DNA of 64,000 bases from Tahibacter amnicola (GTDB lineage: Bacteria; Pseudomonadota; Gammaproteobacteria; Xanthomonadales; Rhodanobacteraceae), in assembly GCF_025398735.1 (NCBI RefSeq), contig NZ_CP104694.1:3125001-3189000 (forward strand), in the 5' to 3' direction. Shown in pieces: positions 1 through 64,000 of the stretch. A program made the position numbers and the translations under genes. The notes below the pieces were generated by a model. That model saw nothing but the letters and a program-made list of their open reading frames with translations, was not told the DNA's origin and did not search any database. Positions within the stretch are counted from its first letter, which is position 1; every line of letters starts with the position of its first letter.

Positions 1-3000
1 GCGTCGTTTCGTTGGCAGGCGACGCCTCGCCCTGGCCCCTTGGGCGCGCCCTGGTGGCTACGGACGAAGCCGAGCTGCGATTCGATAACCTGGCGCAGCG
101 CTGCCCGGGTCTGCTGCCCCTCGCCGCCGTGCACGGCGGCTCGCCTGCGCCGACTTCGGCCTTGCTGCTGCCAGTGCGAACGGCGGGCAGTACTGCCGCA
201 GCGGCGATGCTGGTTCTTGGATTGAACCCGCACCTGCCGTTCACCGACACGTACCGCAGCTTCGTGGATCTCATCGTCGAGCAGATAGCCGCGGGAATCG
301 CGCAGGCGCGCCTGCACGAGCAGGAGCGCGAGCGCGTCGACCGCCTTGCCGAGCTAGATCGGGCGAAGAGTCAGTTCTTCGCCAATGTCAGTCATGAGTT
401 CCGCACGCCGTTGACACTGCTGCTGGCGCCGCTCGATGAGCTTCTTCGACGGCGCGACCGCCTGCCGCCGGGCTTGGGCGATGAAGTGGATACGGCTGCC
501 CGCAATGCCCGTCGCCTGCTGACCCTGGTCACCAACCTGCTGGACTTTTCCCAGATCGAATCAACGCGCCGACGTGCCTATCTGGCGCCGCACGACCTCG
601 CTGCCTTGACCGCCGACATCGTCAGTCACTTCCGAAGCGCCGTGGAGCGGGCGGGGCTGCGCCTCACGGTTGCGCTTGCCGGCAATCTGCCGCTGGTGCC
701 GGTCGACCCCGAGATGTGGACCAAGGTGGTTTCCAACCTGTTGTCGAACGCGCTGAAATTCACCTTCGCCGGCGAGATATCGATCGCGCTGACCGCGTTG
801 CGGCTGCACGCGGAGCTGGTTGTCTCGGACACGGGCGTCGGCATTCCGGAGGAAGAGCTGCCGCATGTATTCAAGCGATTCCACCGCGTACGCGGCGCAC
901 GGGCGCGCACGGCCGAAGGCGCCGGCATAGGGCTGTCTATCGTCCAGGACCTCATCCATCGCATGGGAGGACAGCTGCAGGTGCGCAGCCGGCTGGACAA
1001 AGGTACGAGCTTCACGATCTGGTTGCCCTATAAGTCCTTCCGCCAGACGGGCGAAGCGCCGGAGGAGCTGGCGGTGGCACCACCGATCGCCGCGGCTGCC
1101 TTGGCCGACGAGGCGTCGCGCTGGTTGCCGGACGAGTCGGTCGAACCGGCCGAGGTGCAGGCGGACCTGCTGGGGCCGCCTGCAAATCCGCGCTCGGGGC
1201 AGATCGGTCGCGCGCGCATCGTGGTGGTCGACGACAACGCCGACATGCGCGACTACCTGCGGCGTCTGCTGGCACCGCGGTGCGACGTGCAGGTGGCCGC
1301 GGGCGCCGAATCGGCGCTCGCGCTCATTCGCAGCCATCGCCCGGACGTCGTGCTGGCCGACGTCATGATGCCCGGGTCAGATGGTTTTGCGTTGCTCAAG
1401 ACCATCCGTGGCAATCCTGCCCTGCGCTTCCTGCCGGTCGTGCTGGTCACGGCCCGTGCGGGCGAGGAGACGGCCATCGAGGGTTTGCTCGCCGGCGCAG
1501 ACGACTACATCGCCAAGCCCTTTTCGCCACGCGAGCTGGTTGCCCGCGTCAACGCGGTCGTGGATCGCGCCCGCGCTGACGTGGCGCTGCGCAAGAGCGA
1601 AGCACGGTACCGCTCGTTGTTCGAATCGATTGATGAAGGTTTCTGTACGATCGAGATGCTCTACGACGAGGATGGCCGAGCGGTCGACTATCGCTTTCTC
1701 GAAGCCAACGCCGCCTTCGAGCGGCAGACAGGGCTGCGGAACCCGGTCGGTCAACGCATGCGCACACTCGCGCCCGGGCAGGAGCAGCATTGGTTCGATA
1801 TCTACAACCATGTCGCGGTGACCGGCGAGCCATTGCGATTCGAGCACCGTGCCGAAGCGCTCGACCGGTGGTTCTCGGTCTACGCCTTCCGCACGGGCGA
1901 ACCCGAGCAACGGCAGGTTGCCGTCCTTTTTGATGACGTCACCGAGCGCAAGCTGGCGAACGAGAAGCTGAGCGCCAGTCAGCGGCAGCAGGCGTTCCTT
2001 CTGAAGCTGAGCGATGCGTTGCGACCGCTGGCCGATCCGGTATCGGTTCAGGCGGAGGCGTGCCGCGTGCTGGGCGAACATCTGGCGGTAGACCGCGCCT
2101 ACTACGCGGAAATCGATGAATCGCGGGGCGAAGTGTGCGTCCGCCGCGATTATCTCCGCGGTGATTCACCGTCGGTGGCAGGCACTTACCGCCTGGTCGA
2201 CTACGGCTGGAGCCTGCCGATTATTCGCGAGGGCCGCACGATTGTATTTGCCGATGTCATGCAGGCTGCGATGGTTCCCGATGCGGACCGTCCGGCGTTG
2301 ATCAAGATCGACATCGTCGCGCACGTCGCCGTACCCATCGTGAAAGAAGGCGTGCTGGTCGGCTGTTTCTGCGTCAGCGAGCCTGCACCCCGGGAATGGC
2401 GGGACGAGGAAGTGGAACTGATTCGCGAAACCGGAGAGCGCACATGGGCCGCTGTTGACCTGGCGAATGCGCAGTCCGCATTGCGTGCCAGTGAGGATCA
2501 ACTGCGCCGCGCGATCTCCGTGCCGCGTGTCGGCGTGCTGTTCTTTCGGCTCGACGGGTCGATCCACGATGCCAACGAAGCATTTCAGCGCATGTGTGGC
2601 TACACCGTTGCCGAGCTGCGCACCACGGCGCACTGGGACGTGCTGACAGCACCGGAATTCATGGATGCGACGATCGAGCGCGCCAGTGAGCTGGCGCAGC
2701 GCGGCGAGACAGCTCCGTACGAAAAGCAGATGATCCGCAAGGACGGCAGCCGGTGGTGGGGCCTGTTTGCGCCGACGCGGCTGTCGGGCAGTGGTACGGA
2801 ATCCGAGTGCGTCGAGTTCGTCTTCGACGTCACCACTGCGAAGGACGCCCAGCACCGGCTTGGCGAAAGCGAGCGGCGGCTGAAGGCGTTGGTCACCAGT
2901 TCGTGGGATATCGTCTACTGTGTCAACGCAGACTGGACTTGCGCTGAGCTGCTGCACGGCACGCTGGATGGTGTGACGGATCCGTCCACTTCCTGGCTGG

Positions 3001-3197
3001 AGAATGTCGTGCCGGAAGCGGATCGCGCCGGTATTCGCGCCCTTGTCGAGCAGGCCGTGAGGCAGGGAGACGTCTTCGAGTTTCCGCATGGTGCTCACGT
3101 CGCGGATGGCCAGCTCCTTAACGCCGTGACCCGCGCGGTACCGGTTCGTGATGAGCAGGGCGAAGTCGTCGAGTGGCTTGTCACAACGCGCATCTGA
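1..3197 (+). CDS. Hybrid sensor histidine kinase (5' end outside window)
   Basis: The frame is open to the left edge, so the true start lies upstream; numbering below begins at the TTG at 12. The order is the end of a GAF-like domain (to about residue 100), HisKA with phospho-acceptor His128 in SHEFRTPLT, HATPase_c (N box NLLSNALKFT, G1 DTGVGIPEEE, G2 GAGIGLSIV), a receiver domain (about 400-520) with VVVDDNADMRD, phospho-acceptor Asp450 and a KPFS lysine, then PAS, GAF, PAS and PAS. It is a cytoplasmic phosphorelay protein; no membrane segment is visible in this part. It ends inside or just after the last PAS domain (EWLVTTRI) with no second output or kinase domain, which is odd because PAS/GAF blocks normally precede a transmitter. 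The input and partner are unknown. Confidence 0.88.
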   Translation, partial: VVSLAGDASPWPLGRALVATDEAELRFDNLAQRCPGLLPLAAVHGGSPAPTSALLLPVRTAGSTAAAAMLVLGLNPHLPFTDTYRSFVDLIVEQIAAGIAQARLHEQERERVDRLAELDRAKSQFFANVSHEFRTPLTLLLAPLDELLRRRDRLPPGLGDEVDTAARNARRLLTLVTNLLDFSQIESTRRRAYLAPHDLAALTADIVSHFRSAVERAGLRLTVALAGNLPLVPVDPEMWTKVVSNLLSNALKFTFAGEISIALTALRLHAELVVSDTGVGIPEEELPHVFKRFHRVRGARARTAEGAGIGLSIVQDLIHRMGGQLQVRSRLDKGTSFTIWLPYKSFRQTGEAPEELAVAPPIAAAALADEASRWLPDESVEPAEVQADLLGPPANPRSGQIGRARIVVVDDNADMRDYLRRLLAPRCDVQVAAGAESALALIRSHRPDVVLADVMMPGSDGFALLKTIRGNPALRFLPVVLVTARAGEETAIEGLLAGADDYIAKPFSPRELVARVNAVVDRARADVALRKSEARYRSLFESIDEGFCTIEMLYDEDGRAVDYRFLEANAAFERQTGLRNPVGQRMRTLAPGQEQHWFDIYNHVAVTGEPLRFEHRAEALDRWFSVYAFRTGEPEQRQVAVLFDDVTERKLANEKLSASQRQQAFLLKLSDALRPLADPVSVQAEACRVLGEHLAVDRAYYAEIDESRGEVCVRRDYLRGDSPSVAGTYRLVDYGWSLPIIREGRTIVFADVMQAAMVPDADRPALIKIDIVAHVAVPIVKEGVLVGCFCVSEPAPREWRDEEVELIRETGERTWAAVDLANAQSALRASEDQLRRAISVPRVGVLFFRLDGSIHDANEAFQRMCGYTVAELRTTAHWDVLTAPEFMDATIERASELAQRGETAPYEKQMIRKDGSRWWGLFAPTRLSGSGTESECVEFVFDVTTAKDAQHRLGESERRLKALVTSSWDIVYCVNADWTCAELLHGTLDGVTDPSTSWLENVVPEADRAGIRALVEQAVRQGDVFEFPHGAHVADGQLLNAVTRAVPVRDEQGEVVEWLVTTRI

Positions 3198-3313
3198 AGC
3201 GCAATGACATTGATGGGCGGTAAGTGCGCGGGCGATCGGAAAGTCGTATTGCGGTATCGTCCGTGTTGCGCCAGAAACCCGCTTCAAGGTCGCACGCCAG
3301 GAGGAAGTCAGCC

Positions 3314-3733
3314 ATGCGCCGTTTCGTCTGCCTGCTGTTGTTGTCGATCACGAATGCAATCGCACTGGAAAACAGTGCCAGCGTGAAGGTGACGCCCCAG
3401 TTGGCATCGGCGACCACCTGGGACGGCAAGCCGGTGGTCTATCCCACCGGAACCGCCGAGGTGACTACACTGATGATCGAAGTCGCACCCGGCGGCGAGA
3501 CAGGGTGGCACAAACACCCCGTTCCGTCGTTTGCGCTGGTGCTGGAAGGCTCCCTGGAAGTGCACCTCAAAGATGGCCGTACCCATCGCGCCAGGGCCGG
3601 TGATGTGCTGTACGAAGTCGTCGACACCTGGCACAACGGCCGCAACGTGGGAGAGGGAACGCTCAAGCTGTTCGTGACCTATGCCGGCGCGAAAGGGCAG
3701 CCGTTGACGATCAAGGAACCGCCGGGCGAGTAG
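3314..3733 (+). CDS. Periplasmic cupin-domain protein
   Basis: 139 residues. The ATG at 3314 is chosen because GGAGGA lies about 10 bases upstream and the protein then starts with a signal peptide (MRRFVCLLLLSITNAIA). The rest is a single small cupin barrel. The candidate metal ligands are His66 and His68 in GWHKHP, Glu78 in VLEGS and His107 in DTWHNG, which is the usual 3-His/1-Glu pattern. Small exported cupins bind a metal and often act as isomerases, dioxygenases or sensors; nothing here identifies the substrate. The stop codon falls inside the first unit of the repeat array that follows, so the last codons (Gly-Glu-stop) are shared with the repeat. Confidence 0.8.
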   Translation: MRRFVCLLLLSITNAIALENSASVKVTPQLASATTWDGKPVVYPTGTAEVTTLMIEVAPGGETGWHKHPVPSFALVLEGSLEVHLKDGRTHRARAGDVLYEVVDTWHNGRNVGEGTLKLFVTYAGAKGQPLTIKEPPGE

Positions 3734-4001
3734 CGGAAGCGATCAATGGCATCGCCGGAGCGCGGCATTGTTTGAATGATGAATTGCTGCAGGAACCGGG
3801 GCGATCGCACTGCATCTCTGGCGTCATCGCGGACCCACCCCGGGTGAACCCTTCGGGTTAACCCGAGCTACAAAAGCAGCAGCGCTTCCTGTAGCCCGGG
3901 TAAGCGCAGCGCACCCGGGGTGAATCACGCAACGGCGACGAAATGTGAATTGATGTAGGTTGGGGTGAGCGGCTTCGCTGCGCTCACACCAACCCAACGC
4001 C
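3725..4001. repeat. Intergenic repeat, unit A
   Basis: This is the first of three head-to-tail copies of a non-coding unit that opens with GGCGAGT-GC-GAAGCG. It contains two palindromic blocks: one built on CCCGGGTGAACCC and TGTAGCCCGGGTAAGCGC, and one on GTGAGCG-loop-CGCTCAC. The open frames across it are forced by repeat composition and differ between copies, so no gene is called. Such GTAGCCCGGG-type palindromes resemble REP/BIME elements. Confidence 0.75.
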
Positions 4002-4349
4002 GGCGAGTGGCAGAAGCGCTCGACGGCATTGCCGGAGCGAGGCGCGGTTTGAATGGCGAGCTGCTGCAAGAACCGCGGTTCCGTCACGTTGCATCTCTGG
4101 CGTCATCGCAGACCTACCCCGGGTGAACCCTTCGGGTTAACCCGGGCTACAAAAGCAGCAGCGCTTCCTGTAGCCCGGGTAAGCGCAGCGCACCCGGGGT
4201 GAATCACGCAACGGCGACGAAACGTGAATTGATGTAGGGTGGGGTGAGCGTCAGCGAAGCCCAACGACAGGCGCCAAAACACGGGCCGAGGTGGCCATTT
4301 GGGCCCCCTGTTAGGCTTCGCTGCGCTCACACCAACCCACACGAACGCC
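4002..4349. repeat. Intergenic repeat, unit B with 60-70 bp insertion
   Basis: The unit is nearly identical to unit A over its whole length; only scattered substitutions are seen by eye. An extra 60-70 bases interrupt the GTGAGCG/CGCTCAC palindrome, so the two arms (around 4235-4265 and 4312-4340) now flank a longer spacer. Confidence 0.75.
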
Positions 4350-4403
4350 GGCGAGTGGCAGAAGCGCTCGACGGCATTGCCGGAGCGTGGCGGCGGTTTG
4401 ACA
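4350..4403. repeat. Intergenic repeat, truncated unit C
   Basis: This is the third copy of the opening segment GGCGAGTGGCAGAAGCGCTC and the following 30 bases. It diverges after about position 4403. Between here and the next gene at 4631 I see no gene; a short open frame from the ATG at 4531 is discussed under the SRAP-like gene. Confidence 0.65.
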
Positions 4404-4502
4404 CCGCTTTGGAGTGGATTGACGCCCCCGGCGCGGCGAATGATCGTGCGACCAGTCGCCATGATGCAGCGCGCCATGCGCGGCGCGATGGGGTGTCATA
4501 CA

Positions 4503-4521
4503 GTACGTACATACGTACGTA
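4503..4521. promoter_or_regulatory. GTAC-rich dyad upstream of SRAP-like gene
   Basis: Overlapping TACGTAC palindromes lie here, about 10 bases before the ATG at 4531 and 110 bases before the GTG at 4631. SRAP genes are often SOS-controlled, so an operator is conceivable, but this does not match a LexA box I can name. Confidence 0.3.
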
Positions 4522-4630
4522 ATTCGTCCTATGATCCTCTGGTGCGACCCCCACAACGCCACACCGCTTCCCCCGGAGATGGGCTTCATGGAGGGGCTGG
4601 TGCGGGCGCTGACGCCGCCGGCGCGGCGCG

Positions 4631-5167
4631 GTGCGGCCGTTGATGTGGGTGCGGCTGATCAAGCGCTCGGCGATTGAGGTGACGGGGGTTCGGGCGGTTT
4701 GGGGCCTGGTGCAGGAGCAGACGGGACAGGATGCGGCGCGCGACTGCGCGCTGCGCAACCTGTCGTTCCGGGCGTCGCAATTGGCCCGGCATCCGGTGGC
4801 GCGGCCGCTGTGGCAGCAGGCGAGCCCCTCGATGCGTTGCCTGGTGCCGGCGAGCGGGTGGGTGGTGCCCACGCCGCAGGGGATGTATGCGGTGAGAATC
4901 GAAGGGCAGCCGGCGACGCTCGCGGGCATCGTGTCGCGCTACCACGATGCGTCAACGCCCGCGCGGACGGCGCTGACGTTTGCGTTGGTCACGGTCGATC
5001 CGGAAAAACCCATTCGGCACCTGTGCTCGGAAATGCCCGCCGTGATCCGGCCTGGCATGCGCGAGACATGGCTCGGTGGCGATGCGCACAAGGCAGCAGA
5101 GTGCCTGGCCAAGCCCTGGCGGACGTTTGTCGTGCAACCCTGTACCGGTCGGGGTGATCGGCTCTGA
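4631..5167 (+). CDS. Divergent SRAP-family (SOS response-associated peptidase/HMCES) protein lacking catalytic residues
   Basis: 178 residues from a GTG. The family core is recognisable: VWGL (23-26), LRNLSFRAS (41-49, matching the conserved Asn-x-Arg segment), MRCLVPASGW (68-77), GQPATLAGI (92-100), TFALVTVDP (116-124) and EMPAVIRP (134-141). Active SRAP proteins form a DNA-protein crosslink at abasic sites through Cys2, with a Glu after GW(F/Y) and a His in IHDR-MP. Here no MCGR start exists, the Glu position is Val (GWVVP), and the IHDR segment is replaced by IRHLCSE. The N-terminal quarter is missing. A frame-1 stretch from the ATG at 4531 to the TGA at 4675-4677, ending in RALTPPARRG, could be that part separated by a one-base frameshift near 4630. 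It may be a decayed or repurposed paralogue. Confidence 0.6.
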   Translation: MRPLMWVRLIKRSAIEVTGVRAVWGLVQEQTGQDAARDCALRNLSFRASQLARHPVARPLWQQASPSMRCLVPASGWVVPTPQGMYAVRIEGQPATLAGIVSRYHDASTPARTALTFALVTVDPEKPIRHLCSEMPAVIRPGMRETWLGGDAHKAAECLAKPWRTFVVQPCTGRGDRL

Positions 5168-5540
5168 GCAGGGACGGCTGCGTCGGTGGAAGGGTGAGGG
5201 CTCCCCGTCGCGACGGAATCCCGTCAGGCCTTTGCCAGGGGCTGGATGACGGCCACGACGGGCCACCGGTATCCGGCGCCATGGCGCTGTTTTGCGGCTG
5301 CCTGCCCATGCACAATCGCCGATCACCGCCGCGGGGCTCCGGCGGGGCGGCGGCCCAGGACGAACGCATAAGGTCCGGCCGCTGGTAGGGAGGGGCACGC
5401 CCGCAACCGTCGGAGCCGGTTACCCGCACGCAGCGTTCTGCGACGGGCCGGCATCAGCGGCCGGCGTGCGAGGACGGGAGGCCGGTGGATGCCGGTCCCA
5501 TGATCGCCAACGGCGGCCGAGCGGCCGGCAGGAGTTACGC
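5168..5540. other. Intergenic region without a recognisable gene
   Basis: The region is very GC-rich, with several CGGCCGG/GCCGGC inverted repeats close to the M28 peptidase start (5440-5535). The reading frames crossing it have no domain, signal peptide or convincing ribosome binding site. It probably carries the promoter and leader of the peptidase gene. Confidence 0.5.
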
Positions 5541-7433
5541 ATGCGTCTGCGTCAAAGCGTTCTGGGCTTGGGGATGGTGCTTCTGGGTATCGGTGCGGCG
5601 GCGGGGGCCTCCGCCGAGGATGGCTACGCACCCGATAGCGTGGTGCGACCGGACGTGTCGGCGGAAGACGCGCCGATGTTCATCGTCACGGCGCAGTCGA
5701 CGTTTCGTCACATCGGTACGTTTGCCCGCCGCGCCGAAGCGCGCCGGGACAGCCTCGGCACACCGCTGGTCATTGCGGAGACGACGCTGGCAGAGCTGGG
5801 CGCGATCAGCCAGCACGTGCATGAAACAGAACACCGCTGCGGCGGCTACTTCGCCTTCACGACCCGTTCGGAGGCGGAAGCCTTTATTGCTGCCGATCAA
5901 TCCAGCAAGGCGATCCATGCGCAGCGCGGCGGCATCTACACCGTCGACAACGGCGCTACGGTCAACCCGTGGCTGCCGGAAGTGAGCGCCGACAACATCA
6001 AGGCGACGATCACCCACCTGTCGAGCTACCAGAATCGTTACTACGCCAGCGGTACCGGCCGGCAGGCCGCCGAGTGGATCCGCGACACCTGGCAGGCCCT
6101 GGCCGCGGGGCGCACCGACGTCACGGCCGAGCTCTATACCGGCTGCGTGACGTGTTCGACCCAGCCGTCGGTCATCCTCACCGTACAGGGTACGGAGTTG
6201 CCGGGCGAGGTCGTGGTGCTGGGCGCGCACCTGGATTCGATCACCAGTGCCGGAGGCGGCAATTCGCAGGTGGCTCCCGGGGCGGATGACGATGCCTCGG
6301 GTATCGCGACGTTGACGGAAGTGATCCGCATCGGCCTTGCCAATGGCTGGCGGCCCAGGCGCACGGTGAAATTCATGGGCTATGCCGCGGAAGAAGTCGG
6401 TTTGCGCGGCTCCGCGTCGATCGCGTCGCGGTTCAGGGCGGAGGCCGTCAATGTCGTCGGCGTGCTGCAGCTGGACATGACCAACTACAAGTCCGGCAAT
6501 GTGGCGGACATGAAGGTGATCACCGACTTTTCCAACACGCAGATGAAGGGATTCCTGGTTGCACTGTTTGATGCGTACCTCGCACCGCTGGGGCTCACGC
6601 GCGGCGAGTACACCTGTGGCTACGGCTGCTCGGATCATGCCTCGTGGACGACGAATGGTTTTCCTTCCGCGATGATGTTCGAGGCGGGTGATTCCACCGG
6701 CTATTTCGGCCGTATCCATTCCAATGGCGACACGCTCGCAAACATGGAGAACTCCGCGGTCAACAGCGCAAAGTTCGCAAAATTGGGCCTGGCGTTCCTG
6801 GGCGAACTGGGCAAGACCTACTCCGGCGGCAACCTCGCACCGCGCGCAAACTTCAGCTTCGTGGCGGACCAGCGGACGGTCACCTTCACCGACAGTTCCA
6901 CGGATGTCGAAGGAGCCATCACGGCGCGGACCTGGCGCTTCGGTGACGGCGCGACCTCATCCGAGGTGAATCCTGTCAGGACATTTGCCGCAAATGGTAC
7001 TTATGCGGTGAGTCTGACGGCGGCGGACGAGCAGTCGGCGACGCACACCAAGACCGTGCGTGTCACCGCGACGGACGGCACTAATGCCTTGGCCAATGGC
7101 ATACCGCGCGATGGCACGTCGGCGCTGCTGCAGGCACGCCAGACGTTCACGCTCGTGGTGCCGGACGGGGCGACGGATCTGTCGTTTACCACGACAGGCC
7201 CAGGCGGCGAGGATGCTGATCTCAAGATCCTGCTGGGTAACGCCACGCTGTGTTCGGCGGAAACGGGTTCGTCGAACGAAAGTTGCCCGATTGCGAACCC
7301 GCCGGCGGCGGGAACCTATACGGCCGAGGTGCTGGCCTACACGCCGTTGAGCGGCTTCACGATCACCGGCCGGTTCACTCCGCCGCCAGCGGATATCCTG
7401 TTTGCAGACGGATTCGAATCCGCTGCGCCCTGA
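5541..7433 (+). CDS. Secreted M28 family metallopeptidase with PKD and PPC domains
   Basis: 630 residues. The ATG at 5541 follows AGGAG and starts a signal peptide (MRLRQSVLGLGMVLLG, cleavage near ASA-ED). The catalytic M28 domain spans about 160-430. Its zinc ligands and catalytic residues are His230 in GAHLDS, Asp249-251 in GADDDASG, Glu284-Glu285 in AAEEVGLRG, an Asp in QLDMTNY and a His in CSDHASW. It would remove amino-terminal residues from peptides outside the cell. A PKD domain follows (about 435-515, TWRFGDG), then a bacterial pre-peptidase C-terminal (PPC) domain (about 520-615). The extreme C terminus is DILFADGFESAAP, a motif shared with other exported proteins here. It converges on the next gene across a hairpin. 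Confidence 0.92.
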   Translation: MRLRQSVLGLGMVLLGIGAAAGASAEDGYAPDSVVRPDVSAEDAPMFIVTAQSTFRHIGTFARRAEARRDSLGTPLVIAETTLAELGAISQHVHETEHRCGGYFAFTTRSEAEAFIAADQSSKAIHAQRGGIYTVDNGATVNPWLPEVSADNIKATITHLSSYQNRYYASGTGRQAAEWIRDTWQALAAGRTDVTAELYTGCVTCSTQPSVILTVQGTELPGEVVVLGAHLDSITSAGGGNSQVAPGADDDASGIATLTEVIRIGLANGWRPRRTVKFMGYAAEEVGLRGSASIASRFRAEAVNVVGVLQLDMTNYKSGNVADMKVITDFSNTQMKGFLVALFDAYLAPLGLTRGEYTCGYGCSDHASWTTNGFPSAMMFEAGDSTGYFGRIHSNGDTLANMENSAVNSAKFAKLGLAFLGELGKTYSGGNLAPRANFSFVADQRTVTFTDSSTDVEGAITARTWRFGDGATSSEVNPVRTFAANGTYAVSLTAADEQSATHTKTVRVTATDGTNALANGIPRDGTSALLQARQTFTLVVPDGATDLSFTTTGPGGEDADLKILLGNATLCSAETGSSNESCPIANPPAAGTYTAEVLAYTPLSGFTITGRFTPPPADILFADGFESAAP

Positions 7434-7457
7434 ATCACGGGTGGCACACCGTTCGGA

Positions 7458-7488
7458 AGTGACCGCGCCGGCGCACGGCGCGGTCACT
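7458..7488. terminator. Bidirectional hairpin between convergent genes
   Basis: A perfect 13-bp stem (AGTGACCGCGCCG and its complement) surrounds a 5-base loop. It lies 24 bases past the M28 stop and 10 bases past the stop of the opposing gene. There is no strong T tract. Confidence 0.8.
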
Positions 7489-7498
7489 GAACTTCCCG

Positions 7499-10400
7499 CT
7501 AAGGCTCGAAGCCACTGACGAAGATCAGATCGTGCAGCAGCGACTGCACGGTTCGCCGGATGATCGTTTCGTTGCCGGCGCGGTCGAGCACGCGGACTTC
7601 GATTTCCTGCAGCGGCGTTGTCAGCGCATTGGCGAACGGCACGGTGACGACGCCGTGGTTGACGCCGCCGGTGGCCAGATTCGGCCCGCAGACACCGTTC
7701 CCGTCGGCGATGCAGACGCGCAGCGACGCCGGATCGATGCCAGTGGGAACATCGACCATGCCGACCCGAACGCCGACGAGGCCCGTGCCCGTGAGGCTGG
7801 TGACAGCGCCGACGGTGAGCGTCGGCTTCTGGGTGTCGGAGAGTTCACCGGCACCGCCCGGTGCACCCAGGTCGATCCAGCGCGAGAGGATGCCCAGTTC
7901 TTCAGGCGTGATGGCCGGTGCGTGGGCAGGGCCGAAATCCAGGTCGCGATCGGGAACGGGACTTGCCGAGGTATAGGTGGCGTCGGTGTTGCCGTCGGTG
8001 CGCTGGCCCGCCGCCTTCCAGTAGAGCAGGCTGCCCAGCGCGTTGAACGCGCGGATATAGCGGCTGACCTGCGGGCGGCGGAACGTGGTGTTGTTGGATC
8101 CGGCATTGGTATTGAAGCGCGCGGCGGCCGGCAGGCAGGACTGGCTGCGGTCGTCGACCAGGCACCACCAGGTGGACGGCGTGACGTTCGTTGCAGGGCC
8201 ATGTGTTCCGGGAACATCAAGGGCGAGGTTGCCGGCCGGCGATGCGCTCGAATGGCAGCTGACGCAACGCTGCTGGAAGATGGGCATCACGTCGCGGAGA
8301 AATTCGACCTGCAGGCCGTAACCCGGGACCGTTCGCGTGGTGACGTTGGCGCCGGATCCGCCCGCGAGCAGGGGCACGCTGCCTTCGCCGAGGGTGACGG
8401 GCGGAAAATCCGGCGCGGCGGCGCGGGTCTGCGCAAAGTCGACGCGCGCCGGCTTGGAATGCACGTGACAGCCGCCGCAGGTCTTGGTTTCACCCGGACG
8501 CAGGGATTGCCAGGTCTGGTCGGTGTTGAGCGTGCGCCCGTGACAGTCGATGCCCTGCATGAGGTAGGGCATGTTGGCGGGGAATCGCACCAGGAAACTG
8601 GTATCGGGATTGCCGCTCGGATCCATCAGCGCGGTGCCGGCGCCGTTGAAATGCCGCACCGGAAATTCGCCCAGGATCATCACGCGTTCGCCGCTGAGAT
8701 TGTGCAGCTGGCTGTGCGTCTGAGTGCCCCGGTTGGGTTGCACGCCGATGATGCGGACGCCGCAGAGCGCATCGTCCGAGTAGTTGATCGTATCGGTGCC
8801 CTGCAGCTGGAACTGGTGTTCCCCGGCAAAATGGATGCCGCCGGCGGGATGCGTTTCGCGATCAAGAATCGATCCTGCGCCCAGCAGGCCGAACGGCGTG
8901 GCGGAGGGCAATGCCGCGTGCGCGCTGCGTCGGTCGGAGCGCTCGATCTTCACCGGCGCGCTCACACCGTGAATGGCCGAATAGGGAACGACGGCGCGTG
9001 CCTGGATTTCGTGCCACTGGCGGCTGTCGACGATCACCTGCAGCCCGTTTGGATGCGGCAGCGGAATCGCACCGGCACGGTAGAGGCCTGCGTCGCATCC
9101 TGGGGTGTCACGGTTGATCGAGGTGATGACATTCATGGCCGTGCCCTGGCCGGCGCCGTTGGTCAACGGTGGCGCGGTCATGCCGAGGCTTGCAAACACG
9201 GCACTGCCGGAGTTGGTGCTGCAGGCCCCTTTGCCCCAAGTCACCATAAGCCTGTTATCGGGAAGCGCGGCCGGATGTCCCAGCTTGCCGGCGAAGGGAA
9301 GCGGGTCGGCATAGGTGGGTACGCTCATTGCCGGTGCCGGCATGACGTTGGCCATGTGGTCACCGCTTGTCGCCCAGCTGGCAAGATTGCGGCCGTCGCG
9401 GACTGCATAGAGGTCCGCATGGTGGCGCGTGGAAATGGGGCTGAGCCCTTCCTGGCCAATGGGCTCGGGCATGACCCCTAACACAGCGCCCAGGCCGTTG
9501 TTGTTGCCGCGGTAGTACTCGTTGAACCACACGCGCTGGTCACTCGTCTGCGTGATGAAATGCGCAGCCAGATGCTGGATGCCGGTCGTGCTGGACGGGT
9601 AATGATCGCCGCTGTGCTGGCCATAGAACGCAAAGGGGTTCGAGCCGTCCGGGTTCTGTGTGTAGATATGGAAAAGGTTCAATAGTGTGTCGAAGCCGCC
9701 GACGCTGCCATTGCCGTATTTGAAAGGGCGGGCACCAAAGATCTGCCAGCTGGAATAGGCGATGCGGCCATCGCGCAGAACGAAGGGATGTTGATCGGCG
9801 GCCAGGCTATGGTGGCTGGCGAGGTCGGCGTTCCTGCCGTCCAGATCCATGGTCCAGATCTGTCCGACGCGGCTGGACGCCGTGGTGCCGTGCACCAGGG
9901 TCGACATGACCTTGTCGCGCGACGAGGTAAAGGCGATGCGGCCATCGGCCAGCCATGCCGGACCGGCGTCGAAATCGCCGCTGCGGTGCGGCAGCGCAGT
10001 TACCGTTCCGCTGGCGACATCCACCCAGTGCAGGCGTGCTTCGGTCGTTGAAAGGATGCGATTGGGATAGCGCGTCGGGAAAAGATCATTGTTCTCGGCC
10101 AATGGATCAATCACCTTCGCATGCACGTTTTCCTGGGGATGGGTGATGCTGCCGCGGAACACGGTAAAGGCGATGCGACGTCCATCGAAGGAGACGGAGG
10201 GGTCCATCGCAGCGCAGGTGTTGGCGTCGGTGGCGGTGCTGGAGCAGTCGTACAGCACGCGCTCGGCACCGCCGGGTGATCGCAGCACCAGGTCGCAGGG
10301 CGCGGAAAATCCGCCGAAGAAGTGAGTGACGTCGGGGAGCACGTCGTATACGTCGAGTCCGCGCATATGGCGCGTCACCGTCTGGCTGACGCCATTGCGG

Positions 10401-10570
10401 ACTACGGTGCCAGTGACATCCAGCTCGGCCGTGGTGCGCGCGCAGCGCACATACACGACGGGGACTTCCTGCGCGGCGACGGTCCCGCCAGCCAGCAGCA
10501 GCGCGAGCAGGAGCAGACAGGCCGCGGCATGGCGCAGGACGCGAAAACGGTGTGGGGTTCTGGCGGGCAT
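7499..10570 (-). CDS. Secreted di-haem cytochrome/hydrazine-synthase-alpha-like protein
   Basis: 1023 residues. A signal peptide (MPARTPHRFRVLRHAAACLLLLALLL) ends near VAAQ. The first half resembles a TolB-like propeller, with repeated segments of the type DGRIAF-SSRDK and DGRIAYSSW. A middle region, NMPYLMQGIDCHGRTLN followed by PGETKTCGGCH, is typical of the family related to the hydrazine synthase alpha subunit middle domain. Two haem c motifs are visible: CGGCH at about residue 698 and CVSCH at about 767. A short Ig-like tail ends in DLIFVSGFEP. The protein should be exported and given haem in the periplasm, where it may carry electrons or bind a substrate. Anammox activity is not implied: this family is widespread in soil bacteria and the partner subunits are absent. 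Confidence 0.82.
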   Translation of the reverse strand: MPARTPHRFRVLRHAAACLLLLALLLAGGTVAAQEVPVVYVRCARTTAELDVTGTVVRNGVSQTVTRHMRGLDVYDVLPDVTHFFGGFSAPCDLVLRSPGGAERVLYDCSSTATDANTCAAMDPSVSFDGRRIAFTVFRGSITHPQENVHAKVIDPLAENNDLFPTRYPNRILSTTEARLHWVDVASGTVTALPHRSGDFDAGPAWLADGRIAFTSSRDKVMSTLVHGTTASSRVGQIWTMDLDGRNADLASHHSLAADQHPFVLRDGRIAYSSWQIFGARPFKYGNGSVGGFDTLLNLFHIYTQNPDGSNPFAFYGQHSGDHYPSSTTGIQHLAAHFITQTSDQRVWFNEYYRGNNNGLGAVLGVMPEPIGQEGLSPISTRHHADLYAVRDGRNLASWATSGDHMANVMPAPAMSVPTYADPLPFAGKLGHPAALPDNRLMVTWGKGACSTNSGSAVFASLGMTAPPLTNGAGQGTAMNVITSINRDTPGCDAGLYRAGAIPLPHPNGLQVIVDSRQWHEIQARAVVPYSAIHGVSAPVKIERSDRRSAHAALPSATPFGLLGAGSILDRETHPAGGIHFAGEHQFQLQGTDTINYSDDALCGVRIIGVQPNRGTQTHSQLHNLSGERVMILGEFPVRHFNGAGTALMDPSGNPDTSFLVRFPANMPYLMQGIDCHGRTLNTDQTWQSLRPGETKTCGGCHVHSKPARVDFAQTRAAAPDFPPVTLGEGSVPLLAGGSGANVTTRTVPGYGLQVEFLRDVMPIFQQRCVSCHSSASPAGNLALDVPGTHGPATNVTPSTWWCLVDDRSQSCLPAAARFNTNAGSNNTTFRRPQVSRYIRAFNALGSLLYWKAAGQRTDGNTDATYTSASPVPDRDLDFGPAHAPAITPEELGILSRWIDLGAPGGAGELSDTQKPTLTVGAVTSLTGTGLVGVRVGMVDVPTGIDPASLRVCIADGNGVCGPNLATGGVNHGVVTVPFANALTTPLQEIEVRVLDRAGNETIIRRTVQSLLHDLIFVSGFEP

Positions 10571-10934
10571 TCGACGTGGTCACAGGGATGGGGCGTGCGT
10601 ACTGTGCACAAAACCCGCGAGCCGTCCTGTGTCGATCATCACCGGCCGTGCTGGCGTGAGGATTTTGCCGACGAAGGGTGTCCGGGGCGGCTAGCGCCGT
10701 TGGCAGATTGGGCGGCAAATTGGGTACATGTGGCTAATGTTGCCAACGCTGATGCAAGTTCCGGGCTCGCACGCCAGGCCTCGGACTGTTGCGAAACCGC
10801 GGGAAATCACCGATTTGGAGCGGGCAGGTGGCGAGCGGGAGTGGTAGCGTTCTTGCATCCGGATTACCCTGGCTGCCACGGTTCGCGGGTAGCCATCGGG
10901 GCAATTGACGGCCTGCGATTGCCGAGGGGAGCGT
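10571..10934. other. Divergent promoter region
   Basis: These 364 bases separate the divergent haem-protein and diguanylate-cyclase genes. I see no gene here. The reading frames lack signals and codon structure. Promoters for both neighbours must lie here, but I could not pick a clear -35/-10 pair. Confidence 0.5.
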
Positions 10935-12608
10935 ATGCGGGGGTTGGTGGCATGGCTGGCGCGTCTGGTCATGGCGGGGTGCCTCGCCGGGGCCGCGGCT
11001 GCGCTGGCGGCGGACACCCGTGCGCCGGAGCTGCGTGCCGTAGTGCTGGATGTCGATGCCTCCGCCAGTCAGATTCCCGGCACTGGCCGCTTTGACCCCG
11101 CGCTGGCTGGTGCGACGCAGCTGCAGCGCGTGCTGCCGTATCGGGACGAGGGCAGCTGGGTGCAGGTGACGCTCAGCCGGCTGCCGCCGAAGCCGGTGCT
11201 GGTGGTTACCAGCATGGTGGCGGGCCCGGTCACCCTGGTTCTTCCCGACGGTCAGCGTCGGGTCCGCAACAAGCTGCAGCCGGACGACGATGCGGATGCA
11301 TCGCCCGTGGCGCTGGTCTATCCCTTGCCGGCGGATCTTTCGCCGGGTACGCGCCTGCTGCTGCATTTCGCCCACCAGCATCGCGCGATCGTTGATGTTG
11401 CGTTGCACGATGCGCCGGCCTGGCAGCGAAAGGAACGGGGCATCGTCCTCCTGGCCACGGCCCTGTATACCGCGCTGGCCTCGCTCGTTCTTGTGACGGG
11501 CTGCTTCTGGCTGGTGGTACGGGAGCGCATCTACGCCCAGTACGCGATTTTCGCCCTCGCCTGGCTGGCGCTGATGACGTCGAATTCCGGCGTGTTGTAC
11601 CGGCTGCCCGGCGCCAGCGTGCTGGCGGCGCTGGGTATTCACGGGCAGTGGGTGATCTTTTCCCTGGTGATCGCGCTGGCGCTGGGATTTGCGCGCGATT
11701 TCCTGAACCTGCAGCGGCAGGCGCCGCGGCTGGTGCCCTGGTGCAACGGGTTGCGCAACGTGTTCCTTGCAGCGGCGGCCGTATTGCTGCTGTCGCCGTG
11801 GCCGATTCCCCGCTACGCCATCCTGCTGGCATCGGCCGTGTTCTGGGTTTTCCCGGCGCTGATCGCCGTGGGCGTCTATGTGGCGGTCACCCAGCGCGAC
11901 CGGTACGCCTACTTCTTCCTGGCCGGCTGGGTGCCCATGACCGTGGGCAGCTTCCTGCGGGTGCTCCAGGCCGCCGGTGCGATCGACCTGGACATGACCT
12001 ATCTCTACGCCTTCGGCGTGCTGCTGCAATCGGCCGTGCTGGTGCTGGGGCTGGCCGACCGTCTGGTTCGGGTGCGCTACGAGCGCGACGAGGCGCGTGA
12101 AATCGCCGAGCACGACGAACTCACGGGACTACTCAACCGGCGCGCGCTGGAAGGCCGCCTGCACGGCCTGATCGATGCCTCGCGCGAGGGCGACGGCGGA
12201 TTGGCGATGCTGTTCCTCGACGTGGATCACTTCAAGGAAGTCAACGACGCTTTTGGCCACCACAGCGGGGACCACTGCCTGAAAACCGTCGCATGCATCA
12301 TCTCGGCAGAGCTGCGCAGCGGCGATCATCTGGCGCGCTGGGGCGGCGATGAGTTCGTGGCCCTGCTGCCGGGGGCGGGTATCGAAGATTCCCGGCGCAT
12401 TTCCGAGCGCGTCCGCACCGCGATTGCCGGGTGCAATGCCTCGCCCCTGCCCGGGGTGCCGGTAACGATCAGCATTGGCATCGCCGTGTTCGATCCCTCG
12501 CGCGATACGGAGGCCTCGCTGATGGCCCGCGCGGATGCCGCCCTTTACCGCGCCAAGAGCGCGGGCCGCAATCGCATCGAAGTGATGCAGGAAGTCGTGG
12601 CGGCCTGA
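10935..12608 (+). CDS. Membrane diguanylate cyclase (7TMR-DISM-GGDEF)
   Basis: 557 residues. The ATG at 10935 is preferred over the TTG at 10905 because GAGGGGA sits just upstream and the protein then begins with a signal sequence (MRGLVAWLARLVMAGCL). The order is a periplasmic sensory domain of the 7TMR-DISMED2 type (about 28-170), seven membrane helices (about 175-385) and a GGDEF domain (about 390-555). The active site GGDEF is intact at 470-474, and an RxxD product-inhibition site (Arg461-Asp464) sits exactly five residues before it. The enzyme should make c-di-GMP from two GTP in response to a periplasmic ligand, with feedback inhibition. It is monocistronic as far as can be seen. Confidence 0.92.
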   Translation: MRGLVAWLARLVMAGCLAGAAAALAADTRAPELRAVVLDVDASASQIPGTGRFDPALAGATQLQRVLPYRDEGSWVQVTLSRLPPKPVLVVTSMVAGPVTLVLPDGQRRVRNKLQPDDDADASPVALVYPLPADLSPGTRLLLHFAHQHRAIVDVALHDAPAWQRKERGIVLLATALYTALASLVLVTGCFWLVVRERIYAQYAIFALAWLALMTSNSGVLYRLPGASVLAALGIHGQWVIFSLVIALALGFARDFLNLQRQAPRLVPWCNGLRNVFLAAAAVLLLSPWPIPRYAILLASAVFWVFPALIAVGVYVAVTQRDRYAYFFLAGWVPMTVGSFLRVLQAAGAIDLDMTYLYAFGVLLQSAVLVLGLADRLVRVRYERDEAREIAEHDELTGLLNRRALEGRLHGLIDASREGDGGLAMLFLDVDHFKEVNDAFGHHSGDHCLKTVACIISAELRSGDHLARWGGDEFVALLPGAGIEDSRRISERVRTAIAGCNASPLPGVPVTISIGIAVFDPSRDTEASLMARADAALYRAKSAGRNRIEVMQEVVAA

Positions 12609-12733
12609 GGGTCGAATTCGTGTTTCACCGTTCGGCGTGGCGGAGTGACTGCCTCCGCGACGTATCCGTTGCTGCGTACGTGGCCCGCGCAAGGCCCGTA
12701 CGCCGATCTGTTGGGTGTAGGCGGAGAACGAAC

Positions 12734-13843
12734 GTGATTGCGGTAGACAGTATCGACACGCCGCCGGCGCGTGCCTGGAAAGTGACGACCTTCGAGCGAC
12801 CGGCCGATGTGAGCGACGTCGTGGCATTGGGCAGCGCGAACGGGGCAGTGATCGGGCGCGGACGGCTGTGGCCGGATACGACGGAAGCCATGGACGATAC
12901 GGCCGTCACCTGGGAACGCAGCGGCATCGGCGCGGTGGTGACTTGCGGCGGCCAATGGGTTGCGTTCGGCGGGCTCCGCCGCGGCGTGATCGCCGGAGCT
13001 GTCAGAGCTGCAGCCGGTGGCCTGCGCGCCGCGCGGTGGAGCCACCTGACGGGTGGGACGCGTGAACCGCAGTACCTGGCCGCGCATCGCTATCTCCACA
13101 GCATGGCCTGGGGTACGGACGGTCAGCACTGCTGCGGTGTCGGAACGAATGGGATGCATACTCCCGTGCAGCCGATCGTGTGGGAGCCCAATGGTGACCT
13201 GCGCGAGCTGCGCACCGGCGGCCTTTCCCAGGTGACGCCCCGGGCGGTGCACGGAACACGGGTGGCGGGCACCGGGCAGCAGGGACGTCGGACGCATGCG
13301 GTGTACTGGCCGGACCTAGCGTCGGCGCCGACACTGCTGTCCGCGGAAGCATCGTGCTGCAACGCGATGAGCGGTGAACTCCAGGCTGGCGCTATCTTCT
13401 CAGGAGCACGTTCGCGACCGGTGCTGTGGCGTGGCGAGCCGCGTTCGCTGGTCGAGTTGCTGCCGGCCGCGTTCGACGGCGGCATGGTCAACGCCTGTGA
13501 CGGCATCTTCCAGGCAGGCAGCTGTTTCCGGCCGGCCGAGTGGTGGCCGGACGAGCTGCCGCATACGGACGAACACGCCTTTCTCTGGATGGGTACCGCC
13601 GGGACGGCGATTGATTTGCACCGGCACCTTCCGGCGCCCTGGAATTCATCGGTGGCGATGGGCGTGGAAATCGTCGATGGCGGCCTGCGCGTCTACGGCA
13701 AGGCCATGCAGTACGTCCCGGATGCGGACCTCGGCGCACCCGTCGAGGCCAACGAGTGTGCGGTGGTCTGGGAGTTGTGTCCCAAACCCCGTTTTCCGAG
13801 GCCGCGCGATACGCAGAGCCACGGCTTGCTCGCTGTGATGTGA
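12734..13843 (+). CDS. HAF-repeat-like protein of unknown function
   Basis: 369 residues from a GTG at 12734 with GGAG about 9 bases upstream; the longer open frame into the preceding gene is a shadow. There is no signal peptide or membrane segment. The sequence has several loosely repeated blocks in which a Trp-containing segment is followed by a hydrophobic beta strand (PIVWEPNGDLREL, PVLWRGEPRSLVELLP, AFLWMGTAGTAIDLHRHLP). These resemble the HAF repeats of predicted beta-propeller proteins. The function is unknown. The gene converges on the beta-lactamase-family gene with a 23-base gap holding only an imperfect GCGCCGGCC/GGCC-GGCGC dyad. Confidence 0.65.
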   Translation: MIAVDSIDTPPARAWKVTTFERPADVSDVVALGSANGAVIGRGRLWPDTTEAMDDTAVTWERSGIGAVVTCGGQWVAFGGLRRGVIAGAVRAAAGGLRAARWSHLTGGTREPQYLAAHRYLHSMAWGTDGQHCCGVGTNGMHTPVQPIVWEPNGDLRELRTGGLSQVTPRAVHGTRVAGTGQQGRRTHAVYWPDLASAPTLLSAEASCCNAMSGELQAGAIFSGARSRPVLWRGEPRSLVELLPAAFDGGMVNACDGIFQAGSCFRPAEWWPDELPHTDEHAFLWMGTAGTAIDLHRHLPAPWNSSVAMGVEIVDGGLRVYGKAMQYVPDADLGAPVEANECAVVWELCPKPRFPRPRDTQSHGLLAVM

Positions 13844-13866
13844 GGCGCCGGCCTGTACCCGATGCA

Positions 13867-15396
13867 TCAACGGCCGTCGGCGCGACGAAGCGTCACTGCG
13901 AAGGGATAGAGGTGGCGCAGGCCTTCCGGCGCGGCGTAGGCGACGAAGAAGCCCTTCAGCGTGTCACCGTGCCGGATGAGACGGATCAGGATGTACCCGC
14001 CCTTTTTCTGTGCGACGTCACGCGCGGGCAGGGTTCCTACGGCCGTTCCGATCAACAGGTCGCCTTGCGTCAGCGCGCGCAGCTCATTGCTGGCGGCGAG
14101 CAGTTCGGGGTTTTTCGTGGGCAGGTCCAGGCGCAGAGTTCCGTTGGTATTGAAAGTCAGGCTGCACGCGTGGGTGTCGCCGTCGATGACGAGCTCGCCT
14201 TTCCAGGTCCCCTCCCAGGGGGCGCCGCCGGCATAGGGCAGGAAGTCTTCCACCGGATCGAAGCGCAGCGGCGGCAGGGACCGGTCGATACTGTTCACCA
14301 GTTGCTGCGCCACCGCCTGGGCAACATCGTTCTTGTCGTTGGTGTTGATCAGCACGCTGATGACCAGGTGCTGCTCCGGCAGTAGCAGCAGCAAGGCGCT
14401 GGCACCCGGCATGCCGCCTTCGTGCCACACGACGACCGGCGCCTTGTCCTGCCGGGTGCGGTGATACCAGCCCAGGCCGTAGTTCGCGCCGCCGTAGTAG
14501 CGATAGGCGGCGTTGGGCTCGCGGTAGGTGCGCATCAGGTGCCGGGTCGCTTCGCTCAGGGGTTTGTTCGATTCGCGTGGGCGTTCAGCCAGGTGGAAGA
14601 TGCCGAAGTGGGCGAGGTCGCGGGCGCTGGCGTAGATGTTGCCTGCACCGGGCGTGTCGTTGCGCGTTGGCGGCAGCGGATTGCCGGCGGGGTCGTACTT
14701 CACTGCGGCGCGCGGTGGGGCGCCGGTCCCCTCCGGCAGCGCGCTGTTGCGCATTTTCAGCGGACGGAAAACCGACTTGTCGAGGTAGCGCGCGAGGCTG
14801 GTTCCGCCACGTGCCGCGATGATCTCGCCCAGCAGCCCGTAACCGAGATTGGAATACTCAAAATTCTCGCCCGGCGGCCAGGCGACGAATCCATAGGTGG
14901 CAACGCGGCCTGCCAGATTCGACGGGTGTCCGGCAGCAGCTTCCCAGTCGATGGTGGCGTAGGTCGGCAAGCCCGAGGTGTGGGTGAGAACCTGCGCAAC
15001 GGAGTAGCGCGGTTCGTCGGCCGGCCGCACGAACGTCGCGGGATCCAGATAACCCAGCGCGGGCGCGTCGAGGGCGATAGCCTGCTTCTCGTAGAGGGTC
15101 ATCAAGGCTGTCGCGACAATGGCCTTCGATACCGAGGCAATGGGATATGGCGTCGTGGCGTCCGCTTTTCGTTGCCTGGACTTGTCGGCGTAGCCGAATC
15201 CCGCTTCGTAAATGATCTTGCCGCGGACCGCCACCGCGACGGCAGCGGATGGAATAGTCCCCTCGTCGACCGCTTTCTGGGCCGTAGCGGCTGCAGCGGT
15301 GAAATCGGGGCTGCCCTGGACAGGAGTCGCGGTGGACGCGGGGCAGGAGAACAGTACAGCGAGGGTGAGGCACACGACGGTCAGCGACGTTCTCAT
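13867..15396 (-). CDS. Exported serine beta-lactamase-family hydrolase
   Basis: 509 residues from the ATG at 15396, which gives a signal peptide (MRTSLTVVCLTLAVLFSC); a longer frame upstream is not supported. The class C beta-lactamase/esterase fold is marked by Ser88-x-x-Lys91 (SVSK), Tyr181-Ser-Asn183 (YSN) and the His-Glu-Gly motif at 325-327 (WHEGG, replacing KTG). The fold ends near residue 400 and about 100 beta-rich residues follow. This family includes esterases, D-aminopeptidases and peptidoglycan-acting enzymes. True beta-lactamase activity is not implied. The protein is predicted periplasmic. Confidence 0.88.
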   Translation of the reverse strand: MRTSLTVVCLTLAVLFSCPASTATPVQGSPDFTAAAATAQKAVDEGTIPSAAVAVAVRGKIIYEAGFGYADKSRQRKADATTPYPIASVSKAIVATALMTLYEKQAIALDAPALGYLDPATFVRPADEPRYSVAQVLTHTSGLPTYATIDWEAAAGHPSNLAGRVATYGFVAWPPGENFEYSNLGYGLLGEIIAARGGTSLARYLDKSVFRPLKMRNSALPEGTGAPPRAAVKYDPAGNPLPPTRNDTPGAGNIYASARDLAHFGIFHLAERPRESNKPLSEATRHLMRTYREPNAAYRYYGGANYGLGWYHRTRQDKAPVVVWHEGGMPGASALLLLLPEQHLVISVLINTNDKNDVAQAVAQQLVNSIDRSLPPLRFDPVEDFLPYAGGAPWEGTWKGELVIDGDTHACSLTFNTNGTLRLDLPTKNPELLAASNELRALTQGDLLIGTAVGTLPARDVAQKKGGYILIRLIRHGDTLKGFFVAYAAPEGLRHLYPFAVTLRRADGR

Positions 15397-15460
15397 ACGA
15401 CCTGCCTGGTCTCGTGGATACGGTGGCGGGGTGGATGCGATAGTGGCGTCCGAGGGTTTA

Positions 15461-15756
15461 CAACGCACATGCGATCGCAAGCGTGCGGCGCCACTATGCC
15501 GCGTCAGGGCTACGGCGTCGATCGGCGCCCGGCGGGAATCACAAAGGAATCGTCCTGGCAACTGGTCGACACCCCGAACAGCGTGTTCGGTCCTGTGGTG
15601 GAAACACTCGCCGGTGGCAAGGGTGGTGGGGGCGCACAGCTGACGGACCTGGGAAGAGACGTGGCGAGTACCTGCCGCCCCATGGAAGCGGCATGCGCGG
15701 CGGCGATGGCGGCCGATCTGGCATGGCTGCGCAGGCGCCAGGGACAGCGGAGGTGA
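15461..15756 (+). pseudogene. Frameshifted remnant of a ModE-type winged-helix regulator
   Basis: Two frames together match the N-terminal DNA-binding domain of ModE. The first (positions about 15461-15540) reads KRAAPLCRVRATASIGARRE, like the helix-turn-helix segment around GSIS-AA in ModE. The next frame (about 15540-15756) reads ESSWQLVDTPNSVF, then VVETLAGGKGGGGAQLT, LGRDV and a helical tail ending RRRQGQRR. The GGKGGGGA wing is the hallmark of ModE. Joining them needs a one-base shift around 15540, and no start codon with an RBS is evident, so the gene looks dead. No molybdate-binding (MOP) domain follows. It lies in the 450-base gap between the beta-lactamase-family gene and the lipoprotein gene; nothing else is recognisable there. 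Confidence 0.6.
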
Positions 15757-15849
15757 CCCATTGCGTGAGAGGACCGCGTCCGACGCGCCAGCTTCAGCCT
15801 GACCCCGCTATCAGCGCGCTCTGCGCCGGGGCCTGTGAAGGAGGCGACC

Positions 15850-16764
15850 ATGGAAGTGCGTTTTGTCTGGCGTATCGTGCGGGTGATGGTGTTGGCGGGC
15901 CTGGTCGGACTGGCGGGGTGCGGCCGGGCTATCCGTGGTGGTCCGGTGTCGACCCTGGACCAGCCGGCCAATGATACAAATCCCAGTTTCCCGTTGGCCG
16001 GCCAGGAGTTGCTGGCCGCGCAGACGCCGGATATCCGGAATCAGATCCTGCAGCGGCGCCTGGTGCTGATCGACCAGCTGTACGAGGGCTACGTGGCGGG
16101 CCTCCGGCGTGACAAGTCGGTGATGGATCTGGCTACCGGCCTGGCCGGGCTGGCGCTGGGCGTGGCCGGTACCTTGACCGACAGCGTCACTGCCAAGACC
16201 AACTACGCCGCCGCGGGAACTCTGCTGACGGGGGGCGCGGCGGTGATTGACCAGACCCTCTTCTACGAGCAGACCGTACTGGCGCTGGTGGCGGCGATGG
16301 ATGCCAACCGCGCGCAGGTGCGGCTGCAGATCGAGAACGGCATGCGCGGCAACCTGCAGGATTACGCCGGCGACAATGCCTTCCGCGACCTGCAGGCCTA
16401 CGAGCGTGCCGGCACGTTGCTGTCGGCGATCACCTACATCCACACCACGTCCAAGGGTATCCAGAGCGACGCAGAGGCGGAGATCCAGCAGACGCGCGAT
16501 ATCGTGCAGCTCACGCCGCAGGAGACCGACCTGAAGGCCTGCACGACGCGCAGCCTGATGTCGAGCAATCCCAAACGCACGGCACCGGCCATGTTGACCG
16601 CAGCCAATGCGCTGAATCTGAGCGTGAGCGATGCGAACAAGGACAACGCAACGGCGATTGCCGCACAGCTGCGCCAGTTGAATCGCGACGCCAGCGCAGC
16701 GGACGTGGCCAGGATCAACAAGGCACTGTCCGATGCCGGCGTGCTGATCAATTGCCAGCCCTGA
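15850..16764 (+). CDS. Lipoprotein of unknown function
   Basis: 304 residues. The ATG at 15850 follows a strong AAGGAGG. A lipobox is clear (VGLAGC, with the Cys as new N terminus), so the protein is a membrane-anchored lipoprotein, probably facing the periplasm. The mature part is mostly helical, with an Ala/Gly-rich segment (LATGLAGLALGVAGTLTD) that could insert in or lie on a membrane, and two late Cys residues. I do not recognise a family. It is probably co-transcribed with the 99-residue gene 27 bases downstream. Confidence 0.78.
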   Translation: MEVRFVWRIVRVMVLAGLVGLAGCGRAIRGGPVSTLDQPANDTNPSFPLAGQELLAAQTPDIRNQILQRRLVLIDQLYEGYVAGLRRDKSVMDLATGLAGLALGVAGTLTDSVTAKTNYAAAGTLLTGGAAVIDQTLFYEQTVLALVAAMDANRAQVRLQIENGMRGNLQDYAGDNAFRDLQAYERAGTLLSAITYIHTTSKGIQSDAEAEIQQTRDIVQLTPQETDLKACTTRSLMSSNPKRTAPAMLTAANALNLSVSDANKDNATAIAAQLRQLNRDASAADVARINKALSDAGVLINCQP

Positions 16765-16791
16765 GCCTCGGCGACGACCAAGGAGACCCCG

Positions 16792-17091
16792 ATGTACTAC
16801 CGGACTATTCCGACCGACCGCACAGTTGATGAGATCTCCAACCTGATCATCGGCGAGGAGGCCGGCGGATCGCAGTTCGTCGAGAACAAGGTGAGCGTGC
16901 TGAAGGAGTCCTCGGAGGATCGCAGCAATACGCTGAAGAACCTCGCCAAGTTCCTTGAGCTGGATGACAGCATTCCCGCACGGCCGGTCGTGATCCTGGC
17001 GGGCGCGGACAAGCCGCAAGGCAAGAGCCTGGTCTGGAACGGCGTGATGCTGGTGCAGGGCGTGATGAAGGTGGTGGAGATCTATCGCTGA
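16792..17091 (+). CDS. Small protein of unknown function, partner of lipoprotein gene
   Basis: 99 residues with AAGGAGA placed correctly before the ATG. No signal peptide. The sequence is mixed alpha/beta: a charged N-terminal half (TVDEISNLIIGEEAGGSQF) and a hydrophobic beta-like C-terminal half (RPVVILAGADKPQGKSLVWN). No domain is recognised. The spacing and shared strand argue for an operon with the upstream lipoprotein. Confidence 0.72.
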   Translation: MYYRTIPTDRTVDEISNLIIGEEAGGSQFVENKVSVLKESSEDRSNTLKNLAKFLELDDSIPARPVVILAGADKPQGKSLVWNGVMLVQGVMKVVEIYR

Positions 17092-17107
17092 GACGCCGGC
17101 CTTGCTG

Positions 17108-18220
17108 CTACAGATGATGTTGCAACGCGCCCGGTGCGCGACAGGCAGCGGCTGCCCGTTCGAGTTCGTCGAGTAGCGCGGGGCCGCTCCATTCCCGGCG
17201 TCCGCCCTGCTCGGCGTCGCGGATGAGGGTGACCAGGCGCTCGTTGACCGGCGCATGATCGTTGAAGCTGCGCGCGAGATGGACGACTTCGCCGTTGATC
17301 CAGTCCACCTCGGTAATGCGGCCGGACTGCAGGTCGTCCCACATGGACGAACGGGCGAGCGGGTCCATCGCGAGCATGCGGTTGCCCAGGATCCGGAAGA
17401 GGGCATCGGGTGTATCGAGCAGACGGGGGATCCAGTGCGGCGGCAGCGGGGTGAGGCGCGCCGGCCGGATATCGGCACGCAGGATCAGCGCCATCGCCTC
17501 GCGCTGCGCCAATGCCAGGCAACGCCGGTAGCTGCGTTGTGACAATTGGGCCTTGAGCGGCATATTGGACAACGCATTGATCGGGTTGTTGAGGTTGAGC
17601 AACAGCTTGGCCCATTGCACCGACAGCATCTGCGCGTGCTGCGTCAGGGCGAGGCCGGAGCGGACGAACAGCGGCAGGTAGCGTGCCAGTGCCGCGTGCC
17701 GCTCGACATCGAGTACGCCCTCGGTACCCTGGTGAAACTGGCCGTTGCCCCGATGCAGCACATTGAACGGCACCATGCCGGCGATCACGCGGTGGTTGGG
17801 CAGAACCGTGCGAAGCACTTCCGCATTGCGGATGCCGTTCTGGAAACTGATGATGACCGCGTGCGGCGGAATGACTTCGGCCAAGGCGTGGGCCATTTCA
17901 CGCGTCGCGGCGGATTTGACGGTGACCAGCACCAGGTCCGCATCGGCGGCGGGCGCGACGGTCGGGTTCCAGTGCACGCCCTCGGGTGGCACATGCCAGT
18001 GAGCACCGCGATAGTCGGTCAGGTGCAGTCCATGGCCGGCTACTTCGGCGCCGAGACGGTCGCGGCCGATGAACTGTACATTGGCACCGGTTGCCGCCAG
18101 GCGGCCTCCGACGTAGCAGCCGATACTGCCGGCTCCGGCAACACAGACGCTGCTCACGCGTTGGCTCTCCGACGGCGCAAGGGGCATGGACACCATCCGC
18201 TGATCGGGCATGTGATGCAA
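17108..18220 (-). CDS. panE: 2-dehydropantoate 2-reductase (ketopantoate reductase) family
   Basis: Up to 370 residues. The N-terminal Rossmann motif is VAGAGSIGCYVGG and the NADPH-side segment reads LVLVTVKSA. The conserved ISFQNGI and the WAKLLLNLNNPINAL lysine/asparagine segment are typical of PanE/ApbA. The enzyme reduces ketopantoate to pantoate with NADPH for pantothenate and CoA synthesis. Several Met codons (residues 1, 4, 9, 12) and a GTG at VSSVCVAG precede the Rossmann fold and no RBS decides between them. It is followed, 16 bases away on the opposite strand, by the small-protein gene. A non-biosynthetic paralogue is possible. Confidence 0.85.
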   Translation of the reverse strand: MHHMPDQRMVSMPLAPSESQRVSSVCVAGAGSIGCYVGGRLAATGANVQFIGRDRLGAEVAGHGLHLTDYRGAHWHVPPEGVHWNPTVAPAADADLVLVTVKSAATREMAHALAEVIPPHAVIISFQNGIRNAEVLRTVLPNHRVIAGMVPFNVLHRGNGQFHQGTEGVLDVERHAALARYLPLFVRSGLALTQHAQMLSVQWAKLLLNLNNPINALSNMPLKAQLSQRSYRRCLALAQREAMALILRADIRPARLTPLPPHWIPRLLDTPDALFRILGNRMLAMDPLARSSMWDDLQSGRITEVDWINGEVVHLARSFNDHAPVNERLVTLIRDAEQGGRREWSGPALLDELERAAAACRAPGALQHHL

Positions 18221-18229
18221 GCGAGGCCG

Positions 18230-18766
18230 TCAGTGCCCCTGGCGGGCCGGGTCAATGGCCGTACCGCGGCGGACCGGCCCGACGCGTGATTCGATCGCCT
18301 GGCGCAAGCCGGGACGCAGACCCAGGAGGAACGCGGCCTCGACCACCACGAACAGGGGACCGACGATAAACCCGCTGAGGTCGTCCACGAATGCCGGCTT
18401 CCGGCCTTCGAAGTAGTGTCCGACGAACTGGAGGATCCAACCAACCACGAACAGCCCGATGCCCAGCCCGAGCCAGATGGCTGTCGGCAGCGCGGCGACG
18501 CCGTGCGCCAGCCACAGCAGGCCGACAAAGAGGGCCGCCATCACCAGTCCGAAGCGGTGATCCAGGCGGAGATAGAACAGCGCAGCCAGGACCACTGCCA
18601 GGGTTGCCGGCGCCAGCGGCACGCCGGCGACGATGAGGCTGGGACGGGCCAGCAGGATGCCGATCGACACGACGATCATCGGAATGCCGACGAAATGGGT
18701 GGCGATATTGCGCGCGTCGCGGTGATAGGCCGCGTAGTGGGCCAGATGGTCAGTCAGTGTCTTCAT
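18230..18766 (-). CDS. Mpo1-like (DUF962) membrane protein
   Basis: 178 residues from the ATG at 18766, preceded by GGAG. The start MKTLTDHLAHYAAYHRD and the conserved His-rich segments (NIATHFVGIP, QFVGHYFEGRKPAF) are typical of the DUF962/YGL010w family. The yeast member Mpo1 is an iron-dependent dioxygenase for 2-hydroxy fatty acid alpha-oxidation. Four or more membrane helices are predicted between residues 25 and 155. It sits in the inner membrane. It is divergent from the Crp/Fnr gene, which may control it. Its stop lies 9 bases from the 3' side of the panE start, so the two may be co-transcribed. Confidence 0.85.
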   Translation of the reverse strand: MKTLTDHLAHYAAYHRDARNIATHFVGIPMIVVSIGILLARPSLIVAGVPLAPATLAVVLAALFYLRLDHRFGLVMAALFVGLLWLAHGVAALPTAIWLGLGIGLFVVGWILQFVGHYFEGRKPAFVDDLSGFIVGPLFVVVEAAFLLGLRPGLRQAIESRVGPVRRGTAIDPARQGH

Positions 18767-18874
18767 GGACGAGGCTCCGGTTGCTGACAGACCGGCATGC
18801 TCCCGGGATACGATGGCGCCCGTCTGTCGGCTAGCCGACGATTGCACCGCTGCGGACGAACACGGGCCTTCTTC

Positions 18875-19600
18875 ATGACGGTGGACGGAAAACGGCAGAA
18901 CCTGGATGCGGCAGCACTTCGGCCGCTGCTTGATCGCGGCCGCTGGTTTGCGACGCTGCCCGAGCCGGTGCGCCAGCGCCTGCTCGATGCGGCGACAACC
19001 CGACGGGTTCCGGCGGGGACGCGGCTGTTCACGCGCGGCGATGCCAACGACGGCTTGTACTGCGTGCTGGAAGGTGCGGTCCGCGTCGGCGCTACCAGCG
19101 CCGATGGGCGCGAGGCCGTCCTGAGCGTGGTGGAGCCGCCGCAATGGTTCGGCGAAATCGCGTTCTTCGATGGTGGTCCGCGCACCCACAACGCCGACAC
19201 GCGGGTGGCGACGACCTTCCTGCGGATCCCGCGGGAAACGCTGGAAAAGCTGCTGGCGGAAGATCCTTCGCTCTGGCGCCACATGGGTGCGCTGGTGGCC
19301 GAGAAAATCCGTGCCGTCTTCACCGGGGTGGAGGAAATGGCGCTGCTGCCGGCACCGGCCCGCATTGCACGGCGCCTGCTGGCGATGTCGGAGGGCTACG
19401 GCATGCTCAGGCCGGGCAATGCGCAGCGCCGGATCAGCGTGAACCAGGAGCAGCTGGGAGCGATGCTATCGGTGACGCGCCAGACTGTGAGTGAAGTGCT
19501 GGGGGAATTTGAAACCCGCGGCCTGCTCAAACGGCACTACGGACAGATCGAACTGGTCGATCCGGATGCACTTCGCCGCGTCGGGGACGGATTTCCCTGA
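18875..19600 (+). CDS. Crp/Fnr family transcriptional regulator
   Basis: 241 residues from the ATG at 18875; an upstream ATG at 18797 would add 26 residues without family similarity. The cyclic-nucleotide-binding-like beta barrel covers about 20-140 (LFTRGDANDGLYCVLEGAVRV, FGEIAFFDGGPR). A dimerisation helix and a Crp-type helix-turn-helix follow (about 170-235), with QEQLGAMLSVTRQTVSEVLG as recognition region. There are no N-terminal cysteines for an iron-sulfur cluster, so it is not a classical FNR. The effector is unknown; the glutamate in the GEIA phosphate-binding cassette allows a nucleotide ligand. Confidence 0.9.
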   Translation: MTVDGKRQNLDAAALRPLLDRGRWFATLPEPVRQRLLDAATTRRVPAGTRLFTRGDANDGLYCVLEGAVRVGATSADGREAVLSVVEPPQWFGEIAFFDGGPRTHNADTRVATTFLRIPRETLEKLLAEDPSLWRHMGALVAEKIRAVFTGVEEMALLPAPARIARRLLAMSEGYGMLRPGNAQRRISVNQEQLGAMLSVTRQTVSEVLGEFETRGLLKRHYGQIELVDPDALRRVGDGFP

Positions 19601-19601
19601 G

Positions 19602-20582
19602 TCATTCCCTGTGCAAGGCGCATCGGAACTGGCGCGGGCTGGCGCCGGCGGCCTTGCGCATCAGCCGTCGCAGCGCGGTGGCGTCTTCGTAGCCGACCTG
19701 CGCTGCGATGGCGTCGATGCTCAGCCGGCTGGTTTCGATCAGGTGCCGGGCGCGGCTCAGGCGGATGCTCTGGACGAGCGCCAGGGGCGCCTTGCCTGTC
19801 GCGGCACGCACGTGGCGCGACAGGGTGCGGACGGACATCGCCTGTTCCCGCGCCAGCTGCGCCATGCTGGGGAGGGCCGGCAAGCCTGTTTCGATGCGTT
19901 CGGTCAGGCGGCGCACCAGGGCATTGCCGCTGGCCAGCAGCGAAGGAATCGCGTAGGGCGCCTGTGCCTGCCGTGCGTCGATCAGCAGCACCTTGCCCAC
20001 GGCATCGGCCAGCGGAGTGCCGAAGCGCGTGCGCAGTAGGTGCAGCATCAGGTCGCTCTGCGCGAACGCGGCGCCCGCGGTACAGATCGGCCCATCAACG
20101 CAGACCATGCGGTCGGCGTCGACGGTGCACGACGTGGCCCGTTGCTGCAGGGTGGACGCCAGCCACCAGGATGTGGTGACGCGACGGTGGTCCAGCACGG
20201 TTGCCGCGTGCAGCAGGTACACGGCCGAGCAGGCGGCAGCGACTTCGCCGTGTTGCGCGACGTGGCAGCGGATCGCGCGTGCCGCGGCGCGCGCGTCATC
20301 GGCGTCCAGGCGCCGGATGAGTGCTTCGGGATCCTCCTCGCCGAGCCCGGGAATGACCCACACCGAGCGATCCCGGCGCGGCCGACGCGTCATGCGCGCC
20401 GTCTCCAGCATCAGGCCGCCGCGTAGCGCGATGCGGCCGCCACCCGGCGACACCACGCGCCAGCGTGGCGGCGCATGCTGCAGCCGCGGCGCCAGGCGGG
20501 CGGCGGCATCGAGCATGTCCAGCGTAGCTGCGACGCTGCTGGCAAAGGCGCCGGGCATGACCAGTACGGTGAAATCACGCAT
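19602..20582 (-). CDS. GlxA-type AraC family transcriptional regulator
   Basis: 326 residues. The start at 20582 (MRDFTVLVMPGAFASS) fits the family; longer frames add unrelated sequence. The N-terminal half is a DJ-1/PfpI-like amidotransferase fold with a Cys at the nucleophile elbow (AAACSAVYLLHAA). The C-terminal half carries two AraC helix-turn-helix motifs (MSVRTLSRHVRAATGKAPL and LSIDAIAAQVGYEDATALRR). It converges on the Crp gene with one base between the stops, and diverges from the dienelactone hydrolase gene 101 bases away, which is a likely target. Confidence 0.9.
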   Translation of the reverse strand: MRDFTVLVMPGAFASSVAATLDMLDAAARLAPRLQHAPPRWRVVSPGGGRIALRGGLMLETARMTRRPRRDRSVWVIPGLGEEDPEALIRRLDADDARAAARAIRCHVAQHGEVAAACSAVYLLHAATVLDHRRVTTSWWLASTLQQRATSCTVDADRMVCVDGPICTAGAAFAQSDLMLHLLRTRFGTPLADAVGKVLLIDARQAQAPYAIPSLLASGNALVRRLTERIETGLPALPSMAQLAREQAMSVRTLSRHVRAATGKAPLALVQSIRLSRARHLIETSRLSIDAIAAQVGYEDATALRRLMRKAAGASPRQFRCALHRE

Positions 20583-20683
20583 GACCAAAAAAGCCTGAAA
20601 GAGGACAAAACCGACGCTGGGCGCGATGGCGCCCACCGGTTGGAATGGTGCACCGCCGATCCGGCTTCTGGGAAGCGTTGAAC

Positions 20684-21562
20684 ATGCCGTCGCCCGCACC
20701 GCATCGCGTGCACGATTCGCTGGATGACTTCGTCGCACGGACCATCACCCTCAACGATGTGAGCAAGACTGTGCACGTGGCCGGCCGTGGGCCCGGCGTC
20801 ATCGTGATGACGGAAATGCCCGGTATCAGCCCCGAGGTCGCGCGCTTTGGCCGTTGGGTCCGGGACGCCGGCTTCACGGTCTATCTGCCATCGCTGTTCG
20901 GCCGCGACGGTGCCGTTCCGGACGCCGAAGAGGCCAAGGCGGTGTTCCGGCGCGCCTGCGTGAGCGCTGAATTCCGCGCTTTCGCCGCGAACCAGTCCAG
21001 CCCCGTCACGCAGTGGTTGCGCGCACTGGCCCGGCTGGCCAACGCCGAATGCGGCGGGCCGGGCGTCGGGGCCATCGGCATGTGCTTCACCGGCAATTTT
21101 GCGCTGACGATGATGCTGGAGCCGGCGATGCTCGCACCGGTCCTGTCGCAGCCGACGCTGCCGCTGGATGACCCGGGAGGGATCGAGAGTGCGCCGGAAG
21201 AACTGGCGGCGATACGTTGTCGCCTTGAGCGTGAGGATCTCACCGTGCTGGCGTACCGTTTTGAAGGTGACCGGTATTGCCGCGCGCAGCGGTTTGACGC
21301 CTATGCCCGGGCGCTGGGCGACCGGTTCGAAGCGCGGGTGCTGCCGGACAGCGCTGCCCGGGCTGAAGGGCTGTCGCCGTTCTTCGACGAGGTCGTCAAT
21401 GGCCCGCACAGCGTCGTCACGGCGCACCTGATCGATGAGGAAGGCCAGCCGACCGTGCAGGCACGCGATGAGATTCTGTCGTTCTTTGCGCGCCGCCTGC
21501 GACCGACCGGCGGAACGCTTCAGTGCGAGGCCGCCGGAGTTGATCGGCTATCGGGCCGGTAG
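20684..21562 (+). CDS. Dienelactone hydrolase family protein
   Basis: 292 residues from the ATG at 20684 with GGGAAG upstream. Alpha/beta hydrolase of the dienelactone type: VIVMTEMPGI near the N terminus, the nucleophile elbow GMCFTGN with Cys in place of Ser as usual in this family, and a late conserved NGPHSVV His. It would hydrolyse lactones or esters, but no pathway is indicated by neighbours. The last 43 bases overlap, tail to tail, with the end of the phosphodiesterase gene on the other strand. Confidence 0.85.
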   Translation: MPSPAPHRVHDSLDDFVARTITLNDVSKTVHVAGRGPGVIVMTEMPGISPEVARFGRWVRDAGFTVYLPSLFGRDGAVPDAEEAKAVFRRACVSAEFRAFAANQSSPVTQWLRALARLANAECGGPGVGAIGMCFTGNFALTMMLEPAMLAPVLSQPTLPLDDPGGIESAPEELAAIRCRLEREDLTVLAYRFEGDRYCRAQRFDAYARALGDRFEARVLPDSAARAEGLSPFFDEVVNGPHSVVTAHLIDEEGQPTVQARDEILSFFARRLRPTGGTLQCEAAGVDRLSGR

Positions 21563-24500
21563 TAACGGAAGGCGTCGCGCACCTGCTCGCGCAGCAGTTC
21601 GTCGTCCCAGGGCTTGGTCAGGAAGCGGAAGACGGCACCGCGATTCACCGATTCGGCCACCACCTGGAAATCGGTGTATCCGGAAAGAATGATGCGCACC
21701 GTATCCGGATACAGTTGGCGCACGGTGTCGAGAAAATCCGTGCCCGACATTCCTGGCATCCGCTGGTCGGAAATCACGACTTGCACGGGATGGACAGCGA
21801 GTTTCTCAAGACCTTCTCTGCCTCCGTCCGCGGTGATGATGGTGTAGCCGTCGCGGCGAAGCAGGCGGGACAAGGACGCGCGGATCGCCGGATCGTCATC
21901 GACCAGCAGCACGGTGCGGTTACCGGCAGTTTCATTTTCCGTCAGCGGCAGACGCCGGCTACTGCGCAGCTGGCCTTCGAACGTGGCCGCGTCGACGGCG
22001 GCGCTGAAATAGTGGCCCTGCATTTCATCGCAGGCGTTGGACCGAAGGAAGTTGAACTGCCCCTGTGTCTCGACGCCCTCGGCCACGACGGTCAGGTTCA
22101 GCCGGTGCGCCATCGCAATGGCGGCGGTGGCTATCGCCGCGTCTTCGGCATTCTGGGTGATGTGGGTGACGAAGCTGCGGTCGATCTTGACGGTGTCAAA
22201 GGGAAACCGGCGCAGATAGGCCAGTGAGGAATAGCCAGTGCCAAAGTCGTCCAATGCCAGGCGTACGCCCAGCTGGCGGAGCGAGCGCAGGGTGCGCGTC
22301 GCCAGATCCGGCTCGACCATGACCGCGCTTTCCGTGAGCTCCAGTTCGAGGAATTTCGGGTCCAGGTTGTGACGGCGCAGGGCATCGGCGACGGTCTTGA
22401 GCAGATTGGTGTGCGCCAGTTGTACGGATGACAGATTCACCGCGACGGGAACCGCACCGATGCCGGCTGCCAGCCATGCGGCCTGCTGCGCGCAAACGGT
22501 TTCGATCACCCAGGCGCCTATCGGGACAATCAGGTGGGTTTCCTCCGCGAGCAGGATGAAACCGGAAGGTTCGAGCAACCCCCGCCCGGGATGCTGCCAG
22601 CGGATCAGCGCCTCGGCACCGACGAGTTCACCGCTGTGCATGTTGATACGTGGTTGGTAGCGCAGGACGAACTGCTCGCGCTCCACCGCGATGCGCAGCT
22701 GGTTCTCCATCTCCAACCGCTGGGCGATGCGGGCGTGCAGTTCGGGTGCGTGGAAAACGCAGCGTTGTCCGGTCGACTTGGCCAGCTTCAGGGCAGCCTC
22801 GGCATTGTGGAATACCGATTTGCCGTCGTCGCCGTCTTCCGGAAACAACGCGATGCCAAATTGCGCGGACAAGTGCACCGTGCGATCGCCGACGTCCAAC
22901 GGGCGCTCCAGTGCCGCACGCAGCTGGTCGTGCAGGTCCGTGGCGATCTGGCCGGGATTCCGGGGACTGGCAGCGGCGAACGTGTCGGCGCTGATCCGGC
23001 CAAGGGTGAAGGGTTCCACCAACGCTTCGCTCAGCCGCGCCGCGATGGCGCGCAGCACGGCGTCTCCCAGCGGACGGCCATGCTGGTCATTGACGTGGGT
23101 GAAATTCTCCAGGTCCAGGACTGCAATACAGACCTTGCCCTGTTCCTGCCGTGCCGCGTGGATGAACTGCTCCAGCCGGTCGTGGAACAGGCGCGCGTTG
23201 GGTAGTCCGGTGAGCGCGTCGTAGAACGCCAGATATTCCAGGCGCTGCGATTTCTGAATGTGATCCAGCGCGAATGACAGGTCGTTGGCCAGCCAGGTAA
23301 GCAGTGCGATCTCCTCCTCGTCCATCCAGGCCCGGTCGCCGGCCACCAGTATCAAGACAGCGACAGTGGCGTCATCGACGATGAGCGGCAGCGCGGCAGC
23401 TGCGTGGAAACCACGGTCGAGCAGTGCATCGCGAACCGGCGCCAGACTGGGCTCGGTGGCCACATCCCGGATAATCACCGGCCGCTTCTCGCGCGCTGCG
23501 CGCACCGATGGCCGATCGTCTCCCAGCAGTGAGCCGCGACGCGCCAGTTCCACAATCGCCGACGCCTGGGGTTCCACGCCCTCATGGGCGACGATATCGA
23601 ACTGCTGAGTTTCCGGGTTTGGCACTGTGACCCAGGCGAGTGGAAACACGCCTTCGGTGGCCGCAACTCGGCAGGCTTCGCGCAGCAGTTCGTCCCTGTC
23701 GTGCAGGCGCAGCATCGCTGAGCTGATACCGCCGATCACGGCGCGCACGCGGCTGAGCCGGGCAATGCGTTCCTGGTTGCGCCGGCGTTCGGTGATATCG
23801 CGCTGGATGGCGACGAAGTGAGTGACCACGCCAACCGTGTTGCGTATCGGCGCGATCTGCCATTCCTGGATGTACTCGGTACCGTCCTTGCGACAGTAGA
23901 TGGCTTCGCCGTCGAACACCTCGCCCCGTGCCAGCGTGTCGTTCATGCGCCCGATGACGCTGGCATCGGTGCGGGCACCGTGCAGCAGCTGCAGCGGTTT
24001 GCCGACGACCTCCAGCTCGGCGTAGCCGGTCATCGTCGAGAACGCCGGGTTCACGAACAGGATCCTTGGTCCTGGTGGCGTGAGGTTGGCGTCGGTGATC
24101 GTCACCGATTCGTGCGCCTGCAGCACTGCGGAGCTGAGCAGGCGCAGCGATTCCTCGATGCGAGTCCGCTCGGCGATATCGCGCTGCAAGGCACGGTTGC
24201 TTTCCTCCAGCTGCAGCGAGCGCCGCTCCAGCTTGCGGACCAGGGTGCGGCTGTATTGCTGCAGCGACGCCATTTCGTCCTCGACGGGTTCCGCTGCCTG
24301 GCCGGCCGCCGTGGACGCGAGTACGGCCCGCATCTGGCGAAGGAAATCGTCGGGTTCGCTGGGTTTGCGCAGGAAGGCGTCGGCGCCCAGGTGCACGGCC
24401 AGGCTTTCGTCGTCCGGATCGGTGTAGGTGGCGGTGTAGACGATGAAGGGCACGTGCCGGAGACGATCATCGGTCTTCCAGTGCCGCAGCAGGGTGTAGC

Positions 24501-24678
24501 CGTCCATGATGGGCATCAGGAGGTCCGATATCACGATGTCCGGCGGTGCCTCACGGGCCTTTCTCAGGGCTTCGACACCATTCTGCGCGACGTCGACCTG
24601 GCAGCCATTTGCTCCCAGCAGTACGGTGAGGTAATAGCGATTCTCGTCGTTGTCGTCGACTACCAGGACATGCGTCAT
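21520..24678 (-). CDS. REC-PAS-GAF-GGDEF(degenerate)-EAL-REC c-di-GMP phosphodiesterase
   Basis: 1052 residues. Domains: receiver 1 (1-120, Asp52, VVDDNDENR), a coiled-coil linker, PAS (about 190-320), GAF (about 330-480), GGDEF (about 490-650), EAL (about 660-910) and receiver 2 (about 930-1045, VLLVDDDPAIR, SDQRMPGMSG). The GGDEF active site is lost (RISADTF). The EAL site is complete: EALIRWQHP, ELTES, DDFGTGYSSL, KIDRSFV and VVAEGVET. It should therefore break down c-di-GMP. Its ATG overlaps the stop of the upstream single receiver by four bases (ATGA), so the two are translationally coupled. Receiver 2 resembles RpfG/AtoC-type RECs that often pair with a histidine kinase. Confidence 0.9.
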   Translation of the reverse strand: MTHVLVVDDNDENRYYLTVLLGANGCQVDVAQNGVEALRKAREAPPDIVISDLLMPIMDGYTLLRHWKTDDRLRHVPFIVYTATYTDPDDESLAVHLGADAFLRKPSEPDDFLRQMRAVLASTAAGQAAEPVEDEMASLQQYSRTLVRKLERRSLQLEESNRALQRDIAERTRIEESLRLLSSAVLQAHESVTITDANLTPPGPRILFVNPAFSTMTGYAELEVVGKPLQLLHGARTDASVIGRMNDTLARGEVFDGEAIYCRKDGTEYIQEWQIAPIRNTVGVVTHFVAIQRDITERRRNQERIARLSRVRAVIGGISSAMLRLHDRDELLREACRVAATEGVFPLAWVTVPNPETQQFDIVAHEGVEPQASAIVELARRGSLLGDDRPSVRAAREKRPVIIRDVATEPSLAPVRDALLDRGFHAAAALPLIVDDATVAVLILVAGDRAWMDEEEIALLTWLANDLSFALDHIQKSQRLEYLAFYDALTGLPNARLFHDRLEQFIHAARQEQGKVCIAVLDLENFTHVNDQHGRPLGDAVLRAIAARLSEALVEPFTLGRISADTFAAASPRNPGQIATDLHDQLRAALERPLDVGDRTVHLSAQFGIALFPEDGDDGKSVFHNAEAALKLAKSTGQRCVFHAPELHARIAQRLEMENQLRIAVEREQFVLRYQPRINMHSGELVGAEALIRWQHPGRGLLEPSGFILLAEETHLIVPIGAWVIETVCAQQAAWLAAGIGAVPVAVNLSSVQLAHTNLLKTVADALRRHNLDPKFLELELTESAVMVEPDLATRTLRSLRQLGVRLALDDFGTGYSSLAYLRRFPFDTVKIDRSFVTHITQNAEDAAIATAAIAMAHRLNLTVVAEGVETQGQFNFLRSNACDEMQGHYFSAAVDAATFEGQLRSSRRLPLTENETAGNRTVLLVDDDPAIRASLSRLLRRDGYTIITADGGREGLEKLAVHPVQVVISDQRMPGMSGTDFLDTVRQLYPDTVRIILSGYTDFQVVAESVNRGAVFRFLTKPWDDELLREQVRDAFRYYRPDSRSTPAASH

Positions 24679-25063
24679 GGTTCCTCCGCGCAGGGCCGTC
24701 CAGGGCGTGGCACGGCGGCGATTTCGGACACGAAGGTATCGGGGTTGATGGGCTTTTCGATATAGCCGTCGCAGCCGGCTTCCAGGGCTTTCTCGCGATC
24801 ACCCGGCATCGCATAGGATGTCACAGCGACAATGGGAATATTCTCCAGGTGTGCAATCTGGCGCAGCGCCCGCGCCACAGCGTAGCCGTCCATTACCGGC
24901 AACTGGATATCCAGCAGGATCACATCAGGACGGCACGAGCGCGCCTGCTCCACACCGCTCAGGCCGTCGTTCACCGCAACCACGCGGTAGCCGTGGCGCT
25001 CAAGCAGGAACGTCGCCAGGTACCGGTTCTGCTCGTTGTCTTCAATCAACAGCACGGTGGTGG

Positions 25064-25067
<4 letters not shown>
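24675..25067 (-). CDS. Single-domain response regulator (CheY/DivK-like)
   Basis: 130 residues, receiver domain only: acidic pocket LLIEDNEQNR, phospho-acceptor Asp53 (LLDIQLPVMDG), Thr/Ser at AVTSYAM and Lys at EKPIN. It probably shuttles phosphate between the hybrid-type kinase encoded just upstream and the receiver-bearing phosphodiesterase just downstream. Both junctions are ATGA overlaps (25064-25067 and 24675-24678), so the three genes are one coupled operon. Confidence 0.92.
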
Positions 25068-28413
<3,346 letters not shown>

Positions 28414-28595
28414 CGGACCCCATCAACCACGGCGTTCAGGCGGGCGCCGGCCAATTTGGCCTCCGCGCCGGTGGCGACGCGGAGGGCTGGATCTTGCCGA
28501 CCCGTTCTACGCCCAGCGTCGCCGATTCGTCAATTGGCGCACGGTGGCCCTCTGCTGGCGGTTAGCGAGCCGGTCAATGGAACGGTCAGGGGGGA

Positions 28596-29549
28596 TCAAG
28601 CGAACTGGTCCGCGAGCGCGTCAGTGGCACTGACCAGCACGTCGACGATGGCCGGATCGGCAGCGCTGTGACCGGCCAACACGACGTGCAGGCTGGCTTC
28701 AGGCCATGCGCGCGCGAGGTCGAAGGCGCTCTTGACGGGGCAGATGATGTCATAGCGGCCATGTACGATCGTGGCGGGGATTGCACGGATGCGCTCCACA
28801 TTGCGCAGCAGCTGGTCCGCCTCGAGAAAGACGTTGTTGCGAAAGTAGTGAGCTTCCAGGCGTGCCAGGCTGACGGCGAGGGCAGGCTCCTCGTAGTCAC
28901 CCTGTTCGTCGGGGTCGTGGACCAGCGTGGTGCAGCCGCCTTCCCAGTAGCTCCAGGCCAGGGCCGCGGCCACGCGGACCGATTCATCGTCGCTGTTCAG
29001 ACGGCGCCAGTAGGCCTCGACCATGTCGCCACGCTCTTCGGGGGGAATCAGGTCGAGATAACGTTGCCAGCGTTCCGGAAAGATCCAGCGTGCACCGCCG
29101 TCCAGTTCATTGAACCAGCGTGTTTCCCCGGCGCTGCCCAGGAAAATGCCACGAAGCACCAGACCCAGGACGTGTTCCGGATGGGTTTGCGCGTAGGCCA
29201 GCGCCAGTGTCGAACCCCACGAACCGCCGAAGACAACCCAACGTTCGATACCGAACTGCTCGCGGATCCGTTCGATATCGGCCACCAGATGCCAGGTGGT
29301 GTTGTCACGCAGGTCGGCGTGGGGCGTGGACTTGCCCGCGCCACGCTGGTCAAAAAGAATGATGCGGTAACGGGCGGGGTCGAAGAAGCGCCGGTGAAAG
29401 GTGGACAGGCCCGCACCGGGGCCGCCGTGCAGAAACACCACTGGTAATCCCTCGGGGTTTCCGCATTCCTCGATGTGCAGTTCGTGAATATCGCTGACCG
29501 CAAGGCGCTGCGTGCGATAGGGCTCGATCTCGGGATACAGCTCGCGCAT
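28596..29549 (-). CDS. pip: Proline iminopeptidase
   Basis: 317 residues from the ATG at 29549 (MRELYPEIEPYRTQRL), the usual start and length of the family. An upstream in-frame ATG at 29579 lacks similarity. It is an alpha/beta hydrolase of peptidase family S33: oxyanion HGGPGAG, Ser110 in GGSWGS, Asp in HGRYDIICP and His in LAGHSA. The cytoplasmic enzyme removes N-terminal proline from peptides. The 182 bases between it and the kinase gene hold nothing recognisable. Confidence 0.93.
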   Translation of the reverse strand: MRELYPEIEPYRTQRLAVSDIHELHIEECGNPEGLPVVFLHGGPGAGLSTFHRRFFDPARYRIILFDQRGAGKSTPHADLRDNTTWHLVADIERIREQFGIERWVVFGGSWGSTLALAYAQTHPEHVLGLVLRGIFLGSAGETRWFNELDGGARWIFPERWQRYLDLIPPEERGDMVEAYWRRLNSDDESVRVAAALAWSYWEGGCTTLVHDPDEQGDYEEPALAVSLARLEAHYFRNNVFLEADQLLRNVERIRAIPATIVHGRYDIICPVKSAFDLARAWPEASLHVVLAGHSAADPAIVDVLVSATDALADQFA

Positions 29550-29607
29550 GACGTCCGTCCTGAAAGGAAGCGCAAGCATAGGCCGAAACCGCGCGTCACG
29601 GCGAGCA

Positions 29608-29638
29608 GCGCTGCGCCGGCGTAGCGCCGGCGCAGCGC
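29608..29638 (-). terminator. Hairpin downstream of the M64 peptidase gene
   Basis: A perfect 14-bp stem (GCGCTGCGCCGGCG and its complement) has a 3-base loop. It lies 9 bases past the peptidase stop. There is no T tract. Confidence 0.7.
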
Positions 29639-29646
29639 CGATGCAC

Positions 29647-31056
29647 TCAGGCGGCGGTTGATGAGGAGTACATCTGGATCACCCGCTCGATGGCGCGCCG
29701 GCATGCCGCGCAGAAGAAGTCGACACGCGAGAACATCATGCAGTTGACCTCCGAGCGGTAATAGCCCTTGGCGCGGTAGCCGGCGCCTTCGAAGGCGCCG
29801 ACGTGACCCTTGTGTTTCTCGCGTGCGAACAGTTTCTTTTCTGTCGCCAGCTGTTCGCGAAATAGCGCTTCCATTTCGCTTTCCGGGCGCTTTTCCTTGC
29901 GCAGCTGGGCGCGCCGCTGCTCGATCTGGCGCCAGTAGGCTTCGGATTTTTCCTTGTTCCACGGTGTTGGCAACGGCGTGCCGGCGGTCACGAGGTCTGC
30001 CCACTTGAAGTTGGCTGGATCTTTCAGCGCGGTGGCGTTGGGCTCCCAGGGCTCCGTCGCCTCGGGCAGTCCGCCGTCGGCGAATGCGGCTACGTAGTAT
30101 TCATCCGTCAAGCCGGCGAAGTGATGGCCGAATTCGTGGACGAAGATGTAGTTGGCGAAGGCATTGTCGACGGCGACGGTGCTGTACAGGTTGAAGATGC
30201 CGCCACCGCCGTAGGTGCGATTGTTGGCGAGGATCTCGATGAACTCGTACGGCGCAAACTGGGCGATCTTGCGCAGGGCCTTGTTGTCGGACGCAAGCAT
30301 GTAGCGTTCGAAGCCGAAGGTGTCGTAGGCGGTACCGAGCGGTGAGTCGTGGTAGACGCCGGTGGAGGGGCGCGTCACGCCGCTTTCCGCGGACGGCGGG
30401 CAGAGCGCCCAGACGTTGAAATTCTTGCGGTGTTCCTTGAACGGTGCGATCGAAAACAGGACGTCGGTCATGCGCCGGGCGTCTGCGACGAATTTGTCCA
30501 TTTCTGCGGCGGTATAGCCCTCGCCAAGGATGAGAAAGTCGACCTTGTCCGCGGGGTCGCCCATTTTCTGGATCTCGATCAGCGGTGCCGGCGGTACGGG
30601 TTTTGAACGATCGACAAACATGTCGGCTGGATCGATCGAGGTTTTCCAGATCGTCATCCAGGCGTTCTGCGGGTCGCGCTTCTTCAGCTCGATCTCGATG
30701 GGTTCCTGTGGCTCGGGAAAGCGCAGTGACTCGCTGAAGGTGCGGGTGGTCTTCGTGGCTTCCTCGGTGGTTTCCCATTCACCATAGATGGAAGCAAATC
30801 CGCGCGAGAAGAGCACCCTCCCGGACGCCTTGCTGCGCACTTCAAAGAAATACTTGCCGAGGTTCGACTGATCGATGGCCTGGGACGGATTGCCGGGCCA
30901 CGGCAGGGGCTCGATCACGACACGGTCCACGCTGAAGACTTCGGTGGCAGCCGTGCCGGTATGGTAGTAGTCCAGTCGCATTGTCGCCGGCGCTGCGCTG
31001 CACGCGGCGCCGGCGTAGCCAAGGATCAGCAGGAGCAGTGAAAGGTACTTTGTCAT
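29647..31056 (-). CDS. Secreted M64 (IgA-peptidase family) metallopeptidase
   Basis: 469 residues. The signal peptide is MTKYLSLLLLILGYAGAACS; a lipobox-like AGAAC is possible. An N-terminal beta domain (about 25-140, typical peptidase M64 N-terminal domain) is followed by the catalytic domain with VDFLILGEGYTAAEM and the zinc site HEFGHHFAGLTDEY near residue 307. The C-terminal region is charged and helical (EKSEAYWRQIEQRRAQLRKE) and ends with CMMFSRVDFFCAACRRAIE, whose cysteines may form disulfides. It is predicted to cleave proteins outside the cytoplasm. The RBS is not obvious. Confidence 0.88.
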   Translation of the reverse strand: MTKYLSLLLLILGYAGAACSAAPATMRLDYYHTGTAATEVFSVDRVVIEPLPWPGNPSQAIDQSNLGKYFFEVRSKASGRVLFSRGFASIYGEWETTEEATKTTRTFSESLRFPEPQEPIEIELKKRDPQNAWMTIWKTSIDPADMFVDRSKPVPPAPLIEIQKMGDPADKVDFLILGEGYTAAEMDKFVADARRMTDVLFSIAPFKEHRKNFNVWALCPPSAESGVTRPSTGVYHDSPLGTAYDTFGFERYMLASDNKALRKIAQFAPYEFIEILANNRTYGGGGIFNLYSTVAVDNAFANYIFVHEFGHHFAGLTDEYYVAAFADGGLPEATEPWEPNATALKDPANFKWADLVTAGTPLPTPWNKEKSEAYWRQIEQRRAQLRKEKRPESEMEALFREQLATEKKLFAREKHKGHVGAFEGAGYRAKGYYRSEVNCMMFSRVDFFCAACRRAIERVIQMYSSSTAA

Positions 31057-31160
31057 TTTCCAGCAGCCATGCGCGTGAATGGGTCAATTGCCGGGCGCGC
31101 GGCATCCAGTGGCCGCGACCGATCGCCGGAGCATGCGGCTACCGTCGCTACATTGGCAAG

Positions 31161-31180
31161 CCGCAGGCACCGGCCTGCGG
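31161..31180 (-). terminator. Short hairpin after the duplicated-domain secreted protein
   Basis: An 8-bp stem (CCGCAGGC and its complement) with a 4-base loop lies 6 bases beyond the stop at 31187. Confidence 0.5.
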
Positions 31181-31186
31181 ACCGCA

Positions 31187-32422
31187 TCAGCCGTCGTCGT
31201 TGCCGGGCTGGTCGTCGCCGACCAGGGTCGGTTGTGTCGGCATCACGCCGGTCAGGAAGACAACGCCGTTCTGCACGATGTCGAAGCGCTGGCCGCGGGG
31301 ATCGAAGTCCAGCGTCCGCTTGCCGTCTTCTGCGGGGCTGCGGTAATACACTTCGCCATACGTGTAATCTTTGTGCTGCTCCACGGTGACTTCGCCGCGA
31401 TCCTCACCACCGATCACGATCCGATAGGTACCGAGGGGAACGTCTGCGGCGTAGACATGCAGCTGCACGCAGGCTTCGCGCAGCTCCAGGTCGGCCACGC
31501 CGTAGCCGCCGGCGGAGGTCTGCTGGCCCAGGTCGACCGCGTAGATCGCATTGCCGAATCCGGGCGCATCGGGATCGACGGTGGGCGGTGGCTCGTCGGC
31601 GGGAAAATCCACGCGCATCACTTCACTGCCGCTGTTGGCGCGCCGGATGCTCACGCGTTGCCCGCGGGGATCGAACTCCAGGGTGAGCCGGCCGGGTTCG
31701 GGCGGGCTGCGGAATTCCAGTTCGCCGCGGTTTCCCGCCGGTGTGGAGAACACGGTCATCTCGCCACGTTCTTCGCCACCGACCTCGACGGTGTAGGTGC
31801 CCGGATCCAGGTTCTCGACGCTGGTGCTGAATTCGCTGTAGCCCAGGGTCTCGGCAAATCGCGCCGTGCCGACGGTTTGCCCCAGGCCGGAGAGGGGCAC
31901 CATAGGCTCGGTGATCTGGGTATCGCCGGTATCGTCCGCGTCGTCTGTGATGCTGCCGGTGCACCGCGAATTGAACAGCGAGCTCAACCGCCGGATCGGC
32001 ATGCTTCCCGGCGGAAGGCGCGGATCGAGTGGCTGGTAGCGCACCGTGCCCTGGTCGCAGCTGGTGAATTCCACTTCCAGCGTGCCCCAGGCGGCCGTAT
32101 TGACCTGCGAGGGATCAAACAGTGTGCCGAAACGTCCGCCGGTGGCGGTATAGGCCGACAGCGTGACCCGATCGCCGTTCACCGGCCCGCTGCCAACGAC
32201 CCAGATCTGGCGCGCGTCGGCGTCGAAGGTGTACCAGTACGTCACCATCACCTTGCCGGTGGGCGAGTCGATCACCTCGACGCTGAATCCCTGGCCGCTG
32301 GTCGCCGGGTTGTACCAGCTGGCGCTGAAATCGCGGGTAATGGTGAGCGCATGGAGGGACGACGCGAACAGCAGTGCGGCAATGGCGCCGGATCCGATGC
32401 GGGCGGTCAGACGGGTGGACAT
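31187..32422 (-). CDS. Exported protein with duplicated beta domain, function unknown
   Basis: 411 residues from the ATG at 32422, preceded by GGGGAGA. Signal peptide MSTRLTARIGSGAIAALLFASSLHA. The first mature domain (about 28-150) has the pattern DFSASWYNPATSGQGFSVEV, YWYTFDADARQIW and GSGPVNGDRV, seen in many secreted proteins of gamma- and betaproteobacteria. It is followed by two copies of one beta-sandwich-like unit, each with a GEERG or GEDRGE turn, an RSP segment (FRSPPEPGRLTLEFDPRGQR and YRSPAEDGKRTLDFDPRGQR) and a hydrophobic strand. The C terminus is acidic (GDDQPGNDDG). It has no catalytic motif, so binding or structural roles are likelier. Confidence 0.75.
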   Translation of the reverse strand: MSTRLTARIGSGAIAALLFASSLHALTITRDFSASWYNPATSGQGFSVEVIDSPTGKVMVTYWYTFDADARQIWVVGSGPVNGDRVTLSAYTATGGRFGTLFDPSQVNTAAWGTLEVEFTSCDQGTVRYQPLDPRLPPGSMPIRRLSSLFNSRCTGSITDDADDTGDTQITEPMVPLSGLGQTVGTARFAETLGYSEFSTSVENLDPGTYTVEVGGEERGEMTVFSTPAGNRGELEFRSPPEPGRLTLEFDPRGQRVSIRRANSGSEVMRVDFPADEPPPTVDPDAPGFGNAIYAVDLGQQTSAGGYGVADLELREACVQLHVYAADVPLGTYRIVIGGEDRGEVTVEQHKDYTYGEVYYRSPAEDGKRTLDFDPRGQRFDIVQNGVVFLTGVMPTQPTLVGDDQPGNDDG

Positions 32423-32619
32423 CGCAGATCTCCCCGTGATGCAGCAGAGAGGGGCGGGCGATGGTCGTGCGAACACCCGTGCCGGGACGGCGTCCTCCCT
32501 GAAGCGCGGCCACGGCGGGGAAGAGTACCGCTGCCCCCGATTGGCCGGGCCAATATACGCCCAACGCATCGCACCTGCATGCCGCGCGCGCCCGCGCTCC
32601 GTACCCGCACCGCGATGAA

Positions 32620-33828
32620 TCAGCGGTGCGTCGTGTGGCGGGGCAAGCCGAGTGAGATCACTGCGGTCGCGCCAAGCATCAGGGCGGATACCCAGAGGCA
32701 GGCGGCCAGTCCCCATTCCTGGAAGATCCACCCGGAGAGCACGGTGCCCAGGAGCCGGCCGAGCGCATTGGCCATGTAGTAGAAGCCGATATCCAGCGAA
32801 ACGCCGTCTTCGTTCGCATAGCTGACGATGAGGTAGCTGTGCAGCGAGGAATTGATGGCGAAAAGGATGCCGAAGATCACCAGTCCGCCCGTCACGACAA
32901 GCGTTGGAGAAGTCGTGGGGAGCAGCAGCGCCATGATGGCCGGGGTCGCTGTCAGCGCCATGGCCCAGCTACCGGCCGAGCGGCCGTCTGGTACCCGGCC
33001 TTGGCGCTTTCCGGTCAGGTACGGGGCGATCATCTGCACGACGCCGTAGACGATGACCCAGCCGGCGAGGAATGCGCCGATACCTGCCGTGTTCCAGTGC
33101 AAGGTGGTGGCGAGGTACACCGGCAGCGCAACGACGAACCAGACGTCGCGCGCACCGAACAGGAACAGGCGTGCCGCCGACAGCGTGTTGACAGCCGGGC
33201 TCTTGGAGAACAGGTCCCTGAACCGGGGTTTGTTGCTGGCCTTTCCAAGATCGCGCTGCAGACAGGCCAGGCTGAATATCCACACGCTCGCGAGCGATGC
33301 GGCGAGCAGGGCGATGGCATGGCCGAATCCCAGCGTGGCGAGCAGGGCTCCGCCGAGAAAGAAGCCCGTGCCCTTGAGCGCGTTCTTGGATCCGGTGAGC
33401 GCGGCCACCCAGCGAAACAGGGTGCCGTGCTGATCTGCCGGCACCAGTCGCTTGATGCTGCTCTTGGCGCTCATTTTGTTGAGGTCCTTGGCGATGCCCG
33501 AAAGCGCCTGGGCGCCCATGACCCACGGCACGGTGAGCCAGCTGGCAGGCAGCGTGAGCATGCCCAGTGCGACGACCTGCAGGCCAAGGCCCAGATTCAT
33601 CGTGTGATTGAGGCCGATGCGTGCCCCCAGCCAGCCGCCGAAAAGGTTCGTGACGACGCCGAAGGCCTCGTAGAACAGGAACAGCAGCGCGACCTGCAGC
33701 GGCGTGTAGCCCAGCTGGTGAAAGTGCAGCACCACCAGCATGCGCAACGCGCCGTCGGTCAGGGTAAACGCCCAGTAGTTGCCGGTGACGAGCAGGTACT
33801 GTCGAATTTCCGCAGACAGGCGCGGCAT
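32620..33828 (-). CDS. arsJ: ArsJ organoarsenical efflux permease (MFS)
   Basis: 402 residues with about 12 membrane helices. The opening RQYLLVTGNYWAFTLTDGALRMLVVLHF and the loop DLNKMSAKSSIKRLVP are characteristic of ArsJ rather than general MFS carriers. In the characterised systems the neighbouring glyceraldehyde-3-phosphate dehydrogenase makes 1-arseno-3-phosphoglycerate from arsenate, and ArsJ pumps it out, where it falls apart to arsenate. The gene starts 4 bases after the stop of that dehydrogenase and follows arsR on the same strand, matching the known arsR-gapdh-arsJ operon. Confidence 0.92.
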   Translation of the reverse strand: MPRLSAEIRQYLLVTGNYWAFTLTDGALRMLVVLHFHQLGYTPLQVALLFLFYEAFGVVTNLFGGWLGARIGLNHTMNLGLGLQVVALGMLTLPASWLTVPWVMGAQALSGIAKDLNKMSAKSSIKRLVPADQHGTLFRWVAALTGSKNALKGTGFFLGGALLATLGFGHAIALLAASLASVWIFSLACLQRDLGKASNKPRFRDLFSKSPAVNTLSAARLFLFGARDVWFVVALPVYLATTLHWNTAGIGAFLAGWVIVYGVVQMIAPYLTGKRQGRVPDGRSAGSWAMALTATPAIMALLLPTTSPTLVVTGGLVIFGILFAINSSLHSYLIVSYANEDGVSLDIGFYYMANALGRLLGTVLSGWIFQEWGLAACLWVSALMLGATAVISLGLPRHTTHR

Positions 33829-33832
33829 CTGC

Positions 33833-34837
33833 TTACCCGGCGCGGCCGACCAGCTGCACCAGCTCGACGGTGCGATTCACATAGCCCCATTCGTTGTCGT
33901 ACCAGGCATAGACCTTGACGTGGGTGCCGTTGACCACCCGCGTCGACAACGCATCGATGATTCCCGAACGCGGATCACCGCGATAGTCCATCGATACCAA
34001 TGGGCGTTCCTCGTAACCCAGGATGCCCTCAAGCGCCTGTTCGGATGCGGTCTTGAACAGCGCATTGACTTCCCCGGCTGTCGTGGGCCGTTCGACTTCG
34101 AACACGCAGTCGGTGAGCGATGCATTGGTCAAGGGGACCCGGACGGCATGACCGTCCAGTCGCCCTTTCAATTCCGGAAAGATCGACGCGATTGCCGTGG
34201 CGGAGCCGGTGGATGTGGGAATGAGGCTCGAACCGCAGGCGCGTGCGCGGCGGAGGTCCTTGTGCGGGGCATCAACGATGACCTGCGTGTTGGTGAGGCT
34301 GTGGATCGTCGTCAGACTGCCGTGGCGAACGCCGAGGTTTTCATGAATGACCTTGACGACGGGTGCAAAGCAGTTCGTCGTGCACGAGGCAGCCGTGACG
34401 ATGCGATGGAGGGCAGGATCAAAGCGCTGGTGATTGACGCCCATGACCACGTCGAGTACGCCGGGCTCCTTCACGGGTGCGGTAACCACGACCCGCTTGA
34501 CGCCTTGTTCCAGATACGACGCGAGAACCGCGGATTTCCGGAATTTGCCGGATGCCTCGATGACCACATCAGTACCGGACCAATCCGTATCGCCGATGTG
34601 AGTGTGGCGCGTGAGGGGGATGCGCTGATCGCCGATGATGATCGTGTCGCCGTCCGCTGTCGCCGTGTGCATCCAGCGGCCGTGAATGGAGTCGAAGTTG
34701 AGCAGGTGCGCGAAGGTGGCGGCGTCGCCCGCCGGATCGTTGATGTGGGTGATACGCAGCCCGGGCGACTGCCAAGCGACGCGCAAGGCGAGGCGTCCCA
34801 TGCGACCGAAACCGTTGATTCCGACAGATATAGTCAT
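33833..34837 (-). CDS. gap: ars-operon glyceraldehyde-3-phosphate dehydrogenase
   Basis: 334 residues from the ATG at 34837 ([15 protein letters not shown]). Rossmann motif GINGFGRMG, catalytic Cys152 in ASCTTN and His179. In an arsJ operon this paralogue uses arsenate in place of phosphate to make 1-arseno-3-phosphoglycerate. That assignment rests on context, since the active site is that of any GAPDH. It is cytoplasmic. The RBS is weak; it follows arsR by 29 bases. Confidence 0.9.
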
Positions 34838-34866
34838 GACGAAGTGTGCGCGAGGAAGTGATGGGT

Positions 34867-35211
34867 TCAGCGGAGTCGGACGCCCTTGGGGACGCGCGGT
34901 TTGGTGGCCGGAAAACACCGGCCTGGATCGCCGTCACAGCAGTTTCGGGTGAGGTAGTCGATCAGTTCCTGCATGACGGGAAAATTGGCGCGGTAGCGGA
35001 TGAATCGCCCGTTCTGCTCGCTGGTGACGAGGTTGGCGTGGCTCAGCGTCTTGAGGTGGAATGACAACGTGTTTGCAGGCATCTGAAGACCTGCGGCCAT
35101 GTCGCCGGGAAATGCGCCGTCCTGTCCGCGTTCCACCAGATGGCGGAACACGGAAAGGCGCGAGGTGTGGGCGAGCGCGGCGAGCGCGACGACGGCGACG
35201 TTCATATCCAT
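34867..35211 (-). CDS. arsR: ArsR family arsenic-responsive repressor
   Basis: 114 residues from the ATG at 35211 ([21 protein letters not shown]). Winged helix with recognition region [19 protein letters not shown]. The arsenite site appears to be the C-terminal triad Cys91, Cys92 and Cys99 ([11 protein letters not shown]), like the A. ferrooxidans type, and not the helix-3 CVCDL type. It should repress its own operon until arsenite binds. A dyad directly upstream (35214-35241) is a likely operator. Confidence 0.9.
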
Positions 35212-35213
35212 TA

Positions 35214-35241
35214 TTCCAGGATCGTCGAAATATGGAACGAT
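35214..35241 (-). promoter_or_regulatory. Putative ArsR operator upstream of arsR
   Basis: Nested inverted repeats lie 2-30 bases before the arsR start: TTCCA/TGGAA arms (35214-35218 and 35233-35237) and ATCGT/ACGAT arms (35221-35225 and 35237-35241). The AT-rich core between them differs from the surrounding GC-rich DNA. Confidence 0.45.
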
Positions 35242-35263
35242 TGCAAGCCGGGGTATCCGGCCG

Positions 35264-36196
35264 CTACGTGCGCCGCAGGCAGCAGCCGAGTCGGAACGCG
35301 AGCAGGCAGTGGGAAGAGGCGGCGTGTTCGCGCTTAGCAAACGGGTGGCAGATCTGTCCGCTCAGGCCCGTGGGCGGCATCTCCGATGGCGCCACGCCCA
35401 CGTCCGTTGCACCAACGCGTCCGGCGGGATGTCGTCGGGTGCCGAACAGCCAGTCCCACACGAGAAGGGTGGCGCCGTAGTTGCCGTTGGCGACGGTGAT
35501 GTCCTTGGCGTGATGCCAGCGATGGACTTCGGCCATGCTAAATAGCCAGTTCAGTGGTCCGAGCCGGAAGTCGACGTTGGCATGACTGAGTACGCCGTGC
35601 ACATTGTGCAGCGCGCCGGCAATGAAGAGCACGGGAGCCGATACGCCAAGCAGAGCCAGCGGCAGCAGCGTCAGCGCAGCAGTCAGAAAAGCGTTGATGG
35701 GATGAAAGCGTGCGAAATTGAGCGTGTAGAGCCGATCGGGGGCGTGGTGTATGGCGTGTACGCGCCACAGGAAACCGCCCGTTTCATGGCTGATGCGGTG
35801 ATACAGGTAGGGAAGGAAATCGCCGACGGCGAGGGCCAGCAGCACTTGCACGACGATGGGCGCCTGATCTGGCCACACGCTGAACTGCCATGGAGATGCG
35901 TGCGACAGGGCGATCATCGCAAGCCCCCAGATGCCGGCTTCGGCAATGATGACAGTGAGCTGGCTCAGTGCCAGGTAGGCCAGGTCCTGGCGACTGCCGT
36001 CGGTGCTGTTCCAGGCCGCTTCGTAGGGGATGTACCGCTCCAGCGCGAACAGGATCAGCCCGGCACCGCCGATGAGTAGCGGCATCAGCCAGGATGCGGT
36101 GTGCGGTGCATAGAAGATGGCCGCAAGCCAGCCCACACCGACGAAGACAACCGGGAAGGCCAGGCGCCGCAACCAGCGAACAGAAAGGGTATTCAT
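35264..36196 (-). CDS. Sterol desaturase/fatty acid hydroxylase family membrane di-iron protein
   Basis: 310 residues from the ATG at 36196; the upstream ATG at 36223 lies inside a putative operator. Five or so membrane helices in the first 200 residues. Three histidine clusters, HRISH, HAIHH and HRWHH, are the di-iron ligands of this superfamily, with HNVHGVLSH between. Such enzymes use O2 to hydroxylate or desaturate lipids. Here it lies between two arsR genes in the arsenic island, so an arsenolipid or membrane-protection role is conceivable but unproved. The C-terminal tail (about 60 residues beyond WLFGTRRHP) contains a CC pair in RLGCCLRR near the end. Confidence 0.85.
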   Translation of the reverse strand: MNTLSVRWLRRLAFPVVFVGVGWLAAIFYAPHTASWLMPLLIGGAGLILFALERYIPYEAAWNSTDGSRQDLAYLALSQLTVIIAEAGIWGLAMIALSHASPWQFSVWPDQAPIVVQVLLALAVGDFLPYLYHRISHETGGFLWRVHAIHHAPDRLYTLNFARFHPINAFLTAALTLLPLALLGVSAPVLFIAGALHNVHGVLSHANVDFRLGPLNWLFSMAEVHRWHHAKDITVANGNYGATLLVWDWLFGTRRHPAGRVGATDVGVAPSEMPPTGLSGQICHPFAKREHAASSHCLLAFRLGCCLRRT

Positions 36197-36215
36197 GGCA
36201 GTTCCAGAGGCATTA

Positions 36216-36231
36216 GTGCGCATACGTGCAC
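36216..36231. promoter_or_regulatory. Putative operator upstream of the hydroxylase gene
   Basis: The plus strand reads GTGCGCATACGTGCAC, matching GTGC-N7-TGCAC. The same 16-base pattern recurs upstream of the second arsR gene (36583-36598). It lies 20-35 bases before the hydroxylase start. Confidence 0.5.
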
Positions 36232-36247
36232 ATGTTGGGGAAAATAG

Positions 36248-36580
36248 TCAGCAGCATTGCTTGACCATGGCGCGTACCTGCGCCAGGAGCTTCTCCAGAT
36301 AGGCGACGACGTAGTCGCCCTGGATCCGGTATATCCGGTGTCGTCCTTCCTTGACGGAGTGGAGGATGCCGGCGTCTTCCAGCACCTTCAGGTGGCGCGA
36401 AACGACGGAGCGGTCCTGGGGAACGGCATCGGCCAGCGCATTGATGTCGGTGGGCCCCTTCGCAATCAACGCGGCGAGCAACTCGACCCGTGCCGGTTCA
36501 CACAGCGCGCGGAAAAACGCCGTATCCAGCGTCTGGGTGAATTGCCGGGCAATGGTGGGGGCGGCGCGCGAAGTGGTCAT
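36248..36580 (-). CDS. Second ArsR/SmtB family regulator
   Basis: 110 residues. Winged helix: FFRALCEPARVELLAAL, INALADAVPQDRSVVSRHL and the wing SVKEGRHRIYRI. It lacks the CVCDL site, but carries one Cys in the first helix (LCEPAR) and ends in VKQCC, so a C-terminal vicinal Cys pair may sense arsenite or another thiophile. It lies upstream of the hydroxylase gene (51 bases) and downstream of the MFS gene (46 bases). A perfect 16-base dyad sits immediately upstream of its ATG. Confidence 0.88.
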   Translation of the reverse strand: MTTSRAAPTIARQFTQTLDTAFFRALCEPARVELLAALIAKGPTDINALADAVPQDRSVVSRHLKVLEDAGILHSVKEGRHRIYRIQGDYVVAYLEKLLAQVRAMVKQCC

Positions 36581-36582
36581 GC

Positions 36583-36598
36583 GTGCATGTTAATGCAC
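36583..36598. promoter_or_regulatory. Putative operator directly upstream of second arsR
   Basis: GTGCATGTTAATGCAC is a near-perfect palindrome (GTGCAT-4-ATGCAC) that ends 3 bases before the start codon. It shares GTGC-N7-TGCAC with the site at 36216-36231, suggesting one regulator for both. Confidence 0.55.
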
Positions 36599-36626
36599 AT
36601 ATTGGGTGTGTGCAACCCGCAGCGGG

Positions 36627-37796
36627 TCACCGGTGCTCACGTGGATGCATTGCCTGCCGTGCGATGAGGATGGCGACGACCAGCGCGACGGCCAGCGCCA
36701 GGAATACGGGTGCCGGCGCCACCCACGCTGCGGCGCCGGCCGCGGCGACGGGGCCTGTTGCACGTGCGGCACCCTGCCAGCGTGCGACGCGTCCATTCAC
36801 CTGTCCTGCGCTGGCGACGCCGTAGCGGAGCGGTACCAGCCAGGGCCGCAGCACCGTCAGCATCCCTGCGCCTACGCCAAAGCAGACGACACCGGCAAAC
36901 GCGCCGAACAGCCCTGGGGCGAGAACGAGTATGGCCAGGCCAGCTGCCTGCATCGCCAGAGCGCCCGTGAGCAAGCGCACTGGCGACACGGATGCGGCGC
37001 CGTGCACGAACCAGATCCGTCCGGGGAGTTGCGAGATTCCCAATCCAGCCAGGACGATCGCCGCCTGGTCAATGCGGTGCCCCTTGCCTACCAGGAAGGG
37101 AATGGTCATCGTCGTGACTGCCATCGCTGCCAGCAGGCCGATGACGAATGGCGCGGCGAAGGCAAAGATCGGCGCCGGTCCTGCGGAAGTGGGATGCGTG
37201 GATCGTGTGATGTCGGAGACGGTGTCCGGCAGATTGCCGAGTGGCCGCAATGCCCACCGTTCCATTGCCCAGGCAGCGACAAGCCAGATCACGACCAGCA
37301 CGCGCAGAGTCAGTCGCCAGTCCAGCCAGTGTGCTCCCCAGCCCGCCAGTGGCACGAAAACAGTGCTCGCCAGGCCGCCAAACACGGTGATGCTGGCCAA
37401 CGCCCGCAATCGCGCAGTGGTGTCTTCGATATGACGGGTCACGAGCGCAAATACCGTTTCGTAGAGTACGAGCGCCATGCCTGCGCCAAGACCGCACCAG
37501 ATGAGGTAGAGCCCCGCAATTCCGGGCGTCAGGGACCATGCGTAGAGCAGGGCGGCACATAGCAGGACGCCTGCGCGCAGCAGTGGGATGCCGAACCCCT
37601 GATCCAGCCATCGCCCGATGGGCGCCGCGAGCAATGCGCTGACGGCCAGGCCGGCTGACAAGGCACCTGCGACAAACGTATCTGTCACGCCGAATTCCTG
37701 GCGCATTGGCACCAGGAACACGGCGAAGGCGTAGTACCCAATGCCCCAGAACACGCATTGTGCGGCGCCCAGTGTCCAGATCGTGAGTCGCGTCAT
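36627..37796 (-). CDS. MFS transporter in the arsenic island
   Basis: 389 residues from the ATG at 37796 (MTRLTIWTLGAAQCVFWG), 4 bases after the stop of the flavoprotein gene, so the two are almost certainly co-transcribed and coupled. Twelve hydrophobic segments. The start and IGYYAFAVFLVPMRQEFG resemble MFS carriers of unknown specificity. It is not ArsJ, which is encoded separately. The tight link to the Cys-tailed oxidoreductase suggests it exports that enzyme's product, possibly an arsenical; this is inference. Confidence 0.82.
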   Translation of the reverse strand: MTRLTIWTLGAAQCVFWGIGYYAFAVFLVPMRQEFGVTDTFVAGALSAGLAVSALLAAPIGRWLDQGFGIPLLRAGVLLCAALLYAWSLTPGIAGLYLIWCGLGAGMALVLYETVFALVTRHIEDTTARLRALASITVFGGLASTVFVPLAGWGAHWLDWRLTLRVLVVIWLVAAWAMERWALRPLGNLPDTVSDITRSTHPTSAGPAPIFAFAAPFVIGLLAAMAVTTMTIPFLVGKGHRIDQAAIVLAGLGISQLPGRIWFVHGAASVSPVRLLTGALAMQAAGLAILVLAPGLFGAFAGVVCFGVGAGMLTVLRPWLVPLRYGVASAGQVNGRVARWQGAARATGPVAAAGAAAWVAPAPVFLALAVALVVAILIARQAMHPREHR

Positions 37797-37800
37797 TGAC

Positions 37801-39279
37801 TCAGGTGCGCGAGCAGCACGAAGTGGTGGCGGGAGGCAGCACGGGAGCTGCCGGGACGCTATTGCATCCGCAACCGGCTTTTCCCTCGGCTTTCGCAGTG
37901 GCGTCACGGGAGCAGCACGCATTCACGCCGTCGGGCGCCGGGCCGCCGCAGCATGTCGAAGCGTCCTGCGTTGAAGGGGACGATGTGTCGGGTGCCGCAG
38001 CACCACAACAGCTGGCAGCGGCGCGTTCTTCGGCGTCGAACTGGGTGCTGCAGACGCCGGTCTCCGGCAGTTGCAGCGCAACGCGTCGTGCGGCCTCCCA
38101 GTCTCCTGCGATCGCCGCCGCAACGGAACGCACCTGCTCGTAGCCGGTGAGCAGCAGAAAGGTCGGGGCGCGTCCGTAGCTCTTCATGCCCACAATGTAG
38201 AGGCCGGCGTCCGGTTGTGCGAGTTCGAGTGCGCCGTGCGGCCGCACCGTACCGCAGCTGTGCTGGTTCGGATCGATCAAGGGTGCGAGCCGGCGGGGGC
38301 TTTGCGTTGCCGGATCCAGGTCCAGGCGCACTTCGTCCAGCAACGCAAGGTCCGGACGAAAGCCGGTTGCGGCGATGATCTCATCCACTGCTGGCAGGGG
38401 CGAACCGTCGCTCCAGGCAATGATGCCGCGCCCGGTGGGCTCGAGCCGGTCGATGTGCGCGGCTGCCAGCAGCTCAATCTCTTCGGCCGCGATTCGGTCG
38501 GCAATGCGCAGGCCGAGTCGACCACGTTCCTTGAGCTGGTCGTTTTCGCCGCCGCCGAGGACGCGTCGCAGTGACGGCCGGCGGACCGCCCAGGTGATGG
38601 TGGTGCCCGGCGCTGATCGACGGAGTGTCGCGAGGTCTTCCAGCGCATTGAGAGCGGAGTGCCCACTGCCGACGACGAGCACGCGCTTTCCCGCGTACCG
38701 TTCCCGTTCCGTGTTCAGCACATCGGGTATTCCGTAGCGCACGTGACCGGCGACAGCGCGCTCGCCCATCGCGGGGATGCCGGAGGCACCGACGGGATTG
38801 GGTGCCTGCCAGGTACCCGACGCGTCAATCACGGCCCGCGCAAGGATTTCATGCTCGCCGGTCGCGTCGGTGTAGCGGACGACGAACGGCGACTCGTCGC
38901 GTCCGGCATCTTTCATCCGGTCGCGCTGCCGTTTGCTGACGGCAGTGACCCGAGCACCCAGCCGGATGGCGTCGGCCAGTGACGGTGTCGCGGCGAGGGG
39001 CTCCAGGTACTGCGAGACCAGGTCTGCGCCAGTCGGGTACGACGCCGGGTCGGGCGAACGCCAGCCCTGTTCTTCCAGCAGCTCGGCGGCCAGCGGGTCG
39101 ATGTTGTAGGCCCAGGGAGAGAACAGCCGGACGTGTCCCCATTCCCGGATGGAGGCGCCAACCCGGGTGCCTGCTTCCAGCACGACGGGCGACAGATGGC
39201 GCGATTGCAGGTGCAGCGCCGCTGCGAGACCGACGGGCCCGGCGCCAATGACGACAGTGGGAAGTGCTGTGAGTGACAT
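37801..39279 (-). CDS. FAD/NAD(P)-dependent oxidoreductase (ArsO-like) with cysteine-rich tail
   Basis: 492 residues from the ATG at 39279, preceded by AGGAG that overlaps the IS target site. Two dinucleotide-binding motifs (VVIGAGPVGLAAALHLQ and VLVVGSGHSALNALEDL) and DEIIAATGFRPD mark a flavin monooxygenase/thioredoxin-reductase-like enzyme. Similar flavoproteins occur in ars operons under the name ArsO. Residues 409-492 form a low-complexity tail with 11 cysteines, mostly as CC pairs (SCCG, TCCGG, ACCSR, GCGC, SCCS). Such a tail could hold or hand over a thiophilic metalloid. The substrate is unknown. The former upstream neighbour is arsN1, now separated by an IS. Confidence 0.85.
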   Translation of the reverse strand: MSLTALPTVVIGAGPVGLAAALHLQSRHLSPVVLEAGTRVGASIREWGHVRLFSPWAYNIDPLAAELLEEQGWRSPDPASYPTGADLVSQYLEPLAATPSLADAIRLGARVTAVSKRQRDRMKDAGRDESPFVVRYTDATGEHEILARAVIDASGTWQAPNPVGASGIPAMGERAVAGHVRYGIPDVLNTERERYAGKRVLVVGSGHSALNALEDLATLRRSAPGTTITWAVRRPSLRRVLGGGENDQLKERGRLGLRIADRIAAEEIELLAAAHIDRLEPTGRGIIAWSDGSPLPAVDEIIAATGFRPDLALLDEVRLDLDPATQSPRRLAPLIDPNQHSCGTVRPHGALELAQPDAGLYIVGMKSYGRAPTFLLLTGYEQVRSVAAAIAGDWEAARRVALQLPETGVCSTQFDAEERAAASCCGAAAPDTSSPSTQDASTCCGGPAPDGVNACCSRDATAKAEGKAGCGCNSVPAAPVLPPATTSCCSRT

Positions 39280-39293
39280 CGTGATACTCCTAG

Positions 39294-40531
39294 CAGGCCG
39301 TTGAGAAAACCCAATTTCCGCCCAGATCAAGCTGGCCAAGTGTTCGTTCGTGGTGCAGTAGCTGATCGATAGTGTGGGACTTGCGAGCTACGTCGGCGAA
39401 GGATTCCACCATCCTTGGATGCCACCGATGCGGATCAAGTTGTAGGCGGCGAATGTCCAAGTAACCCATGCGCGCACAGCCGGAAGTCCCACGCGAGTCA
39501 GCTTTCGAAGTTCACCGATGGTCTTGACCCAACCAAATCCTTGCTCGATCTTCTTTCGAACCCGCTGGCTGATCGCGTATCCCTTGCTTGATGCGGTGCG
39601 TCCGTCAACTGCACTTCGACGGTGGCTATTGTTCTGGGCAACGTGAGGCTTGATACCACGCTCCTTCAACGCGGCTACGAAAGCATGAGTGTCATAGGCT
39701 TTGTCTGCACCCAATGTGCATCCGGCGCCCAGGAGCATTTCGTCGACCAGCAACAGGCCGCTTTCTCGCTCGGATGTCCCAGTCGCATGGCGTACATCAA
39801 CTCCCACCAGCAGACCGTTCCGGTTCTCCATCAATGTGCTGGCTTGGTAGCACAGCTTGGCTTCCTTGCCAGCACCTTTGCGCATCAAGCGTGCGTCGGG
39901 ATCCGTCGTAGATTCGTGTGTTTCGTTACTGCGCTTTTGACCGTGAAAGTTTCCGCTGTCATCGCTACCGTCGCCGTCCTTCGGGCGAAAGCTTTTGTGA
40001 GAGGCCCAAGCCTCCAACAGTGTTCCGTCCACCGAAAAGTGCTCGTTACTCACCAGCTGTTTGAGCTGCGCCACCAACACGGTGTGATCGAAAAATCGTT
40101 GGGCGATCTCTTCATCGAACAACCGATCTCGATTGAACGAGAAGGTGGAATGGTCCCATACTCGATCGTCGATATTCAGGCCAACAAACCAGCGAAACAG
40201 AAGGTTGTAGTCCAGCTGTTCCATCAGCAGTCGCTCGCTGCGTACGCTGTACACGACCTGCAACAGCGATGCACGAAGCAACCGTTCCGGCGGAATGGAC
40301 GGCCGCCCGATCCTGGCATAACGCGACTCGAATAGTTCGTCCATATTTGCCAAGATTCCGTCAACCAATTCCCGCAACTGACGAATGGGATGATCCGGCG
40401 GAACGCGTGCCTCGACCGATACGTAGGAGAACAATCCGAGTTGCTGAACGTCCGGTGTTCGCATGCTGAGTGGCTTCAGTCAATGGCGGAATGCTGCATT
40501 TTGCACTGAATGGGGCTTTCTCAACAGCCTG
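39294..40531 (-). mobile_element. IS5-family insertion sequence (complete)
   Basis: 1238 bp with imperfect terminal inverted repeats of 19 bp (39294-39312 and 40513-40531, 17 of 19 matching: CAGGC-GTTGAGAAA-CCC). It is flanked by CTAG on both sides (39290-39293 and 40532-40535), consistent with a 4-bp CTAG target duplication. One intact transposase gene. Both ends and the frame are undamaged, so the insertion looks recent. Confidence 0.88.
39388..40464 (-). CDS. IS5-family DDE transposase
   Basis: 358 residues. The N-terminal domain (DHPIRQLRELVDGILANM, RLLRASLLQVVYSVRSERLL) and RNase-H-like DDE core are complete: Asp in HFSVDGTLLEAW, Asp in LGADKAYDTH and Glu in KKIEQGFGWVKT. It catalyses movement of the surrounding element. 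It is transcribed in the same direction as the ars genes, so read-through into the flavoprotein gene is possible. Confidence 0.93.
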   Translation of the reverse strand: MRTPDVQQLGLFSYVSVEARVPPDHPIRQLRELVDGILANMDELFESRYARIGRPSIPPERLLRASLLQVVYSVRSERLLMEQLDYNLLFRWFVGLNIDDRVWDHSTFSFNRDRLFDEEIAQRFFDHTVLVAQLKQLVSNEHFSVDGTLLEAWASHKSFRPKDGDGSDDSGNFHGQKRSNETHESTTDPDARLMRKGAGKEAKLCYQASTLMENRNGLLVGVDVRHATGTSERESGLLLVDEMLLGAGCTLGADKAYDTHAFVAALKERGIKPHVAQNNSHRRSAVDGRTASSKGYAISQRVRKKIEQGFGWVKTIGELRKLTRVGLPAVRAWVTWTFAAYNLIRIGGIQGWWNPSPT

Positions 40532-41059
40532 CTAGGAGAGGGGAGTGGCGGCGGTGTGGCCGCTGAGGTTTTCCGTGATCAGGCGTTCGACAATGATCAC
40601 GTCGAGCCATCGGCCATCGAGCTGGCCGTGTTTCTCGTAGTAGCCGACTTCGCGAAAACCGCAGGCACGGCATAGGCCGCGGCTGGCCGAATTGAAGGGG
40701 AAGATTCGCGACAGCAGTTTCCAGAAGCCGCGTTGGCGCGCGGCATCGACCAGCGCGTCCAGGAGGCGGTGGCCGATCCCTTTGCCGCGCGCTGCGGGAG
40801 CCAGGTAGATGGAGAATTCGGCAATACCGGCGTAGCAGTCGCGCGGGCGATAGGCGCTCAGTGCCGCCCAGCCCAGGACGGTGCCATCCGCTTCAGCGAC
40901 GAGCACGGGATGGCGGTCCTGGGCGTCGATTCGCGCTGCCATTTCCTGTGGCGCGCGCAGTTGTGTTTCAAAGGTCGCCGTTCTCTCCGTGATGCCCTGG
41001 TTGTAGATCACGGTGATGGCGTCCGCATCCTTTGCCTGGGCCTGTCGAATCAAGGTCAT
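40532..41059 (-). CDS. arsN1: ArsN1-type arsinothricin N-acetyltransferase (GNAT)
   Basis: 175 residues from the ATG at 41059 with AGGTGAA upstream. GNAT fold with acetyl-CoA loop PAARGKGIG. The segments IYNQGITERTATFET, GWAALSAYRPRDCYAGIAEF, GFWKLLSRIFPFN and CGFREVGYYEKHG are those of phosphinothricin-acetyltransferase relatives. The ars-linked members (ArsN1) acetylate the arsenical antibiotic arsinothricin. The assignment is based on similarity and on the arsenic context. The TAG stop is part of the CTAG target site of the adjacent IS; before the insertion the flavoprotein start followed 10 bases later. Confidence 0.85.
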   Translation of the reverse strand: MTLIRQAQAKDADAITVIYNQGITERTATFETQLRAPQEMAARIDAQDRHPVLVAEADGTVLGWAALSAYRPRDCYAGIAEFSIYLAPAARGKGIGHRLLDALVDAARQRGFWKLLSRIFPFNSASRGLCRACGFREVGYYEKHGQLDGRWLDVIIVERLITENLSGHTAATPLS

Positions 41060-41105
41060 CTGGTTCACCTGATTGGTACTAACAACTAAATGGGCAAAAA
41101 AGGGG

Positions 41106-41648
41106 TCAGCCGCATTCCTTGCCAGGCCCGCAGACGGGACCGCAGTCACCGACGCTGACGCCGCTGACGAAGCGCGCGTGTGCAGCGCGCGCCAAGCGGC
41201 GGATGACAGCGGCGGCGGCGGCTCGGGTCGGTGCATCCAGATCGCGCAGCATCTGCGCCTGTTGCGCGATGAGTTCGCGGTTGATCGCGTCGTACAAGGA
41301 TTTTCCCGAACGCGTAGCGCGCAGCGACAGCGCGCGCGCGTCCGTCTCGTCGGGAAGGCGCTCGACGTAGCCCTTGCGTTCCAGAGCATCAATCACACGC
41401 GTCGTGGTGCTTTTGTCGAGCATCAGCTGGTCGGCCAGTGCCAGGCTGCGCATCGGTCCTTTTTCGACCAGGGCCTCGAGGGCATAGCACTGGGTGACGG
41501 AGATGTCGTGGCAGCAGATCTTGTCGCGATCCCGGAACTGGTACACGCGCACCAGCTCCGCCAGCGCCGCGTGCAGCTCTGCCGCATCGGCAGCCAGGGC
41601 GGCGTCGTCTTCGAGGAGGTGTTTGCGTGGCCGGGAATTTAATTGCAT
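41106..41648 (-). CDS. MarR family regulator with cysteine motifs
   Basis: 180 residues from the ATG at 41648. MarR winged helix: MRSLALADQLMLDKSTTTRV, then ALERKGYVERLPDETDAR as wing. Unusual cysteines: Cys45, Cys46 and Cys54 in KICCHDISVTQC before the DNA-binding domain, and Cys169, Cys173 and Cys179 at the C terminus (GDCGPVCGPGKECG). These could bind arsenite and release DNA. It is the first gene of the ars run, 46 bases before arsN1, and its own promoter carries a GTTGTCA/TGACAAC inverted repeat. Confidence 0.85.
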   Translation of the reverse strand: MQLNSRPRKHLLEDDAALAADAAELHAALAELVRVYQFRDRDKICCHDISVTQCYALEALVEKGPMRSLALADQLMLDKSTTTRVIDALERKGYVERLPDETDARALSLRATRSGKSLYDAINRELIAQQAQMLRDLDAPTRAAAAAVIRRLARAAHARFVSGVSVGDCGPVCGPGKECG

Positions 41649-41650
41649 GT

Positions 41651-41684
41651 GACAACTATATGCGCCGCCCCGGGCAGTTGTCAA
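41651..41684 (-). promoter_or_regulatory. Promoter and operator of the marR-arsN1 operon
   Basis: On the minus strand TTGACA (41679-41684) and TATAGT (41655-41660) are spaced by 18 bases. TGACAAC/GTTGTCA inverted arms overlap both boxes, as expected for an autorepressed regulator. The -10 box ends only 6 bases before the ATG, so the transcript may be nearly leaderless. Confidence 0.6.
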
Positions 41685-41692
41685 CCGGTCAG

Positions 41693-41717
41693 AAGGGCCC
41701 GGCCACACCGGGCCCTT
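41693..41717 (-). terminator. Terminator of the pseudopilin-like lipoprotein gene
   Basis: A 10-bp stem (AAGGGCCCGG and complement) with a 5-base loop lies 14 bases past the stop. On the minus strand it is followed by CTTCT, a weak T tract. Confidence 0.7.
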
Positions 41718-41731
41718 TGCGGCGAAACGCG

Positions 41732-42184
41732 CTATCGAATCGTGGTGCTGCTGCCCCGTGCCGGCGCATCGTCCGCGCCGCCGTTCTGGTCGATTCCGTC
41801 CGGGCCCAGGGAATACAAGCGGAAGCTGCTCAGGTCGGGCGACTTCCGGTACACGAAGGGGCGACCATATCCATCGATGAGTACCTCCGGAGTGGCGCCC
41901 TGGTCGGGATACCGCTCGCGAACCGCTGCGACAAATGCGGCCTCGTCCGGGACGAACAGCTGCGGGTTCTTGTCGCGCAGGCCGCGAACGATCTCGACCA
42001 GGACTTCCAGTCGCCGCTCGGACACTTCAACGGCCTCGGCACTCCATTCGGTTCGCCGGGGCTGAGGGGCCGCGGCCGCCGGAGACGAAGCTGCCGATGT
42101 CGGCGATGGTGGCGACCCCGGGGAGCACGCAGCGAGAGAAAGAATCAGTGGAATGACGGCACTGCGCAACGTGAAAGGCGGCAT
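41732..42184 (-). CDS. Lipoprotein with GspG/pseudopilin-like C-terminal domain
   Basis: 150 residues from the ATG at 42184 with CAGGAA upstream. Lipobox SLAAC near residue 20, then a Ser/Pro/Ala-rich linker (to about 45) and a compact domain ending DGYGRPFVYRKSP and FRLYSLGPDGIDQNGG. The last part resembles the globular end of type II secretion major pseudopilins. The prepilin leader and hydrophobic helix are missing, so it is not a pilin subunit. It is a lone gene; function unknown. Confidence 0.7.
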   Translation of the reverse strand: MPPFTLRSAVIPLILSLAACSPGSPPSPTSAASSPAAAAPQPRRTEWSAEAVEVSERRLEVLVEIVRGLRDKNPQLFVPDEAAFVAAVRERYPDQGATPEVLIDGYGRPFVYRKSPDLSSFRLYSLGPDGIDQNGGADDAPARGSSTTIR

Positions 42185-42260
42185 GGAACGTTCCTGCAAC
42201 GAAACGCGCACAGTACCCGGATCACGCCAGGCCCGGAAGGTGTCCGGAAGCGGCCGGCTG

Positions 42261-43280
42261 TCAGGGTTCGAATCCGTCGTCGAACAGCGCATCGGTGACA
42301 GGCGCTGCCGGCTGACGGTAGATGTCGAAGTCGGCACTTCCGACGGGATGTTCCCGACCCCAGTACAGCTGGACGGAATTCGGCGATGTTCCAACCAGCG
42401 GATGCGGCTCTACATCATTGGCATCGTCGGTCTCGCCGTGCGCGATGGGCTCTTCGAACGTGCTGGCATCCGTGGAGCGTCGCGAGTAGATGTCGTACTG
42501 GTCGCCGTTGGCGCGAATGTGGAAGACGACGAAAGCCTGGTCTGGCATGACGACGGGCACCGAGTCGTGGTTGTCGCCGTCCACCGCCAGGGGAATCGCG
42601 CTGGCGCTCCAATCCCGGATATTGGTCGTGGTTCTCGCATAGAGAGACAACGGAGACGATCCGACCTGGTAAGTGACCAGATAGCGACCATCGCTGGCGC
42701 GGTAGGCGATGCGTGGCAGCTGGCTGTTGCCCGGCGCGATCGCCGTCTTGAGCGAGTCCCAGCTGGCGCCATTGTCCGTGGACTGGGAGACGTAGGAACT
42801 GCCCCCGAGCCGGTGATAGCTCAGGGTCAACGTGCCGTCCGGATGGCGAATCACGTGGGGATTGACCTCGCCGCCGGTCGTCCATCCCAGCGACAGCGTG
42901 CCCTGTTCGGTGAAACTCAGCCCGTCAGCCGATGTTGCGCGAAACAGGCGAAAACTGGAGGCGCCGCCGCTACCTTTGAGATAGAACAGGACAAAGCTGC
43001 CGTCGCCCAGTTGCACCAGCGCCGGATGGCGTTCGTTGGCGGACGATGCAATGACGGCCGATGGCGTACTCCACGTGCTGCCGTCGTCCACGGACCGTGA
43101 AACCCACAAATCGCCGGAGAAACTGGCGTTGAGTCGCTCGAACACCATCACCAGCGTGCCGTCGGTCGCGCGAACGATGGCGGGTTGGTAATCGGTACCA
43201 GGGCCAGAGGTCACCGCCACCTGTGCCATTGCCATCGCTGGCAGCACCGTTGCGATCACGCCTGCTGCTCGTCGAATCAC
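42261..43280 (-). CDS. Secreted sialidase-like (BNR/Asp-box) beta-propeller protein
   Basis: 339 residues from a GTG at 43280 with CAGGAG upstream. Short signal peptide (MIRRAAGVIATVLPAMAMAQ). Asp-box repeats SVDDGSTWS and STDNGASWD, and alternating strand/turn pattern, indicate a six-bladed sialidase-type propeller. The arginine triad of true sialidases cannot be confirmed by eye, so it may be a binding propeller or another glycosidase. It ends in DALFDDGFEP, the C-terminal motif shared with other exported proteins in this window. Confidence 0.8.
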   Translation of the reverse strand: MIRRAAGVIATVLPAMAMAQVAVTSGPGTDYQPAIVRATDGTLVMVFERLNASFSGDLWVSRSVDDGSTWSTPSAVIASSANERHPALVQLGDGSFVLFYLKGSGGASSFRLFRATSADGLSFTEQGTLSLGWTTGGEVNPHVIRHPDGTLTLSYHRLGGSSYVSQSTDNGASWDSLKTAIAPGNSQLPRIAYRASDGRYLVTYQVGSSPLSLYARTTTNIRDWSASAIPLAVDGDNHDSVPVVMPDQAFVVFHIRANGDQYDIYSRRSTDASTFEEPIAHGETDDANDVEPHPLVGTSPNSVQLYWGREHPVGSADFDIYRQPAAPVTDALFDDGFEP

Positions 43281-43361
43281 GCTGCACTCCTGCTATGACG
43301 CGCCCGCGTCGTCAATACGGCTACAGTGCATGATCGCGGCAAGGTTGGCCACAGTGCCAGA

Positions 43362-43814
43362 TCAGCCAGCCGCCAGCTTGATCGCAGCGCGAATTCGCGG
43401 ATACGTGCCACATCGGCAGACGTTCTCGATGGCGTCGATCTGTGCATCGGTCGGATGGGGTGTCGTTCGCAGCAGCGCGACGGCGGCCATGATCTGCCCG
43501 GGCTGGCAGTAGCCGCATTGGGCGACATCCAGATCGATCCACGCTTGCTGAACGGGATGCAGCGCGTCACCCTGGGCAAGACCTTCGATCGTGGTGACGC
43601 TCGATCCGGCGGGCAACTGGGCCATCGTCATGGTGCACGGCGTGAACGCGGCTCCATCGAGGTGGCAGGTACAGGCGCGGCAAACACCGACACCGCAACC
43701 GTACTTGGGCCCGGTGATGCCCAGCTTGTCGCGCAGCACCCACAGCAGCGACATATCCGACGGGGCTTCCACGCTGACAGACGCGCCGTTGACGACGAAA
43801 TGGTAGACCGGCAT
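43362..43814 (-). CDS. iorA: (2Fe-2S) small subunit of an isoquinoline 1-oxidoreductase-type molybdenum hydroxylase
   Basis: 150 residues. Two [2Fe-2S] sites: plant-ferredoxin type [11 protein letters not shown] with a downstream Cys in FTPCTM, and the alpha-helical site CGYCQPG with CRCGTYPRI. It carries electrons from the molybdopterin subunit encoded 15 bases downstream. The isoquinoline oxidoreductase group acts on N-heterocycles or aldehydes; the substrate here is unknown. Confidence 0.9.
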
Positions 43815-43829
43815 GACGGACTCCGTGGC

Positions 43830-46022
43830 TCAGCCGATGAGGGGAAAGCGTCGCGCGGGTATTCCCGTGGCGCGGGCATAGGCGTTCGCCACGGCGGCGG
43901 CCGCCGCCGGCACGCCCAGTTCGCCGGCGCCGCCGGGTTCATCGGCGCCAGCCAGGATGTGGGCTTCGAATCGCGGCGGGCTCTGGCGCATTCGCGCATA
44001 GTGGAAATCAGCAAAACTGCCCTCGCGCACGGCGCCGTTGTCGATGTGCAGGCCGGCGTACAGCGTGACCGAAATGCCGTCGATCAGCGCACCCATCAAT
44101 TGCGCTTCCAGTCCCCGCGGATTGATGACCGTTCCGACATCCGCCGCGACGACGGCACGGGTCACGCGTGGCGCCGCGGGCGCCGTGCAATCGATTTCCA
44201 CGAGGTAGGCGACGCAGGAGCCGTACTCCTCCCAGATGGCGACGCCCTGCGCGTGGCGCGCGGGCATCGCCCGTCCCCACTGGCCCGCGGCGGCGACGCG
44301 ATCGAGCGCAGCGACGGCGCGCGTGGAGCGCAGGCGGCTGCGCCGGAAGGAGACCGGGTCGCGCCCCAGTCTTGCGGCGATCGCGTCTACCATGACTTCG
44401 TGCACCACGCCGGTCATGCCCGAAAAGACGCCGCGCCAGCTTCCGGTCGGCAGGTCGAGCGGCACTTCGTGGAGAAGATCGGTCACCACGCCAAATTCGT
44501 AGGGAATCTTCTGGGTGAGGTGGTAGAAGCCCTGGCCGGCGAGCGCCGGAGCGGCGGCGAATCCGACCGCAGAAATCGCCTCGCCGATGCCATGGCCCAG
44601 ATCAGTGCGGACGGCGGCCATGCGGTGTTCATAGCTCAGCACCGCGCCGAGCAGGTGCGTGGCGCGTACGCGATGGAAACTGGCCGGGCGCATCCGGCCG
44701 TGCCGCGTATCGTCGTTGCGCGTCCAGAGCAGCTTGACCGGACGGCCAATCCGCTGGGAGATCACTGCCGCCTCCAGCGCTGCATCGAAGAACAGGCGCC
44801 GACCGAACGACCCTCCGCCGCGCACGACGTTGACTGTTACGTCCCACAACGGAATTCCCAGGCACGCTGCGATCGTTTCCTGCGCGATGATCGGTGACTT
44901 CCCGGCATACCAGATCTGTGCGCGACCGTTGCGGACATCGGCGACGGCACCGAGTGTTTCCAGCGGCGCGTGGCTGACAAAGCTGAAATCGAATGTGGCT
45001 TCCACGTACTGGGACAGCAGTGGTGGTACGACCAGCGGCGGCACAGCATTGCGCAGTTGCGCCCGGATCTGCGCGTCCGACACGCCGACCAGGCTCCCGG
45101 GACGCCAGGTTACCTGCAGTGCGTCGCGCGCCTTCAGGGCCTGGTCGAAGGTCTCGGCGACGACGGCAATGCCGCTGTCGATGGGAACGATGGCGACCAC
45201 GCCCGGCAATAGGCGTGCCGCGGCATCGCTATAGCTCTGCACGCTGCCGTTGAGCGTCGGTGCGCGGGCGACCACGGTCGGCAATGCGCCAGCAACAGGC
45301 AAGTCCATGGCATAGCGTGCCTGGCCGGTGACAATAGCGCGGGCATCGACGCGCGTCGTCGGGGTACCGATGACACGGTACTGGGCGGCGGCCTTGGGTG
45401 TGGCGGGAACGACCGGCACGTGCACAGCTGCCGCGTCCGCCGACAGCGATCCATACGTGGCGCGACGCCCGTCGGGCGCCAAGACGGTGCTGTCGCGCGT
45501 CGCCAGGATGGAGGCCGGCAGCTGCCAGCGATGTGCTGCAGCCGTAACCAGGCGCGCCCGTGCGGCGGCCGCGACGATGCGCAATGGTCGCCAGAGGGAA
45601 CGCATCGTATTGGACGAGCCGGTCAGCTGATTGAACAGCAGCTCGGGGCGCGCGCGGCTGAGTACGACGTCGACATCGCCCAGGGCTGCGTCGAGTTCCT
45701 CCGCCACGATCATGGCGGCCGCGGTCGTGATGCCCTGGCCGACTTCTGCCCGCGGCAGCTCAAGGCGTACGCCGCCATCTGGTGCGATCGTCAGTACCAG
45801 GTCGAAGGCGGTGAGCGATCCTGCCAGGATCAGCACGTTGCCCAGGTCCGGTCCGTCGATCCGAGCCTCCGGTGATGCCGCGTGCGCCTGCGCCCCCAGC
45901 CCCCATTGAACGGCGACGGTCAGTGCCGGCGCAGACACCAGGAACGCAAGAAATCCGCGCCGCTGCGGCTGCGACGGCGCATCGACGCGTTCCGGCGCGG
46001 ATGATTGCGTGGTGGCGTCCAT
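43830..46022 (-). CDS. iorB: Molybdopterin large subunit of an isoquinoline 1-oxidoreductase-type hydroxylase
   Basis: 730 residues from the ATG at 46022; this gives a Tat signal (RRGFLAFLVSAPALTVA, cleavage near AHA). Molybdenum-hydroxylase fold with VRGGGSFGRRLFFD, a GSWRGVFSGMTGVVHEVMVD segment and a C-terminal GVPAAAAAVANAYARATG. The usual order is small subunit first in transcription, but here the large subunit gene is upstream on the minus strand. The complex should be exported folded to the periplasm by Tat, the small subunit travelling along. It probably needs a haem c or cytochrome partner, not seen here. Confidence 0.88.
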   Translation of the reverse strand: MDATTQSSAPERVDAPSQPQRRGFLAFLVSAPALTVAVQWGLGAQAHAASPEARIDGPDLGNVLILAGSLTAFDLVLTIAPDGGVRLELPRAEVGQGITTAAAMIVAEELDAALGDVDVVLSRARPELLFNQLTGSSNTMRSLWRPLRIVAAAARARLVTAAAHRWQLPASILATRDSTVLAPDGRRATYGSLSADAAAVHVPVVPATPKAAAQYRVIGTPTTRVDARAIVTGQARYAMDLPVAGALPTVVARAPTLNGSVQSYSDAAARLLPGVVAIVPIDSGIAVVAETFDQALKARDALQVTWRPGSLVGVSDAQIRAQLRNAVPPLVVPPLLSQYVEATFDFSFVSHAPLETLGAVADVRNGRAQIWYAGKSPIIAQETIAACLGIPLWDVTVNVVRGGGSFGRRLFFDAALEAAVISQRIGRPVKLLWTRNDDTRHGRMRPASFHRVRATHLLGAVLSYEHRMAAVRTDLGHGIGEAISAVGFAAAPALAGQGFYHLTQKIPYEFGVVTDLLHEVPLDLPTGSWRGVFSGMTGVVHEVMVDAIAARLGRDPVSFRRSRLRSTRAVAALDRVAAAGQWGRAMPARHAQGVAIWEEYGSCVAYLVEIDCTAPAAPRVTRAVVAADVGTVINPRGLEAQLMGALIDGISVTLYAGLHIDNGAVREGSFADFHYARMRQSPPRFEAHILAGADEPGGAGELGVPAAAAAVANAYARATGIPARRFPLIG

Positions 46023-46145
46023 GGCGCGTTTTCCCGGGCAGTTGATCGCCCAGGTATAGAAAGCGGCCTGCGAATGTGTCTTGTCCAACGGCGCCACCGT
46101 CCCGGTGGAAACCACTCATCCAGAAATGGACAAGTGGCTCAGGCG

Positions 46146-49115
46146 TCACTCCGGTCGGACCAGATACACCGGGTGGGCGCCGCCCACCACCCAGGCCAGG
46201 CAATCGAGCGAAGGCACATAGGCGAGCGAGGCGATATGGTTGTGACTGGACAGCGTCGCCGGCAGAGTGGGGCCGCTCACGGTGACGCTGTCGATGATCC
46301 AGGTACCTGTGACCGGATCGCCCGCCGGCGGGGTCAGCCGCGTCAGTGTGTTGCCGCCGCCGTTGGGCGCCCAGTAGTACTTGCCGCGCCAGGGGGCAAA
46401 CACGTTGTAGCTGCCGGGCAGGATGCCGCTAGTGTTCAGCAGCTGCCAGCCCACGGTGGGATTGCCCGGATCGAATGCGTAGAGCTGCCCTTGCGCCCCC
46501 TGGCGGATCAGAAGACCCGCATGGAGGAAGCTACGCCCGCCGGTGACGCCAGCCACTGGCCAGTTGAAGGTGCCTACTGTCTTGAAGGTGCGGTCGGACA
46601 GGTCGAGGTACTCGACATCGCGATACCGTTCCAGGTTGGTCGGAAGGTTCCAGACGCGCGAACGCGCCGCGTCGAATACCGCACATCCTTCGTAATTCGT
46701 GCGCGCTGAGATTGCGTCCGTGTACCGCGAATGGGTAACTCTTGCTTCGCCCAGTTCGGTCCGATGCACGGCGCCACCCGTCACTGATTCATGCGCAATG
46801 GCGCCGCCCGTGACATGCAGCAGGCTGCCGCGCGGGCCGCCGCCGAGAGCTGGCGGCAACCAGACCTGATTCTGGTAGGTATGACGCGCGGCCGGTGTGC
46901 CATTGCTGCCGATGATTTCGTAGTACGGAGCCCCTGTCGTATCGCTCAGCCGGTGATTGTCGCGGCTGGGCGTCGCGTTGGGATTGACCGGGTCCAGCCG
47001 TTTCCAGCGTGCGTCCGTGAAGTCGAACAGCGCCGCCGAATAGTTGCGCCCGTCCGCGTGCCCGCCGGATGCAACGCCTGCCACGTAGGCGCCGCCCGCG
47101 GACCATTCCGGTGCCATCACGCCAGTGCACCAGGCCATCCACACCACCAGGTTCCACTGGCTGGGCGCGAGCTCGGGCGGCTTGATGTCCCCAAAGGTGT
47201 TCGCGCCGATGGCAACGACGCTGCCGCCGGCCGGTAGCGCATACGGTGGAGCGAACGTCGCGCTGGCGCCATAGCCGGGAAGCGCGCGACCGGCGATGAC
47301 TGCGCCCATGTCCGGTGCGGCGCCGCTGTAGCCGTCCGTGATATTGGGGATGGCGATGCCGGCATTTTTCGGAGAGCTGCCAGCCGCCAGCGCAGGCACG
47401 TGCAATGTCGTCACTTCAACCAGATGGTTGGCTCCGACAGTGACTGCGGTCGAAAAGGGATTGGTGGTCGTCACCACATCGAATTGATGGCGACGCGTGG
47501 AGGTTCCGAACACCGGCGTCGTTGCCGCCTGTCCCGTACCGGCGATGGCCGCGGTGATGGTGCCGTAGGAAGCGCCGCTGTTGGACCACCAGGTGGAGCC
47601 ATCGGGGAACCAGGCATTGTGAGTGAAATCGATGGGATTGCAGCCGGTCGATTCGACGGCCAGCGTTGCCCCCGAACTGCCGCGGTAGATCAGGATATTG
47701 TTGCGGTAACCCCAGTTGCGCAGCCCGCCGTTGTTGAACTGCACCCAGCCCCAGCCGGTGGTTCCCTCGGTCCGGACAATCGTGTTGTTGTAGATAAAGA
47801 AGCCGCTGCTGGTGGAGTTCAGCTTGAACGGTCCACGCATCGTGTTGATCGCAACGTTGCGGAAGCAATAGAGCGGCCCGCCGTACACGGGATCGACCGA
47901 CAGCAAGGTGGCGCAATTGGTGATGTGATTGTCGTAGAAGCCGAGATTGCGCGTGCCGTAATCCGCTTCGAAGGCATCGTCGCCGGTCATCGTCACCTTG
48001 TTGCGGTAGAAATGAACAGCCGCAGACATCGTTCCGGCGATCACCGCAAAGGCGTCGCCAAACCCGTGCAGCGTATTGTTGAAGGCACAGTTTCCTTCGC
48101 CCGGAAGGCAAATGCCGTCGTCGTTCCAGGTGGCATTGGATTCGATCTCGGCCTGGGACCAGGGATTGTTGCCGGTCAACGTGCAGTGATGCACCAGGAC
48201 GCCGCGTACCGTGGCATGGGCCTTGATGCCGACATCGACGCCGGTGATCACCAGGTTGCGCAGCGTGATGTTGGTCTGGCCCGGCGCGCCGTTCCAGAAC
48301 TCGATGCCGCGCGAGGAAGCATTGGTTCCCGAGTTGGTGCCTGAACCCTGCAAGGTCAGGTTCTCGATCGTGACGTGGGATGCGCCAAGAATCTGCAACA
48401 CGCGGCTGGGGCTGCTCAGGACAGTTCCCGCCTGCGAGGCGCCACGGATCACGATGGGTTGTTCCTGCGTACCGGAGCGGGAGATCTGCAGGCCCAGGTT
48501 GGTGTAGTTGCCGGCGGCCAGTTCCAGCACGTCGCCAGGGTTCAAGCCGGCCAGCATGCTGACCAGGTTGCCAGGATTGGCGGTCTTGTTGGGCGTGCCG
48601 GCCGCCGCAGGCAGCGGGCGTGTGGCGGCCTGCGTGGTATACACCTGCACTGCCTGGCCAATTTCGTTGACGATGAGCTGGATGTCGTAGGTGCGGCCCG
48701 GTTGCAGATCGAAGATCGTGCCGCCAAAGGCATCGACGGGCCCGACTGGTCCGGGTTCGCTGAAATCCGGCCGGATCCGCGCCAGCGGATGCGCAACCTT
48801 CCAGCTCGTTTCGCCCGCAAGGCGGTAGCGCATTTCGATCGACGTCGTGTAGGCAAACGCACGGGTAGTTGGCAGGTAGACGCCGATCTGTTCAGGCGTT
48901 GCCTGTTCCAGCGTGAATGTCAGGCCGCTGAGACCGTTCTGGAATCCATCGACGAAAATACGATCGTCGCTCTGTGCGAAGGCCGGCAAGGACCAGCCGC
49001 CCCATGCCAGGACGCCTGTGCCCAGGGCCCACTGCAGCATCGATCGGCGCTGCGTGTCCACGGTGGACGAATCGTGGTCATCCGGTGGAGGGGTGTCGGT
49101 CGGCGTGGGGCTCAT
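46146..49115 (-). CDS. Tat-exported right-handed beta-helix protein with propeller-like C-terminal half
   Basis: 989 residues. Tat signal with Arg23-Arg24 (TQRRSMLQWALG), cleavage near AFAQ. Directly after it comes DRIFVDGFQNG (51-61), the motif seen at the C termini of neighbours. A fibronectin-like domain (about 60-170) is followed by a parallel beta-helix (about 175-560) of the chondroitinase-B/alginate-lyase (PL6) type with LNPGDVLELAAGNY and repeated N-x-x-I rungs. The last 350 residues have propeller-like repeats (SRDNHRLSDTTG, GGRSFLHAGLLI). It is probably a secreted polysaccharide-degrading or -binding enzyme. There are 123 bases between it and the hydroxylase genes. Confidence 0.8.
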   Translation of the reverse strand: MSPTPTDTPPPDDHDSSTVDTQRRSMLQWALGTGVLAWGGWSLPAFAQSDDRIFVDGFQNGLSGLTFTLEQATPEQIGVYLPTTRAFAYTTSIEMRYRLAGETSWKVAHPLARIRPDFSEPGPVGPVDAFGGTIFDLQPGRTYDIQLIVNEIGQAVQVYTTQAATRPLPAAAGTPNKTANPGNLVSMLAGLNPGDVLELAAGNYTNLGLQISRSGTQEQPIVIRGASQAGTVLSSPSRVLQILGASHVTIENLTLQGSGTNSGTNASSRGIEFWNGAPGQTNITLRNLVITGVDVGIKAHATVRGVLVHHCTLTGNNPWSQAEIESNATWNDDGICLPGEGNCAFNNTLHGFGDAFAVIAGTMSAAVHFYRNKVTMTGDDAFEADYGTRNLGFYDNHITNCATLLSVDPVYGGPLYCFRNVAINTMRGPFKLNSTSSGFFIYNNTIVRTEGTTGWGWVQFNNGGLRNWGYRNNILIYRGSSGATLAVESTGCNPIDFTHNAWFPDGSTWWSNSGASYGTITAAIAGTGQAATTPVFGTSTRRHQFDVVTTTNPFSTAVTVGANHLVEVTTLHVPALAAGSSPKNAGIAIPNITDGYSGAAPDMGAVIAGRALPGYGASATFAPPYALPAGGSVVAIGANTFGDIKPPELAPSQWNLVVWMAWCTGVMAPEWSAGGAYVAGVASGGHADGRNYSAALFDFTDARWKRLDPVNPNATPSRDNHRLSDTTGAPYYEIIGSNGTPAARHTYQNQVWLPPALGGGPRGSLLHVTGGAIAHESVTGGAVHRTELGEARVTHSRYTDAISARTNYEGCAVFDAARSRVWNLPTNLERYRDVEYLDLSDRTFKTVGTFNWPVAGVTGGRSFLHAGLLIRQGAQGQLYAFDPGNPTVGWQLLNTSGILPGSYNVFAPWRGKYYWAPNGGGNTLTRLTPPAGDPVTGTWIIDSVTVSGPTLPATLSSHNHIASLAYVPSLDCLAWVVGGAHPVYLVRPE

Positions 49116-49416
49116 GGCGGTCCAGGGAGGAGGGAGTGTTTCCCCAGCCTAGTGGCGCCAGTGTGCCTGGATCCCGTGAGCCGGTCACGAAATAGGCGTC
49201 AAATGCGGAAGATGGTGGCTGCCAGGTTGGCAACACGGGCAAAGGTGGCGCCGCGCCAGTACTGAAACACGTTTGCTACGCAATCGATATCGGCGCGGCA
49301 CACCACAATGCCGTTCAACCGTAACGAGGGATTGGACTTTGCGCAGACGTATCGGCGACAGATGGGATGGAGCAGGGGATCGGCGTATCGCGAGCCGTTG
49401 CGGCAGCGGATACAGA
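49116..49416. other. Intergenic region without a recognisable gene
   Basis: The region carries a purine-rich leader before the Tat protein start. An 85-codon frame on the minus strand (49199-49456) starts inside the terminator hairpin and has no RBS or domain; it is not called. Confidence 0.5.
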
Positions 49417-49448
49417 AACGCCGGCCCCTGCTTCCAGGGGCCGGCGTT
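49417..49448 (-). terminator. Strong intrinsic terminator of the 23-residue gene
   Basis: A perfect 14-bp stem (AACGCCGGCCCCTG and complement) with a 4-base loop is followed on the minus strand by TTTCTGT. It lies 12 bases after the stop of the small gene. Confidence 0.88.
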
Positions 49449-49460
49449 CGGAACAACCGT

Positions 49461-49532
49461 TCAGCGCTTGCCGCGGCTGACCAGGGCGCTGCGCAGGCGG
49501 TTTTTGCGACGACGGAGGCGGGCGAGTTTCAT
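49461..49532 (-). CDS. Very basic 23-residue small protein
   Basis: An ATG at 49532 is preceded by AAGGAGATTCCC, an excellent RBS at correct spacing, and the 24-codon frame is followed 12 bases later by a strong intrinsic terminator. The product has 11 Arg/Lys among 23 residues (MKLARLRRRKN, then RLRSALVSRGKR) and no acidic residue. It is a self-contained transcription unit, not a leader of a downstream gene. It could bind RNA, DNA or ribosomes, or associate with membranes; it does not match a ribosomal protein I know. Too short for ordinary gene callers. Confidence 0.68.
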   Translation of the reverse strand: MKLARLRRRKNRLRSALVSRGKR

Positions 49533-49580
49533 GGGAATCTCCTTGGTAAGGATCGTGGGGGCCGGATTGTCGCACAGACG

Positions 49581-49602
49581 GCCGGTTCAGCGGAAAACCG
49601 GC
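49581..49602 (-). terminator. Hairpin after the zinc-ribbon membrane protein gene
   Basis: A 7-bp stem (GCCGGTT and AACCGGC) with an 8-base loop lies 17 bases beyond the stop at 49619. Part of it forms TTTTCC on the minus strand. Confidence 0.5.
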
Positions 49603-49618
49603 TCGGACCGGACGCGGC

Positions 49619-49957
49619 TCAGCCCAGTGCGGGCGGGACGTGGCATTCCAGGCCGCAGTGGCAGCACCGTCCGACACGCGGAAGCGTCCGCAGCACGATC
49701 CGCAGCACGCCCTGGAAACGCTCACCGCACCGGGGACAGGGCGCGTTGACAGCGCGCGACCAGAAGTACCACGTCGTCAGGCCGGCTACGACGTCAACCG
49801 GGATGCCGACGGCAGGCATGTAACGGGCGGCCAGGCCCCCGACTATTCCGGCGGGCACGGTGATGAACAGGATCGTGATGGCGCTGTCGCGCATCGCGAC
49901 GAGGCGCGCCAGCTCGGGCTGATAGTCGCGTGGATCGTCAGGGGGCGTGGCGGACAT
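49619..49957 (-). CDS. Small membrane protein with C-terminal zinc ribbon
   Basis: 112 residues from the ATG at 49957 (MSATPPDDPRDYQPELARLV). Two hydrophobic helices (AITILFITVPAGIVGGLAA and a second around VDVVAGLTTWYFW) are followed by four-cysteine zinc ribbon CPRCGERF ... CCHCGLECH. The topology puts the ribbon in the cytoplasm if the N terminus is cytoplasmic. Unknown function. The start is chosen because the longer frame adds only Arg/Pro-rich sequence. Confidence 0.72.
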   Translation of the reverse strand: MSATPPDDPRDYQPELARLVAMRDSAITILFITVPAGIVGGLAARYMPAVGIPVDVVAGLTTWYFWSRAVNAPCPRCGERFQGVLRIVLRTLPRVGRCCHCGLECHVPPALG

Positions 49958-50042
49958 TGGCGGTCGGAGCGATGGAATGGGGTCACCGGAGTACGTGGAA
50001 GGAAGGCTGTTTCCCCGGGCCATGGGGCGGCCTGAACGTGCG

Positions 50043-50933
50043 TCAACGGCAGCAGCGGTCGAGTATCCGCTGGGCCTGGGTGCGCGCCTGGGCAACCTGC
50101 GCCGGCGTCAGCGCGCTCGCAAGCCGTGTCAGGTCCGCGCGGTGGCTTTCGCCGGCGTCGACCTGGACCAGCGCTTCGGTATAGGCATAGGCCAGCAGCG
50201 GGTCCGTCTTCTGCGCGATGCCGCTTTCGTAGCCACTGGCCAACATGCCAAGTGCGTCGATGCTGCCGCGATCGACCGCCGCCTGCAGCAGGCGGGTACG
50301 GTCGTCACGATAACGAACAACGGCTTCGGGGTCGGTCAGCATCTGGGTCGCATTTCCGAGTGCCTTTCGTCCGACGTGGGCGTAGCTCAGCTGGGCTTCC
50401 AGGTGCCCGGCGTTGGCGGCCTGCAGCAGCCACGCGTAGGCAGTCTGGAGCTGCTGGGCGGTAACGCCCGTGCAGTCACGCAGGTCGCGCTCCAGGTCGT
50501 CGCGTTCACCGGCGGTGAGGTTGGCGACGGGCTGCCCGGTTCGCTCATCCAGCCGAAGGCAGCGGTCGAGCGCGCCGAACAGCGCGTACGCGGCAACGGC
50601 ATCGCCCTGCCGGGCTGCAGGCTCCAGGCGATTCCAGCTGTCGGTCACGGCGCCGGCTGGTGCGGGTGTGTGGTCCTGCCACTGCACAGCGCGCGGGAAG
50701 GCCGGATTGATGGACCGGAACGCGGCTGCTGCAGCTGCCCGGTCCGCCGCGGCAGGCGCGGGCGTGGACGTCGCGTGGGGGCCGCCGCTGGCGGAACCGG
50801 ACGCTTTCGCGGACGTAGCAGAAACCGGCGGGGAGCCGGTTCGCTGCTGTGGCGCGGCGCTGAAATGCCACGTTACCAGTGCGCCAAGCATGGTGATACC
50901 CGCCAGGGCACTGAGCAGAAGGCGTCGATTCAT
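50043..50933 (-). CDS. Membrane-anchored Sel1-like repeat protein
   Basis: 296 residues from the ATG at 50933. An N-terminal signal anchor (MNRRLLLSALAGITMLGALVT) is followed by an Ala/Ser/Pro-rich linker (about 28-70). The rest is helical, with Sel1/TPR-like pairs (GDAVAAYALFGALDRC, AYAWLLQAANAGHLEAQLSY, GSIDALGMLASGYESG) that normally mediate protein contacts. It is located in the periplasm. Divergent from the beta-helix gene; the 277 bases between them must hold both promoters. Confidence 0.75.
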   Translation of the reverse strand: MNRRLLLSALAGITMLGALVTWHFSAAPQQRTGSPPVSATSAKASGSASGGPHATSTPAPAAADRAAAAAAFRSINPAFPRAVQWQDHTPAPAGAVTDSWNRLEPAARQGDAVAAYALFGALDRCLRLDERTGQPVANLTAGERDDLERDLRDCTGVTAQQLQTAYAWLLQAANAGHLEAQLSYAHVGRKALGNATQMLTDPEAVVRYRDDRTRLLQAAVDRGSIDALGMLASGYESGIAQKTDPLLAYAYTEALVQVDAGESHRADLTRLASALTPAQVAQARTQAQRILDRCCR

Positions 50934-51210
50934 CGGGTCCACGGATCTCGCAGGATTCCAGGCGTCGATGGAGTCTGCCACTCCCGGCAGCCGCCTAGAA
51001 GCGGCCGCTGCCCTCGTCGCCGAAGAGGGCGCTGTTGGCGCATTTGGGAAAGACGGCCTGCGCAGGCGCGTGCTAAGCCTGTTCCCTGTGCCGTCCCACC
51101 ATCCCCGAACCGGGGCCGTTGGTCGGCCCTGGCCCCATAGTGTGATAGCCGCCCGCGCCGGGCGGGTGCACCGTGGGGATACTCCGGCCGCCTTCCACCA
51201 GGGACCCGTC

Positions 51211-52587
51211 ATGCGTCATCCAATCGCCCTCCTGTTGATTCTGCTGGCTGCCGGGGCTCCGGCGACGGCCGCGACCTACCGCGTTGGTCCGTCACAGTCG
51301 TATACGAACCTTAACCAGCTGTTCGCGGCGGTGGACCTGGGGCCGGGTGATGTCGTGGAAGTCGACGGCGGCGTGATCTATGACGTCGGTACGCCCGGCG
51401 TGATCGTTCCGCAGGAGGATGGCGGGGCGGCAGGCAATCCGGTCATTCTTCGCGGTATCCGGATCAACAACCAGCGGCCGCACCTGCGCGGTGGCACCAA
51501 CACCATCGAATTCCGTCTGTCGAACCACGTGGTGTTCGAGGGGTTCGAGGTCAGCGGTACCGGCAACACCTCGACCGGCACCTTCCGCTGCGTGTATCAC
51601 CATGCGCACGACATCGTGATTCGCGACGCGTATATCCATGATTGTCCACGCCACGGCATCCTCGGTGCGGACAACGACTCCGGTTCGCTCACCGTCGAGT
51701 ATTCCGAGGTGTTCAACGCCGGCTCCAACGGCGGCAATCACGCGATCTACATGGCGACGGACGAGATCGAATACCCCGGCGCCGTGTTTCGCCTGCAGTA
51801 CAGCTACATCCACGACAGCCAGTTCGGCACCGGCGAGGGCGGCAACCTGATCAAGAGCCGCGCGGAACGCAACGAGATCTACTACAACTGGCTGGAAGGA
51901 GGGTATTACCACGAGCTCGAACTGATCGGGCCCGACCCCGACGGCGGCGTGCCGGAAGACCAGGCGCGCGAGGATTCGGACGTCGTGGGCAATGTCATCG
52001 TCCACACCAGCGACTTCGGTGCGATCCTGCGCTTTGGCGGCGATGCGACGGGGCAGAGCTTCGGGCGCTATCGCTTCGTCAACAACACGGTGGTGCGACT
52101 GGGCGCGATCAACGACGTGCCCACGGTTTTCCGCCTGTTTGACGGTATTGAATCGCTGGCGGCGTACAATAACGTGCTGTGGCGTGACGGTGCCAACGCG
52201 CTGCGCGTGGTGCGCGAAGTCGAGGCTGACTGGGCCACAGGCAGCTCGCAGATCATCGGCAGCAACAACTGGATCGACAACGGGTCGACCTTCATCCCGG
52301 CCGGATTCAGCGCGACGACCCTGGGGGCGACCCCGGGATTTGTCGACAGCCTGAACTTCGATTACCGGCCGGCGGCGGGTAGCCCGCTGCTCAACGCGGG
52401 CAACGGTGCGGTCACGCTTCCCTCGGCATACGCCATCAGCAACCCGCTGTTCCCGCCGGCGTTCCACCCGCCGGCGCGCACGCTGATTCCGGTCGGTACC
52501 GCAGCGGCGCGCGTGGCGAGCGGTGCAATCGACGTCGGTGCCTTCGAGCTTGCATCGGATGTGATCTTCGCAAACGGCTTCCAATGA
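51211..52587 (+). CDS. Secreted right-handed beta-helix protein with GF(E/Q) C-terminal motif
   Basis: 458 residues from the ATG at 51211 with AGGGA upstream; signal peptide MRHPIALLLILLAAGAPATAA. Parallel beta-helix repeats fill most of the chain (GDVVEVDGGVIYDVG, NHVVFEGFEVSGTGN, HDIVIRDAYIHDCPRHG, RFVNNTVVRLG), as in secreted polysaccharide lyases and related proteins. No lyase active-site set can be assigned by eye. It ends in DVIFANGFQ, the motif found on other exported proteins nearby. Confidence 0.82.
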   Translation: MRHPIALLLILLAAGAPATAATYRVGPSQSYTNLNQLFAAVDLGPGDVVEVDGGVIYDVGTPGVIVPQEDGGAAGNPVILRGIRINNQRPHLRGGTNTIEFRLSNHVVFEGFEVSGTGNTSTGTFRCVYHHAHDIVIRDAYIHDCPRHGILGADNDSGSLTVEYSEVFNAGSNGGNHAIYMATDEIEYPGAVFRLQYSYIHDSQFGTGEGGNLIKSRAERNEIYYNWLEGGYYHELELIGPDPDGGVPEDQAREDSDVVGNVIVHTSDFGAILRFGGDATGQSFGRYRFVNNTVVRLGAINDVPTVFRLFDGIESLAAYNNVLWRDGANALRVVREVEADWATGSSQIIGSNNWIDNGSTFIPAGFSATTLGATPGFVDSLNFDYRPAAGSPLLNAGNGAVTLPSAYAISNPLFPPAFHPPARTLIPVGTAAARVASGAIDVGAFELASDVIFANGFQ

Positions 52588-52635
52588 GGGCAGCGGTGCG
52601 GCGGTCGCGTCCATGAGGCAGGGCGTGAATGGGGT

Positions 52636-52651
52636 GCGTACAAACGTACGC
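52636..52651. promoter_or_regulatory. GCGTAC/GTACGC dyad upstream of the HExxH peptidase gene
   Basis: GCGTAC-AAAC-GTACGC forms a 6-bp inverted repeat about 105 bases before the start codon at 52756. It shares the GTAC core with the dyad at 4503-4521. A hairpin or operator role is possible. Confidence 0.3.
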
Positions 52652-52755
52652 CCTCGCTCTGGCGCGAATTTCGTGCGTACTGGCTTACAGGGCGGGGCAC
52701 TGTGCAGTAAAACGGAACGTTCACCGGTCTCGTGGCAAAACCCGGATGAACTGCC

Positions 52756-54153
52756 ATGGACTCAGCCCACGGCTATCGCGAAGCAATGTGCCGGATGATC
52801 GCCGTCATGCGGCAGCCTGGCGCATTGCGGCGGATACTGGTGAATGCAGGCATGACGGTCGCGGTCTTGGGCGCCGGCCCTGCGCCCGGCGCCGTGGGGC
52901 TGCGCTATGACGTATATCTGGACACCCTGGATGCCGCCCGCGTCGAAGTGCGTTGCGAGGACTGTTCCCAGCTGCCGACGCTTCACGCGCTGTCCAACGC
53001 GGCCGTCCGACGGCTGCAGTCGACCACGCTGGAAGGATGGGCGCTGCATGAAAAGCGGCTGAGCCCGGCAGCCGGACAGAAGCGTGCCAGCTATGTCGAA
53101 GCGTTCCATGGCGACGGTGCAGCAGATCGTGTGATCACCGGCCGCAGCAAGGCTGTCCTGGTGACCGATCCGCGCGAGTGGTTGTGGGTACCGGATTCCT
53201 GGAGCCATGAACGTCCACTCGAGGTGGCCTTTCATCTGCCGGAAGGCATTGAAGTGGCCACACCCTGGCCACTCGTCAGGGGGACGGACGAGCACTACAC
53301 CGTCGTGCCCTGGCTGCGTCATATGGACGGCGCGGTGGTATTCGCGCCGATGACCCGGCGAGCTGTCCCCCTCGGCGAGGCCGTCGTGCGGATCAGTGTC
53401 GTCGGTGCGGCGATGCCGCGCGCTGACGAATACGCTACGTGGGTGGTAGCGTGCGCGCGTGCGCTGGCTGACACGTTTGGCCGTTTTCCGGTGCCGCTGA
53501 CCCAGGTGGTCGTGATGCCGGTGGCGCGTGCGCGCGAGCCGGTGCCGTTCGGCCATGTGGTCCGTGGACTGGGCAACACGGTCATCCTCTACATCGACCC
53601 GGTCGCGACCCTCGCCGAGTTGCAGGCCGACTGGACCTTGACGCACGAGCTTTCGCACCTGGCGCACCCATTTCTCGGTGAACAGGGACGCTGGCTGGCC
53701 GAGGGGCTTGCCGGCTACTACCAGAACGTTGCACGGGCCCGTTCCGGTGTGCTGACGGCGGCGACCGCCACTGCGAACCTCCAGCGCAGCTTCACGGCAA
53801 CGGCAAAGGAAGACGATCGCGGCCCGATCGACGAGGCGGGCCGCATGCGCACCTACTGGACGGGCGCCGTCATGGCGCTGGACATGGATATCCAGCTGGC
53901 CGCAGCGAAGGGGCGCTTTCCGTCGCTCGCCGCCGCGATGGGTGAATTTGCCAGGCACAACCTGCCATCATCGCGCGCCTGGCGGCCGGACGACTACATG
54001 GCCGAGCTGGATCGGCTGGGTGGAACGCGCATTTTCAGCACTACCTACCAGCGCTACTTTGCATCGACCGAGTTCCCCCCGTTTGCAGAGGCGATTTCCC
54101 GGGCGGCGGATACATTTACGCGCCAGAATCACTCTTCGAATGCTCTGGATTAA
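52756..54153 (+). CDS. Gluzincin-type HExxH metallopeptidase (M1/M61-like)
   Basis: 465 residues. Zinc site HELSH at 297-301 with the third ligand Glu316 in WLAEGLAGYYQ, the gluzincin arrangement. A beta-rich N-terminal domain (about 50-220) precedes it, as in M61-like glycyl aminopeptidases and M1 relatives. The first 35 residues contain a weak signal-like stretch (LRRILVNAGMTVAVLGAG); export is uncertain. The start could also be one of the Met codons at residues 11, 14 or 18. Substrate unknown. Confidence 0.78.
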   Translation: MDSAHGYREAMCRMIAVMRQPGALRRILVNAGMTVAVLGAGPAPGAVGLRYDVYLDTLDAARVEVRCEDCSQLPTLHALSNAAVRRLQSTTLEGWALHEKRLSPAAGQKRASYVEAFHGDGAADRVITGRSKAVLVTDPREWLWVPDSWSHERPLEVAFHLPEGIEVATPWPLVRGTDEHYTVVPWLRHMDGAVVFAPMTRRAVPLGEAVVRISVVGAAMPRADEYATWVVACARALADTFGRFPVPLTQVVVMPVARAREPVPFGHVVRGLGNTVILYIDPVATLAELQADWTLTHELSHLAHPFLGEQGRWLAEGLAGYYQNVARARSGVLTAATATANLQRSFTATAKEDDRGPIDEAGRMRTYWTGAVMALDMDIQLAAAKGRFPSLAAAMGEFARHNLPSSRAWRPDDYMAELDRLGGTRIFSTTYQRYFASTEFPPFAEAISRAADTFTRQNHSSNALD

Positions 54154-54512
54154 GTAGCGTCATCTTGTGGCGCCAGCGTAAGTGGCGATTGCCTGTCCGT
54201 GCTGCAACGCACGGATGGGTGCGCTGCATTATCTCGGCGGGCTCGACCAATTGTGTCGGAATGTGAAACGAGCACTGGGTCACATGTCGGTGGTGCGTAG
54301 GCTATTTGCTTGCCGCTTCTTGTCGATTTCGTCCGTGTCTGCGCCGCAAGCGCCCACGCAACACGCCTGTCGCGCGACCTAGTATCTCGCGCCCGCCGGT
54401 GGCGCCGCTCTGCAGATGTCGCGCGCGGCGCCATCCTGATTTTCTTCATTGATATCCGCGCGGGTTTTCCTCCTCCATTTTCTGCTCGCACAGACCCATT
54501 CCGGGGAGACCT
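54154..54512. other. Intergenic region upstream of the collagenase-like gene
   Basis: These 359 bases are less GC-rich than the surroundings. They have no gene-like frame with RBS or domain. GGGGAGA at the right edge is the RBS for the ATG at 54513. Confidence 0.5.
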
Positions 54513-56861
54513 ATGTCCTTACTCCGTTTATTGCCGTTGCACCTGAGCACGGCAATCCTGGCCGCCGCCATTTCCGGGTCGGCCTCTGCTACACCACGCG
54601 TAACATGGATTCCACCCGTCGGCGCCGAAATCACCGTATCCCACCTGGGAACACACCGGCCGGGTGCCGAGCGTCCGCCGATGAACGACCCACGCAAGAC
54701 GGATATCGACTACGACCTGGCCGATCCGGTCATCGTCCTGTCGCGCAGTCCCGAGGCCGATGCGCGGGCCGGGCGCGCGCCGCAGGCCTGCAATGCGGCG
54801 GACTTCGCAAACGCCAGTGATGCCGCGCTCCTGACGCTGGTGAAGGCGGCCGATGTCGAGGACTGCCTCAACGGCCTGTTCAAGGTGACCGGCGCGCAGG
54901 CAGGCCAGATCTTCGGCGAGGCCAAGATGCGTACCGTGGCCAACGAGCTGATCAACAGTGCCTGGTTCTATCCGGGCGACAACAGCCAGAAGACGCTGCA
55001 GCTGATCCTGTTCCTGCGCGCCGGCTACTACGTGCAGGACAATCAGACCGCCTATGTCGGAACCTATGGGTCGTCGCTGGCGTCCAGCGTGCGCCATGCG
55101 CTGGACCTGTTCGTCAACAACACGCACTTCCTCGATGTCACCGAAGTGCACGGTGATGTGCTCAGCGAATTCGTGACGCTGATCGACAGCGCGCAGGAGA
55201 GCGCGCGCCACATCGGCAGTTTCCGGCGCCTGCTGAACAACTATGGTGCGGCGCACCGTGAGATCGAAAGCATGCAGACGGCGACCAACAACGTGTTCCG
55301 TGCGTTGTTCCGGGCCCATCAGTTCAGCGATTTCCGAGCCGCTATGGCGGCCGATACCTCGCTCTTGACGGCACTGTCGAGCTTCGTGTCGAACAACGCC
55401 ATCGACATCGATACGGGGCTGGAGTATCTCGTCGTGAACGCCTCGCGTGAGCTGACGCGTTTCGTGAACGGCCAGAATTACTCGGGCACGACGCAGTCGA
55501 CGGCGCGCCAGTTCGTCAAGGCCATCCTGGCGCGGTATCCAATGACGGGCTACGGCGGTCGCCTCTGGGCCGCCACGGCAGGCAATGCGGAGTTCTACGA
55601 CGCCAGCAACTGCGCCTACTACAACATCTGCAACTTTCGCACGACGCTCGAACCGTTGGTGCTGCCGACGCGGCATCCCTGCAGTGCGACGCTGGTACTT
55701 CGTGCGCAGAATCTGACGCCGCAGCAGATCCAGCAGACCTGCAGCTCCGTCGGTACTGAGGAAGGCTTCTTCCACCAGAAGATGGCAACCGGCAATGTAC
55801 CGATTGCCGGCGACCAGAACTCCAAGCTCGAAATGCTGGTGTTCGACAGCAAGGCGGACTACGCCGCCTATGCAGAAGTGCTGTTCGATATCGCCGTGGA
55901 CAACGGCGGCATCTACATCGAAGGTGATCCGACCCGGCCTGGCAACCAGGCTCGCTTCTACGCCTACGAGCGCGGCACGCCGGGCACGTCGTCATGGCAG
56001 ATCTGGAACCTGGCCCACGAATACATCCACTACCTGGATGGCCGCTTCAACATGAAGGGCGGTTTCTGCGACGCCCCGACGGGTGGTGCGTGCGACTACG
56101 GCAACACCCAGGTCGGTCCGCGGACGTCGGCGGTGTGGTACATCGAAGGGATTGCGGAATACCTGTCGTACTCGTTCCGCAACCTCACCAACACCGATGC
56201 GATGGACCAGGCGATCTCGCGCCAGTTCTCGCTGTCCGAGCTTTTCACCACCCAGTACAGCACCGATTTCGCCCGCACCTACCAGTGGGGGTATCTGGCG
56301 TCGCGCTTCATGTACGAGCATCGCCGCCAGCAGTTCGACCAGATGATCCAGCACTTCCGTGCGGGCCGCTACGAGCCGGAATACCGCAACTGGCTCACGG
56401 CGATCGGGACCAGCTACAACGCGGATTTCCGCGGCTGGGTCAGCTGTTTCGTATCGTCCATGGGCAATCCGGTCAACTGCGTGCCCGACCGGATCTTCAA
56501 GGGCGGCTTCGAACCGCCGCCGCCGCTGCCTGAGTGCGATGATGACGACGAACGCGTCCTGGCGAACGGCTGTCGCCGCAGCAACCTGTCCGCGACGACC
56601 AACTCGCGCAGCTTCTTCATCTGGGTACCCAGCGGCGTGCCGAAGCTGACCATTCGCATGGCTGGCGGTACGGGCAACGCGGACATGTACATCAAGGCCG
56701 GCGGTTGGCCAGACCAGACCACGTACGACTACCGCCCCTTCCTGCCGGGCAACGATGAAACCGTCACGGTGAACAATCCGGCCAGCGGTGTGTACTGGTA
56801 TATCTGGGTACTTCCGCGCGCGCCCTACACGGGCATGGAAATCAGCGCCCGGTTCAACTGA
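54513..56861 (+). CDS. Secreted M9 collagenase-like metallopeptidase with PPC domain
   Basis: 782 residues. Signal peptide MSLLRLLPLHLSTAILAAAIS, cleaved near SASA. A long helical activator-like N-terminal half (about 90-390) precedes the catalytic domain with HEYIHYLDGRF (His502, Glu503, His506) and Glu545 in WYIEGIAEYLSY, as in Vibrio/Clostridium M9 collagenases. At 659-666 DRIFKGGFE, followed by a Pro-rich linker, marks the end of the catalytic part. A C-terminal PPC domain (about 690-782) follows. It is predicted to degrade collagen or related proteins outside the cell; specificity is inferred from the family. Confidence 0.9.
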   Translation: MSLLRLLPLHLSTAILAAAISGSASATPRVTWIPPVGAEITVSHLGTHRPGAERPPMNDPRKTDIDYDLADPVIVLSRSPEADARAGRAPQACNAADFANASDAALLTLVKAADVEDCLNGLFKVTGAQAGQIFGEAKMRTVANELINSAWFYPGDNSQKTLQLILFLRAGYYVQDNQTAYVGTYGSSLASSVRHALDLFVNNTHFLDVTEVHGDVLSEFVTLIDSAQESARHIGSFRRLLNNYGAAHREIESMQTATNNVFRALFRAHQFSDFRAAMAADTSLLTALSSFVSNNAIDIDTGLEYLVVNASRELTRFVNGQNYSGTTQSTARQFVKAILARYPMTGYGGRLWAATAGNAEFYDASNCAYYNICNFRTTLEPLVLPTRHPCSATLVLRAQNLTPQQIQQTCSSVGTEEGFFHQKMATGNVPIAGDQNSKLEMLVFDSKADYAAYAEVLFDIAVDNGGIYIEGDPTRPGNQARFYAYERGTPGTSSWQIWNLAHEYIHYLDGRFNMKGGFCDAPTGGACDYGNTQVGPRTSAVWYIEGIAEYLSYSFRNLTNTDAMDQAISRQFSLSELFTTQYSTDFARTYQWGYLASRFMYEHRRQQFDQMIQHFRAGRYEPEYRNWLTAIGTSYNADFRGWVSCFVSSMGNPVNCVPDRIFKGGFEPPPPLPECDDDDERVLANGCRRSNLSATTNSRSFFIWVPSGVPKLTIRMAGGTGNADMYIKAGGWPDQTTYDYRPFLPGNDETVTVNNPASGVYWYIWVLPRAPYTGMEISARFN

Positions 56862-56882
56862 CGGCATCGCTTTGCGCCTGGG

Positions 56883-56913
56883 ACATTGCCCGTCCGCGAT
56901 GGACGGGCAATGT
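56883..56913. terminator. Bidirectional hairpin between convergent genes
   Basis: A perfect 13-bp stem (ACATTGCCCGTCC and complement) with a 5-base loop lies between the collagenase stop (21 bases before) and the citrate-synthase-like stop (12 bases after). Confidence 0.82.
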
Positions 56914-56925
56914 ACACCGCCCCGG

Positions 56926-58137
56926 TCATGCGGAATCGTCCGTGTCGGCGCCGGGCCGGTGTCCGGTGTAGTGCGCACGGGGCCGGATCAGTCGCCCTTG
57001 CTCCTGCTGCTCCAGTACATGAGCCAGCCAGCCGGCCAGGCGTCCGGTCGCGAACAGCACCAGCGCGGCGTTGGCGGGCAGGGCGTAGAGCTGGCAGAGC
57101 GCCGCCAGGGTGAAATCAAGGTTTGGTCGCAGTCCGCTGACGTCCTCGGCACGCTGGATGACGGCATCCATTGCCAGTCGCTCAGGCCGGTCGGGATGTT
57201 CGCGGCGCAACTGCGCCAGCAGCTCGGCGGCGCGTGGATCGCCGTCGGGATAGAGCGGATGACCAAAACCCGGCAGATCATCGCCGCGTTGCCAGCGTGC
57301 CGTGATTTCGTCCGCGCCGGCGCGGATGAGGGCATCGGCCCTGGCAGTCGCGCCGCCATGGCGCGGACCCGTCAAAGCAGCCAGTCCGCTGCACACTGTG
57401 GCATGCAGGTGCGCCCCGGTGGACGCCACCACGCGCGCCGCAAAAGCGGAGACATTGAGTTCGTGCTCCGCGCAGAGCACCAGCGCCGCGCGCACCAGGT
57501 GCGCAAACCCCGCATTGCCGGGACGCCAGTGCCTGGCAACCTGCAGGTGTACGGGATCACCGGAGGGCGTGGCGCCCACCAGCAGGGCGGCGTTCTGGCG
57601 CAGCAGCAAAGCGGCCATCTCGCGGCGGACCGTGGGTGACAGGCTGAACGAGTGCCGCACCGCGACACCCAGCAACGGAATCGCCGCGAGCGCGCGCTCC
57701 AATGGCGGCAGCTGGGCGTCTGCCACCAGCGATTCCACGCTGGCTGGCCATCGGGCGTCGGGACAGGCGCCGAACGGGTCGTCCTGGCCGCAATCCCACA
57801 GCACCCGCGCGACGTCCTCGAGTGTTGCGCCCGACCGAACCGCGGCAATGGCCGATTGCCCGCGGTAATAAGGACCATCGGGGCAGATCAGGGAAATCTG
57901 CGTATCCAGCACCGGCAGTCCGCGGTCCAGGCTTTGCGCGGCACCGCGCGCGGCGCCGCGTCCGGCACGGCGGTTGCGCGCCAGCCGCTCGACGTCCTGG
58001 CGCCGGTAGTGCCGGCTGCGGTGATCGGGGCCTGGGCGCGATTGAATCAGCCCGCGGCTGACGTAGGCGTACAGCGTTGCCGGGCTGATTCCCAGGATGC
58101 GGCAGGCTTCAGCCGCTGTAATGAGGTCGGGATCCAT
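56926..58137 (-). CDS. Citrate/2-methylcitrate synthase family protein with N-terminal helix-turn-helix
   Basis: 403 residues from the ATG at 58137. Residues 1-65 form a MerR/excisionase-like helix-turn-helix (LITAAEACRILGISPATLYAYVSRGLI and HYRRQDVERL). The remainder is a citrate-synthase fold with all catalytic elements: GPRHGG, GFGHPLYPDGDPR and NLDF. It may be both an enzyme and a DNA-binding protein. Divergent from acnD-prpF, it could supply 2-methylcitrate for that pathway, or act as a regulator that senses its substrates. A dyad with GTTGAT/ATCAAC arms lies 8 bases before its start codon. Confidence 0.85.
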   Translation of the reverse strand: MDPDLITAAEACRILGISPATLYAYVSRGLIQSRPGPDHRSRHYRRQDVERLARNRRAGRGAARGAAQSLDRGLPVLDTQISLICPDGPYYRGQSAIAAVRSGATLEDVARVLWDCGQDDPFGACPDARWPASVESLVADAQLPPLERALAAIPLLGVAVRHSFSLSPTVRREMAALLLRQNAALLVGATPSGDPVHLQVARHWRPGNAGFAHLVRAALVLCAEHELNVSAFAARVVASTGAHLHATVCSGLAALTGPRHGGATARADALIRAGADEITARWQRGDDLPGFGHPLYPDGDPRAAELLAQLRREHPDRPERLAMDAVIQRAEDVSGLRPNLDFTLAALCQLYALPANAALVLFATGRLAGWLAHVLEQQEQGRLIRPRAHYTGHRPGADTDDSA

Positions 58138-58145
58138 GCGAACAG

Positions 58146-58174
58146 GTTGATTGAATGGATCAAGATTGATCAAC
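58146..58174. promoter_or_regulatory. Putative operator between citrate-synthase-like gene and acnD
   Basis: The inverted repeat GTTGAT-N17-ATCAAC contains further nested GATCAA/TTGATC half-sites. It is AT-rich in a GC-rich setting. It is a candidate site for the helix-turn-helix protein encoded alongside. Confidence 0.5.
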
Positions 58175-58366
58175 AGGTTCGAGAATGCCAGATTGCCGCC
58201 GACGATGCCTTCCGGCGGCGGCCGGGCCCGCATCGCCGGTGCCGTGTCCCTGGCGCGCTGCCGGAGGCGATCTATGATCGGCTCTCTGGTGCGGTCAGCG
58301 TCGTGTCCCGGCGACGGATCCGCACCGCACCCGGTATTCCTTTCCCGCTTGCCGAAACTGCCAGCC

Positions 58367-60967
58367 ATGAATACTGCCTACCGCAAACCGCTCCCGGGCA
58401 CTGCCCTGGACTACTTCGACGCCCGCGCTGCGGTCGATGCCATCAAGCCCGGCGCGTATGCGGGCCTTCCATACACCTCGCGTGTCCACGCGGAGAACCT
58501 GGTGCGCCGCTGCGATCCGGCCCTGCTGACCGACGCGCTCACCCAGCTGATCGAGCGCCGGCGCGACCTCGACTTTCCCTGGTTTCCGGCGCGCGTGGTC
58601 TGCCACGACATTCTCGGCCAGACGGCCCTGGTGGACCTGGCCGGCCTGCGTGACGCAATTGCCGAGAAGGGCGGCGACCCGGCGAAGATCAATCCGGTGG
58701 TGCCGACGCAGTTGATCGTCGACCACTCGCTGGCGGTGGAATATGGCGGCTACGACAAGAATGCGTTCGCGAAGAATCGCGCGGTGGAAGACCGGCGCAA
58801 CGAGGACCGCTTTCATTTCATCGACTGGACCAAGAAGGCCTTCAAGAATGTCGATGTGATTCCGCCGGGCAACGGCATCATGCACCAGATCAACCTGGAG
58901 CGGATGTCGCCGGTGGTCCACGCGGAAAACGGCGTCGCCTACCCGGATACCCTGGTGGGCACCGACAGCCACACCCCTCACGTGGATGCGCTGGGCGTGA
59001 TTGCGATCGGCGTGGGTGGGCTGGAAGCCGAGAACGTCATGCTCGGTCGCGCATCGTGGATGCGGCTGCCGGATATCGTCGGCGTCGAACTGACCGGACG
59101 CCCGCAACCGGGAATCACGGCGACGGACGTGGTCCTGGCACTGACGGAATTCCTGCGCAAGGAAAAGGTGGTTGGCGCCTATGTCGAGTTCTATGGCGAA
59201 GGCGCATCGGCACTGACGTTGGGTGATCGCGCGACGATCTCGAACATGACGCCCGAATTTGGCGCGACGGCTGCCATGTTCTCGATCGATGCACAGACGA
59301 TTGACTACCTGCGCCTGACCGGCCGTGACGATGCGCAGGTGAAACTGGTCGAAACCTATGCGCGCACCGCGGGTCTGTGGTCGGATGACCTCAGGACGGC
59401 CGAGTACGAGCGCACGCTGGCGTTCGACCTGTCGAGCGTCGTGCGCAACATGGCGGGCCCGTCGAACCCGCACAAGCGCCTGCCTACTTCCGCGCTGGCC
59501 GAACGCGGCATCGCCGGTCCCTGGGAAGACGTGCCGGGCCAGATGCCCGATGGTGCGGTGATCATCGCGGCGATCACCAGCTGCACGAATACCTCCAATC
59601 CGCGCAACGTGATTGCCGCTGGCCTTCTCGCCCGGAACGCGAATGCGCGCGGACTGGTGCGCAAGCCGTGGGTCAAGTCGTCGCTGGCGCCGGGATCCAA
59701 GGCCGTGCAGCTGTACCTGGAAGAAGCCGGGCTGTTGCCAGAGCTGGAGAAACTGGGCTTCGGCATCGTCGCTTTCGCCTGCACGACCTGCAATGGCATG
59801 AGCGGCGCGCTCGATCCGGCGATCCAGCAGGAAATCATCGATCGCGACCTCTACGCCACGGCCGTGCTGTCAGGCAACCGCAATTTCGACGGCCGCATCC
59901 ATCCGTATGCCAAGCAGGCCTTCCTGGCATCGCCCCCGCTGGTGATCGCCTACGCCATCGCCGGCACGGTGCGGTTCGACATCGAGAAGGATGTGCTGGG
60001 TGTGGATGCCTCCGGCAACCCCGTCACGCTCAAGGACATCTGGCCCAGCGATGCGGAGATCGACGCCATCGTCGCCAGCAGTGTGAAACCGGAACATTTC
60101 CGCAAGGTATACGAGCCGATGTTCCGCTTCGCGGCGTCGCACGGCGAGAAGATCAGTCCGCTGTATGACTGGCGGCCGCAGAGCACGTACATCCGCCGCC
60201 CGCCGTACTGGGAAGGTGCTCTGGCCGGCGAGCGCACGCTCAAGGGCATGCGACCGCTCGCGGTTCTGGGCGACAACATCACGACGGATCACCTCTCGCC
60301 GTCGAACGCGATCCTGCCCGACAGCGCAGCCGGTGAATACCTCGCGCGCATGGGCCTGCCGGAAGAGGATTTCAATTCCTATGCGACCCATCGGGGCGAC
60401 CACCTCACGGCGCAACGGGCCACGTTCGCCAATCCGAAACTGCTCAACGAAATGGTCGTCGTCGACGGCAAGGTGAAGCAGGGATCGCTGGCACGCCTGG
60501 AACCCGACGGCACCATCCTGCGCATGTGGGAGACGATCGAAACCTACATGGACCGCAAGCAGCCGCTCATCATCATCGCCGGTGCGGACTACGGCCAGGG
60601 ATCGTCGCGTGACTGGGCGGCCAAGGGCGTTCGGCTGGCTGGCGTCGAGGCTATCGTGGCGGAAGGGTTTGAGCGCATCCATCGCACCAACCTCATCGGA
60701 ATGGGCGTGTTGCCGCTGGAGTTCAAGCCGGGCACCGACCGCAAGACACTCGCCATCGATGGTACCGAGACCTTTGACGTGATCGGCACGCGCCAGCCCC
60801 GCACCGACCTGACGCTCGTCATTCACCGCCGCAATGGCGAGACGGTACAGGTACCGGTGACCTGCCGCCTCGATACGGCCGAAGAAGTGTCGATCTACGA
60901 GGCGGGCGGCGTGTTGCAGCGTTTCGCGCAGGATTTCCTCGAATCCTCCGCCTCGCAGGCCGCCTGA
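58367..60967 (+). CDS. acnD: 2-methylcitrate dehydratase, Fe/S-dependent (AcnD)
   Basis: 866 residues from the ATG at 58367 (MNTAYRKPLPGTALDYFDAR), the family's standard start and length. The segments SCTNTSNP (about 405) and CTTCNGMSGAL (about 472) hold the [4Fe-4S] cysteines and are specific for AcnD; ordinary aconitases read GCIGNSGPL. The swivel domain begins near residue 680. It dehydrates 2-methylcitrate to 2-methyl-trans-aconitate in propionate breakdown, and needs PrpF, encoded 67 bases downstream, to isomerise the product. It is cytoplasmic. Confidence 0.95.
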   Translation: MNTAYRKPLPGTALDYFDARAAVDAIKPGAYAGLPYTSRVHAENLVRRCDPALLTDALTQLIERRRDLDFPWFPARVVCHDILGQTALVDLAGLRDAIAEKGGDPAKINPVVPTQLIVDHSLAVEYGGYDKNAFAKNRAVEDRRNEDRFHFIDWTKKAFKNVDVIPPGNGIMHQINLERMSPVVHAENGVAYPDTLVGTDSHTPHVDALGVIAIGVGGLEAENVMLGRASWMRLPDIVGVELTGRPQPGITATDVVLALTEFLRKEKVVGAYVEFYGEGASALTLGDRATISNMTPEFGATAAMFSIDAQTIDYLRLTGRDDAQVKLVETYARTAGLWSDDLRTAEYERTLAFDLSSVVRNMAGPSNPHKRLPTSALAERGIAGPWEDVPGQMPDGAVIIAAITSCTNTSNPRNVIAAGLLARNANARGLVRKPWVKSSLAPGSKAVQLYLEEAGLLPELEKLGFGIVAFACTTCNGMSGALDPAIQQEIIDRDLYATAVLSGNRNFDGRIHPYAKQAFLASPPLVIAYAIAGTVRFDIEKDVLGVDASGNPVTLKDIWPSDAEIDAIVASSVKPEHFRKVYEPMFRFAASHGEKISPLYDWRPQSTYIRRPPYWEGALAGERTLKGMRPLAVLGDNITTDHLSPSNAILPDSAAGEYLARMGLPEEDFNSYATHRGDHLTAQRATFANPKLLNEMVVVDGKVKQGSLARLEPDGTILRMWETIETYMDRKQPLIIIAGADYGQGSSRDWAAKGVRLAGVEAIVAEGFERIHRTNLIGMGVLPLEFKPGTDRKTLAIDGTETFDVIGTRQPRTDLTLVIHRRNGETVQVPVTCRLDTAEEVSIYEAGGVLQRFAQDFLESSASQAA

Positions 60968-60983
60968 TCATCGATCCCTTCAG

Positions 60984-61004
60984 GACGCCCCCGCACGGGG
61001 CGTC
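60984..61004 (+). terminator. Stem-loop between acnD and prpF
   Basis: An 8-bp stem (GACGCCCC and complement) with a 5-base loop lies 17 bases after the acnD stop. It may attenuate prpF expression or protect the acnD transcript; no T tract follows closely. Confidence 0.45.
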
Positions 61005-61034
61005 GGTTCCTGTCGCTTTGTGGAAGAAGTAACC

Positions 61035-62216
61035 ATGGTCTATCTGCCGCAACTCCGGATCCCGGCCACCTATATGCGTGGCGGTACCAGCAAGGGCGTG
61101 TTTTTCCGACTCGATGACCTGCCGCCGGCGGCCCAGGTGCCGGGCGAGGCGCGTGACAAACTGCTGCTGCGCGTCATCGGCAGCCCCGATCCGTACGGCA
61201 AGCAGATCGACGGCATGGGTGGCGCCACCTCAAGCACCAGCAAGGTGGTGATCCTGTCCCGCAGCACGCGCCCTGACCACGATGTGGACTACCTGTTCGG
61301 ACAGGTGTCGATCGATCGCGCCTTCGTCGACTGGAGCGGCAACTGCGGCAATCTCACGGCGGCTGTGGGATCGTTTGCGATCACCAACGGGCTGGTCGAC
61401 GCAGGCCGTATTCCCCGGCAGGGACACTGCACCGTGCGGATCTGGCAGGCGCAGATCGGAAAGACCATCGTGGCGCATGTCCCGATCACCGACGGTGCCG
61501 TGCAGGAAACCGGCGATTTCGAGCTGGATGGCGTGACATTCCCCGCGGCCGAGGTGCAGATCGAGTTTCTGGATCCGGCCGACGAGGGCGATGACGGCGG
61601 TGCCATGTTTCCGACCGGCAATCTCGTCGATGACCTCGACGTACCGGGCGTCGGTACGCTCAAGGCGACGATGATCAACGCCGGTATTCCGACCATCTTC
61701 GTCAACGCCCAGGACATCGGCTACACGGGCACTGAACTGCAGGGCGCCATCAACGAAGACGCCAAGGCCCTGGCGATGTTCGAAACCATCCGCGCCCATG
61801 GTGCCGTGCGCATGGGGCTCATCGCGAACGTCGCGGATGCGGCCAACCGGCAGCACACGCCGAAAGTGGCGTTCGTGGCGAAGCCGGCGAGCTATGTTTC
61901 CTCCGCGGGCAAGACCGTGGCTGCCGACGACATCGACCTGCTCGTCCGCGCGCTGTCGATGGGCAAGTTGCACCACGCCATGATGGGAACGGCGGCGGTA
62001 GCCATCGGTACCGCCGCGGCGGTACCGGGCACCCTGGTCAACCAGGCGGCCGGCGGCGGCGAGCGGCACGCGGTGCGCTTCGGGCATCCCTCGGGTACGC
62101 TGCGCGTCGGTGCGGAAGCCACGAACGTCGGCGGCCAGTGGACGGTCAAGCGCGCCATCATGAGCCGCAGCGCCCGCGTGCTGATGGAAGGCTGGATCCG
62201 CGTGCCGGGCGATTGA
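61035..62216 (+). CDS. prpF: 2-methylaconitate cis-trans isomerase PrpF
   Basis: 393 residues from the ATG at 61035 with GGAAGAAG upstream. The start PQLRIPATYMRGGTSKG and the catalytic Cys in WSGNCGNLT are family signatures, as are FVAKPASY and QAAGGGERHAVRFGHPSG. It converts the trans product of AcnD to 2-methyl-cis-aconitate for ordinary aconitase. AcnD and PrpF replace PrpD in many proteobacteria. PrpB, needed for the last step, is not in the window. Confidence 0.95.
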   Translation: MVYLPQLRIPATYMRGGTSKGVFFRLDDLPPAAQVPGEARDKLLLRVIGSPDPYGKQIDGMGGATSSTSKVVILSRSTRPDHDVDYLFGQVSIDRAFVDWSGNCGNLTAAVGSFAITNGLVDAGRIPRQGHCTVRIWQAQIGKTIVAHVPITDGAVQETGDFELDGVTFPAAEVQIEFLDPADEGDDGGAMFPTGNLVDDLDVPGVGTLKATMINAGIPTIFVNAQDIGYTGTELQGAINEDAKALAMFETIRAHGAVRMGLIANVADAANRQHTPKVAFVAKPASYVSSAGKTVAADDIDLLVRALSMGKLHHAMMGTAAVAIGTAAAVPGTLVNQAAGGGERHAVRFGHPSGTLRVGAEATNVGGQWTVKRAIMSRSARVLMEGWIRVPGD

Positions 62217-62233
62217 TCAAGCAGGGATTGAAT

Positions 62234-62791
62234 ATGCCGGAGTTGACTGCGCGGAAGTTGCTGGTGCTGGACCTGGACGAAACCCTGGTTTACGCCACCG
62301 AGATTCCGCTCGGCCATCCCGAGGACTTCCGCGTCGGGCCGTACTACGTCTATCCGCGACCCCACCTGACCGCGTTCCTGGCAGACATGCAGTCGCTGTT
62401 CGACATCGGGGTGTGGACGGCGTCCGGCGAGCGCTACGCCATCCAGATCGTCCAGCGGTATTTCGCGCCGGAATCGCTGGCGTTCGTGTGGTCGAGCGAA
62501 CGCTGCACCCTGGCGCGGGACCTGGAATCCGGAAACTACCTGACCCTCAAGAACCTCAAGAAACTCCGGCGGCGCGGCTACCTGCTTGAGCAGATCATTG
62601 CCGTCGACGATACCCCGTCCAAGTACCGGCGCAGCTACGGTAATCTCGTCACGGTCAGCGAATTCACGGGCGACCCGGGGGATGCGGAATTGCCGCTGCT
62701 GGGGCGCTACCTGCGCAGCCTGGCCGGGGTGCCGAACGTCCGCCAGATCGAGAAACGCCGCTGGCGCCAGCAGGTCGCGCACCTGCCGTGA
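62234..62791 (+). CDS. HAD-like phosphatase of the FCP1/CTD small phosphatase type
   Basis: 185 residues from the ATG at 62234 with AGGGAT upstream. The catalytic motif LVLDLDETLV places Asp13 and Asp15 as nucleophile and acid. The RPHLTAFLADMQSLFDIGVW and DDTPSKYRRSYGNLVTV segments are those of the NIF/FCP1 family of HAD hydrolases. It is probably a cytoplasmic protein or small-molecule phosphatase. It lies 17 bases after prpF and is likely co-transcribed, but has no known role in propionate metabolism. Confidence 0.85.
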   Translation: MPELTARKLLVLDLDETLVYATEIPLGHPEDFRVGPYYVYPRPHLTAFLADMQSLFDIGVWTASGERYAIQIVQRYFAPESLAFVWSSERCTLARDLESGNYLTLKNLKKLRRRGYLLEQIIAVDDTPSKYRRSYGNLVTVSEFTGDPGDAELPLLGRYLRSLAGVPNVRQIEKRRWRQQVAHLP

Positions 62792-62860
62792 TCCCTCGGC
62801 CACCCCTCCGCCGTATGTGCCACCAACGGCATTCGGAGCCGGGTATCACGAGGCGGAAGT

Positions 62861-64000
62861 ATGAAGCGCATTTCCTTGGCGGTGGCATTGATGGTCTTTG
62901 GCGCGGGCGGCGCGACGCAGGCGCAGCCCGGTACGATGGCGATGGACGACCCGTCGACACCTCCGCTGGTGTCGGCGGAAGTGACGTCCCTGCTGGACGT
63001 CGGTGCCGACCCCGAGGTCGCACCCGCTGCCGATGCGTTCTGCCCGCTGGAGAACGCCCAGGCCATGACAACCCGGTTCTGCAACGCCACGCCGCTGCTG
63101 TTCCCGGCGGGCGGGCCGGCGTCCACCTATCCGAGCGACGTGGTCGTCAGCGGGCTCGAAGGCGTGGTGACGGACGTCCAGCTGGTGCTGCGCAACGTCA
63201 GCCACAACAACACCTCGCAGCTGGCCATGCGCCTGGAGCCGCCCAATGGCCAGGTGATCGGCATCCTCGGTAGTGGGTTCGATACGGAAACCCCGCCGGT
63301 GCCGGCCGTCACCAATGCGACGCTGACGTTCGCCGATTCCGCCCAGATCTATGCCGTGGCGGACTACGACGGCGGCAATCTCGCGTGGACCGCACCCACG
63401 GGCACCAACGTGTACCTGCCGCGCGCGTTCGCGCCGCCGGCGTTGCCCGCGCCAGCGCCGACGACGACCGTGCGCCAGATGCTCAGCAGCCTGGAGGGAA
63501 CCAACGGAAATGGCACCTGGCGCCTGTGGGCGTCGCAGAATGTCGCCAGTGAGCCGCAGCCCTCCGGCAGTGTCGCCGGGGGCTGGTGCCTGGACGTGAC
63601 GACCGCGCCGGCCAGCAACAGCTGCTACTACACCGCCACCCGCGTGGGCTCGATCAATGCGGGCGACATCACGCAGCAGGGGCGGATCACGCGCAGCGGC
63701 CGTCCTTCCCTTTGCACGCACGCCAAGCCGTCAGCGGCGCTGGAGAACGCCAACGCGGTGCGCTACGACCGGCACGATTTCCCGGCGATCTCCTCGCAGC
63801 CGGTATGCCTCACGGTCACTGCCGACTTCACCGGCTGCACTGGCAATCAGATGCAGCTGACGCTCTACAAGACCTATTCCTCGGCAACACCCAACACGGG
63901 CTATCTCGCCGACAGCGGGTTCAGCACGATCGGCACCATGGCATTCTCGACCCGGCTGAATGCGAACCAGGGGTTCACGGCCGTGGTGAGCGAAGTCGAT
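62861..64000 (+). CDS. Secreted P-domain-like protein (3' end outside window)
   Basis: At least 380 residues, open to the right edge. The ATG at 62861 has AGGCGGA upstream and gives a signal peptide (MKRISLAVALMVFGAGGATQ, cleavage near AQA). Cysteine-containing exported protein; residues about 80-245 resemble a proprotein-convertase P/Homo B-like beta jelly roll (VTDVQLVLRNVSHNNTSQL ... GTWRLWASQNVAS ... GGWCLDV). Function unknown. Whether it ends with the GF(E/Q) motif cannot be seen. Confidence 0.75.
   Translation, partial: MKRISLAVALMVFGAGGATQAQPGTMAMDDPSTPPLVSAEVTSLLDVGADPEVAPAADAFCPLENAQAMTTRFCNATPLLFPAGGPASTYPSDVVVSGLEGVVTDVQLVLRNVSHNNTSQLAMRLEPPNGQVIGILGSGFDTETPPVPAVTNATLTFADSAQIYAVADYDGGNLAWTAPTGTNVYLPRAFAPPALPAPAPTTTVRQMLSSLEGTNGNGTWRLWASQNVASEPQPSGSVAGGWCLDVTTAPASNSCYYTATRVGSINAGDITQQGRITRSGRPSLCTHAKPSAALENANAVRYDRHDFPAISSQPVCLTVTADFTGCTGNQMQLTLYKTYSSATPNTGYLADSGFSTIGTMAFSTRLNANQGFTAVVSEVD

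Follow-up and report, generated by a model that had tools for sequence, protein, structure and literature searches.

An OlsE-type hydroxylase with a Cys-Cys tail in an ars locus of Tahibacter amnicola

We identified an OlsE-type PF04116 hydroxylase, which is not OlsE itself, as the new element of an ars locus in Tahibacter amnicola (contig NZ_CP104694.1, positions 3,125,001 to 3,189,000; this stretch of 64,000 nucleotides is referred to as the window). The locus is most likely a composite arsenic-resistance island in this member of the genus Tahibacter, made up of an organoarsenical module, an arsenate module and an ArsR1-hydroxylase pair (Table 1). The position of the gene in the locus, its recurrence, its clade, its C-terminal Cys-Cys and a shared motif are observed. 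Given that the pairing with ars genes recurs in relatives and that the Cys tail is of an arsenic-binding type, the locus suggests that membrane remodelling may help the cell cope with arsenic. We give about an even chance to the reading that the enzyme carries out arsenic-induced membrane-lipid hydroxylation, tuned or shielded by its thiol tail, within this composite island. The modes of arsenic resistance known to us are efflux, redox change, methylation and acetylation. If the reading is true, membrane remodelling by an arsenic-regulated, conserved lipid hydroxylase would join these modes, and relatives from islands for Cu, Cd and Hg, usually annotated merely as 'sterol desaturase family protein', would gain a function; the role of the Cys-Cys tail is a directly testable question. 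Among the open-literature matches listed, judged by titles and abstract openings and not covering PMC4230813 and PMC7522525, none describes a hydroxylase as part of an ars operon.

Table 1. Features of the island, in window coordinates.
Feature	Position	Strand	Remarks
MarR-family regulator	41106..41648	-	PF01047 53.7 bits, cut-off 24.6; Cys tail
ArsN1 family A acetyltransferase (arsinothricin)	40532..41059	-	NF040503 236.5 bits, cut-off 170
IS5/IS1182-type insertion sequence	39294..40531		between arsN1 stop and GGAG before flavoprotein; ends read by eye
Transposase ORF of the insertion sequence	39388-40464	-	NF033581 266.5 bits, cut-off 140
FAD oxidoreductase	37801..39279	-	Cys-rich tail ending SCCSRT; ArsV-like candidate
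MFS transporter	36627..37796	-	ArsW-like candidate, distant to ArsK
Putative ArsR1 operator ATGTGCATTAACATGCAC	36583..36600	-	window's only exact TGCA-N6-TGCA
ArsR1	36248..36580	-	ArsR/SmtB protein ending QCC
Second putative operator ATGTGCACGTATGCGCAC	36216..36233	-	one mismatch to TGCA-N6-TGCA; start of hydroxylase gene
OlsE-type membrane di-iron hydroxylase	35264..36223	-	PF04116; C-terminal CC (C314, C315)
ArsR2	34867..35211	-	ArsR/SmtB; NCC...C motif
ArsJ-associated glyceraldehyde-3-phosphate dehydrogenase (GAPDH)	33833..34837	-	550.5 bits, cut-off 450
ArsJ, organoarsenical efflux MFS carrier	32620..33828	-	602.9 bits, cut-off 400

The sequence-only reading had described a nine-gene island on the minus strand from 32620 to 41648. 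All nine named genes are there, but the ORFs number ten, because an insertion sequence, whose transposase had gone unlisted, lies precisely between arsN1 and the flavoprotein gene. This element is bordered by CTAG on both sides (39290-39293 and 40532-40535), the arsN1 stop codon TAG falling within the CTAG beside it; its inverted ends of 30 nt are 90% complementary, and the genome holds eight matches of about 100%, the window copy counted. The end modules had been rightly recognised, with ArsN1 family A, ArsJ and the ArsJ-associated GAPDH all above their curated cut-offs (NF033734 and NF033735 for the last two), and GAPDH-ArsJ is an already known arsenate module. Both ArsR/SmtB proteins of the island exceed their family cut-off of 55 (58.0 and 64.0 bits), and ArsR2 probably regulates the GAPDH-ArsJ genes behind it. 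Several relatives carry ArsC or ACR3 between ArsR2 and GAPDH, whereas the window carries neither there; the earlier claim that ACR3 and ArsC are absent from the window holds in tblastn with Acr3, ArsC, ArsH, ArsA and ArsD queries from a Pseudomonas plasmid. Across the whole genome ACR3 (TIGR00832) gave no match and ArsB (PF02040) gave none with a model of uncertain reach (its control matched 6/14 genomes, and not E. coli), while PF03960 (ArsC-type) matched two loci elsewhere. No ACR3 is seen in five of the eight Tahibacter genomes. At the Tahibacter loci themselves, acr3 accompanies none of the seven intact hydroxylases (one of them on a contig fragment) and two of the three loci without one; genome-wide the figures are 1/5 and 2/3, too few for a mutual exclusion of hydroxylase and ACR3 to be proved.

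At the other end of the island, the MarR ORF is open from 41708, with the ATG at 41648 as its likely start, and just upstream lie TTGACA...TATAGT and an inverted repeat GACAACT/AGTTGTC (read by eye). Beyond the genus Tahibacter, each of the family's five flavoprotein loci shows the succession MarR-ArsN1-flavoprotein; behind the flavoprotein, the MFS gene is clear in three of these, a remnant in one and not seen in one. The genes of the middle part are as the sequence-only reading had described them, with ArsR1 ending in QCC and a Cys-rich flavoprotein tail. That they form an undescribed module is true in part: flavoprotein and MFS carrier recur elsewhere and are not special to this locus, and the hydroxylase is the new part. 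The flavoprotein falls short of the ArsO model (NF040505, 67.1 bits, cut-off 425), and the carrier of the ArsK model (NF033733, 94.1 bits, cut-off 400; plasmid ArsK control 515.3). By description, as distinct from sequence comparison, MarR-ArsN1-flavoprotein(-MFS) is a recurrent module resembling ArsV/ArsW, a methylarsenite oxidase and efflux pair reportedly presented by Chen et al. in 2021, in that a flavoprotein and an MFS carrier share one ars locus. It differs in that the pair here stands behind MarR-ArsN1, the flavoprotein is Cys-tailed and the hydroxylase follows. The profile matches of the island proteins included no model named for ArsV or ArsW. ArsV is described as oxidising methylarsenite and ArsW as exporting methylarsenate (PMC10080717).

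The hydroxylase, with its likely start at Met10 (about 36196), belongs to PF04116 (96.5 bits, cut-off 31), and ten His are invariant among 16 aligned sequences (alignment A2, which leaves out L061, without a clean ORF, and the broken copy L054). Its only NCBIfam match, nearly full length, is that of the ornithine-lipid hydroxylase OlsE (NF052566). At 190.3 bits against a cut-off of 475 it is not OlsE itself; positive controls reached 503.4, 509.4 and 517.8 bits, and two Tahibacter genomes carry OlsE proper (503.4 and 509.4). The PF04116 family is common to both, whereas the separate clade, the C-terminal CC, the ars locus and the score far below the cut-off set our enzyme apart. OlsE is described as adding a hydroxyl group to the ornithine moiety of ornithine lipids, and hydroxylated forms of these lipids are associated with resistance to pH and thermal stress (PMC3972451, PMC11631085). 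The earlier suggestion of a lipid role fits this kinship, and the enzyme may act on arsenolipids. An AlphaFold model (pLDDT 83.9) found no Foldseek match at E <= 0.001, the solved Scs7p hydroxylase coming in at E 5.7 (TM 0.33/0.38), and no PDB sequence was matched in a profile search. Weak PF04116 homologues are common, occurring in 78 of 97 genomes of the family.

Recurrence beside ars genes was confirmed: the hydroxylase lies downstream of the flavoprotein at 8/10 Tahibacter loci (seven intact, one with an internal stop) in six of eight genomes, and is missing at L135 and L136. Three ars-linked copies occur in Tahibacter aquaticus DSM 21667. Together with one Undibacterium copy, the Tahibacter copies form an ars-linked clade (support 97/91), apart from a mostly Cu/Cd-linked clade (100/98) and the OlsE clade (100/100), in a tree that leaves out L058, L059, L061 and the broken copy. 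Profile scores are 543-591 for intact Tahibacter ars copies, and the remaining, non-ars homologues reach no more than 197, the Undibacterium copy being unscored. Remote members may be missed both by the contig scan (two strict peptide patterns, 76 stretches, 17 relatives) and by profile scoring, which took at most nine and at most six first-look candidates per genome. All seven intact Tahibacter copies carry a C-terminal CC, conserved amid otherwise variable tails, against 0/31 of the other tree rows. As background, such a CC occurs in 0/36 window genes and in four of the 218 genes called in the comparison loci, two of which read as MerA and one as ArsR. The Undibacterium enzyme, the one locus that represents the ars-type outside the genus Tahibacter, lacks the CC tail and is followed by an RND efflux-like set, not classical ars genes (read by eye).

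ArsR1 is 54.5% identical to the ArsR that adjoins the Undibacterium hydroxylase. The window and Undibacterium have this adjacency in common, and in both TGCA-N6-TGCA stands before the two genes: four sites, one with one mismatch, of which only three count as tests, since the motif was taken from the window's own arsR1 site; the motif's chance rate for L053 also counts those sites in. In Undibacterium, one of the motif copies occupies the 18-nt spacer within a promoter-like site, TTTACA/TATAAT. By count, the longer pattern ATGTGCA-N7-GCAC is not over-represented, and the positions alone speak for it: with up to one mismatch the window holds 3 against 2.24 expected, with up to two L053 holds 4 against 5.83, and the own genome has 8 exact matches where the reversed control has 4, which allows no claim of a wider ArsR1 regulon. 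Scanned for promoters, the window site yielded none, and L053 yielded one against a mean of 0.9 in shuffled sequence. Neither ArsR1 nor the motif turned up at the other Tahibacter loci examined; therefore, control by ArsR1 is not general. The two flanking arsenic regulators pointed out earlier are indeed present, but this arrangement is peculiar to this genome and ArsR1 alone pairs with the hydroxylase. A requirement for both was rejected, as ArsR2 goes with the ArsC/ACR3/GAPDH-ArsJ side in relatives.

How could such an island work? The MarR-ArsN1-flavoprotein-MFS module would handle trivalent organoarsenicals by acetylation, ArsV-like oxidation and efflux, and ArsR2-GAPDH-ArsJ would handle arsenate. 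Trivalent arsenic might free ArsR1 from the putative sites ahead of its own gene and of the hydroxylase gene, whereupon the enzyme would hydroxylate a membrane lipid, most likely at the head group of an aminolipid or on an acyl chain, and thereby strengthen the membrane. The Cys-Cys could bind trivalent arsenic at the membrane face and either gate the hydroxylase or shield its di-iron site. A gain in lipid strength by itself does not explain an arsenic-binding tail. As the main alternative, the enzyme might act directly on arsenicals: in the way that the C-terminal cysteines of MerA deliver Hg(II), the tail would pass trivalent methyl- or lipid-bound As to the di-iron centre, where either As would be oxidised or the carbon bound to it hydroxylated (demethylation). 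The confinement of the tail to ars-linked Tahibacter copies in the compared set, the operon partners working on organoarsenicals and the CC ending of the two MerA-like proteins all fit. We nonetheless consider direct action unlikely, given that OlsE-type relatives occur in Cu, Cd/Zn and Hg islands, where C-As chemistry is meaningless, that the Undibacterium member lacks the tail and that the nearest characterised enzyme works on lipids; the setting of these relatives points to a substrate without specificity for arsenic. In a related and doubtful version, a recruited di-iron hydroxylase catches trivalent (organo)arsenic at the membrane with its Cys-Cys tail and oxidises the arsenical or an arsenic-lipid adduct. 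We know of no description so far of such detoxification chemistry by a membrane di-iron hydroxylase. Very improbable, finally, is a hitch-hiker kept by operon position with no role in arsenic resistance: the gene is missing at two and broken at one of ten Tahibacter loci and an insertion sequence interrupts the operon upstream, but the catalytic His and, within variable tails, the CC are conserved, and two distant genera share the motif pair ahead of arsR1 and the hydroxylase gene.

Lipid hydroxylation need not be tied to arsenic, and the enzyme could be a lipid enzyme serving metal or envelope stress in general and moving along with metal islands, arsenic being incidental and the CC a passive metal-binding tag. 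Metal-resistance genes are clear near a hydroxylase relative in 11/15 plasmid neighbourhoods; of the other four, two are unclear (RND genes or multicopper oxidase only) and two are without, one of these a true OlsE. This tally also speaks for the favoured reading of arsenic-induced lipid hydroxylation. An AraC or other HTH gene lies directly upstream on the same strand in 8/15, and the genome's own longer paralogue, with an extra part like a DUF3703-annotated protein, adjoins an RND gene (read by eye). We hold this explanation to be rather unlikely as well, considering the separate ars-linked clade with its own tail, the ArsR1 motif in two genera, the presence of the hydroxylase at most Tahibacter loci, and the metal genes near distant PF04116 relatives in 3/9 control neighbourhoods (6/9 without). 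Both samples are small and hand-picked (15 plasmid records from the best 50 of 141 with a match; nine from a spread list of 36, at its distant end). Like our enzyme, the 'sterol desaturase family protein' genes of the plasmid islands encode OlsE-type hydroxylases near metal-resistance genes; unlike the Tahibacter ars copies, they have no CC tail in the rows compared, fall mostly into another clade, are often preceded by AraC/HTH and in some cases have DUF3703 alongside or fused. Two of the three metal-positive control neighbourhoods are near-identical Phaeobacter loci.

The hydroxylase of the Tahibacter amnicola arsenic island recurs with ars genes across its genus. It lies downstream of the Cys-tailed flavoprotein in eight of the ten Tahibacter flavoprotein loci (intact in the window, L035, L036, L037, L038, L039 and L142; broken in L040; absent downstream in L135 and L136), so the recurrence on which the sequence-only reading had staked its claim of an uncharacterised hydroxylase system is borne out. 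A profile built from six ars-linked copies (A1) detects an intact ars-type hydroxylase at more than 540 bits in five of the eight genus genomes, and a sixth has a broken copy of 260.6 bits with an internal stop. In that genome (G014; L040/L054) the stop is in frame, and the same locus holds ACR3. Between flavoprotein and hydroxylase lies the MFS gene, joined in the window by ArsR1; MFS had no match in the L036 and L142 loci, nor ArsN1 in L038. Some loci also differ further downstream: an aquaglyceroporin-like ORF occupies the GAPDH-ArsJ place of other Tahibacter loci in L038, and GAPDH and ArsJ had no match between hydroxylase and arsC in L036. An ArsR-ArsC-AqpS-like arrangement is possible.

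Features of the arsenic island (ORFs in minus-strand order, named by family matches) and of related loci
Feature	Position	Strand	Remark
Island, ten ORFs	32620-41648	-	
MarR	41106-41648	-	
ArsN1a		-	
IS transposase		-	IS at 39294-40531
Cys-tailed flavoprotein	37801-39279	-	
MFS carrier		-	
ArsR1	36248-36580	-	
PF04116 hydroxylase	35264-36223	-	
ArsR2	34867-35211	-	
ArsJ-type GAPDH		-	
ArsJ		-	
Longer OlsE-type paralogue	L087:7531-8742 (own genome 3828530-3829741)		upstream of CzcA-like RND gene (by eye)
Aquaglyceroporin-like ORF	L038:7926-8756		NPA motif (by eye)

Weak PF04116 homologues are widespread, being present in 78 of 97 family genomes. In 250 order and 369 class genomes, A1 scored at most 197 bits once the genome of the window and the broken copy of G014 are set aside. 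A scan of genome contigs gave one ars-type relative outside the genus, in Undibacterium hunanense (L053); it is 46% identical and immediately follows an ArsR with 54.5% identity to ArsR1. In a tree of 38 rows, the seven intact Tahibacter copies (99/95) are joined by Undibacterium (97/91). A second clade (100/98) comprises eighteen plasmid or genome copies, mostly in Cu/Cd/Zn neighbourhoods, with mer genes next to one of them, and a third (100/100) unites the ornithine-lipid hydroxylase OlsE of Sinorhizobium with three Tahibacter copies; the fork uniting the three clades has a support of only 85/75. OlsE-type genes annotated as sterol desaturases were also seen beside Cu, Cd/Zn/Pb or Hg resistance genes in 11 of 15 plasmid loci examined (L081-L085, L151-L160), with an AraC or other HTH gene directly upstream on the same strand in 8/15 and DUF3703 adjoining or fused in some. 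We regard these genes as a recurring metal-island cassette, on which a literature search found no paper. In the window's genome, A1 picks up at E 1e-40 only the ars copy and the longer paralogue, whose C-terminal part resembles, by eye, the one in a plasmid protein annotated as DUF3703; hence nothing orthologous to the OlsE of G036 and G091 was seen there at this threshold.

The only NCBIfam match of the hydroxylase is the OlsE model (NF052566), at 190.3 bits against a cut-off of 475. True OlsE proteins score 503-518, Cu/Cd-linked copies tested 147-160 and three distant PF04116 relatives 88-97; the cut-off is reached by the Sinorhizobium copy and by the two of the three Tahibacter copies beside it that were tested. 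OlsE hydroxylates the ornithine of ornithine lipids, and the hydroxylated forms have been linked to resistance against pH and thermal stress (PMC3972451, PMC11631085). In the C-terminal tail, C314 and C315 are the only invariant residues of the A1 alignment after P294-F295; the pair falls within the last six residues in all seven intact Tahibacter ars-linked copies of the tree and in none of the other 31 rows, Undibacterium among them. Within the last 12 residues, it occurs in none of the 36 genes called in the window beyond the island and in 4 of 218 genes of the comparison loci, including, as read by eye, two mercuric reductases (MerA) and one ArsR beside ACR3. In MerA, a C-terminal cysteine pair passes Hg(II) to the active site. 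The structure model of the hydroxylase has a pLDDT of 83.9, falling below 50 at residues 300-319. Membership of the hydroxylase in the arsenic response is very probable in our judgement, and we consider a lipid mechanism an evenly balanced proposition. Of the earlier interpretation, action on arsenolipids or repair of membrane lipids under arsenic stress, the recurrence stands and a lipid role fits best, while the Cys-Cys tail keeps arsenic-specific chemistry in play as a possible alternative.

Regulation of the hydroxylase by ArsR1 is suggested by a putative operator. ATGTGCA-N7-GCAC matches exactly only twice in the 64 kb, before arsR1 and at the hydroxylase gene start. Its count alone is not unusual, since one-mismatch matches number 3 in the window against a shuffle mean of 2.24 and exact genomic matches 8 against 4 for the reversed control; it is the positions that are unusual. 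An exact inner TGCA-N6-TGCA is found at a single place in the window, upstream of arsR1, and a copy with one mismatch stands at the hydroxylase; in Undibacterium, 13.3 kb contain three, two of which precede arsR1 and the hydroxylase, respectively. By chance, 60-bp stretches hold an exact match in 0.08% (window) or 1.0% (L053) of cases, and a one-mismatch match in 2.1% in the window. The Undibacterium arsR1 site fills the 18-nt spacer of a promoter-like TTTACA/TATAAT (11/12 match); the scan found one such promoter there against 0.9 in shuffles, and none in the window stretch. Within the 160 bases upstream of the hydroxylase, neither TGCA-N6-TGCA nor ATGTGCA was found in six other Tahibacter loci (L142 left out). 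Plausibly, the pairing of ArsR1 with the hydroxylase is the older state, which the window retains and its relatives lost once the gene had joined the MarR operon.

The flavoprotein, found in 13 of 117 family genomes, belongs to a more widespread module. All five loci outside the genus have MarR-ArsN1-flavoprotein, followed by a clear MFS gene in three, a remnant in one and none seen in one. On a Pseudomonas plasmid the trio precedes arsDA, arsC, acr3, arsH and arsJ genes, and an Ensifer plasmid carries flavoprotein-ArsK. The window flavoprotein scores under the curated ArsO cut-off and the MFS under that of ArsK; both resemble ArsV/ArsW, for which PMC10080717 describes methylarsenite oxidation and methylarsenate efflux, and are candidates for that pair. 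The MarR of this operon and its relatives (L135-L140) carry a Cys tail, C-x3-C in the window and five of six relatives and C-x4-C in L136, which suggests a MarR-family sensor that responds to arsenicals through thiols.

Profile searches of the whole genome, a single contig of 6.46 Mb, matched neither ACR3 nor ArsB; the ArsB negative is the weaker because its control matched only 6 of 14 well-known genomes, E. coli not included. All nine genes of the sequence-only reading are present in the island, with a tenth ORF, the IS transposase, that it had left out. The IS, placed by its inverted ends and a CTAG on each side, falls precisely between the stop codon of arsN1 (TAG within CTAG) and the GGAG preceding the flavoprotein ATG, and therefore both reading frames appear intact. 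The genome holds eight matches to it of about 100%, the window copy counted, with likeness extending over the CTAG ends, which points to recent movement of this element.
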